Under the pieces are notes generated by a model. That model made no database searches. It was not told the origin of the DNA and worked only from the letters and a program-made list of their open reading frames with translations. Made by a program: the position numbers and the translations under genes. From Afipia sp. 1NLS2 (GTDB taxonomy: Bacteria > Pseudomonadota > Alphaproteobacteria > Rhizobiales > Xanthobacteraceae), in contig NZ_ADVZ01000001.1 in NCBI RefSeq assembly GCF_000178995.1, forward strand, positions 1,212,001-1,276,000: a stretch of DNA of 64,000 bases. Direction: 5' to 3'. Of this stretch, positions 1 to 64,000 are shown piece by piece. Position 1 is the stretch's first letter, and the number at the start of each line of letters is the position of its first letter.

Positions 1-1040
1 CCCGGCCGAGCGTCAAGAAGATCAACCTCGCTTTGCAGGGTGGCGGCGCCCACGGCGCTTTCACCTGGGGCGTGCTCGACCATCTTCTCTCCGACGGGCG
101 GCTGGAAGTCACCGGCCTGTCCGGTGCTTCGGCCGGAGCGGTCAATGCGGTGATGGTCGCCGATGGCCTCGCGCGCGGCGGCCCCGAGGAAGCACGTAAG
201 CGCCTCGCCGAGTTCTGGCGCGCGGCGAGCGTCGGTGGAGACCTGCCGCCAGTGCAGCGCGCCATCGCCGATCGGCTGTTCTCGATCTTTCCCTTCTCGA
301 CCTCACCGGTGCAGAACTGGTTCGAGACGATGTCGCATTATTTTTCGCCTTACGATTTCAACCCGCTCAACATCAATCCGTTGAGCGAATTGATTGCACG
401 CTTCGTCGATTTCGACGCGATCCACGCCAGCGACCTTGCGCTCTATATCTCCGCCACCAACGTCCACACCGGGCGGCTCAAGGTATTTTGCCGCAACTCT
501 GTCAATGCCGACGTGGTGATGGCCTCCGCCGCGCTGCCCTATCTGTTCCGCGCCGTGGAGATCGACGGCGTGCCCTATTGGGACGGCGGCTACATGGGCA
601 ATCCCGTGATTTTTCCGTTCCTGCAGGCCACCGACAGCGAGGACGTGCTGGTGGTGCAGATCAACCCGGTGTCGCAGGAGGTCACACCGAAAACCTCCGC
701 CGAGATCGTCAAGCGGCTGAACGAGATCACCTTCAATTCCGCGCTGATCTCCGAACTGCGCACGATGGATTTTGTCAACCAGTTGATCGATGACGGACGG
801 CTGCCGCGCGGCAAGGAGCACAACCAGTACCGGCGGCTGAACATTCACCGGATCGACCTCGGCACATTCGCATCCAACCTCGATGGCCTCAGCAAGTTGA
901 AGAACGATTACGATTTCTTCGAATCGCTGCATGAGGAAGGCGTGCGCGCCGCCACTGCGTTTCTCGACAGCCATTTCGACGATATCGGCGAGCGCGGCAC
1001 GCTCGACCTTGCCGCCGAATCCGGCGTGGAATGGGCATAA
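1..1040 (+). CDS. patatin-like phospholipase family protein, 5' partial
   Basis: Patatin-family lipid acyl hydrolase, a serine/aspartate dyad enzyme acting on phospholipids or other acyl esters. The oxyanion-hole motif QGGGAHGAF lies at the very start, the nucleophile elbow GASAG follows about 30 residues later, and the catalytic Asp sits in DGGYMGNP near the middle, so all catalytic elements are present. The reading frame is open to the left edge (codons from base 3 give RPSVKKINLA before the motif), so the true start is outside the window; the TTG at 33 is not a convincing start. It ends with TAA at 1038-1040, 87 bases before mutS. The physiological substrate is unknown. Confidence 0.9.
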   Translation, partial: RPSVKKINLALQGGGAHGAFTWGVLDHLLSDGRLEVTGLSGASAGAVNAVMVADGLARGGPEEARKRLAEFWRAASVGGDLPPVQRAIADRLFSIFPFSTSPVQNWFETMSHYFSPYDFNPLNINPLSELIARFVDFDAIHASDLALYISATNVHTGRLKVFCRNSVNADVVMASAALPYLFRAVEIDGVPYWDGGYMGNPVIFPFLQATDSEDVLVVQINPVSQEVTPKTSAEIVKRLNEITFNSALISELRTMDFVNQLIDDGRLPRGKEHNQYRRLNIHRIDLGTFASNLDGLSKLKNDYDFFESLHEEGVRAATAFLDSHFDDIGERGTLDLAAESGVEWA

Positions 1041-1127
1041 AATCCCGGCGCGGAACGGGGAAAACCCCGATTCCGTGGCCGTTCCGGGTGTGAAGCCCAC
1101 CCTTAATTTTGCTAGCGTGCCCGCGCC

Positions 1128-3857
1128 ATGACGATGCACGCCCCATCCCCCACAACGACCGCGCCTGCCGAGCCCAAAGACACGGCTGCGCGCGTGACGC
1201 CGATGATGGAGCAATACCTCGAGATCAAGGCCGCCAATCCGGGCCTGTTGCTGTTCTACCGGATGGGCGATTTCTACGAATTGTTCTTCGAGGACGCGGA
1301 GACCGCCTCGCGCGCGCTCGGCATCATGCTCACCAAGCGCGGCAAGCATCAGGGCGAAGACATCCCGATGTGCGGCGTACCGGTGGAGCGATCCGACGAC
1401 TACCTGCACCGGCTGATCGCACTTGGCCATCGCGTTGCGGTGTGCGAGCAGATGGAGGACCCGGCCGAGGCGAAGAAGCGCGGCGCCAAGAGCGTGGTGC
1501 GCCGTGACGTGGTGCGCCTCGTCACACCGGGCACGCTGACGGAAGACAATCTCCTCGACGCCAAGGCCAACAATTATCTGATGGCGATCGCGCGCGTTCG
1601 CGCCTCCAGCGGCGACGACCGCCTTGGACTCGCATGGATCGACATCTCGACTTCGGAATTCACCATCACCGAATGCAGCGCGGGCGAATTGTCCACTACG
1701 CTCGCGCGCGTCAGCCCGAACGAGATCGTCGTGCCGGACGCGATCTTCGGTGACGAGACACTCGGCCCGATCCTGCGCGAGCATACCGCCGTGACCCCGC
1801 TGACCCGCGACGTGTTCGACAGCGCCAATGCCGAACAGCGGCTGTGCGCGTATTTCGCCGTCGCCACCATGGACGGCCTCGCCACGCTGTCGCGGCTGGA
1901 AGCCACCGCCGCGGCCGCCGCCGTCACCTATGTCGAGCGCACGCAGGTCGGCAAGCATCCGCCGCTGTCTCCGCCTGCGCGCGAACTCGCAGGCACCACG
2001 CTCGTCATCGATCCGGCAACACGCGCCAATCTCGAACTCACCCGCACGCTCGCGGGCGAACGCCGCGGCTCGCTGCTTGACGCGATCGATCTGACCGTGA
2101 CCGCGGCGGGCTCACGGCTTCTTGCGCAACGGCTCGCGGCTCCGCTCACCGACATCGCCGCCATTACACGACGCCACGATGCGGTAGCGGCGTTCGTGGC
2201 TGATCCGGCCGCTGCTGACGATCTGCGCGCGATCCTGCGCGAAGCACCAGACATGTCACGCGCATTGGCGCGGCTCTCGGTCGGGCGCGGCGGGCCGCGC
2301 GATCTTGCAGGACTGCGTGACGGCATCGTCGCGGCCGATGCCGCCATCGCGCGGCTTCAGCGCATGGAGTCGCCACCGCAGGAGATCGCCGCCGCTCTTG
2401 AATCGCTGCGCAAACCTTCGCGCGCATTGGCCGAGGAACTTTCCCGCGCGCTCGCCGAGCAGTTGCCGCTGTCGAAACGCGACGGTGGCTTCGTGCGCGA
2501 GCGTTACGACACAACGCTGGACGAAACCCGCTCGTTACGCGACGCCTCGCGCCTCGTGGTCGCCTCGATGCAGGCGCGCTATGCCGACGACACCGGCGTG
2601 AAGGCGCTGAAAATCCGGCACAACAACGTGCTCGGCTATTTCGTCGAAGTCACCGCGCAACACGGCGACAAGCTGATGTCGGCGCCGCTGAACGCAACCT
2701 TCATCCATCGCCAGACGCTGGCGGGACAGGTCCGCTTCACGACATCCGAACTCGGCGAGATCGAGGCCCGGATCGCCAATGCAGGCGACCGCGCCCTGGG
2801 ACTGGAGCTTGAAATCTTCGAGCGGCTCGTGGCTCAAACCGTCGCTATCGGTGACGATCTGCGCGCCGCGGCCCATGCCTTCTCCGTGCTCGATGTCGCC
2901 ACCTCGCTGGCGCGGCTCGCGATGGATGAAAATTACGTCCGTCCCGAAGTCGATGGCTCGCTCGCCTTTTCTATCGAAGGCGGGCGGCATCCGGTTGTGG
3001 AGCGCGCGCTGAAACGCGACGGCCAGCCCTTCATCGCCAACACATGTGATCTTTCTCCTGCGCCAACGCAGACCTCCGGCCAGATCTGGATTCTCACCGG
3101 TCCGAACATGGCGGGCAAATCCACCTTCCTGCGCCAGAACGCGCTGATCGCATTGCTCGCACAGATCGGCAGTTTCGTACCAGCGAAACGCGCGAAGATC
3201 GGCGTGATCGACCGATTGTTCTCGCGCGTCGGCGCCGCCGACGATCTGGCGCGTGGGCGTTCGACCTTCATGGTCGAAATGGTGGAGACGGCGGCGATCC
3301 TCAATCAGGCGGGCGAGCGGGCGCTGGTGATTTTGGATGAAATCGGGCGCGGCACCGCGACCTTCGACGGCCTGTCGATCGCATGGGCCTCGATCGAACA
3401 TCTGCACGACGCCAACAAATGCCGCGCGCTGTTCGCGACGCATTACCACGAACTCACCGCGCTCTCGGCCAAGTTGCCGCGCCTGTTCAACGCCACCGTG
3501 CGCGTCAAGGAATGGCACGGCGACGTGGTGTTCCTGCACGAGGTGCTGCCCGGCGCGGCTGATCGCTCCTACGGCATTCAGGTCGCCAAGCTCGCAGGCC
3601 TGCCGCCCGCTGTGATCGCACGCGCCAAAACGGTGCTGGCCAAACTCGAAGCACAGGATCGCGGCAACGGCGCGCAAGCATTGATCGACGATCTGCCGCT
3701 GTTTGCGGTCACGTCGCGTGCGAGCGACAACGAGCAGGCGCCCTCGCCCGAGGCCTCAGCGCTGATCGAAGCGCTCAACGCCATCCAGCCAGATGAACTG
3801 ACCCCGCGCGAAGCGCTGGACGCGCTCTACGCGCTGAAGGCGAAGCTTACCAGCTAG
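1128..3857 (+). CDS. mutS: DNA mismatch repair protein MutS
   Basis: MutS recognises mismatches and small loops and recruits MutL in an ATP-dependent way. The 909-residue length fits alphaproteobacterial MutS. The N-terminal mismatch-wedge motif G-D-F-Y-E is at residues 47-51 (Phe49, Glu51). The connector, lever and clamp domains follow. The ATPase has its Walker [11 protein letters not shown] near residues 657-666, a Walker B with [12 protein letters not shown], and the conserved ATHYHEL segment after it. The ATG at 1128 is preceded by a 30-residue low-complexity Pro/Thr-rich extension before the conserved [10 protein letters not shown]. It is convergent with the OsmC gene, leaving only 9 bases between stops. 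Confidence 0.98.
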
Positions 3858-3866
3858 GCCGGATGC

Positions 3867-4379
3867 TTACACCCTGTTGATCGAGACATGCGTAGCCTTC
3901 GGCCCGTTCTTGATGGTCTGATAGACCACGCAATAACGCTCGGTCAGCTTCAGCAACTGGTCGAGTTTTTCCTGCGGCGCGTCGGTCTCGACATCGAAGC
4001 GCAGGCGGATTTCCGCAAAGCCCACCGGCGCTTCCTTGTCCACGCCCAATGTGCCGCGAAAATCGAGATCGCCCTCGGCACTGACATTGCCGGATTTCAA
4101 CGGAATGTCGATCGCGGTCGCCACCGATTTCAGCGTCACGCCCGCGCAGGCCACGAGCGCTTCCAGCAGCATGTCGCCCGAGCACAATTCCAGGCCCGAA
4201 CCGCCGGTCGCCGGATGCAGGCCCGCCACCGCGAGCGCGCGGCCCGTCTCGACCTTGCAGGCGATGCCTTCATTGTCGATCGAACCCTTGGCCTTCAGGG
4301 TAATCAGGGCCGTCTTCGGATCTTCCTTGTAGCGGCTCTTGATCGGCGCCTGCATGGCGCGAAGTTCGCTCGAATCCAT
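3867..4379 (-). CDS. OsmC family protein
   Basis: OsmC/Ohr-fold protein of 170 residues; the family reduces organic hydroperoxides through two cysteines. The conserved helix around LEALVACAGVTLKS supplies the first Cys and LTERYCVVYQTI the second. I chose the ATG at 4379 because AGGAGA lies 6-8 bases upstream; a longer in-frame reading to 4454 has no comparable ribosome binding site. It is followed on the same strand, upstream in coordinates, by the ABC cassette genes after a 112-base gap. Which hydroperoxide or thiol partner it uses cannot be told. Confidence 0.88.
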   Translation of the reverse strand: MDSSELRAMQAPIKSRYKEDPKTALITLKAKGSIDNEGIACKVETGRALAVAGLHPATGGSGLELCSGDMLLEALVACAGVTLKSVATAIDIPLKSGNVSAEGDLDFRGTLGVDKEAPVGFAEIRLRFDVETDAPQEKLDQLLKLTERYCVVYQTIKNGPKATHVSINRV

Positions 4380-4491
4380 CGCATGTCTCCTCGTCATGGC
4401 CACAGCGGCCATCCGGTTTTCATCTCTTCCTATAATGGCGGGAAGCTTCGGCACAAGACCGTGCGCCGATTCATAACACCGGCACAGGCGA

Positions 4492-5274
4492 CTAAATTCC
4501 CTCGCCCGCCGTCAGCAGATCGTCGACGGAATGGCGCTTCTCGCGATCGAGCGAACGATCGAGCGCCTCCAGCACCTGAAGCTTGACCGCCTCGAATGCA
4601 GGGGCGGCGCGATCGCGCGGGCGCGCGAGATCGACCCGCACTTCCTCGAACAGGCGCCCCGGCCGCGGCTTCATCACCAGAATCCGATCCGCCAGCACCA
4701 CGGCTTCATCGACATCATGGGTGACGAGAACGAGCGTCGGCTGCGTGTCGGCCCACAGATCGAGCAGATGGTCCTGCAGATCGGCACGGGTGAAAGCGTC
4801 AAGCGCAGAAAACGGCTCATCGAGCAGCAGCACTTCAGGCCGTGGCACCAGCGCGCGCGCAATCGCCACGCGCTGCGCCTGTCCGCCGGAGAGTTCGCGC
4901 GGCCACGCCGCCGCCTTGTCGAGCAGGCCGACACGGGCCAGCGCCGCCGCCGCGCGCTCGCGCCGCTGCGCGCGCGTGCCGTCCGACAGGCCGAACGCGA
5001 CATTCTCCGCGACCGACAGCCATGGCAGCAGCCGGGGCTCCTGAAAGATAATGCCGATCTTTTCGTGCGGCGCCTTGATCGCCTCGCCATCGAGCGTGAT
5101 CGCGCCGGAAGTCGCGGGATCGAGTCCCGCGATGGCGCGCAGCAAAGTGGACTTGCCGCAGCCCGAGCCGCCGATAACGGCGACGATCTCGCCGATCTTG
5201 ATGCGCGCGGAAAAGCCCTGCAGCGCCTTGACGCCGTTCGGATAGGTTTTGCCGACATGATCGAGCACGAGCAT
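4492..5274 (-). CDS. ABC transporter ATP-binding protein (SsuB/TauB type)
   Basis: ATPase of a nitrate/sulfonate/taurine-type uptake system, 260 residues. Walker A GGSGCGKST is at residues 35-43, the signature LSGGQAQRVAIARAL and Walker B LLLDEPFSALD follow in order, and the H-loop is in LVTHDVDEAV. It lies 3 bases downstream of the permease gene and shares its strand, so the two are almost certainly co-transcribed. The family imports sulfonates, taurine, nitrate or aromatic sulfonates; the substrate here is inferred only from the class. Confidence 0.93.
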   Translation of the reverse strand: MLVLDHVGKTYPNGVKALQGFSARIKIGEIVAVIGGSGCGKSTLLRAIAGLDPATSGAITLDGEAIKAPHEKIGIIFQEPRLLPWLSVAENVAFGLSDGTRAQRRERAAAALARVGLLDKAAAWPRELSGGQAQRVAIARALVPRPEVLLLDEPFSALDAFTRADLQDHLLDLWADTQPTLVLVTHDVDEAVVLADRILVMKPRPGRLFEEVRVDLARPRDRAAPAFEAVKLQVLEALDRSLDREKRHSVDDLLTAGEGI

Positions 5275-5277
5275 CGC

Positions 5278-6123
5278 TTATGCCCTTCCTGCCTGCGAGG
5301 AGAAGGCATCCTGCCAGCGCAGCAACGGCGCGAAGGCGAGCTGGACCAGCCAGTCGGTGGTCTTGCCGAGCAGCGCAAACACGATAATCGCCGCCAGAAT
5401 TTCCGCAGGCTTGCCTAGCTGCTGGCCGTCGATCAGGAGATAGCCGAGGCCCTCCGACGCGCCCATCAATTCGGCGGCGACGACGAACATCCAGCCGAGG
5501 CCAAGCCCCTGCCGCAACGAGACGACATAGGAGGGCAGCACCGCAGGCAGCAGGATGCGCCGGATCATCGCCGGGCCGGAGAGACGGAAGATGCGCCCGA
5601 CCTCGACGATCTTGCGATCGACGCTCAGCACCGCGCCCATCACCCCGAGATAGATCGGGAAGAACACGCCGATCGCGATCAGCGCGACCTTCGACATTTC
5701 GAAGATGCCGAGCCACAGCACGAACAGCGGTACCCAGGCGATCGACGGGATCGCACGCAGCGCCTGCAATGTCGGATCGAGCAGCCGCCGCGCCAGAGGC
5801 GAATAACCGCACAGCGCGCCGAGCAGCGTGCCGGATACCACGCCCAACCCAAACCCCGCGCCGACACGCCATGTGGTGATGAAAACATGCCGGCTCAGTT
5901 CGCCGCTTTTGGCAAGCTGCGCCAGCATCTCGTAAATCTTGCTCGGCGGCGGCACCAGACGGCCGTTCGACCAGCCGCGCGCAACCGCGATCTCCCAGCC
6001 GATCCCGACCACGAGCGGCACGATCAGGCCGAGCGCGGGCTTGATCCAGCGCGGCGGGCGGCTTGGCGCCGTCGCGGCTGGTTCAGCAGCCGGGGCCGTG
6101 GAGGTTTCAAGCGTCATGACCAT
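5278..6123 (-). CDS. ABC transporter permease (SsuC/TauC type)
   Basis: Inner-membrane permease of the BPD_transp_1 class, 281 residues, with about six hydrophobic segments. An Ala/Pro-rich N-terminus precedes the first helix (LGLIVPLVVGIGWEIAVA). The EAA-like coupling loop is VGRIFRLSGPAMIRRILLPA, expected to contact the ATPase. The start may be the ATG at 6123 or the one two codons later (6117). It sits between the solute-binding and ATPase genes, completing a three-gene import cassette. Confidence 0.92.
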   Translation of the reverse strand: MVMTLETSTAPAAEPAATAPSRPPRWIKPALGLIVPLVVGIGWEIAVARGWSNGRLVPPPSKIYEMLAQLAKSGELSRHVFITTWRVGAGFGLGVVSGTLLGALCGYSPLARRLLDPTLQALRAIPSIAWVPLFVLWLGIFEMSKVALIAIGVFFPIYLGVMGAVLSVDRKIVEVGRIFRLSGPAMIRRILLPAVLPSYVVSLRQGLGLGWMFVVAAELMGASEGLGYLLIDGQQLGKPAEILAAIIVFALLGKTTDWLVQLAFAPLLRWQDAFSSQAGRA

Positions 6124-6227
6124 AGCAAAGATCGCTTATCGGTCCGAAATGCAAGGCGGCTTGCGTCGCATATCATCCATTCCGCATGGGGCCCGGGCCC
6201 ATGGCCGGCGGGATCGATGCGGAGCCT

Positions 6228-6261
6228 CCCGCCTGCGTGCCCATTGGGCACGGCAGGCGGG
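6228..6261. terminator. strong intercistronic hairpin
   Basis: A 15-base arm (6228-6242) pairs with a 16-base arm (6246-6261) around an ATT loop, with one bulged C: CCCGCCTGC-GTGCCC against GGGCACGGCAGGCGGG. It lies just beyond the stop of the solute-binding gene on the minus strand, before the permease gene. On the minus strand no clean T tract follows, so it may act as an mRNA-stabilising or attenuating hairpin that lets the binding protein be made in excess, not as a full terminator. A GC-only palindrome GGGCCCGGGCCC lies close by. Confidence 0.6.
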
Positions 6262-6269
6262 TCTCTGTT

Positions 6270-7244
6270 TTAGTTCGAAGGCAACTGGACGTCCGCGTCG
6301 AGCAGCGCGTCGGTGTTCTTCTTCACATCGACATCGGCGGCGATGACGCCAGCCTTCTGCAGCGCCAGACCCGCCTGAAGGATCGCGTCGCGCTGCGGCG
6401 CGCCGATCTTGCTGAAGGTAAGATCGGTGCGCTCCTTGAGCTGCTTGTCGACCACCGCGTCAGGCAGCTTGGTCACTGCGATGAAGTCGGCCTTCAACTC
6501 GTCATAGTGTGTCAGCGAATATTTGCGCGCTTCCTCATAGACCGCGAGGACGCGGTTCACGATATCCGGATGCTCCTTCAGGAACTGCTCGCGGACATTG
6601 AGGATACCGAAGGTATTGGCCTCGGGCTTGCGATAGAACAGCCGCGCACCATCCTCGATTTCCGCCTGCGCCATCATCGGGTCAAGACCGGCCCAGGCAT
6701 CGACATCGCCGCGGATCAGCGCGGTCTTGCCGTCCGGATGCTGCAGCAACACCGGTGTGATGTCCTTTTCGGTCAGGCCGGCGTCGAGCAGCGCGCGCAC
6801 CAGGAAGATGTGCGGATCGGTGCCGCGCGTCACCGCGACACGCTTGCCCTTCAGGTCCGCGACGGTCTTGATCTTGGAATCCTTGGTGGTGACGAGCGCG
6901 GTCCATTCGGGGCGCGAATAGGTGTAGACTGACTTGATCGGGTTGCCGTTGATGCGCGCGACCAGCGCCGCCGATCCCGCCGTCGAGCCAAAATCGATCG
7001 AGCCCGCATTGAGGAATTCGAGCGCCTTGTTCGAACCGAGCGTCTGCACCCAGACGATCTTGATCCCGTCCTTGGCGAATTCCTTTTCCAGAAGGCCTTG
7101 CTTCTTCAACAGGATCGAAACTGGATTGTAGGTCGCCCAATCGATCGCGATCTGGGTAGGCTTGTCGGCAGCCAGGGCCGCGCCCGGCGCGAGCAGCGCG
7201 ATGGCGGCGCCGAGAGTAAAGATGCGCCGGGACAGAGTGGTCAT
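6270..7244 (-). CDS. ABC transporter substrate-binding protein (SsuA type)
   Basis: Periplasmic solute-binding protein of the aliphatic sulfonate/NMT1-like class, 324 residues. It has a Sec signal peptide (TTLSRRIFTLGAAIALLAPG, likely cleavage after AALA), then a periplasmic-binding-protein type 2 fold. I place the start at the ATG at 7244 because GGAG lies about 8 bases upstream; the in-frame reading from 7256 leaves the ribosome site inside the gene. It is the first gene of the cassette 6270-4492 and is divergent from glnD. Confidence 0.92.
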   Translation of the reverse strand: MTTLSRRIFTLGAAIALLAPGAALAADKPTQIAIDWATYNPVSILLKKQGLLEKEFAKDGIKIVWVQTLGSNKALEFLNAGSIDFGSTAGSAALVARINGNPIKSVYTYSRPEWTALVTTKDSKIKTVADLKGKRVAVTRGTDPHIFLVRALLDAGLTEKDITPVLLQHPDGKTALIRGDVDAWAGLDPMMAQAEIEDGARLFYRKPEANTFGILNVREQFLKEHPDIVNRVLAVYEEARKYSLTHYDELKADFIAVTKLPDAVVDKQLKERTDLTFSKIGAPQRDAILQAGLALQKAGVIAADVDVKKNTDALLDADVQLPSN

Positions 7245-7422
7245 GGGAAGCTCCAATCAGACAAGATTTTAATGCGAGGGTGACTAAAGATTACGCTTGT
7301 TCTTCAAGGCGTTATCGTCAAGAGTCAACTGGAAGAATGTTTGCCTCCAAGCCCGCCCGGACAAGAGAATGTTCTTGCCCGCGCCAGGGCTTCGTCAGTC
7401 CGATTATTTTGCAGCTAGCGCC

Positions 7423-10254
7423 ATGACCCCCACGTCGTCTTCCGCTCTTGAAATCTCCCTGCCCGACAGCACGCGCGAACGCGGCAGCGAGCTACCCGTG
7501 CTCGGATTCGATTCCGCAGCGGTGATGAGCCGGATCGATGCGCTCGCCGAAAAACACGAAGGGCACGATGACACGTTCCGTTCGGCAATGGCCCAGCTGC
7601 TGAAAGCCGAACTGGTGCGCGCCCGCGACGTCGCGCAGGCCGAATTGCTCAACGAGCGGCACGGCCGGCGCACCGCCGAACGGCTGTGCGCGCTGCACGA
7701 CGCGATCATTCGCATTCTCTACACGACGGCGACGAAGCATCTCTATCGCTCGCCGACGCCATCCGATTCCGAGCGGATGGCGATCGTCGCCACTGGCGGT
7801 TACGGGCGCGGCCTGATGGCGCCGGAATCCGACATCGATCTGTTGTTCGTGCTGCCCTACAAGCAGACCGCGTGGGGCGAGCAGGTCGCTGAAGTCATCC
7901 TCTATTGTCTCTGGGACATGGGACTGAAGGTCGGCCACGCCACCCGCACCGTCAACGAGTGCATTCGTCAGGCGCTCGCCGACATGACGATCCGCACCGC
8001 TATCCTCGAAAGCCGCTATCTGATCGGCGACCGGCACCTCTACGACGAGCTGATGATGCGCTTCGACAAGGATGTGGTGCAGGGCACGGCGTCCGAATTC
8101 GTCGCCGCCAAGCTCGCCGAACGCGAGGAGCGGCTCACCCGCGCCGGACAATCACGCTATCTGGTCGAGCCGAACGTCAAGGACGGCAAGGGCGGCTTGC
8201 GCGATTTGCACACGCTGTTCTGGATCGCGAAATACGTCTATCGCGTCCGCGACGCCAGTGAACTGGTCAAGCGCGGTATTTTCGACGCCGTCGAATATCG
8301 CACCTTCCGCCGCTGCGAGGATTTCCTCTGGTCGGTCCGCTGCAACATCCACTTCCAGACCAACCGCGCCGAAGAGCGGCTGTCGTTCGACATCCAGCGC
8401 GAGATCGCGCAACGGCTCGGTTACACCGAGCATCCCGGCATGCAGGATGTCGAACGCTTCATGAAGCATTACTTCATGGTAGCCCGGCAGGTCGGCGGCC
8501 TCACCGCGATCCTGTGCGCCAAGCTGGAGGAACAGGAAGCCAAACCCGCACCGGTGCTCAACCGCGTGATGGCGCGGCTGCGGCCCCACAAGCGTCGCGG
8601 CAAGATCGCAGGCACCGAGGACTTCATCGTCGACAATGCCCGCATCAATCTCGCGGCCCCGAATGTCTTCAAGCACGACCCGGTCAACTTGATCCGCATT
8701 TTCCGCCTCGCGCAGAAGAACAACCTCGATTTCCATCCCGATGCGATGCGCGCGGTGACGCGCTCACTGAACCTGATTACGCCACAGGTCCGCGACAACC
8801 CCGAAGCCAACGCTCTGTTCATGGAGATCCTCACCTCACCGGACGCGGAGACGGTGTTGCGGCGCATGAACGAGACCGGCGTGCTCGGACAGTTCATCCG
8901 CACCTTCGGCAAGATCGTCTCGATGATGCAGTTCAATATGTATCATCACTACACGGTGGACGAGCACCTGATCCGCTGCGTCGGTATTCTGCAAGAGATC
9001 GAAGCGGGGACCCACGAGGAGTTCGCACTCGCCAACGACCTGTTCAAAAAGATCCGGCCTGAGCATCGCTCGGTGCTCTACATGGCCGTGTTCCTGCACG
9101 ACATCGCCAAGGGCCGGCCCGAGGATCACTCCATCGCCGGCGCGAAGGTCGCGCGGCGACTGTGCCCGCGCTTCGGCTTCAACGCCGCCGAGACCGAACT
9201 GATCGCGTGGCTCATTCAGGAGCACCTCACGATGTCCACCGTCGCGCAGTCGCGCGATCTGTCGGACCGCAAGACTATCGAGAACTTCGCGGCTGTCGTG
9301 CAATCGGTCGAACAGATGAAACTGCTCACCATCCTCACCACCGCCGACATCCGGGGCGTCGGTCCCGCCGTGTGGAATGGCTGGAAGGCGCAGCTTCTGC
9401 GTACGCTCTATTATGAAACCGAACCTGCGCTGACCGGCGGCTTCTCCGAGGTCAATCGCGCCCGCCGCGTCGACGTTGCGCATGCCGAATTCCGCAACGC
9501 CTTCAGTGACTGGCCGGAAGCCGAACTCGACGCCTATATCAGCCGGCAATATCCGGCCTACTGGCTCAAGGTCGATCTGCCGCGCAAGATTCATCACGCG
9601 CGCTTCATCAAGAGCGCCGACGCCAGCGGCAAGAAGCTCGCAATCGAAGTCGGCTTCGAGGAAGGCCGCGCCGTCACCGAACTCACATTGCTCGCGCCGG
9701 ACCATCCGTGGCTGCTTTCGATCGTCGCGGGCGCCTGCGCGGCCAATGGCGCCAATATCGTCGACGCGCAGATCTACACCACCACCGACGGCCTCGCGCT
9801 CGACACCATCGCGATCTCGCGCGAATACGACCGCAACGAAGACGAAGCCCGCCGTGCCTCGCGGATCGGCGAGATGATCGAGCAGGTTCTGGAAGGCAAG
9901 GTGCGCCTGCCCGAGGTGATGGCGCGCCGCACGCAGGCTCGGGCGAAGACCAAAGTGTTCGTGGTCGAGCCGGAGGTCGTCATCAACAACCAGTGGTCGG
10001 ATGTCTATACCGTGATCGAGGTCACCGGCCTCGACCGGCCCGGCCTGCTCTATCAGCTCACCACCGCGATCTCGAAGCTCAGCCTCAACATCGGCTCGGC
10101 GCATGTCGCGACCTTCGGCGAGCGCGTCCGCGACGTGTTCTATGTCACCGACCTGATGGGTGCGCAGATCACCGCGCCGACACGGCAGGCCGCGATCAAG
10201 CGGGCGCTGGTGCACCTTCTTGCCAATCCCGATACGACCCGAGGCGTGGCGTAA
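7423..10254 (+). CDS. glnD: [protein-PII] uridylyltransferase/uridylyl-removing enzyme
   Basis: GlnD senses glutamine and uridylylates or de-uridylylates PII (GlnB/GlnK), setting nitrogen control. From the ATG at 7423 the protein is 943 residues, normal for rhizobial GlnD; an upstream in-frame start at 7297 would add 42 unconserved residues. The nucleotidyltransferase motif GGYGRG is near residue 125, followed by ESDIDLLFV. The HD phosphohydrolase motif HDIAKG starts at about residue 559. Two ACT domains close the protein (about 750-830 and 860-935). The gene is monocistronic-looking, 103 bases before the PBP gene. Confidence 0.97.
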   Translation: MTPTSSSALEISLPDSTRERGSELPVLGFDSAAVMSRIDALAEKHEGHDDTFRSAMAQLLKAELVRARDVAQAELLNERHGRRTAERLCALHDAIIRILYTTATKHLYRSPTPSDSERMAIVATGGYGRGLMAPESDIDLLFVLPYKQTAWGEQVAEVILYCLWDMGLKVGHATRTVNECIRQALADMTIRTAILESRYLIGDRHLYDELMMRFDKDVVQGTASEFVAAKLAEREERLTRAGQSRYLVEPNVKDGKGGLRDLHTLFWIAKYVYRVRDASELVKRGIFDAVEYRTFRRCEDFLWSVRCNIHFQTNRAEERLSFDIQREIAQRLGYTEHPGMQDVERFMKHYFMVARQVGGLTAILCAKLEEQEAKPAPVLNRVMARLRPHKRRGKIAGTEDFIVDNARINLAAPNVFKHDPVNLIRIFRLAQKNNLDFHPDAMRAVTRSLNLITPQVRDNPEANALFMEILTSPDAETVLRRMNETGVLGQFIRTFGKIVSMMQFNMYHHYTVDEHLIRCVGILQEIEAGTHEEFALANDLFKKIRPEHRSVLYMAVFLHDIAKGRPEDHSIAGAKVARRLCPRFGFNAAETELIAWLIQEHLTMSTVAQSRDLSDRKTIENFAAVVQSVEQMKLLTILTTADIRGVGPAVWNGWKAQLLRTLYYETEPALTGGFSEVNRARRVDVAHAEFRNAFSDWPEAELDAYISRQYPAYWLKVDLPRKIHHARFIKSADASGKKLAIEVGFEEGRAVTELTLLAPDHPWLLSIVAGACAANGANIVDAQIYTTTDGLALDTIAISREYDRNEDEARRASRIGEMIEQVLEGKVRLPEVMARRTQARAKTKVFVVEPEVVINNQWSDVYTVIEVTGLDRPGLLYQLTTAISKLSLNIGSAHVATFGERVRDVFYVTDLMGAQITAPTRQAAIKRALVHLLANPDTTRGVA

Positions 10255-10357
10255 GTGGCCCAGAGTGCTAACCGGCGTTAACCAGCCAGTAACCTGCCCT
10301 TAAACCGCCGCCGTTAGCTTCCAACCCGGTCACCGGAGAGAGGCACGGACACAGCGG

Positions 10358-12628
10358 ATGGCGCGGAAGAAATCAGGCGGACGCCGCGAACCGAAATTCG
10401 AGGGCAAGGCGTCCCTCGACGGCTTGCGCCTGAACCGCAGCGACCGCGTCGGCGACAACAGCGATTTTGAGGACGAGGAGGACGAGCCGCCTGTGCGTGC
10501 GCGCCGCGAGAAACCCGAACCCCGCGAACGCAAGGCCTCCAAAAGCCGATCCAGCCGCGCCAGCAAGGTTCCTTTCCGCAAGCGCTTCGGCCGCATCGCC
10601 TATTGGGGCGTCGTCCTTGGCCTGTGGGCGATGATCGCCGCCGTCGGCGGCGTGATCTGGGTTGGCGCACACCTGCCTTCGATCAGTTCGCTGGAAATTC
10701 CAAAGCGGCCGCCGACGATCCAGATCGTTGGAACCGATGGTTCCGTCATCGCCACGCGCGGCGAGATGCCAGGCGCCAACGTCTCGCTGAAGGATCTGCC
10801 GCCCTATCTGCCGAACGCCTTCATCGCTATCGAGGACCGGCGCTTCTATTCGCATTTCGGCATCGATCCGATCGGCATCGTGCGTGCCGCGATCGCTAAC
10901 GTGCTGCACCGCGGCGTTTCACAAGGTGGCTCGACGCTGACGCAGCAGCTCGCCAAGAACCTGTTCCTGACTCAGGAGCGCACGCTGCAGCGGAAACTGC
11001 AGGAAGCCGAACTCGCGCTGTGGCTCGAGCGCAAATACAGCAAGAAGACGATCCTCGAGCTTTATCTCAACCGCGTCTATTTCGGCTCCGGCGCCTATGG
11101 CGTCGAAGCGGCGGCGCAGAAATATTTCGGCAAGCCCGCGAAGGACGTGACGCTGTACGAGGCGGCTATGCTCGCCGGCCTCGTCAAATCGCCGTCGCGG
11201 CTTGCGCCCAACCGCAATCCGGAAGGCGCGGAGAAGCGCGCCGATGTCGTCCTCGCAGCGATGGTGGACGCCAAGCTGATCACGCCCGCGAAGCAGAAGG
11301 CGGCCCTCGCGCATCCGTCCTTCGCGATCAAGCCGACGGGCGCGGGCACCATCAACTACGTCGCGGACTGGATCGGCGAAGTGCTCGACGACCTGATCGG
11401 CCAGGTCGACCAGAACATCGTGGTGGAAACCACCATCGATCCGAAACTGCAAAGCGTGGCGGAAGCGTCCATCATCGACGAGCTTGCCGCCAAGAGCGTG
11501 AAGTACAATGTCAGCCAGGGCGCGCTGGTCGCAATGACGCCGGATGGCGCAGTGCGTGCCATGGTCGGCGGGCGCAACTACGCCGAAAGCCAGTTCAACC
11601 GCGCGGTGACCGCACGGCGGCAGCCGGGCTCGGCGTTCAAACCGTTCGTCTATCTCACCGCACTGGAAGCGGGGCTGACGCCGGACACCGTCCGTCAGGA
11701 CGCGCCGATCGACGTCAAGGGATGGAAGCCGGAAAACTACAGCCACCAGTATTTCGGACCCGTCACGCTGACGCAGGCGCTGGCGATGTCGCTCAACACT
11801 GTGGCGGTACGGCTCGGCCTCGAAGTTGGCCCGCAAAACGTGGTACGCACCGCGCATCGTCTCGGCATCGCCTCCAAGCTCGAGCCGAATGCCACGATCG
11901 CACTCGGCACCTCGGAAGTCTCTCCGACTGAACTTGTCGGCGCTTACGCTACCTTCGCCAATAACGGCATCGCCGTCTCGCCGCATGTCATCACGCGCAT
12001 CAAAGCTGCCGACACCGGCAAGGTTCTCTATGTACGTCCGCTCGATCCCGCCTCGCAGGTGATCGACCCGCGCTACGTCGCGATGATGAACGGCATGATG
12101 CACGAGACGCTGGTGATCGGCACCGCGAAGAAGGCTGACATTCCGGGGTGGTATGCCGCAGGCAAGACCGGCACCAGCCAGGATTTCCGCGACGCCTGGT
12201 TCGTCGGCTACACCGCGCATCTCGTCACCGGCGTCTGGCTCGGCAACGACGACAGTTCTCCGACCAAGAAGGCCACCGGCGGCGGCCTGCCGGTCGAAGT
12301 ATGGACGCGGTTCATGAGGGCCGCGCATCAGGGCGTGCCGGTCGCGAACCTGCCGGTGCCGCAATCGGGCAACCCGGTCAGCGATTTCTTCCAGTCGTTC
12401 TCGCACGGCGGCAGTGCGCCGACACAGCATCTCGGCCCGGCTCCGACGGATCAGGCCACCTATGCGAGGGAGCCGTCGTATGGCGCGGGGCGCTACAGCC
12501 AGCCTGCCTACCCGCCTCGCAACGGCAATGCGCGACCACAACCAGCGCAAACCTCGGGACGGCCGGAAGCCGACGCCGGGTTGTCCGGCGGCGGCTGGTT
12601 GATGGATAGGCTGTTCGGCGGTCGATAG
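10358..12628 (+). CDS. mrcA: class A penicillin-binding protein 1A
   Basis: Bifunctional peptidoglycan synthase, 756 residues, anchored in the inner membrane. A basic and acidic cytoplasmic tail (1-77) precedes one transmembrane helix (about 78-104). The GT51 glycosyltransferase domain carries EDRRFYSH (159-166) and QGGSTLTQQLAKN (189-201). The transpeptidase domain has S425-A-F-K428, an S-x-N motif in MSLNTVAVRL, and K603-T-G. The C-terminal 60 residues are Pro/Gln/Gly-rich and likely disordered. It is convergent with the YgjP-like gene, 15 bases away. Confidence 0.96.
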   Translation: MARKKSGGRREPKFEGKASLDGLRLNRSDRVGDNSDFEDEEDEPPVRARREKPEPRERKASKSRSSRASKVPFRKRFGRIAYWGVVLGLWAMIAAVGGVIWVGAHLPSISSLEIPKRPPTIQIVGTDGSVIATRGEMPGANVSLKDLPPYLPNAFIAIEDRRFYSHFGIDPIGIVRAAIANVLHRGVSQGGSTLTQQLAKNLFLTQERTLQRKLQEAELALWLERKYSKKTILELYLNRVYFGSGAYGVEAAAQKYFGKPAKDVTLYEAAMLAGLVKSPSRLAPNRNPEGAEKRADVVLAAMVDAKLITPAKQKAALAHPSFAIKPTGAGTINYVADWIGEVLDDLIGQVDQNIVVETTIDPKLQSVAEASIIDELAAKSVKYNVSQGALVAMTPDGAVRAMVGGRNYAESQFNRAVTARRQPGSAFKPFVYLTALEAGLTPDTVRQDAPIDVKGWKPENYSHQYFGPVTLTQALAMSLNTVAVRLGLEVGPQNVVRTAHRLGIASKLEPNATIALGTSEVSPTELVGAYATFANNGIAVSPHVITRIKAADTGKVLYVRPLDPASQVIDPRYVAMMNGMMHETLVIGTAKKADIPGWYAAGKTGTSQDFRDAWFVGYTAHLVTGVWLGNDDSSPTKKATGGGLPVEVWTRFMRAAHQGVPVANLPVPQSGNPVSDFFQSFSHGGSAPTQHLGPAPTDQATYAREPSYGAGRYSQPAYPPRNGNARPQPAQTSGRPEADAGLSGGGWLMDRLFGGR

Positions 12629-12643
12629 ACTGAAGCAGCTCGC

Positions 12644-13399
12644 CTAGTCCTTCACGCCATAGCGATGCAGATCGTTGCCATGGGCATCGAGCCACTTCTT
12701 GGCGCGTTCGGTCTGCGGGCAGATTTTCCCGACCACCCGCCAGAACCGCGTGGAATGGTTCATTTCAACCAGATGCGCCACTTCATGCGCGGCGAGATAA
12801 TCCAGCACGTAAGGCGGCGCGAGGATCAGCCGCCAGGAGTAGGACAGCGCGCCCGCCGACGTGCACGATCCCCAGCGGCTCGACTGGTCGCGGATCGAAA
12901 TGCGCTTCACCTTCACGCCCAGCATCTCGGCGTAATGGTTGGAGGCGCGCGTCAGTTCCCGCCGCGCCTCGCGCTTGAGGAAATCGAGCACGCGGCGCTC
13001 GACATGCTCGACGCCGCCAGCCACGCACAAAATCTTCTCGCCGCTGTCGCGCGTCTCCATCCAGACGGTGCCGCGTTCGCCGGCGCGATGCACGATCTTG
13101 TGCGCGACATGACGCAGCGGCAGCGAGGTACCGGGCGAAAATGGCGCAGCCTTCGGCAACCCGCCGAGACGCGCCGCGATCCAGGCGCCATGACGCTGCG
13201 CGAAATCCCTCGCATCGGCCAGATTGCCACGCGGAGGCATGGTCAGGATGGCTTCGCGGCGGCTGGGATGGATGCGCAGGGTATATCGCCTCGCGCGCCT
13301 GTGCCTTCGCAACTGAACCGCATAAATCGCTGCGCCAATTTTGACAGCGAGCGTGCGAGGTTCGGTGGGACGGCGATAAAGGAGGGCGCGAAAAGCCAT
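12644..13399 (-). CDS. YgjP-like (SprT/M48-related) metal-dependent hydrolase
   Basis: Protein of 251 residues from the DUF45/YgjP family. The zinc motif HEVAH with a downstream H (AAHEVAHLVEMNHSTRFW) is near the C-terminus, and RDQSSRWGSC is the family's second conserved block. Family members are putative metallopeptidases; the E. coli homologue has been linked to nucleotide hydrolysis, so the biochemical role is not settled. I chose the ATG at 13399 (AFRALLYRRP) because residues upstream to 13483 are unconserved. No strong ribosome binding site is visible. Confidence 0.85.
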   Translation of the reverse strand: MAFRALLYRRPTEPRTLAVKIGAAIYAVQLRRHRRARRYTLRIHPSRREAILTMPPRGNLADARDFAQRHGAWIAARLGGLPKAAPFSPGTSLPLRHVAHKIVHRAGERGTVWMETRDSGEKILCVAGGVEHVERRVLDFLKREARRELTRASNHYAEMLGVKVKRISIRDQSSRWGSCTSAGALSYSWRLILAPPYVLDYLAAHEVAHLVEMNHSTRFWRVVGKICPQTERAKKWLDAHGNDLHRYGVKD

Positions 13400-13737
13400 G
13401 TCAGGAGATCCGGGGGCGAGAAGAACGCCCGGATTCTGCCATATCCGCCGCCAGGGAAATCCGCTTTGGCTAAAACAAATCATTTGCCCAATATCTCGTG
13501 GGACCTGAGGGTTCCTCTCCCATATCAGGGGGCAAGGAACAGAGATTCGCTATTCATTCTTACCCGAAAACCCGAATTCCAGGACATCCAGACTGGTCAC
13601 TTTGATGCCACAGAATTTAAGCGCCGAAAGCGATAAGGATTCAATAACTTACAGCAATTGAGCGGCGCACGGCAGCGCTTCGGAGCCAGAAATGGCCGTC
13701 AAATCGGCACTTCCTGCGAATCTTGCTCGCAACTGGG
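13400..13737. other. gene-free spacer between two minus-strand genes
   Basis: 338 bases with short A+T-richer stretches (around 13470-13490 and 13610-13640). It must hold the promoter of the YgjP-like gene and the 3' end signals of phaZ, but I see no clear hairpin, repeat or convincing small gene. Short open frames here have no ribosome binding site. Confidence 0.5.
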
Positions 13738-15063
13738 CTATTCGGCGGCCACTCTGGAACTCGCGGCAACGGGAACCGAGACGATGAAATCGGCGATCCG
13801 CGGCAGGATCTCGGCGCGAAACCGCGAACCATTGAAGACACCGTAATGACCGACGCCCTTCTGCATGTAATGCACCCGCAGCTCGGCTGGAATCGAGGTG
13901 CAAAGGTCGTGCGCTGCTTCCGTCTGACCTAACCCGGAGATGTCGTCGTTCTCGCCTTCCACCGTCATCAGCGCGACACGATGTATTTTCGACGGGTCAA
14001 CCCGCGTACCGCGATGCATCAGCTTGCCATTGGGCAGCGAATGCTTCACAAACACCTCCTCGACGGTCTGGAGGTAGAATTCCGCAGTAAGGTCCATCAC
14101 CGCGAGATATTCGTCATAGAACTCGCGGTGCTTGTCGACGAGGTCGCCGTCACCCTTGACCAGATTGTCGAACAGCTTGCGATGCGCCTCGAGATGGCGA
14201 TCGAAATTCATGCTGACAAATCCGGTCAGTTGCAGAAAGCCCGGATAGACATCGCGCATGAAGCCAGGATGAGGGAACGGCACTCTGCTGATAACGTGGT
14301 TGCGGAACCACTCCATTCCTTTTTCGGCCGCGAGATTGTTCACCGCGGTCGGATTGCGCCGCGTATCGATCGGCCCGCCCATCAGGATCATGGACGCGGG
14401 CACGAACGGATCCTTGCGCGTCTCCATCACCGAAACCGCCGCAAGCACCGGCACCGAAGGCTGACAAACCCCCACGACATGCACGTTTCCGCCAAGTCCG
14501 TGCAGCATCTCGATCACGTAGTCGACGTAATCGTCCAGATCGAAACGTCCCATCGCGAGCGGCACCGTGCGCGCATCGACCCAGTCGGTGATGTAGACCT
14601 CGTGGTTGGGAAGGAACGCTTCCACCGTGCCGCGCAGCAACGTCGCGTAGTGGCCGGACATCGGCGCGACGATCAGCACGCGCGGCTGCGGCTCGCGCAG
14701 CGGCCGCAAGAACTTGCGCTTGAAATGCAGCAGGCGGCAGAACGGCTTTTCCCAGACCGTCCTGACTTCCACCGGCGTGGAGACGCCCTGCACCTCAGTA
14801 TGGTCGATGTGCCATTCCGGTTTGCCGTAACGGCGCGTCGTGCGCTCGAACACTTCGCAGCCTGCCGCGATCGATTTGCCGATCTCGGTACTCGCCAGCG
14901 GGTTGAGCGGGCTCTGGAACATCAATTTGGTGGCGTCGGCGAAAGCGCGTGCCGGGCTGAGAGACGCCTGTCCCATTTCGTACATCCAGTACATGGGGGA
15001 GACGACAGGCGCGCCTACATCCTCTGGTAAAGACGGCGGCCGCCCGAATTCTCCAATCGGCAT
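13738..15063 (-). CDS. phaZ: intracellular polyhydroxyalkanoate depolymerase
   Basis: PhaZ mobilises stored poly-3-hydroxybutyrate granules in the cytoplasm. The protein is 441 residues. In place of the usual lipase serine, the nucleophile elbow is VGVCQP with Cys200, as in the PhaZ1 class of intracellular depolymerases. The C-terminal PHB_depo_C region contains MTVEGENDDISG, which holds a catalytic-triad Asp candidate, and GHYGVFNG, the His candidate. I chose the ATG at 15063 because AAAGGA is 8 bases upstream; the longer frame to 15108 lacks a signal. No secretion signal is seen, consistent with an intracellular enzyme. Confidence 0.94.
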   Translation of the reverse strand: MPIGEFGRPPSLPEDVGAPVVSPMYWMYEMGQASLSPARAFADATKLMFQSPLNPLASTEIGKSIAAGCEVFERTTRRYGKPEWHIDHTEVQGVSTPVEVRTVWEKPFCRLLHFKRKFLRPLREPQPRVLIVAPMSGHYATLLRGTVEAFLPNHEVYITDWVDARTVPLAMGRFDLDDYVDYVIEMLHGLGGNVHVVGVCQPSVPVLAAVSVMETRKDPFVPASMILMGGPIDTRRNPTAVNNLAAEKGMEWFRNHVISRVPFPHPGFMRDVYPGFLQLTGFVSMNFDRHLEAHRKLFDNLVKGDGDLVDKHREFYDEYLAVMDLTAEFYLQTVEEVFVKHSLPNGKLMHRGTRVDPSKIHRVALMTVEGENDDISGLGQTEAAHDLCTSIPAELRVHYMQKGVGHYGVFNGSRFRAEILPRIADFIVSVPVAASSRVAAE

Positions 15064-15213
15064 CGCGAATCCTTTCGATTTTGCGCTGCAATAGCATGAT
15101 GGCAGCATTTCGCTGCGTCAATCCGCCGTATGGAGTGACGACCGGCTTTCTCACCCTTAATCATGCGTGCCTCAGGCACTCGGAACTTTCCGCAATCGAG
15201 GGTTGACGTATAA

Positions 15214-16545
15214 ATGACGGTCATGGGCGACACCCTCCACTCGGATTTCCGGCATCCCCGGCCGGACGTGCGTCTGCACACGATTCTGCGGCTGCGTTGG
15301 CTTGCCGTTCTGGGACAGCTCGCCGCGATCTTCATCGTGGCGCAGGGCTTCGACTTCGAAGTCCCGATCCTGCCCTGCCTCATCGTCATCGGCCTTTCGG
15401 CAGGCCTGAACCTCGCTTTGCAAATCGCCTTCGCGCCGACGCATCGGCTCGATCCGGTATTCGCCGCAGCACTGCTGGCCATGAACATCGTCGAGCTCGC
15501 GGCACTCCTGATGCTGACGGGCGGATTGCAGAATCCGTTCTCGTTTCTGTTCCTCGCGCCGGTGCTGATCTCGGCGACGGCGCTGCCGACCCGCTACACC
15601 ATCGCGCTCGGGCTACTGGCCGCAACCTGCGCCACCATTCTGGGCTTCTTCCATCTGCCGCTGCCGTGGAATGGCGACGAGCCGCTGGTGCTGCCGCCAA
15701 CCTATATGTTTGGTGTCTGGCTCTCGATCATCATGGTGCTGGTGGTGACGAGCCTCTACGCCTTCCAGGTGACCGAGGAAGCCCGCAAGCTCTCCGACGC
15801 ACTCGCCGCCACCGAGCTGGTCCTCACCCGCGAGCAGCATCTCACCCAGATCGACGGGCTCGCCGCAGCAGCAGCCCATGAACTCGGCACGCCGCTGTCG
15901 ACCATCTTCCTGATCGCCAATGAATTGCAGAACGCCGCGAAGGATCGGGCGCCGGACGATCCGCTGATCACCGACGTCGCCACCATTCGCGAACAGGCGA
16001 AACGTTGCCGCGACATCCTCGCCAAGATCACCCAGCTTTCATCAAGCGGCGCGCCGTTCGACCGCATGCCACTGACCAACCTGATCGAGGAGGTGGTGGC
16101 GCCGCATCGCGAATTCGGCATCGACCTGAAAATCCGCATCTCCGGCGGCAGCCCGCCCGAACCCGTCGGCCTGCGCAATCCAGCGGTGCTCTACGGCATC
16201 GGCAACCTCGTCGAGAACGCGGTCGACTTTGCCCGCGACGCGGTCGAGATCAATGCATGGTGGAGTCTGGAGGAGGTCAACATCGTCATCTCCGACGACG
16301 GCCCGGGCATCCCGCCCGACCTCCTCAAGAAGATCGGCGAACCCTACCTCTCCCGCCGGGCCGTCGGCGACAGCCGGAGCGGCCATCGCGGACTGGGGCT
16401 CGGGGTGTTCATCGCCCGTACCCTGCTGGAACGGACCGGCGCCAAGGTCGGTTTTGCCAATCGGCCGTTCCCGGACCATGGCGCGATCGTCACCATTTCC
16501 TGGCCGCGCGAGCGCTTTGAAACCGGTGTCAGCGGTCCTACTTAA
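15214..16545 (+). CDS. regB: redox sensor histidine kinase RegB/ActS/PrrB
   Basis: Membrane histidine kinase of the global redox system RegB/RegA, 443 residues. About six transmembrane segments lie between residues 27 and 183. The family's quinone-sensing heptapeptide GGLQNPF is at 103-109. The H-box AAHELGTPL carries His222, and a redox-type cysteine follows at Cys265 in AKRCRDILAKI, matching the position described for RegB. The ATPase has NLVENAVDFA, DDGPGIPPDL and GLGLGVF. It lies just upstream of its regulator gene and divergent from phaZ. A second ATG at 15223 could also be used. Confidence 0.95.
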   Translation: MTVMGDTLHSDFRHPRPDVRLHTILRLRWLAVLGQLAAIFIVAQGFDFEVPILPCLIVIGLSAGLNLALQIAFAPTHRLDPVFAAALLAMNIVELAALLMLTGGLQNPFSFLFLAPVLISATALPTRYTIALGLLAATCATILGFFHLPLPWNGDEPLVLPPTYMFGVWLSIIMVLVVTSLYAFQVTEEARKLSDALAATELVLTREQHLTQIDGLAAAAAHELGTPLSTIFLIANELQNAAKDRAPDDPLITDVATIREQAKRCRDILAKITQLSSSGAPFDRMPLTNLIEEVVAPHREFGIDLKIRISGGSPPEPVGLRNPAVLYGIGNLVENAVDFARDAVEINAWWSLEEVNIVISDDGPGIPPDLLKKIGEPYLSRRAVGDSRSGHRGLGLGVFIARTLLERTGAKVGFANRPFPDHGAIVTISWPRERFETGVSGPT

Positions 16546-16636
16546 GGACTAAGCTCGGGTGAGGCGTTCTGACGCAGGGACCCGACATATTGCCGGATCA
16601 ATTTGGAATAGGATGACCATGGACAAAGGAAAAGCC

Positions 16637-17209
16637 ATGTACGCAGCCACCCAATCGTCTTCCTATCAGTTGCCTGTCGAGCCCGCGCCCCGCACCCTGC
16701 TGATCGTCGAGGACGACAAGGCCTTTCTCGAGCGCCTGTCGCGCGCGATGGAAACCCGTGGGTTCACCGTCACGAGCTGCGACAACGTTCCCGAGGGCCT
16801 CACCGCCATCGAACAGTCACCGCCAGCCTTCGCGGTGGTCGATCTGCGCGTCGGTGACGGCAACGGGCTCGATGTCGTGGCCGCGCTGCAAAGCAAGCGC
16901 CCGGGTGCCCGCGCCATCGTGCTGACGGGCTACGGCAACATCGCCACCGCGGTGACCGCGGTGAAGCTCGGCGCGGTCGACTACCTCGCCAAGCCGGCGG
17001 ATGCCGACGAAGTTGCCGCCGCGCTGCTCGCGGTCGGCGGTGCCAAGTCGGAATTGCCCCAGAACCCGATGTCGGCCGACCGGGTGCGGTGGGAGCACAT
17101 CCAGCGGATTTACGAGATGTGCGACCGCAACGTCTCGGAGACCGCGCGGCGGCTGAACATGCACCGCCGCACGCTCCAGCGCATTCTGGCCAAGCGCGCG
17201 CCGCGCTAA
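16637..17209 (+). CDS. regA: response regulator RegA/ActR/PrrA
   Basis: Partner of RegB: a receiver domain (acidic pocket EDD at 30-32 of the full frame, phospho-acceptor Asp in VVDLRVGDG) and a Fis-type helix-turn-helix at the C-terminus (NVSETARRLNMHRRTLQRIL), which is nearly invariant in the family. I chose the ATG at 16637 because AAAGGA lies 8 bases upstream; ATGs at 16613 and 16619 are possible. The family controls photosynthesis, carbon and nitrogen fixation and respiration genes in response to redox state. A perfect terminator follows. Confidence 0.95.
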   Translation: MYAATQSSSYQLPVEPAPRTLLIVEDDKAFLERLSRAMETRGFTVTSCDNVPEGLTAIEQSPPAFAVVDLRVGDGNGLDVVAALQSKRPGARAIVLTGYGNIATAVTAVKLGAVDYLAKPADADEVAAALLAVGGAKSELPQNPMSADRVRWEHIQRIYEMCDRNVSETARRLNMHRRTLQRILAKRAPR

Positions 17210-17235
17210 GCCAAAATTCAAATCCGAATTCGTCA

Positions 17236-17268
17236 TCCGGCCCGCTCGCAGCGGGCCGGAACTTTTTT
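17236..17268 (+). terminator. rho-independent terminator after regA
   Basis: Perfect 10-bp stem TCCGGCCCGC (17236-17245) with GCGGGCCGGA (17251-17260), a 5-base loop TCGCA, then six T at 17263-17268. It is 26 bases beyond the regA stop and separates the redox pair from the next genes. Confidence 0.92.
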
Positions 17269-17316
17269 GGGCTGCTCCGCGTTGCACCGGTGAATTCAGG
17301 GAGCAATCGACGGTCC

Positions 17317-17547
17317 ATGCGCAAAGCCCGCCACATCGACATCTCGACGCGTCTCGAAGCCACCAAGCGGCTCGGCCTCTTGGAAGACTACCGCGTGGAC
17401 TGGGACAAGCCGCTGGGCGCGCCCCGCGTCACCGTGTGCGGCCGCCCGTCCTATCCCGCGCAGATCACCAAGAATTATATCGCAGACCTTCTCGCCGAAC
17501 TGGTGCCGGCGCGCGAGATCGTCGTCACGCGACCCTCCAGGGCCTGA
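17317..17547 (+). CDS. conserved small hypothetical protein (76 aa)
   Basis: A 76-residue soluble protein beginning MRKARHIDIS, with a basic start, a central VTVCGRPSYP segment and a terminal helix (IADLLAELVPAREIVV). I do not recognise the family. It is taken as real because it starts right after the regA terminator, is codon-biased like its neighbours, and runs to 19 bases before the heme-oxygenase-like gene with which it may form an operon. No ribosome binding site is strong. Confidence 0.6.
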   Translation: MRKARHIDISTRLEATKRLGLLEDYRVDWDKPLGAPRVTVCGRPSYPAQITKNYIADLLAELVPAREIVVTRPSRA

Positions 17548-17566
17548 GACCATCCGCGAGCGGGCC

Positions 17567-18124
17567 ATGATCCACGATCTCATCCGCGAAGCGACCCACA
17601 CCTCCCACCGGCGTCTCGACCTTGCGCTGTCGTGGCTCGACCTCAGCAAGCCGCGCTATTACGCCAGTTTTCTGCGCGGGCAGGCCGAGGCCCTGTTCCC
17701 CATAGAAGCCGCGCTCGAGCGCAACGGCGTCGCATTCATCCTGTCTGACTGGCCGCGCCGCGCCCGCACCGCCGCGCTCGAGCACGACCTGATCGTGATG
17801 GATGCGTCCTGCGATCCGCTGCCCGAGCCGCATCTCGACAACCCTGCACAAATGTTCGGCACGGTCTATGTGCTGGAAGCCCTGCGCATGGGCGCGCGCG
17901 TGATGCTGTCGCGCCTCGCGCAATATCCCGACTCCTGCTCGATCGGTGCCACGAAATATCTGCGGCATGGTTTCGGCCAGCGGCTGTGGCCGACATTCCT
18001 CGACGCGCTGGAAACCCATCCGGCCGCGCTCAACGACCCGCGATCCGTGGTGCAGGGCGCCGAGATTGCGTTCGGCATGTTCGAGAGCGCATTGGTGCCG
18101 ATCGTCAGCACCGCCGCCGAATAG
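17567..18124 (+). CDS. biliverdin-producing heme oxygenase-like protein
   Basis: All-helical protein of 185 residues resembling bacterial heme oxygenases, which cleave heme to biliverdin, iron and CO. The N-terminal helix LIREATHTSHRRLDLAL contains the candidate proximal heme ligand (His11 or His14), and RYYASFLRGQAEALFPIEAAL matches the family's second helix. The distal glycine-rich helix is less clear (GATKYLRHGFG). In this bacterial family biliverdin can feed bacteriophytochromes, but no phytochrome gene is in the window, so iron release or a non-catalytic role is equally possible. Confidence 0.72.
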   Translation: MIHDLIREATHTSHRRLDLALSWLDLSKPRYYASFLRGQAEALFPIEAALERNGVAFILSDWPRRARTAALEHDLIVMDASCDPLPEPHLDNPAQMFGTVYVLEALRMGARVMLSRLAQYPDSCSIGATKYLRHGFGQRLWPTFLDALETHPAALNDPRSVVQGAEIAFGMFESALVPIVSTAAE

Positions 18125-18185
18125 CCAGCGAATTGACTCGCTAAAATTCACTTGGCCGGGAGCGGAAAATGCGCTTTGTGGCCGC

Positions 18186-18851
18186 ATGACCGAGCAGACC
18201 GAAGCGCCCAAGGCCGGCGCAACCATCATTCCCGTCACGCCGTTCCAGCAGAACTGCATGCTGCTGTGGTGCGAGCAAACGAAAAAGGCCGTGGTGGTCG
18301 ATCCCGGTGGCGACGTGCTCGACATCCTCAACGCGATCAAGCAGGCCGGGGTCAAGGTCGAGCACATCTGGCTCACCCATGGCCATGTCGATCATGTTGG
18401 CGGCGCCGACGAGCTGCGCGAGCATCTCAAGGTGCCGATCACCGGCCCGCACATCGCCGACAAGTTTCTTCTCGATCATGTCGTGGACAGCGCGCGGCGC
18501 TACGGCCTCACCGGCCTGCGCGACGTCACGCCGGATACCTGGCTCAGCGAAGGCGACAAGGTCAGCGTCGGCGAACTGACGTTCGAGCTGCTGCATTGCC
18601 CCGGCCATTCGCCGGGCAGCATGGTGTTCTTCAACCCGGCCATGAAATTCGCGATCATGGGCGACGTGCTGTTCAACGGCTCGATCGGACGCACCGATTT
18701 GCCCGGCGGCGATCACGAGACGCTCTTGGCCTCGATCCGCGACAAGGTGCTGCCGCTCGGCGACGAGGTCGGCTTCATCTGCGGCCACGGCCCGGGCTCG
18801 ACCATCGGCCAGGAACGGCTGACCAATCCGTTCCTCACCGGCATGGCGTGA
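18186..18851 (+). CDS. metallo-beta-lactamase-fold hydrolase (glyoxalase II-like, YcbL type)
   Basis: MBL-fold enzyme of 221 residues. The metal motif THGHVDH gives His65, His67, Asp69 and His70; further ligands are His in LHCPGHSPGS, Asp in IMGDVLF, and His in ICGHGPGS. This is the short glyoxalase II-like group that hydrolyses thioesters such as S-lactoylglutathione. I place the start at the ATG at 18186 since upstream codons overlap the preceding gene in another frame. It is convergent with the DUF3095 gene, 6 bases apart. Confidence 0.9.
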   Translation: MTEQTEAPKAGATIIPVTPFQQNCMLLWCEQTKKAVVVDPGGDVLDILNAIKQAGVKVEHIWLTHGHVDHVGGADELREHLKVPITGPHIADKFLLDHVVDSARRYGLTGLRDVTPDTWLSEGDKVSVGELTFELLHCPGHSPGSMVFFNPAMKFAIMGDVLFNGSIGRTDLPGGDHETLLASIRDKVLPLGDEVGFICGHGPGSTIGQERLTNPFLTGMA

Positions 18852-18857
18852 GCGCCG

Positions 18858-20027
18858 TCACTCCATCGCGGCCTTGAGCGCGACCGCCGCCGAGGCATAG
18901 CCGCCGCGCGCGCCGTCGATGAAATGGAAATGCCCGGCCTGCGCCTGCGGCAGCGAAAAGCAGGTCATCAGCGCGGCATCCTGCCGGTGCAGGCCGTAGC
19001 GGATCGTGCCCATGTCCGCCGCGCGGGTCAGCAGCGTTTCGATCGCGCGCGCGGTCGGCGGCGAACAATCGATCACCATGCGCAAGCCGTCGTCGTATTT
19101 CCGGAAGTCGGAGTTCTCGACCACCTCGCGCATATAGACCGGCGCGGAAAATCCACCGACGCGCAGATTGAAGCGAAACAGCACGTAGAGCCACAGCGTC
19201 CATCCCGTGACGGCGATGCGCCGCCACCACAAGGGGCCGCGTTGGCGAGTGCGCGCGACGTAGTCCACGCCCGGCGCAGGCCAGCGGCGCGGCGGGCCTT
19301 GCGGCGGGATCGGACGGCCCCCCTCCGGGCTCATCTCCACCAGCGCCAGCATTCTTTCGATCACCGCACGGAATGCAGATTTATCCTCGCCATGCGGCAC
19401 GACGAGAATCGACAGCATCACACCGCGCGCCGACATGATCTCGGAGAAATGGCAGGACAGGCCGGTGAGATCGGGATGGCTGCCACGCGGCGCTTGCGGC
19501 ACCGCGAACGCGCCCCGCTTCATCGCGGCATCGGCCCATTTGAGGCCGCCGCCCTCGAACATCGCATAAGAGACATTGGGTGACGGCGCATAGCGCGCCA
19601 CGCTCACATCGAGCCCCTCCGCGCGGATCGCCTCGATTGGAATAAGCGCGACGCGCATGGTGAGATCGAGAGCCTCCTTCACCCATGCGGCTGTTTCTGC
19701 GAGGGCACGTTCGGCAATCTTGCGATCGGCGGCCGCCACAGCGAAGCTCGCGCCGTCGCCGCCGAACACGAACGGAAAATCACGCAACTCCATCGCATTG
19801 GTCATCGCCGCGATCACCGCCGCGCCCGCCATGTTCACGGCCTTGTACCGCTGATTGGCGATCGCCTCCGTCGAACGCACGATGTCGGCGGTGCCGATCA
19901 GCCAGCCGTCCGGCAGCGGACGGTAGAACGACGGCTCCATCAGCCGGCCGAAATCATCGAATACCGGAATGCCGGAATAGAACGCGGCATCATTGTCCCG
20001 ATTCATTCCGTTTTCGCTCCGGTTCAT
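18858..20027 (-). CDS. DUF3095 domain-containing protein
   Basis: Protein of 389 residues matching the DUF3095 family, cyanobacterial and proteobacterial proteins of unknown function. The N-terminal half (GWLIGTADIVRSTEAIANQRYK and FVFGGDGASF) resembles a nucleotide-cyclase-like fold: an Asp in the first block and GGDGA in the second mimic the metal-binding positions. This similarity is an inference. It is divergent from the flavin oxidoreductase gene. A second ATG at 20006 could be the start. Confidence 0.82.
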   Translation of the reverse strand: MNRSENGMNRDNDAAFYSGIPVFDDFGRLMEPSFYRPLPDGWLIGTADIVRSTEAIANQRYKAVNMAGAAVIAAMTNAMELRDFPFVFGGDGASFAVAAADRKIAERALAETAAWVKEALDLTMRVALIPIEAIRAEGLDVSVARYAPSPNVSYAMFEGGGLKWADAAMKRGAFAVPQAPRGSHPDLTGLSCHFSEIMSARGVMLSILVVPHGEDKSAFRAVIERMLALVEMSPEGGRPIPPQGPPRRWPAPGVDYVARTRQRGPLWWRRIAVTGWTLWLYVLFRFNLRVGGFSAPVYMREVVENSDFRKYDDGLRMVIDCSPPTARAIETLLTRAADMGTIRYGLHRQDAALMTCFSLPQAQAGHFHFIDGARGGYASAAVALKAAME

Positions 20028-20100
20028 TCTTCTGTCTCATTTGGATCATGCGGTGCGGTCTGCTACCAAGTCCGCCGCACCAACGATAGTGAGATCACAC

Positions 20101-21201
20101 GTGAGTGAACTGTTCACACCCTGGCACCTGGGCCAGCTTGCCCTCTCCAATCGCATTATCATCGCACCGATGTGCGAATACTCCGCCGAGGACGGCAGCG
20201 CCACCGACTGGCACATGATCCATCTCGGCCATCTGGCGCTATCCGGTGCGGGCCTCCTCATTCTGGAAGCCACCGGCGTATCGCCCGAAGGCCGCATCTC
20301 GCCGCAGGATCTCGGCCTCTACTCCGATGCCAATCAGAAGGCGCTGGCGCGCGTGCTACATGCGGTGCGCGCTTATTCGCCGATCAAGGTCGCCATCCAG
20401 CTCGCCCATGCCGGCCGCAAGGCCTCGACCAAGGTGCCGTGGGAAGGCGGCGGGCAGATTCCGCCGGGCGGGAAAGACGGCTGGCAGACCGAAGCGCCCT
20501 CCGCACTTCCCTTCGCGGCAGGAGAAAATCCGCCGACCGCACTCGATGCACAGGGACTTGCGCGCGTGCGCGACGATTTCGTGCGCGCGGCAAAGCGCGC
20601 AGCCGAACTCGGATTCGACGGCATCGAGATTCACGCCGCGCACGGCTATCTGCTGCATCAGTTCCTGTCACCGCTCTCCAACGCACGCACCGATCAATAT
20701 GGCGGCAGCCTGGAGAACCGGATGCGGTTTCCACTCGAAATCTATGACGCGGTGCGCGCGGCATTTCCGGCGGACAAACCGGTCTGGGTCCGCCTCTCCG
20801 CGACCGACTGGGCGGATGGCGGCTGGGATGTCGATGGTTCAATTGCCTTCGCGAAACAATTGAAAGCCCGCGGCTGCCCCGTGATCCACGTGTCCAGCGG
20901 CGGGCTGACGCCTTCGCAGCAGATCAAGCTCGGCCCGGGCTATCAGGTCGCCTTCTCCGAGCGCATCCGCGCCGAGGCCGGCATTCCCACCATCGCGGTC
21001 GGTCTCATCACCGAGCCCAAGCAGGCGGAAGAGATTCTCACCAAGGGTCAGGCCGATGCGATCGCATTGGCACGCGCCGCGCTGTACGATCCGCGCTGGC
21101 CGTGGCACGCCGCCGCCGAGCTTGGCGATCATGTTCACGCACCGCCGCAATATCTGCGCTGCGCCCCGCACGGCCATTCGGATTTGTTCGACGCGCCTTG
21201 A
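20101..21201 (+). CDS. NADH:flavin oxidoreductase, Old Yellow Enzyme family (YqjM/XenA type)
   Basis: FMN-dependent ene-reductase of 366 residues that reduces activated C=C bonds and xenobiotics. The start is the GTG at 20101: this gives the family N-terminus SELFTPWHLGQLALSNRI, while the longer frame to 19993 would run into the divergent DUF3095 promoter. The thermophilic-like/YqjM-class cysteine is Cys25 in APMCEYSA. The HAAHGYLLHQFLSP block and the FMN phosphate loop near TIAVGLITEP are present. It leads into the Ada-like gene 11 bases downstream. Confidence 0.93.
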   Translation: MSELFTPWHLGQLALSNRIIIAPMCEYSAEDGSATDWHMIHLGHLALSGAGLLILEATGVSPEGRISPQDLGLYSDANQKALARVLHAVRAYSPIKVAIQLAHAGRKASTKVPWEGGGQIPPGGKDGWQTEAPSALPFAAGENPPTALDAQGLARVRDDFVRAAKRAAELGFDGIEIHAAHGYLLHQFLSPLSNARTDQYGGSLENRMRFPLEIYDAVRAAFPADKPVWVRLSATDWADGGWDVDGSIAFAKQLKARGCPVIHVSSGGLTPSQQIKLGPGYQVAFSERIRAEAGIPTIAVGLITEPKQAEEILTKGQADAIALARAALYDPRWPWHAAAELGDHVHAPPQYLRCAPHGHSDLFDAP

Positions 21202-21212
21202 CGGCGACCGGC

Positions 21213-21476
21213 ATGCCCAAAACCTATCGCCTGCTCGGGCCTGACGGCGCGTTTTATGACAGCACCGCACCGGGGCAGTTCGGTGGTCATAAAAAGCAGC
21301 GCATCTATGGCCGCCTCGATTGCCGCACCGCCACCCTTGCACTCACCAAGGGCGACACCTACCGGCGGCACAGGGTGTTCTTCGCCGACGAGGCCAGCGC
21401 GATTGGCGCCGGATACCGTCCTTGCGCGGTCTGCCTGCCGACCCAATATCGAGCGTGGCGCGCACGAAAAACGTGA
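21213..21476 (+). CDS. Ada-type metal-binding domain protein
   Basis: A stand-alone 87-residue version of the Ada N-terminal zinc domain, which in Ada accepts methyl groups from phosphotriesters. The pattern RLDC ... GYRPCAVC gives three of the expected zinc cysteines (C in RLDC, and the CAVC pair); the fourth ligand is not obvious, so methyl-acceptor function is uncertain. It shares strand with the flavin oxidoreductase gene and YccF gene and may be translated from the same message. Confidence 0.82.
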   Translation: MPKTYRLLGPDGAFYDSTAPGQFGGHKKQRIYGRLDCRTATLALTKGDTYRRHRVFFADEASAIGAGYRPCAVCLPTQYRAWRARKT

Positions 21477-21506
21477 CGCGCGCAACGCAAACCACGAGGG
21501 CCGCAC

Positions 21507-21911
21507 ATGTCTCCGGTTTCGCTTCTCCTGAACATTCTCTGGATCGTGCTCGGCGGCTTCTGGATGGCGGTCGGCTGGATGGTCGCGGCCGTGCTGATGG
21601 CAATCACCATCATCGGCATCCCATGGGCGCGCGCGGCCATGACGATTGCGGGCTACACGCTGTTTCCGTTCGGCCAGCGCGCGATCTCTCGTGAAATGGT
21701 CACCGGCCGTTCCGATGTCGGTACCGGGCCGCTCGGGGTGATCGGCAACATTATCTGGTTCATTCTGGCGGGCTGGTGGCTGGCGCTCGGCCATCTCGGC
21801 ACCGCACTCTTGATGGCGATCACCATCGTCGGCCTGCCGTTTGCGTGGGCGCACCTCAAGCTCGCGGGCATCGCGCTGTGGCCGATCGGCAAGACCATCG
21901 TCCCGGCGTAA
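21507..21911 (+). CDS. YccF domain-containing inner-membrane protein
   Basis: Small membrane protein of 134 residues with the duplicated YccF repeat: two copies of an ILWIVLGGFW-type helix followed by AITIIGIPWA and AITIVGLPFA loops. About four transmembrane segments are predicted by eye. Function is unknown. It is the last gene of the conserved core before the tRNA-Arg island. Confidence 0.88.
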   Translation: MSPVSLLLNILWIVLGGFWMAVGWMVAAVLMAITIIGIPWARAAMTIAGYTLFPFGQRAISREMVTGRSDVGTGPLGVIGNIIWFILAGWWLALGHLGTALLMAITIVGLPFAWAHLKLAGIALWPIGKTIVPA

Positions 21912-21959
21912 CCCTCAGGTTCGCGTTGCCGAGACCGGCGCGATCCGATAAAGGGACAT

Positions 21960-22004
<45 letters not shown>

Positions 22005-22265
22005 TGACGTCAAGGGGATTTGGTTTGTAAGGAAGTCGAAAAAGGAAACGAGTTTCAGTAGGTTGACGTTCTCTCAGTAAGCTACCTTATCTGGAAGATT
22101 CTTCGCGTAAGCACCGCGTAAGCAGTTTCCAGAGAGGAAAAGCGAACAAGCGCGTAGCGCAGCGACTACCAGCACGATGCGTTGGACGCTTGGAACGAGA
22201 GGATCGGTTGAAAATATCTGAATCCGTTGACCGCCGGAGGTCAATAGGATTAAGCGAAGTGAAAT
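22005..22265. other. spacer between truncated and intact tRNA-Arg
   Basis: About 260 bases without a credible gene. A short repeat, GCGTAAGCA, occurs twice around 22105-22125. A CGGAGG-containing stretch near 22240 and A-rich tracts are the only other features. It may be the left end of an inserted element; no integrase gene or clear direct repeat is seen. Confidence 0.4.
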
Positions 22266-22342
22266 GCGCCCGTAGCTCAGCTGGATAGAGCGCCACCCTC
22301 CGAAGGTGGAGGCCACACGTTCGAATCGTGTCGGGCGCGCCA
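22266..22342 (+). tRNA. tRNA-Arg(CCG)
   Basis: Complete cloverleaf: acceptor GCGCCCG (22266-22272) pairs with CGGGCGC (22332-22338); D arm GCTCAGCTGGATAGAGC; anticodon stem CCACC/GGTGG around loop CTCCGAA with anticodon CCG; T arm ACACG-TTCGAAT-CGTGT; discriminator G and encoded CCA at 22340-22342. It reads CGG codons. Confidence 0.96.
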
Positions 22343-22536
22343 TTTTCCACCACTCCAGAGCAAAGCTGGGCACCAAGACAGAGACGGTAGCTCTGCGCGT
22401 AAAGTCGGTCGTTGAGATGACGTGCCCGGGTCCAACAAGCGGACGTCCGAGTGAACAGGTGATGCGACACGTCTGCCCCGCCCAAAGCGACTTGAAGGAC
22501 TGGAGACCGCGGCCATCCACCTCTACCGACCGGCGA

Positions 22537-23427
22537 TCACTTGAATCGTGGCGTCCAGCTTTCAATCAACTTGTCTTCGTCTCCGTCGTCCTCCTCGGCT
22601 TCGGAGCGCATAGACAAGCCCTTGCAGGTCAATATCGTAAGACTGCGTCCGTACCGACCCAAACCGATGACTTCTTCCGTCACGCGATATGAACAATCGC
22701 CGCCCATCCAGTCATTGAGACAAGCCTCTCTGGAATCGCTTTGGCCAGCTCGCTCATCATCTGGGCGTGTATTGAAAGAAGCCGTCAGCGTCGTATCGGG
22801 AACTGGCGCCCATTTGCGAATGAACCTCAGTCCCTTCGCTTGCTTCAGGCCATCCGACATGAAGCACCATTCCACGCCGTCGCCCTTAGTCAACAACACC
22901 GCAACTCCATCAGCAGTCAACGTGACGTAACGTATGGCAGTCGCGGTTAGTGAGGTTTCGCATTGCTTGCTCAGCGCCTCGACGCAAGCGAGGCCAGGGT
23001 CGTACTCGTCAATTGCGCGCTTGAACGCTCTCTCCGGCATCAACAGCGCCGCCGCAAAGTGATCCGCTTCGTGCTCGTAAGGATCGGAAGATTGGAACCC
23101 TGCGTGTGAGATGTGCATCCCGTTATCGAGGAGCGCGTCCGAATGTCCCTCGATGCAGTAGTGCCCTAGTTCATGGGCAACGCTGAATCGTTGGAAACCA
23201 CGGCTTGGAATTTTCGTAGCATAGAGTATTCCGAACTCGTCGCCTGCCTTGAGGAGCATCCCTGATACGCCGTCGGCGGTATCCGGCTTGGCACGAACTT
23301 CGATACCCTTAGCCTTGGCAATCGCTATCGGATCGACCCATGGACCTTCAATGTTGTTTGCGCGCAGCACTTGGGTCGCTGCCGACTCCGCAATTGAGCG
23401 CCGAGCCAGTCGCAGTCCCGCACTCAT
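22537..23427 (-). CDS. ImmA/IrrE family metallo-endopeptidase
   Basis: Zinc protease of 296 residues. The catalytic helix is AHELGHYCIEGH (His85, Glu86, His89), with the downstream third ligand in YEHEADHFAAALLMP (near Glu120). Such proteases cleave XRE-type repressors, as ImmA does with ImmR in ICEBs1 and IrrE with DdrO. A C-terminal 150-residue domain, acidic at its end, may be a sensor. It overlaps the XRE gene by 4 bases (ATGA), indicating coupled translation and a shared promoter. The substrate is probably its own partner repressor (inference). Confidence 0.9.
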   Translation of the reverse strand: MSAGLRLARRSIAESAATQVLRANNIEGPWVDPIAIAKAKGIEVRAKPDTADGVSGMLLKAGDEFGILYATKIPSRGFQRFSVAHELGHYCIEGHSDALLDNGMHISHAGFQSSDPYEHEADHFAAALLMPERAFKRAIDEYDPGLACVEALSKQCETSLTATAIRYVTLTADGVAVLLTKGDGVEWCFMSDGLKQAKGLRFIRKWAPVPDTTLTASFNTRPDDERAGQSDSREACLNDWMGGDCSYRVTEEVIGLGRYGRSLTILTCKGLSMRSEAEEDDGDEDKLIESWTPRFK

Positions 23428-23780
23428 GTTTGGTCGTTTCCGGAGTTGCGCTTCTTGAGGAGAAGCTCGACGAAATCCTGAGCTAGCTCCAGGTCTTGTG
23501 ATGACAATTTGTGTAGATCACGGTGAAGTCGGCCAACTGTTTCCGCCGATGCGTCGGGTGTTTCGGAACGACCAAGCAAATAGTCCGTCGTCACGTCCAA
23601 TGCCTTGGCCAGAGCCTTGAGATTATCGAAGGACGGTTTCCTAGGTCCCGATTCGAAATGCGACACGGAAGCGGGCGGCAGACCCGCTTTGGCCGCCAGC
23701 AGGGCTTGGCTCAAGCCCCGCAGGTCGCGCGCTTCTCTGAGCCGTTTACTAAAGATTTCAGTGGCTTGGTCCTCACCCAT
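23424..23780 (-). CDS. XRE-family transcriptional regulator
   Basis: 118-residue repressor-like protein. The helix-turn-helix spans about residues 22-50 (GLSQALLAAKAGLPPASVSH), followed by the typical LAKALDVTTDYLLG ending and a polar helical tail, probably the cleavage or dimerisation region. The ATG at 23780 is used; frames running further upstream are antisense to the divergent operon. It precedes the ImmA-like gene in the same transcript and faces a dyad-symmetric site in the shared promoter region. Confidence 0.9.
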   Translation of the reverse strand: MGEDQATEIFSKRLREARDLRGLSQALLAAKAGLPPASVSHFESGPRKPSFDNLKALAKALDVTTDYLLGRSETPDASAETVGRLHRDLHKLSSQDLELAQDFVELLLKKRNSGNDQT

Positions 23781-23799
23781 GGCGTCTCCGACATAAATA

Positions 23800-23847
23800 A
23801 CTTGACATCTTCGCCATGAAAGACAAACGATGGCGGTAGTAACAAGT
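23800..23847. promoter_or_regulatory. nested dyad, candidate XRE operator
   Basis: Two pairs of inverted arms share the same centre (between 23823 and 23824): outer ACTTG (23800-23804) with CAAGT (23843-23847), inner CGCCAT (23812-23817) with ATGGCG (23830-23835). The site lies in the 114 bases between the divergent XRE and DUF2188 genes, so one dimeric or tetrameric repressor bound here could control both transcripts. A TTGACA hexamer at 23803-23808 is inside it. Confidence 0.55.
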
Positions 23848-23894
23848 GTGCCATGGCAGAATCGCAAGGTGCAAGTCAAAGTTGGAGACAGCGA

Positions 23895-24137
23895 ATGTCG
23901 AAGAATGATCGCTTTGTAGTGAAGCACGGCACGGATTGGGCGGTGAAGAAGGCCGCTTCGGCCACACCCGAAAGCGTGCACCACAAACAGTCCAATGCCG
24001 AACAGCAGGCAAAGGCAACGGTCCGCAGCCTCGGCGGTGGCGAGGTTAGGATTCAGGGTCGCGACGCGAAATGGCGCGACTCTGATACGGTCGCTCCGGG
24101 ACGCGATCCTTTCCCGCCTCGTGACAAAAAACACTAA
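23895..24137 (+). CDS. DUF2188 domain-containing small protein
   Basis: 80-residue basic protein starting SKNDRFVVKHGTDWAVKK; the WAVKKAASATPESVHHKQSNAEQQA block is the DUF2188 signature, a short beta-alpha-beta module of unknown role, and a charged C-terminal tail follows (GRDAKWRDSD...). It is the first gene of the ubiquitin-like operon, ending 15 bases before the Ubl gene. It could supply a conjugation target, an adaptor or a regulator, but nothing in the sequence decides. An in-frame ATG at 23853 is an alternative start. Confidence 0.75.
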   Translation: MSKNDRFVVKHGTDWAVKKAASATPESVHHKQSNAEQQAKATVRSLGGGEVRIQGRDAKWRDSDTVAPGRDPFPPRDKKH

Positions 24138-24152
24138 GCAAGGAGCATAGAC

Positions 24153-24461
24153 ATGGCGAACGGTAACAACAACGGCAATGGGAACGGTAATGGCGGGGGC
24201 AGCCCCGGCCACGGCGGCGGCAACGACCACATGATCACAATCTACGTGAACGGCACGCCATATGAGGTCGAGAAGGGCCCCCTCTCTTATGCGCAGCTGC
24301 TGGTCTTGATCAGCGCGGCGCCGCTGCCGGAGAACCAGCGCTATGCGGTTCAGTATAGCAAGGGCAACAACGACAAACCGACCGGCACGCTTATCGAAGG
24401 CGAGTCCGTGCAGGTGAAGAAGGACATGGAATTCGATGTCACACCGGCTACTCGCTCGTAG
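24153..24461 (+). CDS. ubiquitin-like modifier (multiubiquitin family, one domain)
   Basis: 102-residue protein. Residues 1-26 are a Gly/Asn-rich, likely disordered leader with several short GN and GNG repeats. Residues 27-102 form one beta-grasp domain of the prokaryotic multiubiquitin type (ITIYVNGTPYEVEKG at the first hairpin, YAVQYSKG in the middle, and FDVTPATRS as the end). There is no Gly-Gly C-terminus; the FxVTxTxxS ending is common in this family. The ribosome site AAGGAG lies 9 bases upstream of the ATG. The 3' end overlaps the E1 gene by 26 bases. Expected role: the protein that is activated and attached to targets (inference from the family). Confidence 0.82.
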   Translation: MANGNNNGNGNGNGGGSPGHGGGNDHMITIYVNGTPYEVEKGPLSYAQLLVLISAAPLPENQRYAVQYSKGNNDKPTGTLIEGESVQVKKDMEFDVTPATRS

Positions 24462-25629
24462 CGATGATTTGCTCGCGCTTCGCAACGCGGGCTTTCATCT
24501 CGAGATCCGCAGCGGATACCTCTTGGTCAAGGATGTGCCCTACGTCACGTCCTCGCGCGAAGTCCGCGAAGACGGCGTTCTCTTCTCCAAGTTGGAGACG
24601 CAGGTCGTTAACGGGCACGAGCGCACCAAGAAGCCGGGCGCTCACGTTGCCTACTGGACGGGGGAGCACCCATGTAAGGCCGACGGTGCAAAAATCCGCG
24701 CCTTCGAGAATCCCAGTGCGCCACAGAATTTCGGCAAAGGCGTCCAAGCTGACTTCACCTTCTCGGCGAAGGCCAGCTATCGCGATTACGTCCACAAGAT
24801 GCAGGCCTATCTCGGCTGGATTGTTGGCGAGGCGCAGAAGATCCGCCCGGAAGTCACGGCGCAGACCTTCCCGGTATACGCTACGGACGAAGACGATGAC
24901 GATGTCTTCAATTACATCGACACGGCGTCAAGCCGTGTCCACGTGGGCGCCGATAACGAGAAGCTCGAAGAGCAGCGCGTCGCCATCATAGGCGTAGGCG
25001 GCACTGGATCGTACGTCCTCGATTTCGTGGCGAAGACTCGCGTCGGGGAGATTCATATCTTCGACGGCGACCGTTTCGACACGCACAACGCGTTCCGCGC
25101 ACCGGGAGCGTGGTCGCTGGAAGAGCTCGAAAGCAAGAAATCCAAGGTCGATACACTGGGCGACATCTACGGCAAGCTGCGCAGACGCGGCTTGATCAAG
25201 CATCCAGCAAAGCTGACCGCTGAAAACATCCAGCAGCTTGAGGGTATCAACTTTGCCTTTCTGTGCCTGGATAACGGTAAGTCTAAGCGCGCAATCGTCG
25301 ATTGGCTCCTTGAACACAACGTGTCGTTCATCGACGTCGGCATGGGCGTGGTGCGTGCGCCGACGGGCTTGCAGGGTATCGTGCGCGTCCTCACCTGCAC
25401 GCCAGACAAGAGCGATCATATCGCAACCCGCATGTCGTTCGGCGAGGAAGATGAGGCGGAGAACGAGTACGCCACCAACATCCAGATCGCTGAATTGAAT
25501 GCGCTGAACGCCGCGATGGCTGTGATAAGATGGAAGCGTTTGATCGGCTTCTACCGCGACGCCGGACGCGAGCATTATTCCAGCTACCAAATTGCAACCG
25601 GCGTAATCGCGATTGAGGAGACCGAGTGA
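24436..25629 (+). CDS. E1-like ThiF-family activating enzyme with N-terminal DUF6791-type domain
   Basis: 397 residues in two parts. The first 175 resemble the DUF6791 domain found ahead of ThiF in such operons and contain one cysteine (Cys80) plus an acidic linker DEDDDD (151-156). The ThiF/E1 adenylation domain follows: nucleotide loop VAIIGVGGTGSYV (182-194), the FDGDRFDTHNAFR block (209-221, with the catalytic Asp and Arg), and FLCLDN (275-280). Cys277 and Cys321 are candidate acceptor cysteines. It overlaps the Ubl gene at its start and the DUF6527 gene at its end (GTGA), so the three are translationally coupled. It would adenylate the Ubl C-terminus. MoeB or ThiF metabolism is unlikely given the extra domain and neighbours. 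Confidence 0.87.
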   Translation: MSHRLLARSDDLLALRNAGFHLEIRSGYLLVKDVPYVTSSREVREDGVLFSKLETQVVNGHERTKKPGAHVAYWTGEHPCKADGAKIRAFENPSAPQNFGKGVQADFTFSAKASYRDYVHKMQAYLGWIVGEAQKIRPEVTAQTFPVYATDEDDDDVFNYIDTASSRVHVGADNEKLEEQRVAIIGVGGTGSYVLDFVAKTRVGEIHIFDGDRFDTHNAFRAPGAWSLEELESKKSKVDTLGDIYGKLRRRGLIKHPAKLTAENIQQLEGINFAFLCLDNGKSKRAIVDWLLEHNVSFIDVGMGVVRAPTGLQGIVRVLTCTPDKSDHIATRMSFGEEDEAENEYATNIQIAELNALNAAMAVIRWKRLIGFYRDAGREHYSSYQIATGVIAIEETE

Positions 25630-26066
25630 CGCGGCGCACGACCATGAAGCACTGCTACGTCGAGTTCATCCCAAAGGATCTCGACAAAGGCATGCTTTAC
25701 ATTTCCAACCGCTTTAAAACCGCATCTCACCTATGCTGCTGCGGCTGCGGCAATAAAGTTGTGACGCCCCTCAATCCCTCGAAGTGGCGATTGACTGATC
25801 ACGGCTCGACGGTCTCGCTTGAGCCCTCGATAGGCCTCGGCGTTTTGCCCTGCAAATCACACTATTGGATCAGGGAGTCGCGGATCGATTGGTATCCGAG
25901 CATGACCTATGGTGAGACGCAGCGCGCGCAACGAGCAGATCACTACACCAGCCAAGTTTACACTGGTGAAATCAAGCCGCCACCGCCGCCGGCGCCGTCC
26001 ACACCGCCAGCTTGGTGGCAACGGTTCATCGCCTGGGTAGTAACGCTGTTTAAGCGTGCGAAATAA
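25626..26066 (+). CDS. DUF6527 family cysteine-rich protein
   Basis: 146-residue protein. A metal site is suggested by CCCGCG (Cys37-Cys41) and CKSHYWI (Cys76, His79), giving a CxC...CxxH arrangement like a treble clef. The tail is Pro-rich (PPPPPAPSTPP, about 118-128) and ends in a Trp-rich basic/hydrophobic segment (AWWQRFIAWVVTLFKRAK) that could be a membrane-binding helix. The frame opens with GTG at 25626 overlapping the E1 stop; an ATG at 25644 is an alternative. The family regularly accompanies multiubiquitin and E1 genes. A role as ligase-like or target-binding subunit is inference. Confidence 0.8.
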   Translation: MTRRTTMKHCYVEFIPKDLDKGMLYISNRFKTASHLCCCGCGNKVVTPLNPSKWRLTDHGSTVSLEPSIGLGVLPCKSHYWIRESRIDWYPSMTYGETQRAQRADHYTSQVYTGEIKPPPPPAPSTPPAWWQRFIAWVVTLFKRAK

Positions 26067-26690
26067 CTGCGTCTGGCGCGAAGTGCAAATTGCCGGAATC
26101 AGAAATTGATGGCGGCAACAATGACATAGCAGTGCCCAGTTTGATCCTGTCCGGCGCGCCACTCCTCTTAAGGGTTGGCTTCGAGGGTCTAGCGATTGCT
26201 CCCCGTTTAATGTTTCTCAGACTTGCGGCACATGGCGCTGGGAGAGTCGGAAGCAGGCCATATGAGTCTTTCGCCCGCAATGCCCCGACGCCTTCAAGCG
26301 AGGCCACGAAGGCGGAAGGACTGCCGGCGTCGGTCTTAGGTATGGGATGGGTGACGCCCGTCGATTATTCAATTCTGACTTCTGTCAAAGAGCTCCTTCA
26401 CCACGGCGAGTGATGATGCTCCTGAAAAATCAGGTTGAGTTCTTTTCGGGGCGCGTGACGGCGACGTAAGAGAGGCGGCGAGCGTCGCGAAGAGCGGTGG
26501 TACTTTTCTTGTCGCGTTCGCTGGGAAGATCGCTCGCGCTCATTGGAGGTCACAGGTTCGGATCCTGTCCCCACAGCCGAACTACCCCGTAAATTCGATT
26601 GCTTGGCTTGTTTTCCGATTCGCGCCGAAGTCCGCGCTTCCGGATAAACTGGGAGCAAAATCCAGCGTGTTTCGGCGTAATCGAGCCGAC
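26067..26690. other. gene-free junction region with tRNA-like remnant
   Basis: 624 bases between the DUF6527 and merR genes. Apart from the T-arm-like fragment (26545-26579) I see no supported gene: open frames here lack ribosome sites and recognisable content. It probably contains the right boundary of the tRNA-Arg island. Confidence 0.45.
26545..26579 (+). pseudogene. tRNA 3'-part remnant (T arm)
   Basis: A perfect T arm ACAGG-TTCGGAT-CCTGT (26552-26568), preceded by GGAGGTC like a variable loop and followed by CCCCACAGCC. The AGGTCACAGGTTCG stretch is what commonly follows the anticodon arm of alphaproteobacterial tRNA-Arg(CCG), but the acceptor strand differs from what the truncated copy at 21963 needs (CGGGTGC). 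It may be the displaced or decayed 3' half of that tRNA, or the residue of another tRNA at an attachment site. Confidence 0.45.
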
Positions 26691-27119
26691 CTATTCGACG
26701 GTCGTCTCACGAAACAACGTCTCGATCAGCGGGCAATCCGGGCGCCTTCCATCACCGCATTGCGCGAGGACCCTCTTCAGGACTCCCTCCATACGTTGCA
26801 GATCGGCGATTTTCGTCCGCACGTTCACCAAGTGAGTTGCCGCGAGTCGGCTCGCTTCCGCGCACGGCTGGTCCCGCTCGTCCACCAGACGCAACAAGGC
26901 GCGTACCTCCTCAAGTGAGAATCCAAGTTCACGCGCCCTCAGCACAAAGCTGAGACGGCGTTCGTGCGCCCTGTCATAGCTCCGATAGCCGGCGGCCGTT
27001 CGCGGCGGCGGTGGCAGCAGGCCGACCTTCTCGTAGTAGCGCACTGTTTCGAGATTAGCGCCCGTCCGCCGGGCCAATTCGGCCCTCTGGAGGCCCTTCG
27101 CCGGAGTCTGATCGCGCAT
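26691..27119 (-). CDS. merR: mercuric resistance regulator MerR
   Basis: 142-residue MerR protein. The winged helix-turn-helix is in residues 11-50 (ETVRYYEKVGLL). Three cysteines, Cys86, Cys121 and Cys129, match the MerR mercury-binding triad in order and almost in spacing (35 and 8 residues, against 35 and 9 in Tn501 MerR). It is divergent from merT across a MerR-type promoter with a 19-base spacer, as in known mer operons, so it should repress and, on Hg(II), activate merTPA and itself. Confidence 0.93.
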   Translation of the reverse strand: MRDQTPAKGLQRAELARRTGANLETVRYYEKVGLLPPPPRTAAGYRSYDRAHERRLSFVLRARELGFSLEEVRALLRLVDERDQPCAEASRLAATHLVNVRTKIADLQRMEGVLKRVLAQCGDGRRPDCPLIETLFRETTVE

Positions 27120-27131
27120 CGCAAAAACCTC

Positions 27132-27162
27132 TTGACCCTGTAGTCGCTACAGACCGTAGCCT
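27132..27162 (+). promoter_or_regulatory. MerR-type promoter/operator of the mer operon
   Basis: A -35 hexamer TTGACC (27132-27137) and a -10-like TAGCCT (27157-27162) are separated by 19 bases, the over-long spacing typical of MerR-activated promoters. The perfect palindrome CTGTAGTCGCTACAG (27138-27152) fills the spacer as the MerR-binding site. Confidence 0.85.
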
Positions 27163-27204
27163 AGTTCGAGATCGACGTTTTGGGCAAGCAGAGAGAGTTT
27201 GAAG

Positions 27205-27621
27205 ATGCGCGATACACCCGCTGCAATCGCCGCTGCGACGGCCCACGCCTCGGCCGTAACGTCAGAGCGTTTAGACGCAGATCGAACGCCGCGCCTGTTC
27301 GCTGTCGGCGGTATCCTCGGCGCTCTAGGAGCGGCGTCGTGCTGCGTCATCCCCTTCGCGTTATTCCTGGCTGGTGTCAGCGGAGCCTGGATCGGCAATC
27401 TGACCGCACTCGAGCCTTACCAGCCGATTTTCGCGGGCGTCTCGCTCACCTTCATCGCCTACGGCGGGTGGCGTCTCCGGCGCAACCGGGAAATCGCATG
27501 CGCGGATGGCTACTGCGCCACGTCCCAATCGGACCGGGCCGCGAAGATCGGCCTCTGGACCGCCGCGACGTTGGTCGTGCTCGCTGTCGGGTTCCCCTAT
27601 GCGGCGCGCTATCTCCTCTGA
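27205..27621 (+). CDS. merT: mercuric transport protein MerT
   Basis: Inner-membrane Hg(II) importer, 138 residues with three transmembrane segments. The vicinal Cys46-Cys47 pair in the first helix (AASCCVIPF) and the cytoplasmic-loop pair Cys99/Cys104 (ACADGYC) are the Hg-relay cysteines of MerT. I use the ATG at 27205; a TTG at 27199 two codons earlier is also in frame. GAGAGAG at 27191-27197 is the ribosome site. It carries Hg(II) to MerA. A longer than usual Ala-rich N-terminus (about 30 residues) precedes the first helix. Confidence 0.92.
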   Translation: MRDTPAAIAAATAHASAVTSERLDADRTPRLFAVGGILGALGAASCCVIPFALFLAGVSGAWIGNLTALEPYQPIFAGVSLTFIAYGGWRLRRNREIACADGYCATSQSDRAAKIGLWTAATLVVLAVGFPYAARYLL

Positions 27622-27691
27622 AGCGCCGGCGTCCGGCGAGAGCCACCCTACCATCGACATCCAGTGTTCAATGCCAGGAAAGGTTAGAGAC

Positions 27692-28001
27692 ATGAAGACC
27701 CAGATCGGAACATTTGCCGCACTCGGCATGCTGCTTGCGCCATTGGCCGCGCAGGCAGGACAAGCCACCGTTATCCTCGACGTTCATCATGCGGGCTGTG
27801 TGCTGTGCGGGCCAATCGTCAAGAGCGCGCTCGCCCACGTCAAGGGCGTCACCGGTGTTTTTGGTTAGACAGGCAGACGGCAACGCCGATGTCGAAGCGA
27901 CCGTCACATATGACGACGCTCAGACTTCGCCGGCGGCGATGATCAAGGCCACCACTGGCCAAGGTTACCCTGCGGAAATCTCGAAGCGCACGAAAAGCTG
28001 A
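27692..28001 (+). pseudogene. merP: periplasmic mercury-binding protein MerP, frameshifted
   Basis: MerP begins at the ATG at 27692 with a signal peptide (FAALGMLLAPLAAQAG) and the metal motif GCVLCGP (the GMTCxxC equivalent). In this frame it stops at 27866-27868 (after GVTGVFG). The rest of the protein (NADVEATVTYDDAQTS ... GQGYPAEISKRTKS) continues in the +1-shifted frame to 28001. The slip is near the T5 run at 27858-27862. The two parts together give a normal-length MerP, so this is a recent frameshift or a sequence error. Confidence 0.82.
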
Positions 28002-28194
28002 TGGGCGGCCGCTTCTGCGCTAGAGCTCAAGGATGTAAGCGGAAAAAGTCTCTTGGCGCAATTGTCGCTGGTCTGGCCGTCCTGTGTTCGCCGGACCCGC
28101 GCCGTTAGTGGCCGTCGACTCCATCGCGCCTGCTGCGCCTGTGCTCACTGGCTCTGTCGCGATTGTGACCGTCATCGCTTTGATCGGCGTTTGA
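28001..28194 (+). pseudogene. small hydrophobic protein remnant after merP
   Basis: An ATG at 28001 overlaps the merP stop (TGATG). The first frame gives MGGRFCARAQGC and a helix (LGAIVAGLAVLCS) before a stop at about 28107; the hydrophobic character resumes in another frame (VFAGPAPLVAVDS ... AIVTVIALIGV) up to TGA at 28192. Together they look like a two-helix inner-membrane protein such as the small Hg transporters (MerF-like) that often sit here, but the similarity is only in size and position. Confidence 0.35.
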
Positions 28195-28273
28195 CCTTAC
28201 GTCGTGACCGGTTGGCCAACCAAAACACTGTCGATTGCTGCGCGCTCGAAAGCGCAAAACGAAAGTCAAACTC

Positions 28274-29707
28274 ATGAACGATTGCTACACGGCGGACGCC
28301 ACGAATCGAAACCGTCACTACGACCTTGCGGTCATCGGCGCCGGATCAGCGGGATTCTCGGCCGCGATCACGGCCGCCGATCAGGGCGCGCGGGTGGCGC
28401 TCGTCGGGAGCGGCCCCATTGGTGGGACCTGCGTCAATGTTGGCTGCGTACCATCGAAGACCCTCATCCGCGCCGCAGAGACACTTCATAACGCCCGCGC
28501 GGCCGCCCGCTTTGCCGGCATCACGGCCAACGCCGAACTGACCGACTGGCGTGGAACCGTTCGTCAGAAGGACGCACTCGTTTCTGCGCTGCGCCAAACT
28601 AAATACATTGACCTACTCCCCGCCTATAACGGCATCACTTATCTCGAGGGACCGGCGCGCCTCATCAAGGGCGGTATCGAGGCGGGGAGCTTCCGCGTCG
28701 CTGCTGGCAAGATCATCATCGCGACCGGTGCGCGGTCGGCGATGCCCGCCATTCCTGGTATCGAGGCGGTGCCGTATCTAACTAGCACGACGGCACTCGA
28801 CATCGAAGAGTTGCCGCGCTCCCTGCTCGTCATCGGCGGCGGCTATATCGGCACTGAACTCGCTCAGATGTTCGCCCGGGCCGGCGTTAGAGTAACGCTC
28901 GTGTGCCGCTCGCACCTGCTGCCAGCGGCTGAGCCCGAGATCGGCGCGGCGCTCATGGGATATTTCGAGGATGAAGGAATTACCGTCGTCTCCGGCATTG
29001 CCTACCGGGCAATTCGCGGGATCGCGGGTGGGATTTCACTCATCGTCACCCGCGATAATCGCGATATTGCAATCGACGCCGACCAGGTGCTGGTCACGAC
29101 TGGGCGTGCGCCCAACGTCGAAGGCCTTGGGCTCGCCGAACACGGCATCCCTATCTCGCCGAAGGGTGGCATCGTCATCGACGAGTGCATGCGCACCACC
29201 AGGGCCAACATCTATGCCGCCGGCGATGTCACCGGCCGCGACCAATTCGTATACATGGCCGCCTATGGCGCCAAGCTCGCAGCGAGGAACGCCCTCAACG
29301 GTGACAGTCTGCGCTACGATAACAGCGCTATGCCCGCCGTCGTGTTCACCGACCCGCAGGTCGCAAGCGTCGGGCTGACCGAGTTTGCGGCCCGCGCCGC
29401 GGGCCATATTGTCCGCGTCTCAACCATCAACCTCAATCAAGTGCCGCGCGCACTTGCCGCCCGTGACACGCGGGGGCTCATCAAACTGGTTGCCCATGCA
29501 GGCGACGGGCGGCTGCTCGGCGCCCATATCCTCGCCCCGGAAGGCGCCGATAGTATCCAAACCGCTGTTATAGCGATCCGTGCCGGACTGACCGTACAGC
29601 AGATCGCGGACACGATATTCCCATATCTCACCACGGTGGAAGGCCTGAAGCTCGCAGCGCTCGCGTTCGACAGAGAAGTGACGAAGCTTTCATGTTGTGC
29701 TGGATGA
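28274..29707 (+). CDS. merA: mercuric reductase MerA
   Basis: FAD/NADPH enzyme reducing Hg(II) to volatile Hg(0), 477 residues. FAD-binding GAGSAGFSAA (22-31); the redox pair GTCVNVGCVPSK has Cys53 and Cys58; NADPH-binding GGGYIGTE; the second FAD block AAGDVTG; and the C-terminal Cys474-Cys475 pair (SCCAG) that hands Hg(II) to the active site. There is no N-terminal MerP-like domain, as in shorter MerA forms. I chose the ATG at 28274 (NDCYTADAT). It follows merR-merT-merP in a functional order and should be Hg-induced. Confidence 0.96.
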   Translation: MNDCYTADATNRNRHYDLAVIGAGSAGFSAAITAADQGARVALVGSGPIGGTCVNVGCVPSKTLIRAAETLHNARAAARFAGITANAELTDWRGTVRQKDALVSALRQTKYIDLLPAYNGITYLEGPARLIKGGIEAGSFRVAAGKIIIATGARSAMPAIPGIEAVPYLTSTTALDIEELPRSLLVIGGGYIGTELAQMFARAGVRVTLVCRSHLLPAAEPEIGAALMGYFEDEGITVVSGIAYRAIRGIAGGISLIVTRDNRDIAIDADQVLVTTGRAPNVEGLGLAEHGIPISPKGGIVIDECMRTTRANIYAAGDVTGRDQFVYMAAYGAKLAARNALNGDSLRYDNSAMPAVVFTDPQVASVGLTEFAARAAGHIVRVSTINLNQVPRALAARDTRGLIKLVAHAGDGRLLGAHILAPEGADSIQTAVIAIRAGLTVQQIADTIFPYLTTVEGLKLAALAFDREVTKLSCCAG

Positions 29708-29861
29708 GGACGACAGTGTCTTGCCGTCCTAGGTGTCGTCGATCTGAAACAGCGAGAATGCGCTGTAACCTTTCAGCATGATTGGTCGAACCATTCTGTT
29801 AAGGCCGGTCGCTGGCCTCAGGCTGCGGCAATTGTTATCACTAAGAATAGAAAGGCATCTG

Positions 29862-31211
29862 ATGCAGGGCCGCTACGATCTCGTTGTTATCGGTTCGGGT
29901 GCTGGCGCGACGACGGCAGCGTTTCGTTGTCGCGCCGCTGGCTGGCGCGTCGCCATTGTCGACCATCGTCCGTTTGGGGGCACTTGTGCGCTCCGTGGGT
30001 GCGATCCGAAGAAGGTTTTGGTCGGAATTGCAGACGCTTTGGACCAGAGCCAGCGATTGCGTGGCAAAGGCATTAGCGGAGGAGAGCCGTCTATCGATTG
30101 GCGTCAGCTCATGGCGTTCAAGCGGAGCTTTACCGACCCTGTGCCGAATCGGCGTGAGGAAGAACTCGCCAAGCATGGCATCGACGCGTTTCGTGAACAT
30201 GCGCGGTTTCGCGGCCCGAACGCGATCGAGGTTGGCAATCAGACGTTAGAGACCCGTTTTACCCTAATCGCGACAGGGGCGGTGCCGATGCGTCTGGGTA
30301 TCGCGGGCGAGGAGTACCTTGCAACCAGCACCGACTTTTTAGAGCTCGACGAGTTGCCGAAGCGGCTAGTGTTTGTCGGCGGAGGCTTCATCGCAGCGGA
30401 ATTTTCGCACGTCGCAGCGCGCGCCGGTGCTGCGGTGACCATTCTGGAGCGATCGCCCACAGTTCTCGCTCAATTCGATCAAGAACTCGTGGGTTGGCTC
30501 AACGACAAGTCTGCTGGTTTGGGCATCGATATCCGCTTAAAGACACGCGTCGAGTCGATCGAAAAGACCCGGGACGGCTTCAGGGTTGTGACCATATCTG
30601 AGGGTACACGCTCCGTTGTGGAGGCCGATCTTGTTGTGCATGCAGCTGGGCGTACGCCAGACCTGGAAACGCTGGATCTTGCAGCAGCAAATGTCTCGCA
30701 AGAGAGCGGACGGCTGTTACTGAATGAGTTTTTGCAAAGCACGTCCAATCCTGCGGTCTACGCCGCGGGCGATGCTGCCTCGAGTGGGCCGCCTTTGACC
30801 CCTGTCGCGAGCCGCGACGGGGCGGTGGTCGCAGCGAACATGGTCGAGGGAAACCAGCAGCGCCCAAACTACCAGGGCGTAGCGAGCGTAGTTTTCACCA
30901 TCCCGCCGCTCGCCAGCGTGGGTCTGCTCGAAGACGAGGCCCAGCGGCGAAACCTGCGCTACCGAGTTCGCCACGAGAAGACCTCAGATTGGTACACCGC
31001 ACGGCGTGTGGGGGAGGACTGTTCAGGGTTCAAGATCCTAATCGAAGATGGCACAGAGCGAATTCTCGGTGCGCATCTTATTGGGCCGCATGCGGAGGAA
31101 GTCATTAACGTCTTTGCGCTCGCAATCCGTGCTGATCTGCCCGTGTCGCGATTGAAAGAGGCGATCTTTGCTTATCCGACGGCCGGTTCGGACATTGCTT
31201 ACATGCTGTGA
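29862..31211 (+). CDS. flavin disulfide reductase (mercuric/glutathione reductase-like)
   Basis: Second pyridine-nucleotide disulfide oxidoreductase of 449 residues right after merA. FAD loop GSGAGATTAA; redox disulfide GTCALRGCDPKK with Cys42 and Cys47; NAD(P) loop GGGFIAAEFS; AAGDAAS; and a C-terminal AYPTAGSD where glutathione reductase has HPT. It lacks the C-terminal Cys pair of MerA, so it probably reduces a different disulfide or quinone. The start at 29862 has AAAGG 8 bases upstream. It diverges strongly from MerA, so it is not a recent duplicate. The next gene, a haloacid dehalogenase, starts 7 bases downstream. Confidence 0.9.
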   Translation: MQGRYDLVVIGSGAGATTAAFRCRAAGWRVAIVDHRPFGGTCALRGCDPKKVLVGIADALDQSQRLRGKGISGGEPSIDWRQLMAFKRSFTDPVPNRREEELAKHGIDAFREHARFRGPNAIEVGNQTLETRFTLIATGAVPMRLGIAGEEYLATSTDFLELDELPKRLVFVGGGFIAAEFSHVAARAGAAVTILERSPTVLAQFDQELVGWLNDKSAGLGIDIRLKTRVESIEKTRDGFRVVTISEGTRSVVEADLVVHAAGRTPDLETLDLAAANVSQESGRLLLNEFLQSTSNPAVYAAGDAASSGPPLTPVASRDGAVVAANMVEGNQQRPNYQGVASVVFTIPPLASVGLLEDEAQRRNLRYRVRHEKTSDWYTARRVGEDCSGFKILIEDGTERILGAHLIGPHAEEVINVFALAIRADLPVSRLKEAIFAYPTAGSDIAYML

Positions 31212-31218
31212 GGGCACG

Positions 31219-31986
31219 ATGGCGGCGAAGTGGTTTCCCGAAGCTGTTGCGTTCGATGTAATTGAGACGGTCTTCTCGTTGGAAGAATTGCGTCCCCTGT
31301 TAGTCGCCGCCGGCTTGCCAAGCGAGGCGCTGGAACTCTGGTTTGCGCAAATCTTGCGGGATGGATTCGCCCTCGACGCGAGCGGCGTATACCGGCCATT
31401 TCGGGATGTCGCGTCCGCTACGTTGGAGACCTACATCGTGGAGCGCAGGGACGCAGCCGCCACAAGGCTTGCCGCCGTCATCGACGGGTTCGCGCAGCTA
31501 AAACCCCATCCGGACGCCGGCATTGCATTCCGACGACTTCATGAAGCTGGGATACGCATCTTCACCCTCACGAACGGCAGCACTGAAGCGACGGCGAAGT
31601 TGCTGCAAGCCAGTGGGCTAGACCAATTTGTCGAAGAAACGCTGTCAGTGGATGACGTCAGACACTGGAAGCCGCGTCGCGAGGTCTACCTCTATGCCGC
31701 CCAGCGTGCCGGGATTGCGGCTGGGAAGCTTGCCCTGGTCGCGGCTCACGGATGGGACGTTCACGGCGCGGGCTGCGCCGGATTGAGAACGGTCTATATC
31801 GCGCGCTCTAACAAGTATCCGAGAATTATGCGAGCTCCTGACGCCGTAGTGGAGTCACTCGCAGAGGCATCCGAAGCGCTTGTGCATTACGGCATTCCGA
31901 GCACACGAGATCGAGGCGACGGATGGAAAGCGACGGCGAGATCCCGGCATAAGCCTCTCAAAATGGCATCGCCGGGCTTGGGCTGA
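31219..31986 (+). CDS. haloacid dehalogenase type II-like HAD hydrolase
   Basis: HAD-superfamily protein of 255 residues. The nucleophile motif is AFDVIETVFS (Asp then Thr four positions on), motif II FTLTNGS, and the KPRREVY lysine and AAHGWDVHGA block are typical of L-2-haloacid dehalogenases. The two residues after the nucleophile differ from the usual DVFGT, so substrate use could differ. It starts 7 bases after the flavin reductase stop, suggesting co-transcription. Confidence 0.85.
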   Translation: MAAKWFPEAVAFDVIETVFSLEELRPLLVAAGLPSEALELWFAQILRDGFALDASGVYRPFRDVASATLETYIVERRDAAATRLAAVIDGFAQLKPHPDAGIAFRRLHEAGIRIFTLTNGSTEATAKLLQASGLDQFVEETLSVDDVRHWKPRREVYLYAAQRAGIAAGKLALVAAHGWDVHGAGCAGLRTVYIARSNKYPRIMRAPDAVVESLAEASEALVHYGIPSTRDRGDGWKATARSRHKPLKMASPGLG

Positions 31987-32020
31987 TCGGCGACCGAGGA
32001 TGCGACGTTTCCATCAACGG

Positions 32021-33297
32021 TCAAACTCTCTCTAGGAGAGCGACTGTCCCCTGCCCGCCGTCGGCACAAACGCTAATGATCCCGCGTGATCCCGCCGGTC
32101 GCGACCAAAGCTCCTTCACTGCCTGACTCAAGTCTCTCGCGCCCGTCGCGGCGAACGGGTGACCAATCGCGACTGAGCCTCCATTGGGATTGACGCGGTC
32201 CCACCGGAAGGTACCGAAATCGGCGTCAACTCCAGTCTTGGACCGGATCCAATCCCTCCGTTCGATGGCAGCGACATTCGCCAGCACCTGGGCCGCGAAG
32301 GCTTCGTGGATCTCCCAAAGGTGAATGTCGTCAAAGCGCAGACCGTGTCGTGCAAGCAGACGAGGAATCGCATAGGAGGGCGCCATCAGCAGCCCCTCAG
32401 TATGGTGGTCGACCGCAGCGACCTCGTAATCGACCAAGCGCAAATACGGCGTATTCGACGGCAGCCGGTCGAGGCCCGCCTCGTTTGCAATCCAGCAGCC
32501 GGCGGCGCCGTCTGTGATGGGTGACGAGTTTCCTGCCGTAAGCGTTCCCTGTCCGCTCCTTTTGTCGAACGCGGGCTTGAGCGCGGCAAGTTTCTCCGAT
32601 GACGTATCTGCGCGCGGATTGGAGTCACACTCGAGTTCGGGTAGCTTGATAACCAGATCGTCGAAGAAGCCGCTATTCCAACCGGCAACGGCCCGCTGAT
32701 GGCCCTTGAGCGCCCAGGCGTCTTGCGCCTCGCGGCTGATGTGCCACTCCTTCGCGGTCTCTTCCATGTGCTCGCCCATTGTTCGGCCGGTAATCCGATT
32801 GGCCCATCCCTTGATTTGGCAGCACATAGTCTTTTGGTTCGAGCGCTCGTAGCGCGGCCAAAGCGGCAGCGGGATTGTGTCCGAACAGATCGGTCAGCCG
32901 TTTTGATGCCTCGGACGTCAGGGCGATCGGCGGTCGGCTCATCACCTCCGCACCTCCCACCAATGTGAGGTCAATCCCGCTGCCAAGCATACCGGCGGCC
33001 GCGAACGCCGCGGTCATGCTCGTCGAACACGCAAGCACGACGGAGAATGCAGGAACGTTAGGATTGAGCTTTGCATCGAGCCAGACTTCGCGCGCGACGT
33101 TGCTCCAGCCGAGATTAGGGATCACGTTTCCCCAGACGACCAGGTTGGGTTCGGCGCGATGGGCCATAGCCTGAACGACTGGAACGGATAGGCTGATGCC
33201 ATCATAGTTGGCGAGCGCGCCCACCGCGCCCGAAGGGGGTGCGGAGTCCGGCGGCGACGAAGACAGTGTCTGGAAAACGGTGCACGGCAGCTCTCAT
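32021..33297 (-). pseudogene. acetyl-CoA acetyltransferase (thiolase), two frameshifts
   Basis: Thiolase split over three frames: MRAAVHRFPDTVFVAAGLR from 33297, then GALANYDGISLSVPVVQ to LEPKDYVLP (about 33230-32805), then IKGWANRITGRTMGEHMEET to the stop at 32021. The nucleophile Cys (VVLACSTSM), the HEAFAAQ His and GHPFAATGAR and the second catalytic Cys (ISVCADGG) are all present, so the gene was functional and the breaks are recent or technical. It lies convergent to the dehalogenase gene. Confidence 0.85.
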
Positions 33298-33435
33298 TCT
33301 AATGGGGTTTGATCGCGTTCAGCTCGGGCTCTAATTGACGTTTCGGGTATCTCGGGCTGCGAGGGACTTTGCAAACCCTGCATGTTGGACGCTCGGTCGT
33401 AGTTCGTGGAATCGTTGCGATTTGCTGCTCGACGT

Positions 33436-34101
33436 TCATGCGGCGCGCAGGCGGTGCAAGTGTTCCAATACAGGCAAGACGTCCCGTGGCGGAGAACGGC
33501 CGGACTGCCCGGGGTTGATTTCGGAGAAGGCGATCAGCCCAGCCCTGTCGATAATAAAGCGGGCCGGGATCGGCAGTGTCCAACTGTCGTCACCGTTGAG
33601 AAGCGGGAGGTCGATGCCGCTCTTCATGTGGACTTCCCGGAGGATCTCCGGAATGCGCCAGCGCACGCCGAACAGCTCGGCAATTCGGCCGCCTCGGTCT
33701 GAGAGAATCGGAAAACCCAGTTTCAACTGGGTGTGTGCCTTTGCGTTCTCCTCGATCGTCTGTTGTGAGATGCTCACGAGCGACGCGCCCTGCATCTCGA
33801 CCGACTGCCGGAGGGACTCGAACGCCTGCAGGTCACGGCCGCATGCCGGGCACCACGAGCCGGAATAGAACGTCAGGATCAACGGACCGGGCTTAAGGAG
33901 CGTTTCCAACGCAACCTCAATGCCTAGTTGGTCACGCAACCGAAAGGATGGTGCGCTGTTGCCCGCCTTGAGCGCGCGCTCGGCCTGTCGTGTCGCGATC
34001 AAGTATTCGGTCGTGCTTCGTATCGCATCCGCAGGGTCGCGCTTGCTTGGCTTCGTTGCCCGACGCGGAGCCGTCGCGTGCGTGTTCTCGCTTTTCCTCA
34101 T
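33436..34101 (-). CDS. peroxiredoxin-like (AhpC/TSA, Prx-like2) protein 1
   Basis: 221-residue thioredoxin-fold protein. The peroxidatic motif is SWCPAC (Cys84, Cys87) after the strand LILTFYSG, with VSISQQTIEENA helping define the family. The N-terminal 40 residues are basic and unconserved. It is the first of three Prx-like proteins between 33.4 and 42 kb. Likely role: reduction of peroxides or of a redox partner; the resolving thiol system is unknown. Confidence 0.88.
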   Translation of the reverse strand: MRKSENTHATAPRRATKPSKRDPADAIRSTTEYLIATRQAERALKAGNSAPSFRLRDQLGIEVALETLLKPGPLILTFYSGSWCPACGRDLQAFESLRQSVEMQGASLVSISQQTIEENAKAHTQLKLGFPILSDRGGRIAELFGVRWRIPEILREVHMKSGIDLPLLNGDDSWTLPIPARFIIDRAGLIAFSEINPGQSGRSPPRDVLPVLEHLHRLRAA

Positions 34102-34252
34102 GTCCGGTCTTCCCTCAGCTCGCGGTGGTCAGTGACCCCGGGAAATTCTGGTTAAGGTTGATCGAGTGCAGTAGTCGTCGTCGGTAACTTTGAGTTATTC
34201 GCGCAGGTTATGATTGGACGGGCTTGCGCCGCCAGCCGTTTCCAGAGACGCA

Positions 34253-34654
34253 TCAGGCGTCAGCGATTAGTGAGGCGATGTCCTCGAGCGGGCGACGGCT
34301 GAAGTCCTTCGCGAGCTCGCCTATGATCTTGCCTCTCAGGTCGCGGTGGAAGTGCTTGCGCATCTCCCCCAGGGTCTCGGGATCGGAGACAACGACCAGG
34401 TGCTCAATGGTCCCGTCCAGGCTGAGCGTGTTAAGGAACGCCGCCGTCACTGCCGCGAAATCGTCTTCAACGAGTTGCCTGCTGTCCAGGTTGGCGGAGC
34501 CGTTATGGTGGCGTGCGCCCGAACCCGCATGGGCGGACGCGGGCGCCGCGGTGATTTCAACCAGATGCACGCCAGGTTTCACGCCCGTATTGTGGAACAG
34601 GCGCACCGTCTCGCCGTCAGCAACCGCTATTGTCGTACCGGTGGGTAGAATCAT
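34253..34654 (-). CDS. host attachment family protein (baeRF12-type)
   Basis: 133-residue protein of the host-attachment/bacterial archaeo-eukaryotic release-factor-like family 12, a mixed alpha/beta RNase H-like fold lacking a known reaction. The start (ILPTGTTIAVADGETVRLF), HLVVVSDPETLGEMR and the terminal FSRRPLEDIASLI are characteristic. The family was named from a plant-associated context but its function is unproven. Confidence 0.75.
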   Translation of the reverse strand: MILPTGTTIAVADGETVRLFHNTGVKPGVHLVEITAAPASAHAGSGARHHNGSANLDSRQLVEDDFAAVTAAFLNTLSLDGTIEHLVVVSDPETLGEMRKHFHRDLRGKIIGELAKDFSRRPLEDIASLIADA

Positions 34655-34696
34655 CGAAAAATCTCCTGTTCACGATTCTGCACAAACGTCGGCAGG

Positions 34697-35995
34697 CTAT
34701 TGAGCTTGAATGCTGGGGCTTTGCGCCGCGTCAACGACGGGCTCCTGCTGCGAAGCTCCCCAGAGTAGAACCGTCCCGAAGACAGCCGAAAGAATCGATG
34801 CGGCGAACACAGCGATCTTGGCGGCCGAGAAATCAGTGGTGTTTGGGAATGCCTGGCCGGCGATAAAGAGCGACATCGTAAAACCGATACCAGCAAGGGC
34901 TCCCGCTCCGGCCAGCTGCCGCCACGTGTATTCGGTCGGCTTGACGGCGATGCCCGTGCGAACTGCCGCGGTAGCCGCTAGAAAGATGCCGAGCGGCTTT
35001 CCTATGGCGAGGCCAGCGACGATCGCTGCCATGAGCCAACCATGCCCCACGAAGACGCTCGGGTTGATCGCCACTCCCCGCATTCGCAAGTGCGAAGACT
35101 GGGAAGACAACGTAGCTCGACCGCGCGCCGGCGTGCCGCCGCAATCGGTCGGCGGGCGATTCAAGTTGCTCGCGGGTTTTGTGGTGAAGTAACGGGTGAA
35201 GGCCTGCGAGAGGACCTCTTCGGGCATGCCCATCCCATCATCGGCAACGACGATCTCGACGAATCCCTGCGTTGCGCCGGCGGAATGCTCGACGTTCCGC
35301 GCCGCAATTGTAATGATGCCGCCCTCAGGCATAGCGTCGGCCGCGTTTCGGCAAAGGTTCAGTAGAGCGAAGTACAGGTCTTCTGCATCGGCATTGAACG
35401 CCCACAAGTCAGGAGCGATCTCCATGCGGATTGTGATGTCTGGATGGAACGCCCGGTCGAGGCTGCTCGCAATCGCTGCGAGGCGACGACCGTCGACGTA
35501 CCCGTCGATCGGCTTGGCTCGCGGTCGCGCATCGCCAAGGAGCCGTCGGGTCAGGAACGCGCTTCTTGTGATCGTCTCCTGCAATTTGCCGACGATCGCC
35601 TTTCGATCCTCGGCATCATCCTGGCACTCGAGCAATCGAAGCCCGCTGCTGATCACGGCGAGAAGATTGTTGATGTCGTGGACGATGAACTGCGCCGACT
35701 CTACTATCTCGCTCGCCCTTTCTGGCTTGTTTGGGGCGATCACGAGATGCGAGTAGGATCGCGGACTGGAGTCATACAGAACCCCCGATACCTCGCCGTC
35801 GGGCCCGACGAGCGGGATCTCTACGCACCTGGATGTAACGAAGCCGCGATCGCCGACGTTCCGCACTCTTGAGCTGAATCCTCGCTGCGCTCCGAGCGCA
35901 AAACCAGCGCTGTCAACGAGCACCACAACATCCTCAAGCGACTGACTTTCAACAGGACCGCGGAAGGAAACGCCAACTGTCTCTTTGATCTGCAT
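34697..35995 (-). pseudogene. chimeric ORF: truncated sensor histidine kinase joined to NhaA C-terminus
   Basis: Residues 1-274 are a soluble sensor kinase: His106 in [14 protein letters not shown], an N-box [12 protein letters not shown], and the G1 box [12 protein letters not shown]. It breaks off at RYFTTKP before the G2 box. Past that junction (about 35174) the DNA encodes the last third of a Na+/H+ antiporter NhaA, first in a different frame ([10 protein letters not shown] ... [12 protein letters not shown]), then in the kinase frame from [10 protein letters not shown] at about 35078, after a one-base insertion. The antiporter fragment lacks the ion-binding aspartates. It looks like a deletion that fused two genes; neither is likely functional. 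Confidence 0.85.
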
Positions 35996-36397
35996 TTCGG
36001 ACCTCCTGGCCCTCGATCGTTCAACGAAACGTCGAGTCCGGCCCGTACACGAAGGTGGGCGACGATGGATTAGAGATTGAGTCCATGACGGTGGAAAGGA
36101 AAATCACCTCTCGCCATGGAGTCGATAGCCGACCGTTATCGGAATGACTGGGGGCTCCTGGGGCGCTGCCCGAAAGCGTACGCCGCGTCTCTCTGCGAGA
36201 ATTTGCCGACCAGCACTCTTGGCGGCCGACTAGAAGTCTTCGCGCGGCTATCCTGCGGGCCGCGCAGCATTACGGGCGGTTATCGAGATCATAGCTTTAC
36301 CAGCCGATTCCACGGCAATAACGCTGGTGCCGCGAGCGCGGTCGTGAGGCCGACGCGACGGCGTACACCTCCAACCGAGCGGAACATTGCTGGAAGC

Positions 36398-36952
36398 ATG
36401 AAGCAGAAGGTGGAAGACCAGGATGGCATGGAACAAGCCGAGCACGACCTGCTCGCCGACCTCAGGCGAGCCCGCCGCTCACTTCGTCTTCAGGACATGG
36501 ATGAGCCCCCGGCGGTTGCGCGCCTGACGCCGGGGCAAAGGATAGCGGACGCGGTCGCCACCGTCATGGGATCGTGGAGTTTCATCATCGTCCAGAGCGC
36601 AATCCTGGTCGTCTGGATAGCGGCCAACTTGGTCGGCGCGATTAGGGGTTGGGACCCCTACCCGTTCATTCTGCTCAATCTCGCGCTTTCGTTCCAGGCG
36701 GCCTACGCCGCGCCGGTTATCATGATGAGCCAGAACCGGCAGCAGGACATCGATCGCAAGGCCGCGGAGAATGACTACCGGATCAATGTGAAGGCGGAGC
36801 TCGAAATAGAGTTGCTGCATGAGAAGATCGACCAACTGCGCGAGCGCGAAGTCCTGAAGCTAACGGAGGCCGTCAGGATGCTGACCAAGCTGCTGGAGCA
36901 GTCGGCGTCCGGTGCACGCGAGACCGATGCGGAAGCCGGACGGCCGTCATAA
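36398..36952 (+). CDS. DUF1003 domain-containing membrane protein
   Basis: 184-residue protein with two transmembrane helices (SWSFIIVQSAILVVWIA and PFILLNLALSFQAAYAAP) and the MMSQNRQ signature of DUF1003, followed by a long charged coiled-coil tail (ELEIELLHEKIDQLRE). Function is unknown. I place the start at the ATG at 36398; a second ATG at 36428 fits too. The frame open from 36116 is not supported. Confidence 0.85.
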   Translation: MKQKVEDQDGMEQAEHDLLADLRRARRSLRLQDMDEPPAVARLTPGQRIADAVATVMGSWSFIIVQSAILVVWIAANLVGAIRGWDPYPFILLNLALSFQAAYAAPVIMMSQNRQQDIDRKAAENDYRINVKAELEIELLHEKIDQLREREVLKLTEAVRMLTKLLEQSASGARETDAEAGRPS

Positions 36953-37075
36953 CGCGCGGCTATCGATTTCATGGCGTGACGTCACTTCCCATTCGCCGCA
37001 ACGAATTTCATGGTTCGCCGGTAGCGTATTTTATCGGACGACGCTTCTTTTACCTGCCGATGGAGGAAATGCCCC

Positions 37076-37681
37076 ATGGCCACTCGTGGTTTCACAGGCC
37101 GCCAATCCGGATCAGAACAATCGGATCGGATTCCTCCGGGACAGCACCTCGTCGATAGCTTCCCGGTGCTTACGGCCGGCCCCACGCCGCGGATTGAACC
37201 TGCGGACTGGACTTTCACGCTGAAGGTCGGGCCTCGTCCGGTCAAAACGTGGAGCTGGTCGGAGTTCAATACACTCCCACGAACCAGGATGACACGAGAC
37301 ATCCACTGCGTGACTTCATGGTCGAAGCTCAACACTGCCTGGGAGGGCGTGGTCATCGACGACATTCTCGCCGACGCTGGCCTTAGCGCGCCCACTCCGT
37401 TCGCGCTCGCGCATTGCTACGATGGATACTCCACCAATGTGCCACTCGCAGATCTCGCAACCGGCAAGGCGATGGTCGCCCTCAACTACAAAGGTCAGCC
37501 GCTGCCGCGTGACCACGGAGGGCCGGCGCGCCTGCTTGTGCCGCATCTCTATTTCTGGAAATCGGCGAAGTGGGTGAACGGGCTTGAGTTCACCGAGCGC
37601 GACGAACCCGGCTTCTGGGAACTGCGCGGATACCACGTGTACGGCGACCCGTGGCTTGAGCAGCGCTATACTAATGACTGA
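37076..37681 (+). CDS. sulfite oxidase-like molybdopterin oxidoreductase
   Basis: 201-residue protein of the small sulfite-oxidase-like family with the Moco-ligating cysteine at Cys78 (IHCVTSWS) and a YFWKSAKWVNGLEF block. It has only the Moco domain. The ATG at 37076 has GGAGG 10 bases upstream. It overlaps the ferredoxin-reductase-like gene by 8 bases (37674-37681), a pairing typical of this family, in which the flavoprotein delivers or takes electrons. Confidence 0.9.
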   Translation: MATRGFTGRQSGSEQSDRIPPGQHLVDSFPVLTAGPTPRIEPADWTFTLKVGPRPVKTWSWSEFNTLPRTRMTRDIHCVTSWSKLNTAWEGVVIDDILADAGLSAPTPFALAHCYDGYSTNVPLADLATGKAMVALNYKGQPLPRDHGGPARLLVPHLYFWKSAKWVNGLEFTERDEPGFWELRGYHVYGDPWLEQRYTND

Positions 37682-38402
37682 TACATTTGCCACGACAGCA
37701 CACTGGCAGAGCTGCGCGATTGTCGAGATCGTGGTGAGAACGTCGACCATCAAGAGCTTTTTCTTCCGCCTGACGGAACCGTTCGACTACAGGGCCGGCC
37801 AGCACGTCGATGTCCGCCTGACTGCGCCCGATGGCTACACAGCCATGCGCAGCTACTCGATTGCGTCGGCCCCGAGCGAATCGGACGTGATCGAGCTCGC
37901 GATCGAGTGCCTTACGGATGGTGAGGTCTCACCATTTTTTCACGACGTCGCCCAGGTCGGAGATACGATCGAGCTTCGCGGGCCACTTGGCGGGCACTTC
38001 CTTTGGCCCGGGCCAACCGAGAAGTCTGTACTCTTGATCGGCGCGGGTTCCGGCGTTGTGCCGCTTATGGCCATGATCCGGTACAGGAAGGCAAGCGGCG
38101 AACCCGTACCCGTCGCGCTGTTACTCTCCTCCAAGACTTGGGGCGACGTGCTGTTTAGGGACGAGCTCCTCCAACTTGAAAGATCGTTGCCCGATTTCGC
38201 ACTCGCCCTTGCGTTGACGCGCGAGCCGGCCGTACGCGGCAGCGACTTCAGTAGGCGGATCGACGCGGCGATGGTCGCCGATGTCGCGGCGCGGCTATCC
38301 CGGCGGCATTTTCGTCTGCGGGTCGAATGCCTTCGTCGACATCGCGGCGGACGCGGCGCTCGCGTTAGGGCTGAAATCCAGTTTGAACGTTACGGCGCTT
38401 GA
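37674..38402 (+). CDS. ferredoxin reductase-like FAD-binding oxidoreductase, locally frameshifted
   Basis: Flavodoxin-reductase fold: FAD motif RSYSIASAPS, NAD(P) loop LIGAGSGVVPLMAMI, and the ending FERYGA. Within about 38296-38385 the typical GGIFVCGSNAFVDIAADAAL block is in another frame than the rest, so the listed frame reads nonsense there before regaining the family C-terminus. Two compensating indels are the simplest reading. It overlaps the Moco-enzyme gene and is probably its electron partner. Confidence 0.75.
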   Translation: MTDTFATTAHWQSCAIVEIVVRTSTIKSFFFRLTEPFDYRAGQHVDVRLTAPDGYTAMRSYSIASAPSESDVIELAIECLTDGEVSPFFHDVAQVGDTIELRGPLGGHFLWPGPTEKSVLLIGAGSGVVPLMAMIRYRKASGEPVPVALLLSSKTWGDVLFRDELLQLERSLPDFALALALTREPAVRGSDFSRRIDAAMVADVAARLSRRHFRLRVECLRRHRGGRGARVRAEIQFERYGA

Positions 38403-38530
38403 GAGACCATCCCTCTCGTTTTGTGAGAGGATAGTTTTCTCAAACGCCGGATTACGCACTCGGGGCAACAGCAGCTACGGTCGCACCTGATGCAGGGAGG
38501 CGGCGCAGTCAAGGAAACAGGAGCTACGCA

Positions 38531-38689
38531 GATGCTGCAGGACTCGGAACATCGGTCGAGAAGTTCGGCGGCCTAAACGAGGTCTACGCTCCGTACTTCC
38601 CGAAGAACACACGCGCCAGGATCTTCGTCAACGTGCCGGACTGGCCGGGACACTTCGACATCGAGACCGACTGCCTCGCAGCACTCTAG
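38531..38689 (+). pseudogene. RidA/YjgF family C-terminal remnant
   Basis: The open frame from 38531 gives AAGLGTSVEKF, LNEVYAPYFPKNTRARIFV and ends FDIETDCLAAL before TAG at 38687. This is the C-terminal half of an enamine/imine deaminase of the RidA family. The N-terminal half is missing, and no start codon or ribosome site precedes it. Confidence 0.65.
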
Positions 38690-38699
38690 ACCGTCGTGA

Positions 38700-39327
38700 G
38701 GCGCTCAGCGACGCATACAGCACCACCGTCATCGCATTCGCGACGACGAAGCGCCCGTCGCGGAAGAGACGCGGCGGCACGAGCGCATGTCGCGCTTGCC
38801 CTTCGCGCAACACCAAGAGAGCGCCAAGCGGTAGCGCAAGCAGAACGAACGCCGTCCCTCGCAACACCGCGCTAGTTCCCGCCGCGATCAGTCCGTAGCT
38901 CATCGAGCCGAGGCAAAGCACGCCCACGAGTGGGCTCAACAGGTCGAGCCTGCCGCTGCATTCCGGCCGAGCCGGCCGGACCTTGATGCCCATCGCGAGA
39001 GCGGCCAGCGCAATTAGTGCGTTCAGGAAAAAGACGCTCCGCCATCCGACGACATCGACCAGCCATCCACCAAGCGGTGGGCCAAGCGCCGTTGCGATCG
39101 CGCCGGCCGCTGCCCAGGTCCCAACTGCCCGCCCGCGGTCCTCGCCTGAGAAGGCGGTCCCTATCGATGCAAGGCTCGCCGGTATGAGACACGTCCCAGC
39201 GGCGCTTTGCACGCCCGGAAGACCACGAGCGCCGTCGCAGTCGGCGCAAGCCCGCAGGCGATCGACGCGGCGGCGAATCCCGAGAGGCCGAGAATGAACG
39301 TCCGCCGCTGGCCGAACCGCTGATGGG
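38700..39327 (-). pseudogene. DHA2-type MFS transporter, N-terminal fragment
   Basis: From the right: RFGQRRTFILGLSGFAAASIACGLA (5'-truncated), a frameshift near 39210 after VVFR, then SAAGTCLIPASLASIGTAF, the GRAVGTWAAAGAIATALGPPLGGW motif C of drug/H+ antiporters, and the fragment stops at NAMTVVLYASLSA near 38708. The rest of such a transporter is found at 44860-45417 on the opposite strand. Confidence 0.82.
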
Positions 39328-39443
39328 GTCTTGCAGGGTGCTTTCTGGAAGCCTACCAACCCGAACCTCCTCGCGCCGACGTTCTTTATCCCGCGCAGTC
39401 TGCGATTACGAGGTCTTGATGCTGGATGGCCGGCCCCGTCAGG

Positions 39444-40175
39444 CTAGCAGGTGGAAACAGTCCGGCGCAGTGAGGCCAAGATTTGCCCCGGTTCCTCCCG
39501 TATCGTGAAGTCGGGTTCGACAAACACGCTGCGGATCCGGCCTTCCGTGTCGATCACGTAAGTTGCGGGAATGGGCAGCATCCAGTCCGGTGACCCGTGC
39601 CGCGCCCCGAGGTCGAAACCTAGAGCAGAATAGTGCGCTTTGGTCTCGTCGGGCACCCGGAATAAAATGCCATACGACACCGCAACGCCGTAGTCGACGT
39701 CGGAGAGTACCGTCAGGTCCAGCCCCAAGCGTTGCTTGAGGTGCCGCGGGAATTGCCTCGTCTCCGGTGTCAGGACCGCGAGCGTTGCGCCGAGACTCTC
39801 GAATTCATCCTTTGCGGCCTGAAGTGCACATAGCTCTGCGGTGCAGAACGGACACCAGCCGCCTCGGATGAAACTCAGGACGAGGGGACCGTCGCGGCGT
39901 AGTTGCTCGGAGGAGTGGAGACGGCCGTTCGCGTCCGGCAAGACGAAGTCGGGCGCGGTGTCTCCGACCTTCAACGCGTGCGATGCCACGTCTGTATCGC
40001 GAAGCCACCCTACGAGGTGATTGTATGACTCCCAGTCTGCGGCGCTGAACGTCGCCAACAGCTCCGAGCGAATCTGGGCAAGTGTCTTGTCGGTCTGGTT
40101 TGGCATCGATGGGGCGTCAGACTGCGGATCGATTGGCTTGAAGTGGTTGGTCGGCGGCGTGCGTGTCGCGGTCAT
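39444..40175 (-). CDS. peroxiredoxin-like (AhpC/TSA) protein 2
   Basis: 243-residue thioredoxin-fold protein with the motif GGWCPFC (Cys108, Cys111) after LVLSFIRG, and a C-terminal ATYVIDTEGRIRSVFVEPDF typical of the group. The start at 40175 overlaps the stop of the upstream LysR gene by 4 bases (ATGA), so the two are translated together; a start at 40106 (PNQTDKTLAQ) is a plausible alternative. Confidence 0.88.
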   Translation of the reverse strand: MTATRTPPTNHFKPIDPQSDAPSMPNQTDKTLAQIRSELLATFSAADWESYNHLVGWLRDTDVASHALKVGDTAPDFVLPDANGRLHSSEQLRRDGPLVLSFIRGGWCPFCTAELCALQAAKDEFESLGATLAVLTPETRQFPRHLKQRLGLDLTVLSDVDYGVAVSYGILFRVPDETKAHYSALGFDLGARHGSPDWMLPIPATYVIDTEGRIRSVFVEPDFTIREEPGQILASLRRTVSTC

Positions 40176-41107
40176 GCCAGCACGCCTGCCGCTTCCGGAA
40201 GCGTTGCGTGGGGCATGCCGCGATGGGAGACGTCGATCGACCAGTCGCGAAGCCGTGCGACCTTGACGAAAGCATCCAGCGCCGGCGAGTAGCGTCGCCC
40301 CTGCACAGTCAGGAGGTGGACCTCCCGCCAAACCGGGTCGCCTTCAAGCGGAATGGTCTTGAGCGCCGAAAGGCACGGCATGTGCTCGGGCGCGAGCATC
40401 ACGCCGAAGCCAGCCGCGGCCATGTGCTGCAAGTGCAGTTCGTGAGCGCTGCAGTGGCCGTGGTTGGCCGGTTCCTCGGGGAAATACGATCGTTGAATCT
40501 TAAGGGCGACATCGCATCCGGCACGTTCGAGCAAGATGGTTTCGCGGAGGTCGTCGATGCGGATCGAGGGACGGCTTGCGAGTTGGTGTGTCGGCGAGAG
40601 AAACGCGACGTAACGTTCCTCGAACAGCGACCAGTCGTCAATGCGGGGGGGGATGTCCTGCACGTCCCCGACCATTGCGGCGTTTATCTTTCCCTCAAGC
40701 AAGAGGTCGACGAGTTCCTCCGCTGTACCCTCGCGTAGCTCGACGCGAAGTCCAGGGACGAACTTTGCAATCTCGGCGATCGGGTCGAGGACGAGTGAGG
40801 CCGAGATGGAGGGGGCGAGGCCGATTTTCAGTGGCGCGACCTCCTTTCGTTGGAACTCCTGGGCTCTGCGACGCACCGCCTCGGCCGAGGTCAAAGTACG
40901 TTCCAACATCGGAAGGACTTCCTTCCCGAGGTCGGTAAGCTGCGTCAGCTGGCGCTCGCGGTAGATCAACTGGCCGCCGAGTTCCTGCTCGAGCTTCTGT
41001 ACCCCTTTGGTCAGGGCAGGCTGCGTGACGTTGCACTGTTCGGCCGCGCGCGTGAAGTTGAGCGTGGATGCGACGGCGAGGAAGTAGCGAGCCTGATGAA
41101 GCTCCAT
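40172..41107 (-). CDS. LysR-family transcriptional regulator
   Basis: 311-residue LysR protein: winged HTH in residues 1-60 (NFTRAAEQCNVTQPALTKGVQKLE) and a substrate-binding domain. I chose the ATG at 41107 (ELHQARYFLAV), with GGAGAAC 6-12 bases upstream. Cysteines are present in the effector domain (AGCDVAL, GHCSAHE), possibly relevant to peroxide sensing in the OxyR manner, but no firm OxyR motif is visible. It is coupled to peroxiredoxin-like protein 2. Confidence 0.9.
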   Translation of the reverse strand: MELHQARYFLAVASTLNFTRAAEQCNVTQPALTKGVQKLEQELGGQLIYRERQLTQLTDLGKEVLPMLERTLTSAEAVRRRAQEFQRKEVAPLKIGLAPSISASLVLDPIAEIAKFVPGLRVELREGTAEELVDLLLEGKINAAMVGDVQDIPPRIDDWSLFEERYVAFLSPTHQLASRPSIRIDDLRETILLERAGCDVALKIQRSYFPEEPANHGHCSAHELHLQHMAAAGFGVMLAPEHMPCLSALKTIPLEGDPVWREVHLLTVQGRRYSPALDAFVKVARLRDWSIDVSHRGMPHATLPEAAGVLA

Positions 41108-41279
41108 GTGTTGTTCTCCGTCAAGTTGCGGCTGTCTATACTGACGAGCCTTTGTGCTCGACGGCGTGACGGGACACGCCATAACCATGGCGCATGGATG
41201 CCACTTGCGTGCACACGTTGGAATGGCCCGGTCTATTGGTTTGGACGCCTGGACACGCTTTCTGGAGCCTGAGAGCGCG

Positions 41280-41933
41280 CTAGTGCTTGGCGAGGTGGGC
41301 GAGGACCGGAAGCAGTTCGGACGGGTCGCCGCGCCGCGTGTAGTCGACGCTGATGTCGGCGTACTCGATCATCCCGTCGGGCGCCACGATGTACCGGGCC
41401 GGCATGGTCAACGTCCAGCTCGGATCACCATTGAAACTCGCGAGATCCATGCCGCATACCTCTTCGACGGCGCGCAGTTCGTCGGAGGCTTTCCAACGCA
41501 GGCCAAAAGTGTGCGCGACCTTGCCTCCGGCGTCCACCAAGCTGGCGAATGAAAGCTCATTGCGCCTCTGCGTCTCAAGGCTGTTGTCAGCCGTCTGCTG
41601 CGAGACGACGACCAGCGAAGCGCCGAAGCTACGTATATCGTGAGAGGCCAATTCGATCGCGCGAAGGTCGACGGTGCAGTAGGGGCACCATCTCCCCCTG
41701 TAGAACACGACGACTATGGGGCCGCGACGCAGCGCCTCACGCGACGAGAACGCCCGGCCGCGCCCGTCATGTAGCCGGAACGGAGGGGCTTGCTCCCCGG
41801 CCTGCGCGGCGCGCTCTCCCAACCCGGATGTGACAAGCGCTTCCACCGCCCGTTGGCGAACCAGCGTCACGTTCGGCGGGGTCTTGGCCAAATCCTCGGC
41901 TTTGACAGCGTCCAATTTGTCTTGGAGTGACAT
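41280..41933 (-). CDS. peroxiredoxin-like (AhpC/TSA) protein 3
   Basis: 217-residue Prx-like protein with RWCPYC (Cys83, Cys86) and VVVSQQTADNS, closest in build to peroxiredoxin-like protein 1 (SQQT motif, then ...PARYIV). The start is the ATG at 41933 (SLQDKLDAV); upstream codons to 41972 are unsupported. It lies between two LysR genes, one of which may control it. Confidence 0.9.
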   Translation of the reverse strand: MSLQDKLDAVKAEDLAKTPPNVTLVRQRAVEALVTSGLGERAAQAGEQAPPFRLHDGRGRAFSSREALRRGPIVVVFYRGRWCPYCTVDLRAIELASHDIRSFGASLVVVSQQTADNSLETQRRNELSFASLVDAGGKVAHTFGLRWKASDELRAVEEVCGMDLASFNGDPSWTLTMPARYIVAPDGMIEYADISVDYTRRGDPSELLPVLAHLAKH

Positions 41934-42061
41934 TTTCCGCCCGTCGCGCGCGGCCCGATTTGCCGCTAGCATAATCGCTTATGTAGTGTGGCTCCGGTAG
42001 TCTTGCCGCGAAAGTTTGAGTTATTCTTGTCCTGCATGAGTGGTTGCCTCGGGTGAGATAG

Positions 42062-43009
42062 CTACTTCTTCGGTTTTGGGCCGGATTTTGGCGCAGAGAC
42101 CTTGGCTAGGTCAGCCGCCAGCGACTTTCGCAGCCGGGACGCGGCGAACTCCATAAAACGTCGGAGCTTGAGAGGCAGGATCGCCTGTCCCGTGTGCACC
42201 AGGTGCACCGGGATCGGATCGGGCTCGTAGTCCTCCAGGATCAGCTTGAGCTTCCCCGCAGCTACCGCCCGGGCGACCTGGTAGGAGAGCACGTTCGTGA
42301 CGCCGACGCTGGCGATCGCCGCGTCGATGGCGGCCTCGGCGGTATTGATCTTCAGCCGGCAGTAGGGACGCACGCTCTTCGGCGCCTTGCCACGCGGATT
42401 GAAGATCCACGTCATCCCAGACGCCAGAGCTGTGTAAGTCACGCACATGTGGTCGGCCAGGTCACCGGGCGTCTTTGGGACGCCATGAGCGGCGAAATAC
42501 TCAGGGCTGCCGCACACTACGGGCCGGATCTCGCCCACCTTCGTCGCGATGAGCGTGCTATCCGGTAACATGCCGATGCGGACGGCCAGGTCGATGTGCT
42601 CGTCGACAATGTTTACGGTGTGATCGGAGAGCATCAGCTGAACACTGATCTGTGCGAAGCTCGCGAGGAACTCGTTCACGACCGGTATGACATGGAGCCG
42701 TCCGAAGACAATCGGCGCCGTCATCGTAAGGATGCCGCGCGGGACAGTGTACTCCCCGGAGGCCTGAGATTCCGCCTCGTCAACTTGTTCCAGGATGCGT
42801 TTGCAGGCGGCAATGTAGGCGAGACCCGCTTGGGTCAGTGACAGTTTCCGAGTCGATCGGACCAGTAGCCGGGTGTTGAGGTGTGCCTCCAGTTCAGCGA
42901 CCTTCCGACTGACGGTTGGTAGGGGAACGCCAAGCTGCCGCCCGGCCGCGGAAAAGCTGCCGGCCTCGGCCGACGCTACCAAAATCGACATTGCTTCAAG
43001 CCGGTCCAT
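42062..43009 (-). CDS. LysR-family transcriptional regulator
   Basis: 315-residue LysR protein with the DNA-binding region (SFSAAGRQLGVPLPTVSRKVAELE) and a Lys-rich tail (APKSGPKPKK). Divergent from the AhpD-like gene across 115 bases, the normal arrangement of a LysR regulator and its target. Confidence 0.92.
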   Translation of the reverse strand: MDRLEAMSILVASAEAGSFSAAGRQLGVPLPTVSRKVAELEAHLNTRLLVRSTRKLSLTQAGLAYIAACKRILEQVDEAESQASGEYTVPRGILTMTAPIVFGRLHVIPVVNEFLASFAQISVQLMLSDHTVNIVDEHIDLAVRIGMLPDSTLIATKVGEIRPVVCGSPEYFAAHGVPKTPGDLADHMCVTYTALASGMTWIFNPRGKAPKSVRPYCRLKINTAEAAIDAAIASVGVTNVLSYQVARAVAAGKLKLILEDYEPDPIPVHLVHTGQAILPLKLRRFMEFAASRLRKSLAADLAKVSAPKSGPKPKK

Positions 43010-43124
43010 CTTCTCTCACATTCCGAGAGGTCGTTTCTCACGGTTATCGGATTATGCCGCCGAACGATAGGGGCTATCAGTGTGGTTCAAAGACCAAGCT
43101 GGCCGGCGTGCAATGGAGAGGAAC

Positions 43125-43670
43125 ATGTCCCGCATCGATATCCCGGGGCGCGACGACGCGCCCGCGGAATCCCAAGCAATTCTCGACAACATCAACAAGA
43201 TGCTCGGCTTCGTGCCGAATCATTATCGCTTGATGTCAATCAGTCCGAACGCCCTCGGCGGTTGGGCTGGCCTGATGGGGCCGGTGTCGAAGACCCTCGA
43301 CCTGAAGACCAGGGAGGGGATTGCGCTCGCAGTCTCGGAGGCTAATGGTTGCGACTACTGCCTTGCCGCGCACAGCTACGTCTCGACGAACATGGCAAAG
43401 ATCCCTCCGGAGGAAATCGACCTGAACCGGCAGGGCCTCTCCAGCAACCCCAAGCGCCAGGCTGCGGTCGCCTTCGCGAAGGCGCTTATCGAGACGCGCG
43501 GCAAAGTCACCGACGCCCAGTTCGCAGCGGTCAAAGACGGCGGGTGGACCGACGCCAACATCGTCGAGATGATCGCGCTGACTGCTCAGTTCCTGTTGAC
43601 CAATTTCATGAACAACGCGATCCAGACCCCGATCGATTTTCCTGCGGTCAGTCCCGCCAAGGAAGCCTAA
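43125..43670 (+). CDS. carboxymuconolactone decarboxylase/AhpD-family protein
   Basis: 181-residue all-helical protein of the AhpD-like peroxidase group: GCDYCLAAH gives Cys76, Cys79 and His83. Such proteins act as alkylhydroperoxidases or disulfide reductases. GGAGAGG lies just ahead of the ATG at 43125. Probably controlled by the divergent LysR. Confidence 0.9.
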   Translation: MSRIDIPGRDDAPAESQAILDNINKMLGFVPNHYRLMSISPNALGGWAGLMGPVSKTLDLKTREGIALAVSEANGCDYCLAAHSYVSTNMAKIPPEEIDLNRQGLSSNPKRQAAVAFAKALIETRGKVTDAQFAAVKDGGWTDANIVEMIALTAQFLLTNFMNNAIQTPIDFPAVSPAKEA

Positions 43671-43709
43671 CGGAAGTGCCCTCCTTGGAGGGGAGAGCTG
43701 GAGAATTCA

Positions 43710-44072
43710 ATGTCTCGACGGTCAATGCGGCCTGGTGTGAAACGCGTCTACGAGCAGCCCGAGGCCTCCGACGGCATGAGAGTACTCGTCGACCGCATCT
43801 GGCCGCGCGGGCTTACGAAGGAGCATGCCAGCGTCGACGTGTGGCTAAAGGACATCGCCCCGAGCGCCGGCCTCAGGACCTGGTTTGGCCATGACCCGAA
43901 ACGCTGGCGCGAATTTCACAATCGATACTTTGAAGAACTCCGCGCCAATCAAGTCGCGGTTGAAGAGCTGACGGATCTTATATCAGCTGGCAAAGTCACG
44001 TTGCTCTTCGGTGCACACGACACGGAACGTAACAACGCAGTGGCGCTCGCAGACTATCTCGCGGCATACTAG
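43710..44072 (+). CDS. DUF488 (YeaO-type) family protein
   Basis: 120-residue protein: RVLVDRIWPRGLTKEHASVDVWLKDIAPS and LRTWFGHDPKRWREF are the hallmark of the YeaO/DUF488 family, small soluble proteins of unknown function. It starts 39 bases after the AhpD-like gene on the same strand. Confidence 0.88.
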   Translation: MSRRSMRPGVKRVYEQPEASDGMRVLVDRIWPRGLTKEHASVDVWLKDIAPSAGLRTWFGHDPKRWREFHNRYFEELRANQVAVEELTDLISAGKVTLLFGAHDTERNNAVALADYLAAY

Positions 44073-44566
44073 TCGGGGTCGATGTTCGGGATTGAAGCTC
44101 GCTCAAGTCGTCTTCATATCTTGCCGCTCGCCCACCGCTGATTTTGTCGTTCGTACGGATGTCAGCGCTGAGGCCCAGCATTCGTCCGACGGGACACATG
44201 TCCGCGGCCTGCATCAGTTGGGCCCGCTCCTCATCGCGCAGCTTTCCTTCGAGCCTGATGGAGCGCTCGAACGAGTCCCGGCCGCCGTCCGCTCCGTGGT
44301 GATAGGACACAGCGACCTCGACATGAGAAAGCGGGAACTTACGCCTTCGCGCCTGAAACCGTATCGTCATTGCCGTGCACGCAGCGAGCGAAGCGCTCAG
44401 CAACTCGTAGGGATTCGCCCCCGCCGCCGTGCCCCCCCTTGCCGTCAGGGCCGCCGATCGAGAACACCGATCCGCCGGCACGGCCGTTGAGCCTGCCAGC
44501 GCCGTCAAGATCGTCGGCCACCTCAGCATGTGGGCGGGGAGCGCCATCATTGTTCGAATTTATCAT
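43996..44566 (-). pseudogene. OsmC family protein, frameshifted in a G tract
   Basis: Begins at 44566 in one frame (HAEVADDLDGAGRLNG ... FSIGGPDGKGG) and continues in another (TAAGANPYELLSASLAACTAMTIRFQ to ADIRTND). The switch is at a run of seven C on the + strand (44432-44438, seven G in the gene); removing one base restores a normal OsmC. The two redox Cys (AACTAMT, ADMCPVG) are intact. The frame runs past the usual end and overlaps the DUF488 gene. Could be slippage-based phase switching or an error. Confidence 0.8.
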
Positions 44567-44808
44567 CGTGCTTTCCTTTCAGACTTTGACAGAGCTCTTG
44601 GCTGGCTCGTCAGAGCAGGTCGCGGCAGTCGATCAGTTTACACGGCACTTTGCGGGAGCCTCCGTGACGCCGCTCGTCATTTCGCCGGGGCTCCTTGATC
44701 GTATGTCGTCGCTACCGTCTCGCGAGGGTGACCCTGGCCCCTCCACGGCTCGCGTCTGGGTGAACGCTCGGTCGAACTCACAAATGGTCGGGCCTTGCTG
44801 ACGGAGCC
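44567..44808. other. unassigned stretch
   Basis: No recognised gene. One frame reads FQTLTELLAGSSEQVAAVDQF and TPLVISPGLLDRM, protein-like but not identified, and it closes at 44799-44801. It may be decayed coding DNA near the inferred inversion breakpoint. Confidence 0.35.
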
Positions 44809-45417
44809 GTGTCAGGCGTGGAGGGTCTCGCCGCCCTTGGCGTCTGCGTGGTACTGATGGGCGCGCTCTTTCGCCTGCCTTTCGTGCTGATTTACACGCA
44901 CAACTATTCTGCCGCTGCGGCAGGAGCAGCATTCCTGCCATTTTCCGTAATCATGGCCGCTGGCTCGCGTGCGGCTGGAGGTCTTGCGCAACGCCTCGGG
45001 AACCGCACGATGCCTGCGGCAGGAGGCGTGATCACTGCCTCCGGCTACGTCGTATTCGCATTGTCCGCCGCGCGACCGGAGTACTGGCTCGGGTTCCTAC
45101 CTGGCCTTGTCTTGACAGGGATAGGTAAGACGGCGCGTGTGGCGCCGCTTACAACCGCAGTCTTGGACGCCGCGCCGAGCGATCTGGGCGGATCGGCGTC
45201 CGGCATGAACAACGTAGCCGCGCGTCTTGGCGGCCTCCTTGCGGTCGCAGCCCTCGGATTAGCCTTCGGCGGGACCTCCGCCTCGAATGTCGCGTCGGTC
45301 GCAGTTGTCCAGACGTACGGGCGCGTGATGTGGACCGCAGCAGCTCTTGCCGTGGCCACCGCGTTGATGGCAATCGCGTGCCTTGGAAGTGATCCTCCCA
45401 AACGTCAGGCAAGCTGA
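44809..45417 (+). pseudogene. DHA2-type MFS transporter, C-terminal fragment
   Basis: From about 44860 the protein reads ALFRLPFVLIYTHNYSAAAA ... FLPFSVIMAAGSRAAGGL ... SGMNNVAARLGGLLAVAAL, the second half of a 14-helix DHA2 drug transporter. The N-terminal portion before ALFRLPF (44809-44859) does not match the family. The first half of a DHA2 transporter lies at 38700-39327 on the other strand and stops exactly where this begins (LYASLSA / ALFRLPF). Confidence 0.8.
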
Positions 45418-46437
45418 GCCTGCCCGTCCCAGCGGACGACGGCGCAGAGGTCGCCCATCATGACCGATGCCCGACGAGTTGAGCCGATCCTTAAACGCGG
45501 ACGAACTAACCTTGCCGATCTATCATGTGCACCTGTTCGACGAAGAAGACTTCTTCGTTGTTCTGCGTATCCCCTTCCCTTTTCGACGATATGGTCAAGG
45601 ACGGTCGGATGCCTTCACCGCGTGTGATTAATACGGACACTGTCTGGGATCGAATTGAAGTCGATGAAGCTTTCGAGGCATTGCCGCAACTTTTGCGCTC
45701 GGCTCCGGTGGGAAAGTCACCACGATGTCCGATGCCGGATTGAGGCGTGCCATCGCCGAGGCAGCGAGTACTTTCTGAGCAGTACATCGGGACCATTCCT
45801 CCTAAGAAGGTAGGTTCGAGACCGCAAATCATCCCCCATTCTGTCGCCGTCGAGCAAAGCGGAGAAGCGGCCGATTAATCTCCAGGTGACGTTCGAACAA
45901 ACGATCGAGGTGCAACTCCCGACAATCGACGCGAAAGACGAACTCGATGATATCGACTTCTCGGATCTGACGCGTGCCGAACTCGCCAAGATGCCAGCTC
46001 TTGAAAGCGGGTGGAGTAATTCGCCAGCGTCCCAGGTCGTCAGTTTTCTGCGCGAGACGCGGGAAGCACTTGAAGATCATGTTTCCCAAGCTGGTTGGCA
46101 TCAGACTCTTGGCGGTCTGGCCGAAAGTGACCAACACCGATCCGACATTTCCGCCGAGCGTTGCTGATGGATGAAAAAACAGCTATCTGAACCGGAGGAA
46201 ACGTCTCGGGACGGCAATAAGGAGGGCGCCAAGCGGCCCCTCACCGCCGCGTGCTAGAAAGTCCGCTTTGTGGCGCAGAGCTGCCGTCCGCAATTTGAAG
46301 AATGGATGTCGTCTTCGGGTCGATATCTGTCATTCGCACAGAGGTAACTGATGAGCTTACTCTGAGAAGCCGGTCAGTCGGCGCACTGGAAAGGCCCAGC
46401 TGATAATTGCCGAAGTGTTAGAGCAATGAATTGCCGA
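45418..46437. other. gene-poor remnant region
   Basis: About 1 kb between the transporter fragment and the ABC cassette. Apart from the excisionase-like piece (45525-45743), an open frame at 45886-46167 (MTFEQTIEVQLPTIDAKDEL..., 93 codons) is protein-like but unrecognised. No hairpin followed by T is seen. It looks like a decayed end of a mobile element. Confidence 0.4.
45525..45743 (+). pseudogene. helix-turn-helix (AlpA/excisionase-like) fragment
   Basis: 72 codons with VSPSLFDDMVKDGRMPSPRVINT and TVWDRIEVDEAFEALP, the core of the short HTH proteins that sit beside integrases in phages and genomic islands. The usual upstream part (reading EAAAYLG in relatives) is replaced by an unrelated STKKTSSLF, so the gene is truncated or frameshifted. 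No integrase is found next to it. Confidence 0.5.
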
Positions 46438-47226
46438 CTACGATGTCATAGAATGAGCCGACGTAGATCTGGCGGATTTCATGCTTTCACGAATTTCGGA
46501 GGCAACATCGGCATGTGTTCCACCGTGGGCAATCAAGTCTTTGGCTCTAATCTCTGAAAGAACCCGCCCCGGTCTCCCAAATACCAAAATTCGTTCGGCC
46601 AACTCGGCAGCTTCAGTGACAGAGTGAGTGATGAAGATCGTCGTCTTTTTCTCTTCCCCGATCATGTTCAGCAAATCATTACGAAGCGCGGTCGCAGTAA
46701 TTTCATCGAGCGCTGAAAACGCTTCATCCGCAAGCAAGAGGGGCGAATTGAGTGCAAATGTCCTTGCAATCGATACACGCTGGCGCATGCCGCCTGATAA
46801 TTGGTGCGGATACGAATTTGCAAACCTCTCCAGTCCGACGCGGGCAAGCCAGTGCATGGCACTTTGTATACGCTCGGACTTCGAGATATGCAGAATTTCC
46901 ATTCCGAATGCGACATTCTCGATCGCTGTGCGCCACGGAAGCAGACGATCATTCTGGAAGATAATACCGAGCCTGCCCTTCAAGGCATGGAATTCCTTGA
47001 ATGGATCGATCGCGAGAACTTGTACCGAGCCGCGACTGGGTTCCTGAAGGCCGAGCAACAACGACAAGGCGGTCGACTTTCCACAGCCAGTTTCACCGAC
47101 GATGGCAACTACCTCTCCGGGCTGAACTGTAAAAGACAAATCGGAACATGCTGTGAACGACACACCATCTTTGACGAAGGTCTTTGTTACGCCGGAAAAT
47201 GCAACGATTGGATTCTCAGTCATCAC
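46438..47226 (-). CDS. ABC transporter ATP-binding protein (SsuB/TauB type)
   Basis: 262-residue ATPase: Walker A GETGCGKST, signature LSGGMRQRVSIARTF, Walker B LLLADEAFSALD (Ala in place of the usual second acidic-flanking Pro), and ITHSVTEA. It overlaps the permease gene by 4 bases (ATGA). Last gene of the second SsuABC-like cassette. Ligand unknown. Confidence 0.92.
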   Translation of the reverse strand: MMTENPIVAFSGVTKTFVKDGVSFTACSDLSFTVQPGEVVAIVGETGCGKSTALSLLLGLQEPSRGSVQVLAIDPFKEFHALKGRLGIIFQNDRLLPWRTAIENVAFGMEILHISKSERIQSAMHWLARVGLERFANSYPHQLSGGMRQRVSIARTFALNSPLLLADEAFSALDEITATALRNDLLNMIGEEKKTTIFITHSVTEAAELAERILVFGRPGRVLSEIRAKDLIAHGGTHADVASEIRESMKSARSTSAHSMTS

Positions 47227-48041
47227 GCCACCTCGCTTCGCGGACGCCAGGCAAGCAGGCGGCTTTCGACCAGACTGATAATGCCCTGATAGACGAACAA
47301 CACGGCGACGAGGCTGAGCGTCCAGGCCACGGCTCCCGCCATATCGAATACGGCCTGTGCTTGCAGTAGCTGGAAGCCAACACCCGTGGTAGACCCGATC
47401 AATTCGGCGATCACGGCGACGCGAACCGCATTACCCAGATTCACTGTCCACGCGCTCATGATCTCAGGAACGATCGCCGGCATGATGATTTTGGTCAAAA
47501 TCTGAAGACGATTGGCACGGAGCGCCTGACCCAAATGGATCAGATCCAGATTCACCGATTTGACCGCACTGTCGATATACAGAGCAAAGGCCGGGAGCGT
47601 GCCGATAATCAGAATGAAGGCAATGCGAATTTCAACCTGCGCAAACCAGATCACGGCAAACACGACCCAGGATAGTGCTGGCACACCTTGAATCATATGC
47701 AGCAACGGCCGCGCATAGGTTCTGATGCCGCTAAAGAGTCCCATTGTTACTCCCAACGCCGCTCCTAGGACGAAGGAGATGGTCAGACCGGCAACAACAC
47801 GCAGTGACGTTGCCAGAAGACTGACAAGGTTGTCCCCTTGGGAAAATATCTTCCAGATCGCATCGCCGATATCCTTGAGCGGCGGCACGATGGCAGGGGA
47901 GAAGTAATGGGTAGAAATCTGCCACAGGGCAGCGACCGCAATAAGATCAATGATCGCGGGTCGATGCTGGGCCAGTCGCGACCACAGAGTCCTTCGCTCA
48001 ACTGGCTGTATGGCAACTGAGCCGGTTATCTTACCGTGCAT
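47223..48041 (-). CDS. ABC transporter permease (SsuC/TauC type)
   Basis: 272-residue permease with about six helices and the coupling loop HLGQALRANRLQILTKIIMP. I chose the ATG at 48041 because AGGAGG is 9 bases upstream; the frame to 48083 would overlap the preceding gene by 17 bases. It lies between the binding protein and ATPase genes. Confidence 0.92.
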   Translation of the reverse strand: MHGKITGSVAIQPVERRTLWSRLAQHRPAIIDLIAVAALWQISTHYFSPAIVPPLKDIGDAIWKIFSQGDNLVSLLATSLRVVAGLTISFVLGAALGVTMGLFSGIRTYARPLLHMIQGVPALSWVVFAVIWFAQVEIRIAFILIIGTLPAFALYIDSAVKSVNLDLIHLGQALRANRLQILTKIIMPAIVPEIMSAWTVNLGNAVRVAVIAELIGSTTGVGFQLLQAQAVFDMAGAVAWTLSLVAVLFVYQGIISLVESRLLAWRPRSEVA

Positions 48042-48066
48042 GATATCGACCTCCTGGTGCACGTCA

Positions 48067-49032
48067 TCAGTTTCGGGGGTCATACAAGATGCCGTCAGTG
48101 GGTTTGGTTTTCAGATAACCTTCGCTAATCGCGGCGTTAAAGACTTCATCAGCTGCGTGCTTGTTGTCGGAGGCCCAATACAGGTTCAAGCGGAGCCGAT
48201 CGGATGAAAGCAAATCCTCGATAACCGGGGCGCTGACCTTGAGGCTCTTTGCAATCAATGCAGACGCCTCTTTGGGGTGACTTTTGATGAACTCTGCCGC
48301 TTTTTGATAGGTGGCAAACAGCTTCGGAATGACGGCTTTGTTCTGATCGACCCAGGCTTCGTGGGCGGCGATGCCAAGATAAGGAAAGGCATTCTCGTTC
48401 GTTTTTTCCTTCCACCGCGACATTACGTCGATGCTACGGAAATCATGATTGCCGTAGGTAAGAATGGTGTAGGCCGGCTCCCACAGTTGAACGGCATCCG
48501 AACGCTTGCTTTTCGCCGTCGGTACCAACGATGACGAATCCGCATTGCGGAGCTGCACGGAATTCACGTCAAGACCGCCGAGCTTCGCCAGATAACGAAA
48601 CATCGGAAAATTTGCGGTGGGTAGGGACGCGGTAAGCGTCTTTCCCTTCAGATCGGTGATAGCGCGAATGCTGCTCTCCTCCGGCACCACCACAGTGGCC
48701 CAGAAATCGAAGACATTAAAGAGATAGGTGACTTTGAGCCCCTTATCTCTCAGCAGCGCAGCGTCGGCCAGCAACGTCCCACTCCCTCCCAGTTGGTCCG
48801 TACCAGCCGCGAAGTCGGTTCTATAGGTCGCGGTTGGCTTCTGCTGGAAGGTAAGATCGAGCCCGTTTTGCTCGTCAAACTTCTGTGCCTTGATCACCGG
48901 GCCCATAAAGGCACCGAGCGAAGGTGCAGGCAACGTAGGGATCGTCAGCTTGACCAAATCCGCCTTTGCCGTTCCAACGGAGAACACAAAAGCTGCGGCA
49001 AGAATCGCACGAGCGTACTTTGGAAAAGTCAT
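48067..49032 (-). CDS. ABC transporter substrate-binding protein (NMT1/SsuA-like)
   Basis: 321-residue periplasmic binding protein; signal peptide YARAILAAAFVFSVGTAKA, then the DLVKLTIPTLPAPS start and a NMT1-like fold (LKGKTLTASLPTANFPMFRY). Ligand is unknown, but its operon neighbours (cupin, nitrilase) suggest a small organic acid or nitrile. It is preceded by a cupin gene 36 bases away. Confidence 0.9.
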   Translation of the reverse strand: MTFPKYARAILAAAFVFSVGTAKADLVKLTIPTLPAPSLGAFMGPVIKAQKFDEQNGLDLTFQQKPTATYRTDFAAGTDQLGGSGTLLADAALLRDKGLKVTYLFNVFDFWATVVVPEESSIRAITDLKGKTLTASLPTANFPMFRYLAKLGGLDVNSVQLRNADSSSLVPTAKSKRSDAVQLWEPAYTILTYGNHDFRSIDVMSRWKEKTNENAFPYLGIAAHEAWVDQNKAVIPKLFATYQKAAEFIKSHPKEASALIAKSLKVSAPVIEDLLSSDRLRLNLYWASDNKHAADEVFNAAISEGYLKTKPTDGILYDPRN

Positions 49033-49068
49033 CAGTTGGCCTTTCGCTTGTCGATGAAGGAAAGTTCC

Positions 49069-49452
49069 TTAGCTCTTGTTCGTCTTCACAAAGTCGTAGC
49101 CAGTCCACGGCGCATGAATCAGCAGAAAGCTGAAAGGCTCTGTATCGCTTAGATTGCAGACTTCATGTTCGTAGCCGGGAGGCATTGCGCAGAACGCGCG
49201 CGCCGGCATCGGCACCACACCTTCGCCCTCCTCGCCCTTGTAACGAATTTCGCCCTTCCCCGAGATCACCATGAATAGATCCCAGGTCCTGGTATGGATG
49301 TGGCGCGCGAGCTTTTCACCCGGATGCACGCTGAACAGGCTGGTTTCAGACTCAGGAACCTGATGCAGGACAGCCTTGGAACAATTGCCGTGCGCATTGT
49401 GACCGACGGATTCCAATACGTCTTTGACAGAAACAAGTGACGGACCGCTCAT
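49069..49452 (-). CDS. cupin domain-containing protein
   Basis: 127-residue single cupin. Motif 1 is HPGEKLARHIHTRTWDLFMVISGKG and motif 2 PPGYEHEVCNLSD; the metal-binding His pair (HIH) and a downstream His are present. The start is the ATG at 49452, with GGGGAG 9 bases before; a GTG at 49461 is also in frame. Could bind a metabolite or catalyse a dioxygenase or isomerase step. Confidence 0.88.
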   Translation of the reverse strand: MSGPSLVSVKDVLESVGHNAHGNCSKAVLHQVPESETSLFSVHPGEKLARHIHTRTWDLFMVISGKGEIRYKGEEGEGVVPMPARAFCAMPPGYEHEVCNLSDTEPFSFLLIHAPWTGYDFVKTNKS

Positions 49453-49490
49453 ATATTCCACTCCCCGTGATGAGAACTGCTATCTCAATT

Positions 49491-49500
49491 TGTCATGTCA
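49491..49500. promoter_or_regulatory. candidate GntR operator, upstream of cupin
   Basis: TGTCATGTCA; read on the minus strand TGACATGACA, one mismatch from the palindrome TGACATGTCA. The flanks (AAATTGAGATA on the minus strand) resemble those of the site at 50578 (AATTTAGATA). It lies 39 bases upstream of the cupin start. Confidence 0.55.
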
Positions 49501-49549
49501 GTTACAAGCCGATATTGCGAGCATCAGCAGCTTCATTTTCAGGCAGGCC

Positions 49550-50554
49550 TCAATCAATGCCCGCGACGACTGAATTAACTGCACGCTTCTCATTTTTGTC
49601 GACGTTCAATGAGAAAACGTCGGGACGGCTGTAGTGTCCAACTGGATCGAAATCGTAGAGAGCGCGCGTCACTTGTGCGACGTCGATCTCTGCGGTGATG
49701 ATGCCCTCCTGATCCCATAAGGGCCCAGCCAATATGTTTCCCAACGGATCGACGATGCAACTTCCGCCACGCGAGACGATCGCATCAGCCTCCATCGGCA
49801 GGTCGGACGGATAGTCGACAGGATAATCGCTGCGGCGGCAAAACTGGTTACTCGACAGCACGAAACAGCGCCCTTCGAGCGCAATGTGCTGCATCGAAGG
49901 AGCCCATGTCGGACGGCCATCCGCCGTGGGCGCACAATAGATCTGGATGCGCTGCGCATACATAGCGGCCCGCATCATCGGCATGTAATTTTCCCAGCAG
50001 ATGACCGAGCCAAGCTTTCCGATTTCAGTGTCGTAGACCGGAAGCGTCGAACCATCACCGAAGCCCCAGACCAACCGTTCCGATCCTGTCGGCATTAGCT
50101 TGCGGTGCTTCCCAAGAAAGCGTCCATCGGGCGCAAACGTGAGAACGGTACAATACAAGGTGCCGCCATCGCGCTCGATTACGCCGATGACCAGATGAAT
50201 GGAATTTTGCTTGGCTATACTTGCCAGCACTTCCACCGCCGGCCCCGGCACATCGATCGACGACGCATGATAGCGCCGAAACATCTCCCGTCCTTCGGCG
50301 GTGCGAGCGCCAATTGTCGCGCCGAAATTCGCACCGCGCGGATAGGCCGAGACGAATGCCTCGGGAAACAGAACAAGTTTCGCGCCTTGCCGCGCGGCAT
50401 CGGCGGAAAGATCCTGCGTTTTTTCGAGAGTTTTCTGCAGGTCGAAAGCCACCGGCGCAGCCTGAACACAGGCCGCCAAGTACTTCGGCTCGGCCTGCAT
50501 ATTTAGGCGGTTCAGCGCCTGCGTATCGTTGTCTGTCAATTTATTCATTGTCAT
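49550..50554 (-). CDS. nitrilase/aliphatic amidase family hydrolase
   Basis: 334-residue CN hydrolase. The catalytic triad Glu65 ([13 protein letters not shown]), Lys152 ([17 protein letters not shown]) and Cys186 (VICWENYMP) is complete; the YPRG and CWENYMP blocks are those of branch 1 nitrilases, which turn nitriles into carboxylates and ammonia. Substrate unknown. It starts 24 bases from the operator at 50578 and shares strand with the transport genes. Confidence 0.93.
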
Positions 50555-50577
50555 TCACCTAGCGTAACATTTCAACC

Positions 50578-50587
50578 TGACATGTCA
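50578..50587. promoter_or_regulatory. candidate GntR operator, perfect palindrome
   Basis: Perfect 10-bp palindrome TGACATGTCA in the 51 bases between the nitrilase start and the GntR stop. It is the best copy of a motif that recurs at 49491, 53471 and 54896. Confidence 0.65.
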
Positions 50588-50605
50588 ATTTAGATAAACG
50601 CAACG

Positions 50606-51301
50606 CTATTTGCGCCGCAATGTTCTTTCCCGCTTCTCGCTGTCAGTCAGCGTAGCCAGGATGGCGCTCTCGGTCGTCATTACATGCGTACGCAAAGCAT
50701 TTTTCAGCACCTTGGCATCACGCTTCTCGAGCGCCTTAACAATCGTCTCATGTTCACGATGACGCGCATCGGCAGCTTTCTTGTCAAATCCTCTACGCAA
50801 AAGATATGTGACGATTTGCAATTGAATTTGAAGTTGTGAAAAGAATCGAACCAGAAACGGATTTCCTGCGGCCGCGACAATCAGCGAATGAAATTCGACG
50901 TTCGCACGCACAAATTCCGCAGTGGTGTTCGATCTTCCCAATTTCTGAAGACACTTCCTGATCTCGGAAATATCCTTAGTGGTCGCATTCTCCACCGCCC
51001 CCTCTGCTGCAAAATCTTCAAGCGCGCGACGCAGGGCGAAAAGCTGCTGGGTCTGCTCGCGGTCAATGCGATTGACCATGGTTCCGCTTCGGCCCGCTAC
51101 CGAGAGCAGACCTTCCGTTTGCAGACGCGTAATTGCCTCCTTTACGGGGGTACGGCCAATATCCAGACGCGCGGCGAGAAGGTTGACAGAAGTGCGTTCG
51201 CCTGGCCGCAATTCGCTGTTCAACACCAGATCGATAATGCCACCGTAAGCAAGGTCAGCCGCCGATAAGTCCCTTTCGCTATTTGGGGCTCGCTGCAACA
51301 T
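50606..51301 (-). CDS. GntR-family transcriptional regulator (FCD domain)
   Basis: 231-residue regulator. The N-terminal winged HTH (GERTSVNLLAARLDIGRTPVKEAITRLQTEGLL) is FadR/GntR type, followed by an all-helical FCD effector domain (FVRANVEFHSLIVAAAGNPF). It sits within the cluster, between nitrilase and tartrate-dehydrogenase-like genes, and should bind the palindromes around it. A separate perfect palindrome ATGAATTCAT (51353-51362) precedes it. Confidence 0.9.
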   Translation of the reverse strand: MLQRAPNSERDLSAADLAYGGIIDLVLNSELRPGERTSVNLLAARLDIGRTPVKEAITRLQTEGLLSVAGRSGTMVNRIDREQTQQLFALRRALEDFAAEGAVENATTKDISEIRKCLQKLGRSNTTAEFVRANVEFHSLIVAAAGNPFLVRFFSQLQIQLQIVTYLLRRGFDKKAADARHREHETIVKALEKRDAKVLKNALRTHVMTTESAILATLTDSEKRERTLRRK

Positions 51302-51420
51302 CTGGATCCTACTGCCTCCGTAATCCCGCCAGCTTCCTGGCTACAATTCGATATGAATTCATTTTCGAATAAATCCTACCGTAAGCCAATCGCCGGATTT
51401 CGGGAAGTGGCGAGTTAACC

Positions 51421-52479
51421 TCAAGAAATCGCAGCCGCGATTGCCGAACCCACCTCTTCGGTCGAGGCCTTGCCCCCCAAGTCAGGATTATGTGGCCCTT
51501 CGCGCAGAACCGTCTCGATTGCAGCCACCACAGCCGCACCAGCCTCCGGATGACCGAGATGCTCAAGCATCATAGCCCCGGACCAAATTTGGCCAATCGG
51601 ATTGGCGATTTTCCTGCCGTAGATATCCGGTGCCGAACCGTGAACAGGTTCGAACATCGATGGGAATTTCCGCTCCGGATTGATGTTGGCCGCTGGCGCG
51701 ATGGCAATTGTGCCCGCACAGGCCGGACCCAGATCGGAAAGAATGTCCCCGAACAGGTTGGATCCCACCACAACATCAAAATATTGCGGATTGCGAACAA
51801 ATTGCGCAGTCAAAATGTCGATATGGTACTGGGCGGTCTTGATGGCTGGGTATTGTTCGGCCATAGCCGCGAACCGTCGGTCCCAGTACGGCATAGTGAT
51901 CGCGATGCCGTTCGACTTCGTCGCTGACGTAACGTGCTGACGCCGTTTTCCTGCAGCCTCAAAGGCATATTTCAGGATTCGATCGACGCCTTTGCGGGTG
52001 AAGACGCTTTCCTGAACCGCGCGCTCATTCTCACCGCCCTCATCCTTGACGCCGCCGATCGACGAATACTCGCCTTCAGTATTCTCGCGGACGATCACCA
52101 TATCGATGTCCTTAGAGGTACGGTCCGCAAGCGGGCTGCGCACACCAGGCATCAGGCGCACCGGCCGAACGTTGGCATATTGATCGAATTCACGACGAAT
52201 CGGAATGAGCAGCCCCCAAAGGGAGACATGGTCAGGGACGCCTGGATAACCGACGGCTCCCAGGTAAATAGCGTCATGCTCCTTGATGAGATTGAGTCCA
52301 TCCTTCGGCATCATCTGCCCGGTCTTATTAAATCTCTCGCAAGACCAGTCCAGTTCGTCCCATTGGAAACCTATGCCGAATTTACTTGCGGCAGCTTCCA
52401 TGACCTTGATGCCTTCCGGCATCACTTCCTTGCCAATTCCGTCCCCAGCGATGACCGCGATCCGATAAGTCTTGGCCAT
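51421..52479 (-). CDS. tartrate/D-malate dehydrogenase family enzyme
   Basis: 352-residue isocitrate/isopropylmalate-dehydrogenase-fold protein. Substrate and metal blocks: VIRENTEGEYSS, SNLFGDILSDLGPACAGT, and the NAD-binding FEPVHGSAPDIYG. The YWDRRF and VTSATKSNG lysine segment fit the tartrate dehydrogenase/decarboxylase group, which also oxidises D-malate or 3-alkylmalates. The start codon overlaps the upstream stop as TAATG. Confidence 0.9.
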   Translation of the reverse strand: MAKTYRIAVIAGDGIGKEVMPEGIKVMEAAASKFGIGFQWDELDWSCERFNKTGQMMPKDGLNLIKEHDAIYLGAVGYPGVPDHVSLWGLLIPIRREFDQYANVRPVRLMPGVRSPLADRTSKDIDMVIVRENTEGEYSSIGGVKDEGGENERAVQESVFTRKGVDRILKYAFEAAGKRRQHVTSATKSNGIAITMPYWDRRFAAMAEQYPAIKTAQYHIDILTAQFVRNPQYFDVVVGSNLFGDILSDLGPACAGTIAIAPAANINPERKFPSMFEPVHGSAPDIYGRKIANPIGQIWSGAMMLEHLGHPEAGAAVVAAIETVLREGPHNPDLGGKASTEEVGSAIAAAIS

Positions 52480-53420
52480 TACGCCACCGCCTTTGCCTGC
52501 AGTGCCGCACGGCGCTGTTCGTAAGCCTGAACATGAACGAAGATGAACTGATGGAGCACGAAATCGACGCCGTGGTGCTTGGCTTTGTTCAGCATGAAAC
52601 CAAGAATATGATCAGCCTCGATCGAGCCGCCGCGCTCGATGTCACGCAGCATCGAGGCCATGTAGAGCGACGACGTGTCATGAAACAACTGACGGTACTC
52701 GGCCAGAAATGCCTCTGATGGTGCATGCCCTTCGCGCCCTGCGATTTCAGCATTCCGCTCAAGAAGCTGTATCATCATTGCAGTGCCATCCTGCGTGCGC
52801 GCAATATCGCCGACACTGGCGCGCATTGCACATGTCATCCCCGCGACGGTCGAGAGATGGACCACTTTCTCCCACATCATCTGCATGATGTTTGGAACTG
52901 CCGTCGCAAGGACGGAGGTTTTATCGAAAGCCGCCTTGAGACTGAGAACGCGGTCGCTCATCTCCCCGTTTTGCTCACCCATCGTGATGTAGCGCCAATC
53001 GTTGAGATGCTTGATCGTGCCGTCGGACGCGAGTGTCGCCGAAATCTTCGCTACGCCACCTAGAACTCGTTCGCGTCCAAATTTTTCGTTCAGAACTTCC
53101 ATATGCGCAACGCCATTCAACAACGGCAGCACGGCGGTGTTCGACCCGACAAATGGAGCAATGGTCGCAATCGCGCCAGGCAAATCATACGCCTTGCACG
53201 TCAGCAGAACTATGTCGTACTGGCCCTTCGCTTCATTCGCGGTAACCGCTTTGACATTCAGATGGCAGTTTCCATACTTGCTCTCTATCCGGAGTCCATC
53301 GGTCGTAATTCGCGCCTTTCGCGCTTCACGTACAAGAAATTCGACGTCAGCTCCACTCTCTACGAGTCTACCGCCGAAATAGCCGCCGAGGGCGCCCGCG
53401 CCTAAGCAAAGAATGCGCAT
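52479..53420 (-). CDS. 2-dehydropantoate 2-reductase family enzyme
   Basis: 313-residue NADPH-dependent reductase: Rossmann GAGALGGYFGGRL at the N-terminus, LLTCKAYDLP, and a helical C-terminal domain with the catalytic Lys (MMWEKVVHLS). The housekeeping enzyme makes pantoate; in this catabolic context it likely acts on another 2-keto acid. First gene of the unit ending with the tartrate-type dehydrogenase. An operator-like repeat lies 51 bases upstream. Confidence 0.88.
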   Translation of the reverse strand: MRILCLGAGALGGYFGGRLVESGADVEFLVREARKARITTDGLRIESKYGNCHLNVKAVTANEAKGQYDIVLLTCKAYDLPGAIATIAPFVGSNTAVLPLLNGVAHMEVLNEKFGRERVLGGVAKISATLASDGTIKHLNDWRYITMGEQNGEMSDRVLSLKAAFDKTSVLATAVPNIMQMMWEKVVHLSTVAGMTCAMRASVGDIARTQDGTAMMIQLLERNAEIAGREGHAPSEAFLAEYRQLFHDTSSLYMASMLRDIERGGSIEADHILGFMLNKAKHHGVDFVLHQFIFVHVQAYEQRRAALQAKAVA

Positions 53421-53470
53421 AAAAACAACTCCTGAATTCCGTTAGCTAAGCTGATCTATATCGTGGATAT

Positions 53471-53493
53471 TAACATGTCAATTTGGCATGTTA
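53471..53493. promoter_or_regulatory. candidate GntR operator, paired sites
   Basis: Inverted arms TAACATG (53471-53477) and CATGTTA (53487-53493) with a 9-base spacer; the left arm continues into TAACATGTCA, a close match to the motif at 50578. It is located between the MFS stop (53503) and the start of the reductase gene (53420). Confidence 0.6.
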
Positions 53494-53502
53494 TTGAAAA
53501 GC

Positions 53503-54843
53503 TCACTCGTCCAGTCTCGCGCCCTTTGTTTCGCCAGCAGCAAGCGCCCCGACCACAAATAGCGCACAGGCCCCACAACAAAATATCGCGAGTGACATAG
53601 GGATATTCGCTGTCTCGCGGCTCACGAGCGAGACGACCGTCGGCATCATCCCCCCTAGCGCAAAGCCGATATTCCAGGACAGGCCCGTGCCACTCGCTCG
53701 GAGCGCCGTTGGGAAGCGCTCATTGAGAAAGATCGGAACCGGCGCGAGCACCGCGTTACCGAAGAACGAAATGACGAACGCATAAATGGCGATCGTGGTG
53801 ACGTCCTGTGTCTGGGCCATCCACAGATACATCAGCGGCAGCAGAATAAGACCCGGCAATCCGACTGCGAGGAACGTCGCCCTTCGTCCGATCAAATCGC
53901 TGATGAAGCCGACAATGGGTCCACTGATTGTCGCAATGAGGGCCGAACCGATCAAAATAGCCGATATCGAAGAATTCGGTATTTTGCTGATCACCTTTAG
54001 GAAGGTCGGCAAATAGCCGGACGTTACATAATACGCTGAACCAGCGCCCGTAGTAATAAGGAGGTTGATCAGCAAGGTGTTTCGAAGCGGCCCTGAAAAC
54101 AGTTCCCCGACCGGGGATTTTGCCTTTTGCGATCCTCGCGCCGCTGCGCGACGCGAGCTTGCGGCAAGCCAAACCGGCGATTCCTCAAGGTATTTGAAGA
54201 TCAGAAGACCCAAGGCAGAACTGAGAATGCCTGAATAGAACATCACCCGCCAACCCCAGACATCGAAGTCCGAACCGGGAAAAAGTGTCGTGGCAAACCA
54301 GAATGCCAGAGACGCCATAAGCGCACCCAAGCCGGCGCCGCCCCCACCAACCAATCCGGAAACCGCACCGCGCCATTGCTCAGGAACCGATTCCGTCCCA
54401 ACCGTATGAGTCGTAGCAACGACGCCGCCGACAAAAACGCCCTGGACAAGGCGCAGAACGAGGAAAAGGATAGGAGCGAAAACGCCGGCCTGGGCCAGCG
54501 TCGGAAGCAGACCGAAGGCCGCCGTTGCAAGGCCGACGCCGGACACCGCGACGAACATCGCAGATTTTCTGCCATGCCGATCAGCGTAGTTGCCAAAAAT
54601 TGCCGACCCCACCGGACGCATCAGCAGTGTTACCGTAAAGGACGCATAAACTGCAGCCAGCGAAAGCGTCGCGTGAGTGGAGGGAAAAAACAACTTTCCG
54701 ATCACCGGCGCGACATAAAGCAAAACGAAAAGATCGAAAAGATCCAGCGACCAGCCAAAACAGGACGCGAATACGGCCATTAGTCGCTGCCGATCCGTCA
54801 CCCTAACGACTTCGGCCCCATCCGTTGCACTAACCATGCTCAT
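53503..54843 (-). CDS. MFS transporter, metabolite:H+ symporter (MHS-like) family
   Basis: 446-residue 12-helix carrier. The loop 2-3 motif GNYADRHGRKSAMF and the GWSLDLFDLFVLLYVAP first helix are typical of aromatic or dicarboxylic acid:H+ symporters (ShiA/KgtP/PcaK side). A central charged loop (RRAAARGSQKAKS) separates the halves. It probably imports the acid metabolised by the dehydrogenases next to it. Confidence 0.9.
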   Translation of the reverse strand: MSMVSATDGAEVVRVTDRQRLMAVFASCFGWSLDLFDLFVLLYVAPVIGKLFFPSTHATLSLAAVYASFTVTLLMRPVGSAIFGNYADRHGRKSAMFVAVSGVGLATAAFGLLPTLAQAGVFAPILFLVLRLVQGVFVGGVVATTHTVGTESVPEQWRGAVSGLVGGGGAGLGALMASLAFWFATTLFPGSDFDVWGWRVMFYSGILSSALGLLIFKYLEESPVWLAASSRRAAARGSQKAKSPVGELFSGPLRNTLLINLLITTGAGSAYYVTSGYLPTFLKVISKIPNSSISAILIGSALIATISGPIVGFISDLIGRRATFLAVGLPGLILLPLMYLWMAQTQDVTTIAIYAFVISFFGNAVLAPVPIFLNERFPTALRASGTGLSWNIGFALGGMMPTVVSLVSRETANIPMSLAIFCCGACALFVVGALAAGETKGARLDE

Positions 54844-54895
54844 ACCTCCCTATTGGCAATCGATAGCTAGACATGAGGATCCTTCAATGTCAAAC

Positions 54896-54905
54896 TAACA
54901 TGTCA
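54896..54905. promoter_or_regulatory. candidate GntR operator between divergent genes
   Basis: TAACATGTCA, one base from TGACATGTCA, with an additional AATGTCA at 54886-54892 in direct orientation. It lies between the MFS and sulfite-oxidase-family genes, so it could control both divergent transcripts. Confidence 0.6.
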
Positions 54906-54927
54906 GATTTTAGGTAAGGAGCATATA

Positions 54928-55980
54928 TTGAAGGGGAGAAACCCCACCCCGGACGAAATCAGGGCGGCTCAGCATGACCGGCCGGTTATCGAAGAGATTC
55001 GACCAGACCGCACAATTCGCCATATTCCATTGCAGCCCCATCAACTTACGGAGCGGATAACACCGAACGACGACGTATTCATATTAGGCCATGTTGGCGT
55101 ACCGCGCGCCAAAGCTCAGGACTGGTGGCTTGATATTGCTGGCCTTGTGGAGCGTCCACGGCGCTGGAATCATTCAGAGCTTTCCGCCCTGCCTAAGCGC
55201 ACGGTGACAGCACTGCATGAATGCGCAGGATTTCCATTGAGACCAGACATTGCAACCCGTCGCTACGCCAATGTCGTATGGGGCGGAGTCGATTTGGCTT
55301 CCCTCCTCCACGAGACAGGAGTCAAGCGGGAAGCCAGCTTCCTGTGGTCGTTCGGAGTCGATAAGGGTGTTTTCGAAGACGTGATATCGGGCGTGTATTT
55401 GAAAGACATGCCGCTCCACAGACTCGCTGCGGGCGATATCCTTCTTGCTTATGAAATGAACGGAAAACCGCTGGACCAAGAACACGGCTTTCCGTTGCGA
55501 CTCGTCATTCCCGGCTACTACGGCACGAACTTGGTGAAATGGCTCTACAGGCTCGAGCTCTCAGACCGACGGCCCGACGGTCCTTACACTACGAAATATT
55601 ATAATGATCCTATACCCCCAAACGCTGATTACCCGTTGGGTGGCACCACACCGCTTTGGGAGCTTCCGCCAGAATCCGTCATCGTATCGCCATCGCCACA
55701 GGATAAGCTGGAAAGAACCAACATAGCGATTTGGGGCTGGGCCTGGGCCGGTGCCGGTCTCGCGCAGGTGGAAGTCAGCGTTGACGGAGGAAACCACTGG
55801 GCTGCAGCCGAACTTGAGCCTGAAGCCGGCTGGGCATGGCGCCGCTTTACATTTTCATGGCGCCCCGCCAACGTCGGATCTTATTCTCTCGCCTCACGCG
55901 CGTTCGATAAACGAGGCCTCAGCCAACCGGTGGATAAGGCACGCAATGCAATTTATTATGTGATGGTGGCGATAGGGTAG
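54928..55980 (+). CDS. sulfite oxidase-family molybdopterin oxidoreductase
   Basis: 350-residue enzyme with the oxidoreductase molybdopterin domain (Cys99 in LHECAGFPL is the Moco ligand; DQEHGFPLRLVIPGYYG) and the C-terminal Mo-co dimerisation domain (IAIWGWAWAG ... VEVSVDGGNHWA). No signal peptide is seen. It starts with TTG at 54928: AAGGAG at 54916-54921 sits at correct distance and no ATG is nearby. It may oxidise sulfite released by desulfonation or another substrate. Confidence 0.9.
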   Translation: MKGRNPTPDEIRAAQHDRPVIEEIRPDRTIRHIPLQPHQLTERITPNDDVFILGHVGVPRAKAQDWWLDIAGLVERPRRWNHSELSALPKRTVTALHECAGFPLRPDIATRRYANVVWGGVDLASLLHETGVKREASFLWSFGVDKGVFEDVISGVYLKDMPLHRLAAGDILLAYEMNGKPLDQEHGFPLRLVIPGYYGTNLVKWLYRLELSDRRPDGPYTTKYYNDPIPPNADYPLGGTTPLWELPPESVIVSPSPQDKLERTNIAIWGWAWAGAGLAQVEVSVDGGNHWAAAELEPEAGWAWRRFTFSWRPANVGSYSLASRAFDKRGLSQPVDKARNAIYYVMVAIG

Positions 55981-56119
55981 TTTTCTGCCGACGTCTTGCG
56001 CGAGCCAAGAACACAAGGAGTCGAGCCTGTGACACCGCCAGAGAGAAATTGCGCCGGCAGGTTAGCTCATCAACATCTTGAAACCAGCAGAAGATAGGCT
56101 CGCTCTTCGCCGAGGTTCA

Positions 56120-56824
56120 TCATTTCAAGGCGGTCTGTCCGAATAGAATTTTCTTAGACTGCTCATTTACTGTCGGCGCATTTGTGGGATTTATTCTCTT
56201 CGCAACATCATACGCCCGGATAGTTGCGGGCCGCGCCTTGATCGTTTCAAACCATCGCCTCAGATATGGAAAATCGTCGAGTTTCTGGCTCTGGCGCTCA
56301 TAGGGAACGATCCATGGATAGATTGCCATATCCGCAATCGAATATTCTCCTGCGACGAACTTTCTCTCAGACAAGCGCTTGTTTAAGACTCCGTATAGTC
56401 GATTAGTCTCGTTCACGTAGCGGTCGATCGCATACTGAATCCTTTCAGCAGTATATCCTGCGAAATGATGGTTCTGCCCGGCCATGGGCCCCAGCCCACC
56501 CATCTGCCACATTAGCCATTGCAGGACATCGAAACGTTCGCAGGTCCGAGTCGGCAGAAATTTGCCGGATTTTTCTGCAAGATAAATTAAGATCGCGCCA
56601 GATTCGAACAAGGCCAATGGCTCACCGCCATGAATCGGATCATGATCGACAATGGCTGGAATTTTGTTGTTCGGTGAAATCGCCAAATACTCAGGCCTGA
56701 ATTGTTCACCCTTCCCGATTTCTACGGGCTTCACCAAATAACGCAGGCCCATTTCTTCAAGGCAAAGCGAAATTTTATGCCCGTTTGGCGTGGTCCAATA
56801 ATAGAGATCGATCATCGTCGCCAC
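56120..56824 (-). CDS. glutathione S-transferase, Nu/YfcG-like
   Basis: 234-residue GST: N-terminal thioredoxin fold IDLYYWTTPNGHKISLCLEE and SPNNKIPAIVD; helical C-domain with WLMWQMGGLGPMAGQNHHF, the Nu-class signature for disulfide-bond reductases such as YfcG/YghU. It is convergent with the sulfite-oxidase-family gene. Confidence 0.92.
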   Translation of the reverse strand: MATMIDLYYWTTPNGHKISLCLEEMGLRYLVKPVEIGKGEQFRPEYLAISPNNKIPAIVDHDPIHGGEPLALFESGAILIYLAEKSGKFLPTRTCERFDVLQWLMWQMGGLGPMAGQNHHFAGYTAERIQYAIDRYVNETNRLYGVLNKRLSERKFVAGEYSIADMAIYPWIVPYERQSQKLDDFPYLRRWFETIKARPATIRAYDVAKRINPTNAPTVNEQSKKILFGQTALK

Positions 56825-56830
56825 CTGCAG

Positions 56831-57082
56831 TCAATAGTCCCAGATTGGATCAGTTGATATTTCGGCCAAATCAATCACGTTCTGTCCGCCTTGTTCTGAT
56901 GAGACCGAAGAAACGACACGTAGCCGCCGCGTCGTTTCGTTTTTGATTGGCGAGTCGCAAATATCCATTTTCATCGACTGCTCCATCCCAGCCTCATCGG
57001 CAGCTTTAACTAACTTCAAATAACTCACTCGTCTCATTTGCAATACTCGTAAATCAAACTCGAGGCGCATCATCAGCAACAA
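56831..57082 (-). CDS. hypothetical small protein
   Basis: 83-codon frame ending 6 bases before the GST start. I do not recognise it; the second half (KNETTRRLRVVSS ... DLAEISTDPIWDY) is polar. It overlaps the DUF2798 gene by 29 bases, and no ribosome site is clear, so it may be decayed coding DNA. Confidence 0.25.
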   Translation of the reverse strand: MLLMMRLEFDLRVLQMRRVSYLKLVKAADEAGMEQSMKMDICDSPIKNETTRRLRVVSSVSSEQGGQNVIDLAEISTDPIWDY

Positions 57083-57296
57083 CGAGAAGAGTCAGGCGTC
57101 TGATCAGAGGGGCCGCAAGTAACACGAATGGCACCATGATTATCCAGGATATCAACCATGCTTTAGACCACCGAGTGAAGAAGCCCCCTTCTTCAAGTGC
57201 ATTCAAACTCGCAATACCGCTCGCGACGCCGCTGGTTATTCCAGATTGAATCATCCCGTAGACGAAATGACCAAGCCCACTCGACAACTTCCTCAT
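57054..57296 (-). CDS. DUF2798 domain-containing membrane protein
   Basis: 80-residue protein with two helices: GHFVYGMIQSGITSGVASGIAS and WLISWIIMVPFVLLAAPLIRRL. It is strongly related to the copy at 61763. Function unknown. Starts possibly at 57329 or at 57296. Confidence 0.75.
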   Translation of the reverse strand: MRKLSSGLGHFVYGMIQSGITSGVASGIASLNALEEGGFFTRWSKAWLISWIIMVPFVLLAAPLIRRLTLLVVADDAPRV

Positions 57297-57376
57297 GTAG
57301 TGCGCAACTCGGCTTCTGCGAAACAGCATGCGGGCTTCATTTTGTAGAGAGCGGCCAGGCCGTTTGACACCAGCAT

Positions 57377-58681
57377 CTATTCCTTCGACGGAGAGATAAT
57401 AAGCGGCACATCAGGCCGCAGCAGAATGACCGCTAAACTTCCGGCAAGCAGGATCCCAATGCCCGACGCAAAAGGCACATTCCAATTTCCCGTACGGTCG
57501 ATAAGCCAGCCAAAAACCACTGGCGATACGATACCGGAAATGCCAACGCCCATGATCACGTAAGCACTTCCAAGGCCCGCGTAGTCTTTCGAGATATCCA
57601 TCGGAATGGCGTACATTGGTGCAATCGTCAGCTCGAGAAAGAACATTGCACAAGCTAGCAATGGGACGACGTAGTACAAATCGTTGATGAACATCGTTGG
57701 TGTAATGAAAACAGCGGCTCCAACGAGAGATACGGCGATCACGCTGCATCGAGCCAACCGATTGCGTCCCGTTTTTCGTAGGATTCGATCTGATACGACG
57801 CCTCCTACGGTGTTACCGATGAGCCCGGCGAAGAACAAAGCGCTCGTCAGAAGTGCTGAGTTTTTTAGATTGGTCCCGTGCTGGTTTACGAAGTAAAGCG
57901 GTAGCCAAGATACAAACACCCAGTACGTCCAACCGTACGCGAACATCACCAGCGTTACCGGAAACATACGCTTGGTGAGAACCCATAACGGCGTTTTGGC
58001 GCGACGATTGGGCAGTGAGACTGTGAGACCTTCAAGACATCGGGGATCTACACGCGGGTGAGTTCTGGGATCATCCTGGAAAGTCGACCACCAAAAAAAG
58101 CACCAAATGAGCGCGCTGGTCCCGCACACGACGAAAGAGACCCGCCAGTCTGCCCAAATGATCAGCGCAGCCACGATGGGAGGAGCAAGTGCCGCTCCAA
58201 GGCGCGAAGCGCTATGCGTAATGCCTTGGATATAGCCGAAGCGGTCGGGGGGATACCAATTCCGCATAGCCTGAGTTGCCGCGGGGAACGCAGGACCCTC
58301 GCCCAATCCAACGACAAGTCTGGCCACGAAGAGAGTTATAAGACCGCCTGCGAGTCCCGTCGCGATCGTTCCGATGCCGACGACGATCACGCAGACAATC
58401 AGAGTTGATTTGGCGCCGAACTTTCTCGCGCCCCAGCCGCCAAATAGGACCGATGCCAAGTAGGCCCAAGAAAATCCGCTGAATATGATGCCCATTTCCG
58501 CATTCGTGAGGGAAAAATGATCCTTCACAGAGGCGGCGGCAGCAGAGATATTCACCCGGTCGAGATACATAATCGCAAAGAGAATGCAGAGAAGCGTCGT
58601 AACCAGGGTATGAGCACTTATGGATGAGCTTGGTGATGCGGCATTTGCCGCTACACCTTCCGCCTCCCGCGTAATAGCCAT
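57377..58681 (-). CDS. MFS transporter, anion:cation symporter (ACS) family
   Basis: 434-residue carrier. The first helix LCILFAIMYLDRVNISAAAA and the motif GGWGARKFGAKS are the ACS-family type, which takes up organic acids such as phthalate, hexuronate or tartrate. It is 54 bases downstream of the aminotransferase gene on the same strand. Confidence 0.9.
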   Translation of the reverse strand: MAITREAEGVAANAASPSSSISAHTLVTTLLCILFAIMYLDRVNISAAAASVKDHFSLTNAEMGIIFSGFSWAYLASVLFGGWGARKFGAKSTLIVCVIVVGIGTIATGLAGGLITLFVARLVVGLGEGPAFPAATQAMRNWYPPDRFGYIQGITHSASRLGAALAPPIVAALIIWADWRVSFVVCGTSALIWCFFWWSTFQDDPRTHPRVDPRCLEGLTVSLPNRRAKTPLWVLTKRMFPVTLVMFAYGWTYWVFVSWLPLYFVNQHGTNLKNSALLTSALFFAGLIGNTVGGVVSDRILRKTGRNRLARCSVIAVSLVGAAVFITPTMFINDLYYVVPLLACAMFFLELTIAPMYAIPMDISKDYAGLGSAYVIMGVGISGIVSPVVFGWLIDRTGNWNVPFASGIGILLAGSLAVILLRPDVPLIISPSKE

Positions 58682-58735
58682 TGTTTCTCTCCCGACATAT
58701 TTTTGATTTTCAAATGCATTGCAGAAGGTGGCCGA

Positions 58736-59938
58736 CTACTCGGCCGCCTCTCCCATTTTGTTGCTCGGAGGAAGATTTCCGTTGAGAGTCTCGATGGCGG
58801 CATCGAGACCTCCAGATCGGTAGGGAATTCCGGTCGCCTTCAGACCGACTTCAACGGCCGCAAGTGTGCCCAGCACCGAGGCCGCATTGAAGTCGCCAAG
58901 GTGGCCGATGCGGAATACTCGATCCGCAAGAATTCCCAGTCCATTACCCAGCGAAGTATTGGTTCGCTCCAAAATTTCCTTGCGTAACCGGTCAGCGGAA
59001 TGACCCTCAGGCAGTCTCACCGCCGTTAGCGACGATGAATACTCGGCCGGATTGCGGCACTGAATTTCGAAGCCCCAATGCTCAACCGCGCGGCGTGTCG
59101 CCGATGCAGCACGGTCATGCCGAGCGAACACTTCGTCGAGCCCCTCTTCTTCGATCAGGTCGAGCGCGACCTTCAACCCCTGAAGGAGGTTCGTGGATGG
59201 TGTGTAAGGGAAATAGCCGGTTGCGTTGGCTGCGAGCATCTCGTTCCAGCCCAAAAAGCTGCGGGGCAACTTTGCCTGCTTCGACGCCTCCAGCGCTTTG
59301 TTCGAAATCGCATTGAAGGCAATGCCTGGCGGAAGCATCAATCCCTTTTGCGAACCACCAACTGTGACATCCACACCCCACTCATCATGACGAAAGTCGA
59401 TCGATCCAAGCGAGGAGATAGTGTCAACCAGTAACAATGCCGGGTGCTTGGCGTTGTCGATGGCCCTTCGTACCGCCGCTATATTAGACACAGCACCCGT
59501 GGAGGTTTCATTGTGGACGACTGCCACCGCTTTGAACTTGTGCGCTGTATCGGCGAGAAGAGCAGATTCGAGCGCCTTTGCATCAACGCCGCTTCGCCAA
59601 TCACCTTTGATAAACTCGGGCTTCAAACCAAGAGCCAAAGTCATCTTGCTCCATAAAGTGGAGAACCATCCGGTTTCATACATCAGCACGTGGTCGCCAG
59701 CGGACAACGTATTGACGAGTGCCGCCTCCCAAGCTCCAGTTCCAGAGCAGGGATAAATAATGACGGGCCCCTTCGTCTTGAACACGCCGCGGATACGTTT
59801 CAGAACATCCAGGCCGAGTTCACCAAACTCTGGACCGCGATGATCAATCGTTGGTTTTGCAATCGCTGCAAGAATGGGTAGAGGCGTATTCGTCGGCCCC
59901 GGAATTTGTAGAAAATGACGTCCCGGCATATGTTTCAT
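58736..59938 (-). CDS. class V aminotransferase (alanine/serine-glyoxylate type)
   Basis: 400-residue PLP enzyme. PLP lysine in VGGSQKGLMLPPG; PLP-contacting TSTGAVSNI and VDTISSLGSID. The IPGPTNTPLPI start and the GHLGDFN ending are standard for alanine:glyoxylate/serine:glyoxylate aminotransferases. Role in the cluster unknown. Confidence 0.9.
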   Translation of the reverse strand: MKHMPGRHFLQIPGPTNTPLPILAAIAKPTIDHRGPEFGELGLDVLKRIRGVFKTKGPVIIYPCSGTGAWEAALVNTLSAGDHVLMYETGWFSTLWSKMTLALGLKPEFIKGDWRSGVDAKALESALLADTAHKFKAVAVVHNETSTGAVSNIAAVRRAIDNAKHPALLLVDTISSLGSIDFRHDEWGVDVTVGGSQKGLMLPPGIAFNAISNKALEASKQAKLPRSFLGWNEMLAANATGYFPYTPSTNLLQGLKVALDLIEEEGLDEVFARHDRAASATRRAVEHWGFEIQCRNPAEYSSSLTAVRLPEGHSADRLRKEILERTNTSLGNGLGILADRVFRIGHLGDFNAASVLGTLAAVEVGLKATGIPYRSGGLDAAIETLNGNLPPSNKMGEAAE

Positions 59939-59971
59939 GTTTTCCTCCCAGATCGCTGATAACCACTACGC

Positions 59972-60694
59972 TTACGGCAGCCCGTTTCGGCCGTGCTTGC
60001 GGAACGCTGGCCGCTCCGTCATCAGTTCGTAATAAGCAGCGACAGCGGGGTAATCCGGCCGTTTCAAACCGGGATGGGTGAGGTTGAACCAGCGGTTGAC
60101 GACTAGGCCCACGGGAATATCTGCGATCGTAAAGCGATCGCCCATCACATAGGGCCCGTTCTCCGAGAGGTGCTTGTTCAAGAGACCCATAACGTGAATG
60201 AGCTCTTTCTGGCCTTGCTCGATGTACCAAGGATGATCGTACGGGGCTTCCCTTAGTTGACCGCCAAGAAATGCTCCGCGAAGTGCATGCGTGACGTCGT
60301 ATGCGACCCAATCCATCCACTCCTCGATCGCCTGCCGACCAGCCGGATGTTCTGGGTACAGGTCGGTGGCGCCATGTTTGGCGGCGAGATAGCGAACGAT
60401 AGTGTTCGACTCCCGCATCACGCGATCGCCGTCGATAATCACCGGGACTTGACCCGTCAGATTAAGCTCGAGGAACTCCGGCGTGTCAGTCGGCATGAAG
60501 CCGCGGCCGTAATCCTCTCGCGTGAACGGGATTCCGATTTCGTCGCAGACCCACAAAACCTTGCGAACGTTGAAGGAGTTTGAACGTCCAAGAACGCGAA
60601 GAGGGGCTGCTGATTTTGAATGAGAAGTCTGAGGAGACTTACTTGGAGTCAGTGTATCGATCATGAGGTATCTCGCTTCGTTGAGAACCTCCAT
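59972..60694 (-). CDS. glutathione S-transferase
   Basis: 240-residue GST. N-domain LRVLGRSNSFNVRKVLWVCDE with a Ser at the active-site position, then TGQVPVIID and RESNTIVRYLA for glutathione binding; C-domain FTIADIPVGLVVNRW. An ATG at 60664 is an equally good start. It is the first gene of a minus-strand unit (GST, aminotransferase, MFS) and divergent from LysR. Confidence 0.9.
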   Translation of the reverse strand: MEVLNEARYLMIDTLTPSKSPQTSHSKSAAPLRVLGRSNSFNVRKVLWVCDEIGIPFTREDYGRGFMPTDTPEFLELNLTGQVPVIIDGDRVMRESNTIVRYLAAKHGATDLYPEHPAGRQAIEEWMDWVAYDVTHALRGAFLGGQLREAPYDHPWYIEQGQKELIHVMGLLNKHLSENGPYVMGDRFTIADIPVGLVVNRWFNLTHPGLKRPDYPAVAAYYELMTERPAFRKHGRNGLP

Positions 60695-60709
60695 TGAATG
60701 ATGAGGTCA

Positions 60710-60728
60710 TTTCAATGTAAAATTGAAA
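60710..60728. promoter_or_regulatory. candidate LysR box
   Basis: TTTCAAT (60710-60716), five bases, ATTGAAA (60722-60728): a perfect interrupted palindrome of T-N11-A type, in the 61 bases between the divergent GST and LysR genes. A second perfect palindrome AACTCATGAGTT lies at 60738-60749, just before the LysR start. Confidence 0.65.
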
Positions 60729-60755
60729 GATCGCATCAACTCATGAGTTTTTATT

Positions 60756-61688
60756 ATGAATGTCGGATTACGTCAGCTGAAGGTGTTTTTGGCAGTTGCC
60801 AGACACCGCAGTTTCAGCCGCGCAGCTGAAGACATTGGCTCGTCGCAAAGCGCCGTAAGCCTTGCGATCCGGCAAGTCGAAACCGAACTAGGTGTTAAAC
60901 TGCTCGACCGCACAACACGACAGGTCCGGTTGACGTCCGTTGGTGAAACATTAGTGGCAACAAGCGCCCGCTTACTCAATGAACTCGACACTGTTTTGCG
61001 GGAATTGCGCGATATTGGGGTTCAGCACCGAGGCACAGTTGCAATGGCCTGTGTACCCTCAATTGCACGCAGCTTAATGCCAAGGTGCATCGAATATTGC
61101 TCGACGAAATGGCCGAACGTCTCTTTTTCAATAGAAGACGTCGCTGCCAAGGAAGTCGTTCAAAAGGTAGTACGCGGAGAGATTGAGTTTGGAATCTCCA
61201 GCGGCTTCATTGCAGAATCTGATCTTGAGATTCATACGCTCATGAACGATCCATTCTTAGTGGTTTGTCGTCGCGATGATGTTTTCGCAAAAAAGCGCGC
61301 TATTCCGTGGCCTCGACTGGGCGATCGTCAGCTTGTTATGCTGAACAATACCTCAGGTAGCAGACAGCAAATTATTGACACTCTCGCGCGCCTGAAGATT
61401 AACGCGCATATCGTTCTGGAACTTGCTCAGCCGAGCTCCGTCCTGGGAATGGTGGAGGCTGGCCTTGGCGTAGCTGTCGTCCCAGAGATGGTGGCGCCCT
61501 ACGACAGTCACCCTACCTTAACCACCCGACCGCTGATGCGCCCTCAAACGAGTCGGAATATTCTGCTTTTCAAAAGAAGGGACCGATCACTGTCTCCAGC
61601 TGGGCTGGTGGTCTGGCAGACACTCTTTGAGCTCTTTGGAAGCGACACGAAGGGAAAAACAAAAGGAGGCATGGCCCGGAAAAAATGA
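60756..61688 (+). CDS. LysR-family transcriptional regulator
   Basis: 310-residue LysR protein with HTH SFSRAAEDIGSSQSAVSLAIRQVE (start at residue 20) and a CbbR-like effector domain. It likely controls the divergent GST-aminotransferase-MFS unit through the box at 60710. The end (KGKTKGGMARKK) is basic. Confidence 0.92.
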   Translation: MNVGLRQLKVFLAVARHRSFSRAAEDIGSSQSAVSLAIRQVETELGVKLLDRTTRQVRLTSVGETLVATSARLLNELDTVLRELRDIGVQHRGTVAMACVPSIARSLMPRCIEYCSTKWPNVSFSIEDVAAKEVVQKVVRGEIEFGISSGFIAESDLEIHTLMNDPFLVVCRRDDVFAKKRAIPWPRLGDRQLVMLNNTSGSRQQIIDTLARLKINAHIVLELAQPSSVLGMVEAGLGVAVVPEMVAPYDSHPTLTTRPLMRPQTSRNILLFKRRDRSLSPAGLVVWQTLFELFGSDTKGKTKGGMARKK

Positions 61689-61762
61689 GGCATGGTGTTT
61701 AGCGTTAGAAACGTCGCGGTCGGGTTAAAAATTTGTCCCACGGTTGAGCCTGCCAATGTCCG

Positions 61763-61990
61763 CTAAGGTCTCTCCCGCGTCAGAGTCAAAGTAAGACGCT
61801 GAATAGCCGGTGCAGCGAATAGCACCAAGGGCACCATCAGGGTCCAAGAAATCAGCCAAGACTTCATCCAGTGCGCAAAGAGTCTTTCTCCCTGATAACC
61901 GAACGTGGCCACGCCGGCAGCCAAGCCACTCGTGACCCCCGACTGAATCATCCCAAAGACGTAATGACTGTATTTACGTGGGACCAACAT
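61763..61990 (-). CDS. DUF2798 domain-containing membrane protein
   Basis: 75-residue protein, two helices (YVFGMIQSGVTSGLAAGVAT and WLISWTLMVPLVLFAAPAIQRL), clear paralogue of the one at 57054. It begins 8 bases after the reductase-like stop and is therefore probably co-transcribed with it. Confidence 0.82.
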   Translation of the reverse strand: MLVPRKYSHYVFGMIQSGVTSGLAAGVATFGYQGERLFAHWMKSWLISWTLMVPLVLFAAPAIQRLTLTLTRERP

Positions 61991-61998
61991 CGCTTGCC

Positions 61999-63069
61999 CT
62001 AAGCCGCAGCCTTCTTCCGATTCGCCTCCAAACGCTTGTCGACAAGGGCCACGATGGCGTCGAGCACGGGGTGGCTCATGCCAATCTCGCGGGCCGTCAA
62101 CTGCACCAGCTTGTCGGCCCGTTCGATGTTCGGCGCGCCGTTGTTGAGCGCGCGCGCGGCGGAGGCCGGGCGTGACAGACTTTCCGCCGCCGCGGCATAT
62201 TTCTCGAACGGCACCATATCGTCGCGCGAAGCCCCGAGCTTCACGCAGACATCCACCACGAAATTGTAGATCGAGCGCGATTCCTCGAGATTGGAGTGAA
62301 CCGCCTCCTGCGCGGTGCGCATGCCGTCCGGCGTGATGCAGCGATAGTTGCCCGCCATCAGCATCGCCCATTTCGCGAGCGGCACGAACAGCGAATCGTG
62401 GAAGCGCAGCTTCACCGGGAGCTCGATCTTGCCCTCCGGTGCGTCAAAACGTATCGCCTGGATGTCCCGCTCCAGATTGCGGAGGATTTCGTTGCTCGCC
62501 TCGTCATCGAAGCGCGCGACCTTGAAGTTGGTCGGCAGCGTCACTTGCAGGACGTTGACCTTCTCCTCCGGCGGGCGGATCGCCTGCGGGTCGGGACTGC
62601 ACAACGTCAGCCTACCCGGATCGAAATTCGCCCAGACCTCGGGCGCGGTGTAGGCCGGCTTCAACGGCCCGGCGTCGAGGTTTGGGATGCGCTGCATGTA
62701 GGGCAGCGGCGGCATGTTCATGATCGACATGCACGGCACCCGCGACTTCGCGACGGCATCGAGCAGTTCGCGCACGCCCGGAGAACCGTATTGCGGCTCC
62801 TGCATCGCAAGACCGATCAGGTCGTAGTCTTTGGGGTTCACGTCGGCGGGACCGGCGGCCGAAACCTTGCCCGGCAATTTCCGGGAATCGATCTCGATCT
62901 CGTCCTTGCGGCCGCGGATCGGCATTCGCACACGAAAGCCTTCCGCGTTGATGAGATCGGCCTCCGCCGGCAAGCACACCAGCGTGACGTTATGGCCGCC
63001 GAACAGAAGTTTCGAGGCCAGCAGTGAGCCGTAAGAGGCTCCGAGGATCAGGATGTTGCGTTTAGACAT
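61999..63069 (-). CDS. ketopantoate reductase-like protein
   Basis: 356-residue protein with the ketopantoate reductase N-domain (ILILGASYGSLLASKLL, a variant Rossmann loop with Ser where Gly is usual) and a longer C-domain than PanE. It is higher in GC than the preceding genes, like the core. The family's exact substrate is not known. A DUF2798 gene follows. Confidence 0.8.
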   Translation of the reverse strand: MSKRNILILGASYGSLLASKLLFGGHNVTLVCLPAEADLINAEGFRVRMPIRGRKDEIEIDSRKLPGKVSAAGPADVNPKDYDLIGLAMQEPQYGSPGVRELLDAVAKSRVPCMSIMNMPPLPYMQRIPNLDAGPLKPAYTAPEVWANFDPGRLTLCSPDPQAIRPPEEKVNVLQVTLPTNFKVARFDDEASNEILRNLERDIQAIRFDAPEGKIELPVKLRFHDSLFVPLAKWAMLMAGNYRCITPDGMRTAQEAVHSNLEESRSIYNFVVDVCVKLGASRDDMVPFEKYAAAAESLSRPASAARALNNGAPNIERADKLVQLTAREIGMSHPVLDAIVALVDKRLEANRKKAAA

Positions 63070-63127
63070 AAATATTTCCCAGAATACGTCGTTTATTTTG
63101 CAACCAGGGCTGCTAGTTCGTTTGCGC

Positions 63128-63859
63128 TTAAACTACAGTTGCTAGTTCCGACAGCGTATGGATGCGATGGTCTGGTTGAAACCCTAGCTCATCCATCTGG
63201 GTACGGATCGCTTTGAACATCGTCACAGGATAGATTGGCGCATTCGGTTTGACTTCCGCCGCCATCGCCTCCGGCGTCACCCTCTCGATCCATGCAACGT
63301 TAAGACCGAAGGCTTTGGCGCCCACAACGTCAAACGGATTTGATGAAACGAAGACCACTTCGCTCGGCTGCACCCTGAGTCTTTTTTCAATTAGCGCATA
63401 AGCTGCAGGGGCCGGCTTGAAGATTCGCTCGCTGTCGATGCTAATCGTGGCGTCAAGTATGCGGTCAAGGCCCGTATTCTTCACAAGAGGACCCAGCATA
63501 TCCGAACTGCCATTCGATAGAATAGCGAGCTTGTTCGGCTTTAACGCATCGAGAGCAACCTTCGCATCCGGATAGAGATCAAGATGAACGTACTTGTCCA
63601 TGATGCGGTCAAACACCGCCTGATCGTAGTTGAGGCCAAGAAGCTTTAGTGAGTAGACCAAAGACTCCCGCGTCACTACAGAGAAATCCACATAACGCTG
63701 CATCATGCTGCGTTGCCACGTATATTCGAGCTGCTTCATACGCCAGACTTGCGTAATGACCTCACCATAGCCAGGGAAGGACTCATCCGTTACGGCGGCG
63801 ACGGATTGGATATCATAAAGTGTGCCGTAGGCGTCGAATACGAAAGCTTTGATAGTCAC
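63128..63859 (-). CDS. L-2-haloacid dehalogenase (HAD type II)
   Basis: 243-residue HAD enzyme. Nucleophile FDAYGTLYD, motif II ILSNGS, the KPAPAAYALIEKRL lysine, and motif III VSSNPFDVVGAKAFG with Asn and Asp, exactly as in haloacid dehalogenases. The start is a GTG at 63859 directly upstream of TIKAFVFDAYG; the longer frame to 63988 is unconserved and crosses a T7 run. It hydrolyses L-2-haloalkanoates to D-2-hydroxyacids in the family. Confidence 0.92.
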   Translation of the reverse strand: MTIKAFVFDAYGTLYDIQSVAAVTDESFPGYGEVITQVWRMKQLEYTWQRSMMQRYVDFSVVTRESLVYSLKLLGLNYDQAVFDRIMDKYVHLDLYPDAKVALDALKPNKLAILSNGSSDMLGPLVKNTGLDRILDATISIDSERIFKPAPAAYALIEKRLRVQPSEVVFVSSNPFDVVGAKAFGLNVAWIERVTPEAMAAEVKPNAPIYPVTMFKAIRTQMDELGFQPDHRIHTLSELATVV

Positions 63860-64000
63860 GGGCAGACCCCTTTTTTTGTTAGGAGCAGGATGGAATGCAG
63901 CCCGACGAAATCCGGGCCGCACGGTGTTATGAGGTGGGATCAACGCCGGTGTGGACGCGGACCGTAAAATCCTCAAAACGCGTTTCATTGGCTTTGTCGC

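Follow-up and report, generated by a model that had tools for sequence, protein, structure and literature searches.

The window, by which we mean the whole stretch of 64,000 nucleotides analysed, contains a compact operon built around a ubiquitin-like protein (Ubl), facing a pair of genes for an XRE repressor and an ImmA-like protease (Table 1). The genes of this pair share 4 bases (ATGA), and the DUF2188 gene is separated from the Ubl gene by 15 bases. An earlier note on this DNA had described this gene set, divergent from XRE/ImmA, with overlaps among the Ubl, E1 and DUF6527 genes. The open reading frames and family matches bear the description out; the overlaps are of 26 bases and, between the E1 and DUF6527 genes, of 4.

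Table 1. Features of the Ubl operon and its surroundings (positions in the window)
Feature	Position	Strand	Source
tRNA-Arg (CCG), presumed integration site	22266..22342	+	ARAGORN
CapP-type ImmA/IrrE metallopeptidase gene	22537..23427	-	ORF list, Pfam, PADLOC
CapH-type XRE repressor gene	23424..23780	-	ORF list, Pfam, PADLOC
Divergent intergenic region, 72 bases	23781..23852	.	
DUF2188 small protein gene, recurrent accessory	23853..24137	+	Pfam, PADLOC
Single-domain Ubl gene	24153..24461	+	Pfam Multi_ubiq
Ubl/E1 gene overlap, 26 bases	24436..24461	+	
E1 gene, DUF6791 fused to ThiF/E1 adenylation domain	24436..25629	+	Pfam
DUF6527 protein gene	25626..26066	+	Pfam

A pattern search found the 3' 29 bases of the tRNA-Arg gene (22314-22342) repeated directly, at 28/29 positions, about 174.5 kb downstream, and a tRNA search detected no tRNA around this second copy. 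An island of about 174.5 kb lies in the tRNA-Arg gene, its presumed integration site, with the Ubl operon at one end.

The Ubl has a single Multi_ubiq match (PF14452, 1.1e-8) preceded by a Gly/Asn-rich tail, in keeping with the single-domain multiubiquitin-type protein first proposed. The E1 combines a ThiF domain (1.9e-14) with DUF6791 at residues 11-163 (3.7e-42), the extra N-terminal domain that had been noted. The DUF6527 protein (Pfam 6.3e-22) is Cys-rich as claimed, with C37, C39, C41, C76 and H79 conserved in 57/57 sequences. Its model (pLDDT 92) has a C-terminal helix at 129-145, and no known fold match was found for the protein. DUF2188 (Pfam 1e-12; PADLOC candidate PDC-S16, 2.8e-14) is present in 10/90 loci and also in a JAB-type locus (L113).

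For comparison we used 89 loci: the window, 8 plasmids hand-picked from 115 plasmid hits, and the 80 best-ranked among 538 genome relatives. The genome relatives were ranked against a query alignment of 9 E1s, four with XRE plus M78 neighbours and four with an M78-UvrD protein; because the query E1s mostly had M78 neighbours, the rate of M78 association may lean towards such forms. A broken second copy (L002) was excluded from all counts, and a set of 66 loci was made non-redundant at 80% E1 identity. The Ubl and DUF6527 genes adjoin the E1 gene in 89/89 loci, a grouping of the trio that exceeds chance. The DUF6791 form is widespread: its bacterial members span many phyla, and it is also seen in archaeal records.

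Iyer, Burroughs and Aravind (2006; PMC1779556) described, in the available part of their paper, a system 6e consisting of a Ubl that contains between one and three beta-grasp domains, an E1 and a metal-binding protein Y. At its N-terminus the E1 has either JAB or, in its place, a different domain called X, and a solo-Ubl version is noted in their Table 1. With a PF14452 Ubl beside an E1 (89/89 loci) and an E1 N-terminal domain other than JAB, the trio in the window fits system 6e in its domain X form, and is a relative of the Bub operons. Position and description suggest that domain X is DUF6791 and that Y is DUF6527. The published signature of Y is C-x3-C-x35-38-H-x2-C and the DUF6527 protein of the window has C37-x3-C41-x34-C76-x2-H79, which is close but not identical. 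In the available text of PMC1779556, system 6e is described without a regulator or a mechanism and its Ubl tail is not analysed.

The Bub operons (PMC13373217, in the part available; PDB 9ea4, 9ea5, 9ea8, 9eae, 9eav) were compared through 9 plasmid relatives hand-picked from 161. Most of the 9 share the Ubl-E1-DUF6527 order, and in L109, L110, L113, L114 and L115 DUF6527 is annotated as the next gene behind the E1. XRE/ImmA genes accompany 4/9 (L110, L111, L113, L115), and in L113 DUF2188 is present, as in the window. An E2/UBC gene is annotated in 5/9 (L112-L115 and L117; Pfam Prok-E2_E was checked for L113), and the Ubl proteins of L109-L111 have an end that aligns with the E2s of these five; the window has no such gene. 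The JAMM residues are kept in 7 aligned E1 N-termini (Prok-JAB by Pfam in L109), whereas the window has DUF6791 there. Of the BubABCD components, neither a BubB-type E2 nor a BubC JAB was found in the window operon, and the BubD-type Tyr is present.

The Ubl of the window ends in FDVTPATRS. The family tail is FNVTxTDKS, in contrast to tails such as FFTGKKTTTEG in the Bub relatives. The C-terminal Ser is the end residue in 88/88 relatives (plasmids and the 80 top-ranked of 538 genome relatives), and since the protein stops at that residue in every one of them, trimming of its C-terminus seems unnecessary. The overlap with the E1 gene measures 26 bases in 87/88 and 23 bases in L080, which has a TTG start. 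Codon analysis, from which L080 and loci redundant at 80% were excluded, shows that the serine is constrained by the Ubl reading frame within the overlap. The constraint on the tail inside the 26-base overlap and the fixed terminal Ser are new here. The last 74 residues of PDB 9cd2 (ZDHYS365 multi-ubiquitin domain protein) match the Ubl family profile through the final TDKS (7.2e-23), although that chain has 222 residues and the Ubl of the window is one beta-grasp domain.

Tyr345 of the E1 is invariant among relatives and aligns with Tyr370 of BubCD, a position shared with Bub-type E1s. Because the E1 is of ThiF type and its model also matches the E1-type structures ThiF, MoeB and MccB, the trio could be read as ThiS/ThiF-like, serving as a sulfur carrier or in the biosynthesis of small molecules instead of in protein conjugation. 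That reading is very improbable, given that the Ubl ends in Ser and not Gly and that BubCD is the closest E1 of known structure; according to the PDB entry titles, that structure is a complex of BubCD with its Ubl and BubB.

The earlier note had also claimed that a separate E2 and a JAB are lacking. No Bub-type E2 lies in the operon, and genome searches with Prok-E2_E and the Bub E2 profile A8 gave no hit; Prok-JAB matched neither the E1 (Pfam) nor the genome. The claim therefore holds for the operon, and for the genome as far as these three profiles reach. The description of the system as unusually small stands by gene count but is less secure in function, since the extra N-terminal domain of the E1 may itself be E2-like and perform the E2 step. 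DUF6791 resembles the Bub E2s weakly and not significantly. A global profile comparison scored 9.9 against E2s (null 2.9, sd 2.3; 2/120 shuffles as high) and 3.8 against JAB. A local run against E2s scored 15.9, with 8/120 shuffles as high and 14.2 for the reversed profile; hhalign gave a probability below 1% (P 0.14 at first and 0.05 when run globally). The E2 alignment had 15 rows, including one stretch twice (L105, L127) and a weak hit from L035. An E2 Pfam family is listed for none of 44 DUF6791 members, and sequence comparison found no solved relative of the domain, proteases included.

Several residues of DUF6791 are strongly conserved: Ser110 and His70 (each 62/62), Cys80 (61/62), Lys121 (59/62) and Lys112 (58/62). 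The set of Ser110, His70 and Lys would also suit a deconjugating enzyme, such as a protease, acting in JAB's stead, with the E1 passing the Ubl straight or via DUF6527 to targets. Work by Ye et al. in 2026 is said to have described Ser-His-Lys deubiquitinases in Bub operons. A JAB-analogous job for the domain in JAB's place was a speculation of Iyer et al. (PMC1779556, in the available part). We consider the deconjugating role rather unlikely: trimming appears unneeded with the Ubl end invariant, the global profile score is higher for E2 than for JAB, no solved protease is similar by sequence, and the operon would be left without an E2.

The divergent pair is of the CapH+CapP type, as judged from profile matches over most of the length of both proteins. 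The protease matches PADLOC capP (4.8e-62) across residues 13-268 of 296, Pfam M78 (2.3e-12) and the CapP structure PDB 7t5t (8.3e-11). It has the HExxH active-site motif (HELGH at residues 85-89) and EADHF at 120. The repressor matches PADLOC capH (1.1e-24) over profile positions 5-101 of 103 and HTH_3 (2.8e-18). The initial reading as an XRE repressor and an ImmA-like protease is thus supported and narrowed. In the published CapH+CapP systems (Lau et al. 2022, as cited by PMC13373217), an HTH repressor and an M78 protease are likewise encoded by overlapping genes next to a defence-type operon.

The earlier note had staked its regulatory reading on enrichment of XRE/ImmA beside such operons, and the enrichment is seen. 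An M78 domain lies upstream in 48/66 non-redundant loci and downstream in 1/66 (Fisher p 2e-19), the upstream stretch scanned being somewhat longer (241,912 vs 204,316 bases). The upstream classes are 27 XRE plus M78, 4 fused, 10 M78 without detected XRE, 7 M78-UvrD and 18 with none. The M78-UvrD class includes L004, where the fusion is cut by the locus end, and leaves out L081, an 850 aa protein with a partial M78 and without UvrD. Membership of M78 followed our own iterated profile, with which Pfam agreed in 13/13 checked; 3/70 rows lack HExxH. The 18 loci in which M78 was not detected upstream include L022 and L060, with less than 2.5 kb of upstream sequence, and the nearest relative (L011, 71% E1 identity, among the best 80 of 538). 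In L008 a WYL gene occupies the regulator slot. On account of these loci, the regulator beside the Ubl operon is modular.

Neither the Ubl kit nor its pairing with ImmA genes is new (PMC1779556, PMC4963859 and PMC13373217, each in the part available). According to PMC4963859 (2016), 70% of multiubiquitin (PF14452) proteins adjoin toxin-antitoxin loci with a COG2856/DUF955 component. Together with the location of the operon at the island end, this could make the XRE/ImmA pair an addiction module that retains the cassette on its mobile element without controlling the Ubl genes. Such a module is unlikely in view of the CapH and CapP matches and of the 21/26 XRE/M78 pairs that diverge from the Ubl gene across the presumed promoter. 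In addition, the slot holds WYL in L008 and, in some Bub operons, CapK+CapS (PMC13373217), a pattern that interchangeable regulators explain better than addiction modules. PMC13373217 (2026) reports, in its available part, CapW or CapH+CapP with 219/544 Bub operons and CapH cleavage by CapP activated by ssDNA; it also notes that phage protection by Bub operons had yet to be demonstrated.

We propose a compact system 6e-type conjugation operon under a CapH/CapP switch on a tRNA-Arg island, and give this working model an even chance of being right. By analogy with the published CapH+CapP work, CapH would repress the divergent promoters until CapP is activated by ssDNA arising through damage or phage infection; CapP would then cut CapH, allowing the operon to be made. 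No sigma-70-like promoter was found in the 72-base divergent region; it contains an inverted repeat, CGCCAT-N12-ATGGCG (half-sites at 23812 and 23830), a weak candidate operator whose 6-base repeat may be chance. The Ubl would be synthesised mature, with a fixed terminal Ser, and no processing protease would then be needed. The ThiF domain would adenylate the Ser carboxylate and then receive the Ubl on Tyr345, forming an oxyester like the one inferred for BubD Tyr370. The fused DUF6791 would do the E2 step through Ser110, His70, Lys112 or Cys80; the acceptor is unsure because the conservation of Cys80 almost equals that of Ser110. DUF6527 would help choose or attack the target, and the operon would serve in defence against phage or stress.

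The usual view is that Ubl conjugation requires a modifier with a C-terminal Gly together with E1 and E2 enzymes and, in many cases, a protease. The DUF6791 form may be the most compact Ubl conjugation pathway yet described, a suggestion we offer tentatively and at somewhat below even chances: a Ser-ended mature Ubl, a Tyr oxyester and a fused E2-like DUF6791, without a separate E2 or processing protease, with DUF6527 as sole conserved partner and the 26-base overlap across bacteria and archaea. If so, a Ubl with a Ser end, an E1 and one small partner would be the minimum for conjugation chemistry, and this compact family would help explain the origin of E1-E2 cascades. The pairing with a repressor and a protease hints at a connection with DNA damage and at a convenient way of switching the operon on, which makes both chemistry and function testable.

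One relative, L035, has a JAB-E1 together with an E2-like frame on the other strand, some 2.4 kb past the trio, so that help in trans is possible there. Two weak partial matches to the JAB profile were also seen, in L079 and L039.

The operon had been described from the DNA alone as six genes, all of which were recovered by ORF and family searches with order, strands and overlaps as claimed. In profile searches the ImmA protein is CapP-type (PADLOC 4.8e-62; PDB 7t5t 8.3e-11) and the XRE protein is CapH-type (PADLOC 1.1e-24). The plus-strand genes encode DUF2188, a one-domain Multi_ubiq protein (the Ubl), an E1 with an N-terminal DUF6791 and a C-terminal ThiF domain, and DUF6527. The top NCBIfam model for the E1 is PRK06153.1-4 (492 bits against a cut-off of 352), which is named merely 'hypothetical protein'. 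This kind of system is already described; row 6e of Iyer et al. 2006 (PMC1779556) presents such a form, with a domain X. The observation of the earlier note is sound, and its mechanistic guess, that protease activation releases a Ubl pathway silenced by XRE, is a good one. For the DUF6791 form the question is how a modifier that ends in serine is conjugated without an E2.

The nearest solved E1 is BubCD of Citrobacter. An E1 fragment of BubCD used as query matched 161 plasmid records, nine of which (L109-L117) were fetched. An E2/UBC-annotated gene lies between Ubl and ThiF in five of them (L112-L115, L117), and the Ubl proteins of L109-L111 align at their end with the E2s of those five. Six carry an annotated DUF6527 gene (L109, L110, L113, L114, L115 and, after an extra gene, L117), which is absent from the annotation of L111, L112 and L116. 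XRE/ImmA genes occur in four of the nine. The order in L113 is XRE, ImmA, DUF2188, Ubl, E2, ThiF, DUF6527. Pfam identifies the L113 E2 as Prok-E2_E, the L109 E1 as Prok-JAB plus ThiF, and the neighbour of the latter as DUF6527. By these gene orders and domains the window operon is the Bub block of L113 without the E2 and with DUF6791 in place of JAB. As the earlier note stated, the operon has no separate E2 or JAB, and the genome of the window gave no match to the Bub E2 or JAB profiles. In a search of 1.23 Mb covering 89 DUF6791-type loci and their flanks, the only match to the Bub E2 profile was in the archaeal locus L035, and the JAB profile matched L035 strongly and L079 and L039 weakly and partially. 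The L035 matches, an E2-like frame and a JAB-E1, make up a second unit approximately 2.4 kb past the trio (Ubl, E1 and DUF6527) on the other strand, so both forms stand side by side there.

A genome scan yielded at least 538 E1 relatives. Judged by record titles, the hosts of the best 80 of these span many bacterial phyla and include two archaeal records, a Nitrosopumilus MAG (L026) and an uncultured archaeon (L035); both carry the trio with the same serine tail and 26-base overlap. Ubl and DUF6527 adjoin the E1 in 89/89 loci. E1 relatives were also found in 115 plasmid records (tblastn), every one below 60% identity, and on five IMG/VR contigs. Among 297 genomes from the same order, 11 carry DUF6791, one of them the window's own. 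Neither Ubl nor DUF6527 was found adjoining the second DUF6791 copy of that genome (L002). DUF2188 lies near the trio in 10/90 loci, window included, mostly upstream of the Ubl (downstream in L031), and is found in both JAB-type and DUF6791-type operons.

The C-terminal residue is serine in 88/88 Ubl relatives, the last nine residues are mostly F-[ND]-V-T-x-T-x-[KRQ]-S, and the Ubl and E1 genes overlap by 26 bases in 87/88. In 65 non-redundant loci the last Ubl codon reads TCN, and its third place takes all four bases. That base is the second base of E1 residue 8, which varies among R, H, L and P, so the residue under selection is the Ubl serine and not E1 residue 8. TDKS is also the end of the solved relative 9cd2. 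The eight translated JAB-type Ubls carry different tails. In our reading the Ubl of the DUF6791 form needs no trimming, which fits the absence of a JAB.

The DUF6791 model runs helix, strands, long flap, helix, which is also the order of E2/RWD domains. Its His70 and Cys80 are ten residues apart, as are the His and Cys of canonical E2s, and Ser110 is invariant (62/62). Aligned over the whole length with 15 E2 rows, DUF6791 scored 9.9 (shuffled mean 2.9, 2/120 shuffles as high; controls JAB 3.8, Ubl 4.1, DUF6527 6.6), a likeness that is not significant by local and probability measures. Taken together with the missing E2, these features lead us to consider a role like that of an E2 somewhat more probable than one as a protease. 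The DUF6527 model is confident (mean pLDDT 92), and no solved relative was found. H35, C37, C39, C41, P67, S68, C76, S78 and H79 are each conserved in 57/57 proteins of the DUF6791-type form, whereas six JAB-type relatives share C57, S92 and H102 (L109 numbering) without exception but not the other cysteines. Because DUF6527 is, besides Ubl and E1, the component common to most operons of both forms, our guess is that it acts in substrate choice or final transfer.

D210, D212, N218, R221 and K237 of the window E1, which we take to be the adenylation site, are each found in 62/62 rows. Bub reportedly uses oxyesters, as Ye et al. are said to have found in 2026. The title of PDB 9eav reads BubCD(D104A/Y370F). 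In L109, whose E1 fragment is 88% identical to BubCD, Asp104 corresponds to the JAMM aspartate and Tyr370 to the Tyr of GYITG. Tyr345 of the window E1 falls in the column of Tyr370 and is invariant across the 62-row alignment; the structure model has low confidence in this stretch.

The proposed co-occurrence with XRE/ImmA genes was borne out in 66 loci non-redundant at 80% E1 identity, where an M78 domain lies upstream in 48 and downstream in one (p 2e-19). After a check of long proteins, the 48 comprise 27 with a separate XRE gene, four fused XRE-M78, ten without detected XRE and seven M78-UvrD fusions. An upstream M78 was not found in 18/66, two of which have short upstream sequence. The association is already in print: CapW or CapH+CapP is given with 219/544 Bub operons in PMC13373217, and in PMC4963859 70% of PF14452 proteins are stated to adjoin DUF955 'TA' loci. 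That label would make the pair an addiction module. We favour regulation for three reasons: the profile matches to CapH and CapP, the mostly divergent arrangement across the promoter (21/26), and the occurrence of other regulators in this slot (a WYL gene in L008). The regulatory switch is detachable, since the nearest relative, L011 (71% E1 identity), has the trio and no upstream M78 was found there. An M78-UvrD helicase fusion replaces the separate CapP upstream of the Ubl in L005, L007, L010, L041, L064, L085 and L089, and a fusion is also seen in the cut sequence of L004. The seven longer M78-UvrD proteins contain a PD-(D/E)XK nuclease domain, and the Ubls beside such fusions are about 250 aa.

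The end of a tRNA-Arg gene precedes the capP stop by 194 bases, and G+C drops at this gene from about 0.64-0.65 to about 0.56. Its last 29 bases are repeated (28/29) approximately 174.5 kb downstream. No tRNA was found at the far copy, and a tyrosine integrase gene, encoding phage-integrase and arm-binding domains, ends 91 bases from it. From the repeat, the G+C step and the integrase gene we conclude that the operon lies at one end of an island integrated in a tRNA gene and is its first clear gene cluster from that side. Near the far end of the island are large genes that by inspection resemble a DNA methyltransferase and a helicase.

Coordinates of features in the window, its genome (G000) and fetched loci
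Feature	Position	Location	Remark
tRNA-Arg, last 29 bases	22314-22342	window	
merR-like gene	26691-27119	downstream of operon on island	named by inspection of sequence
merA-like reductase gene	28235-29707	downstream of operon on island	named by inspection of sequence; mercury resistance look
Far repeat copy	G000:C10:1408832-1408860	genome of the window	
Second DUF6791 copy (L002)	G000:C10:720233-720619	genome of the window	broken, one internal stop
DUF6791-type trio and second unit (JAB-E1, E2-like frame)	L035:8001-13369	archaeal locus	
DUF2188	2018-2245	L113	JAB-type operon
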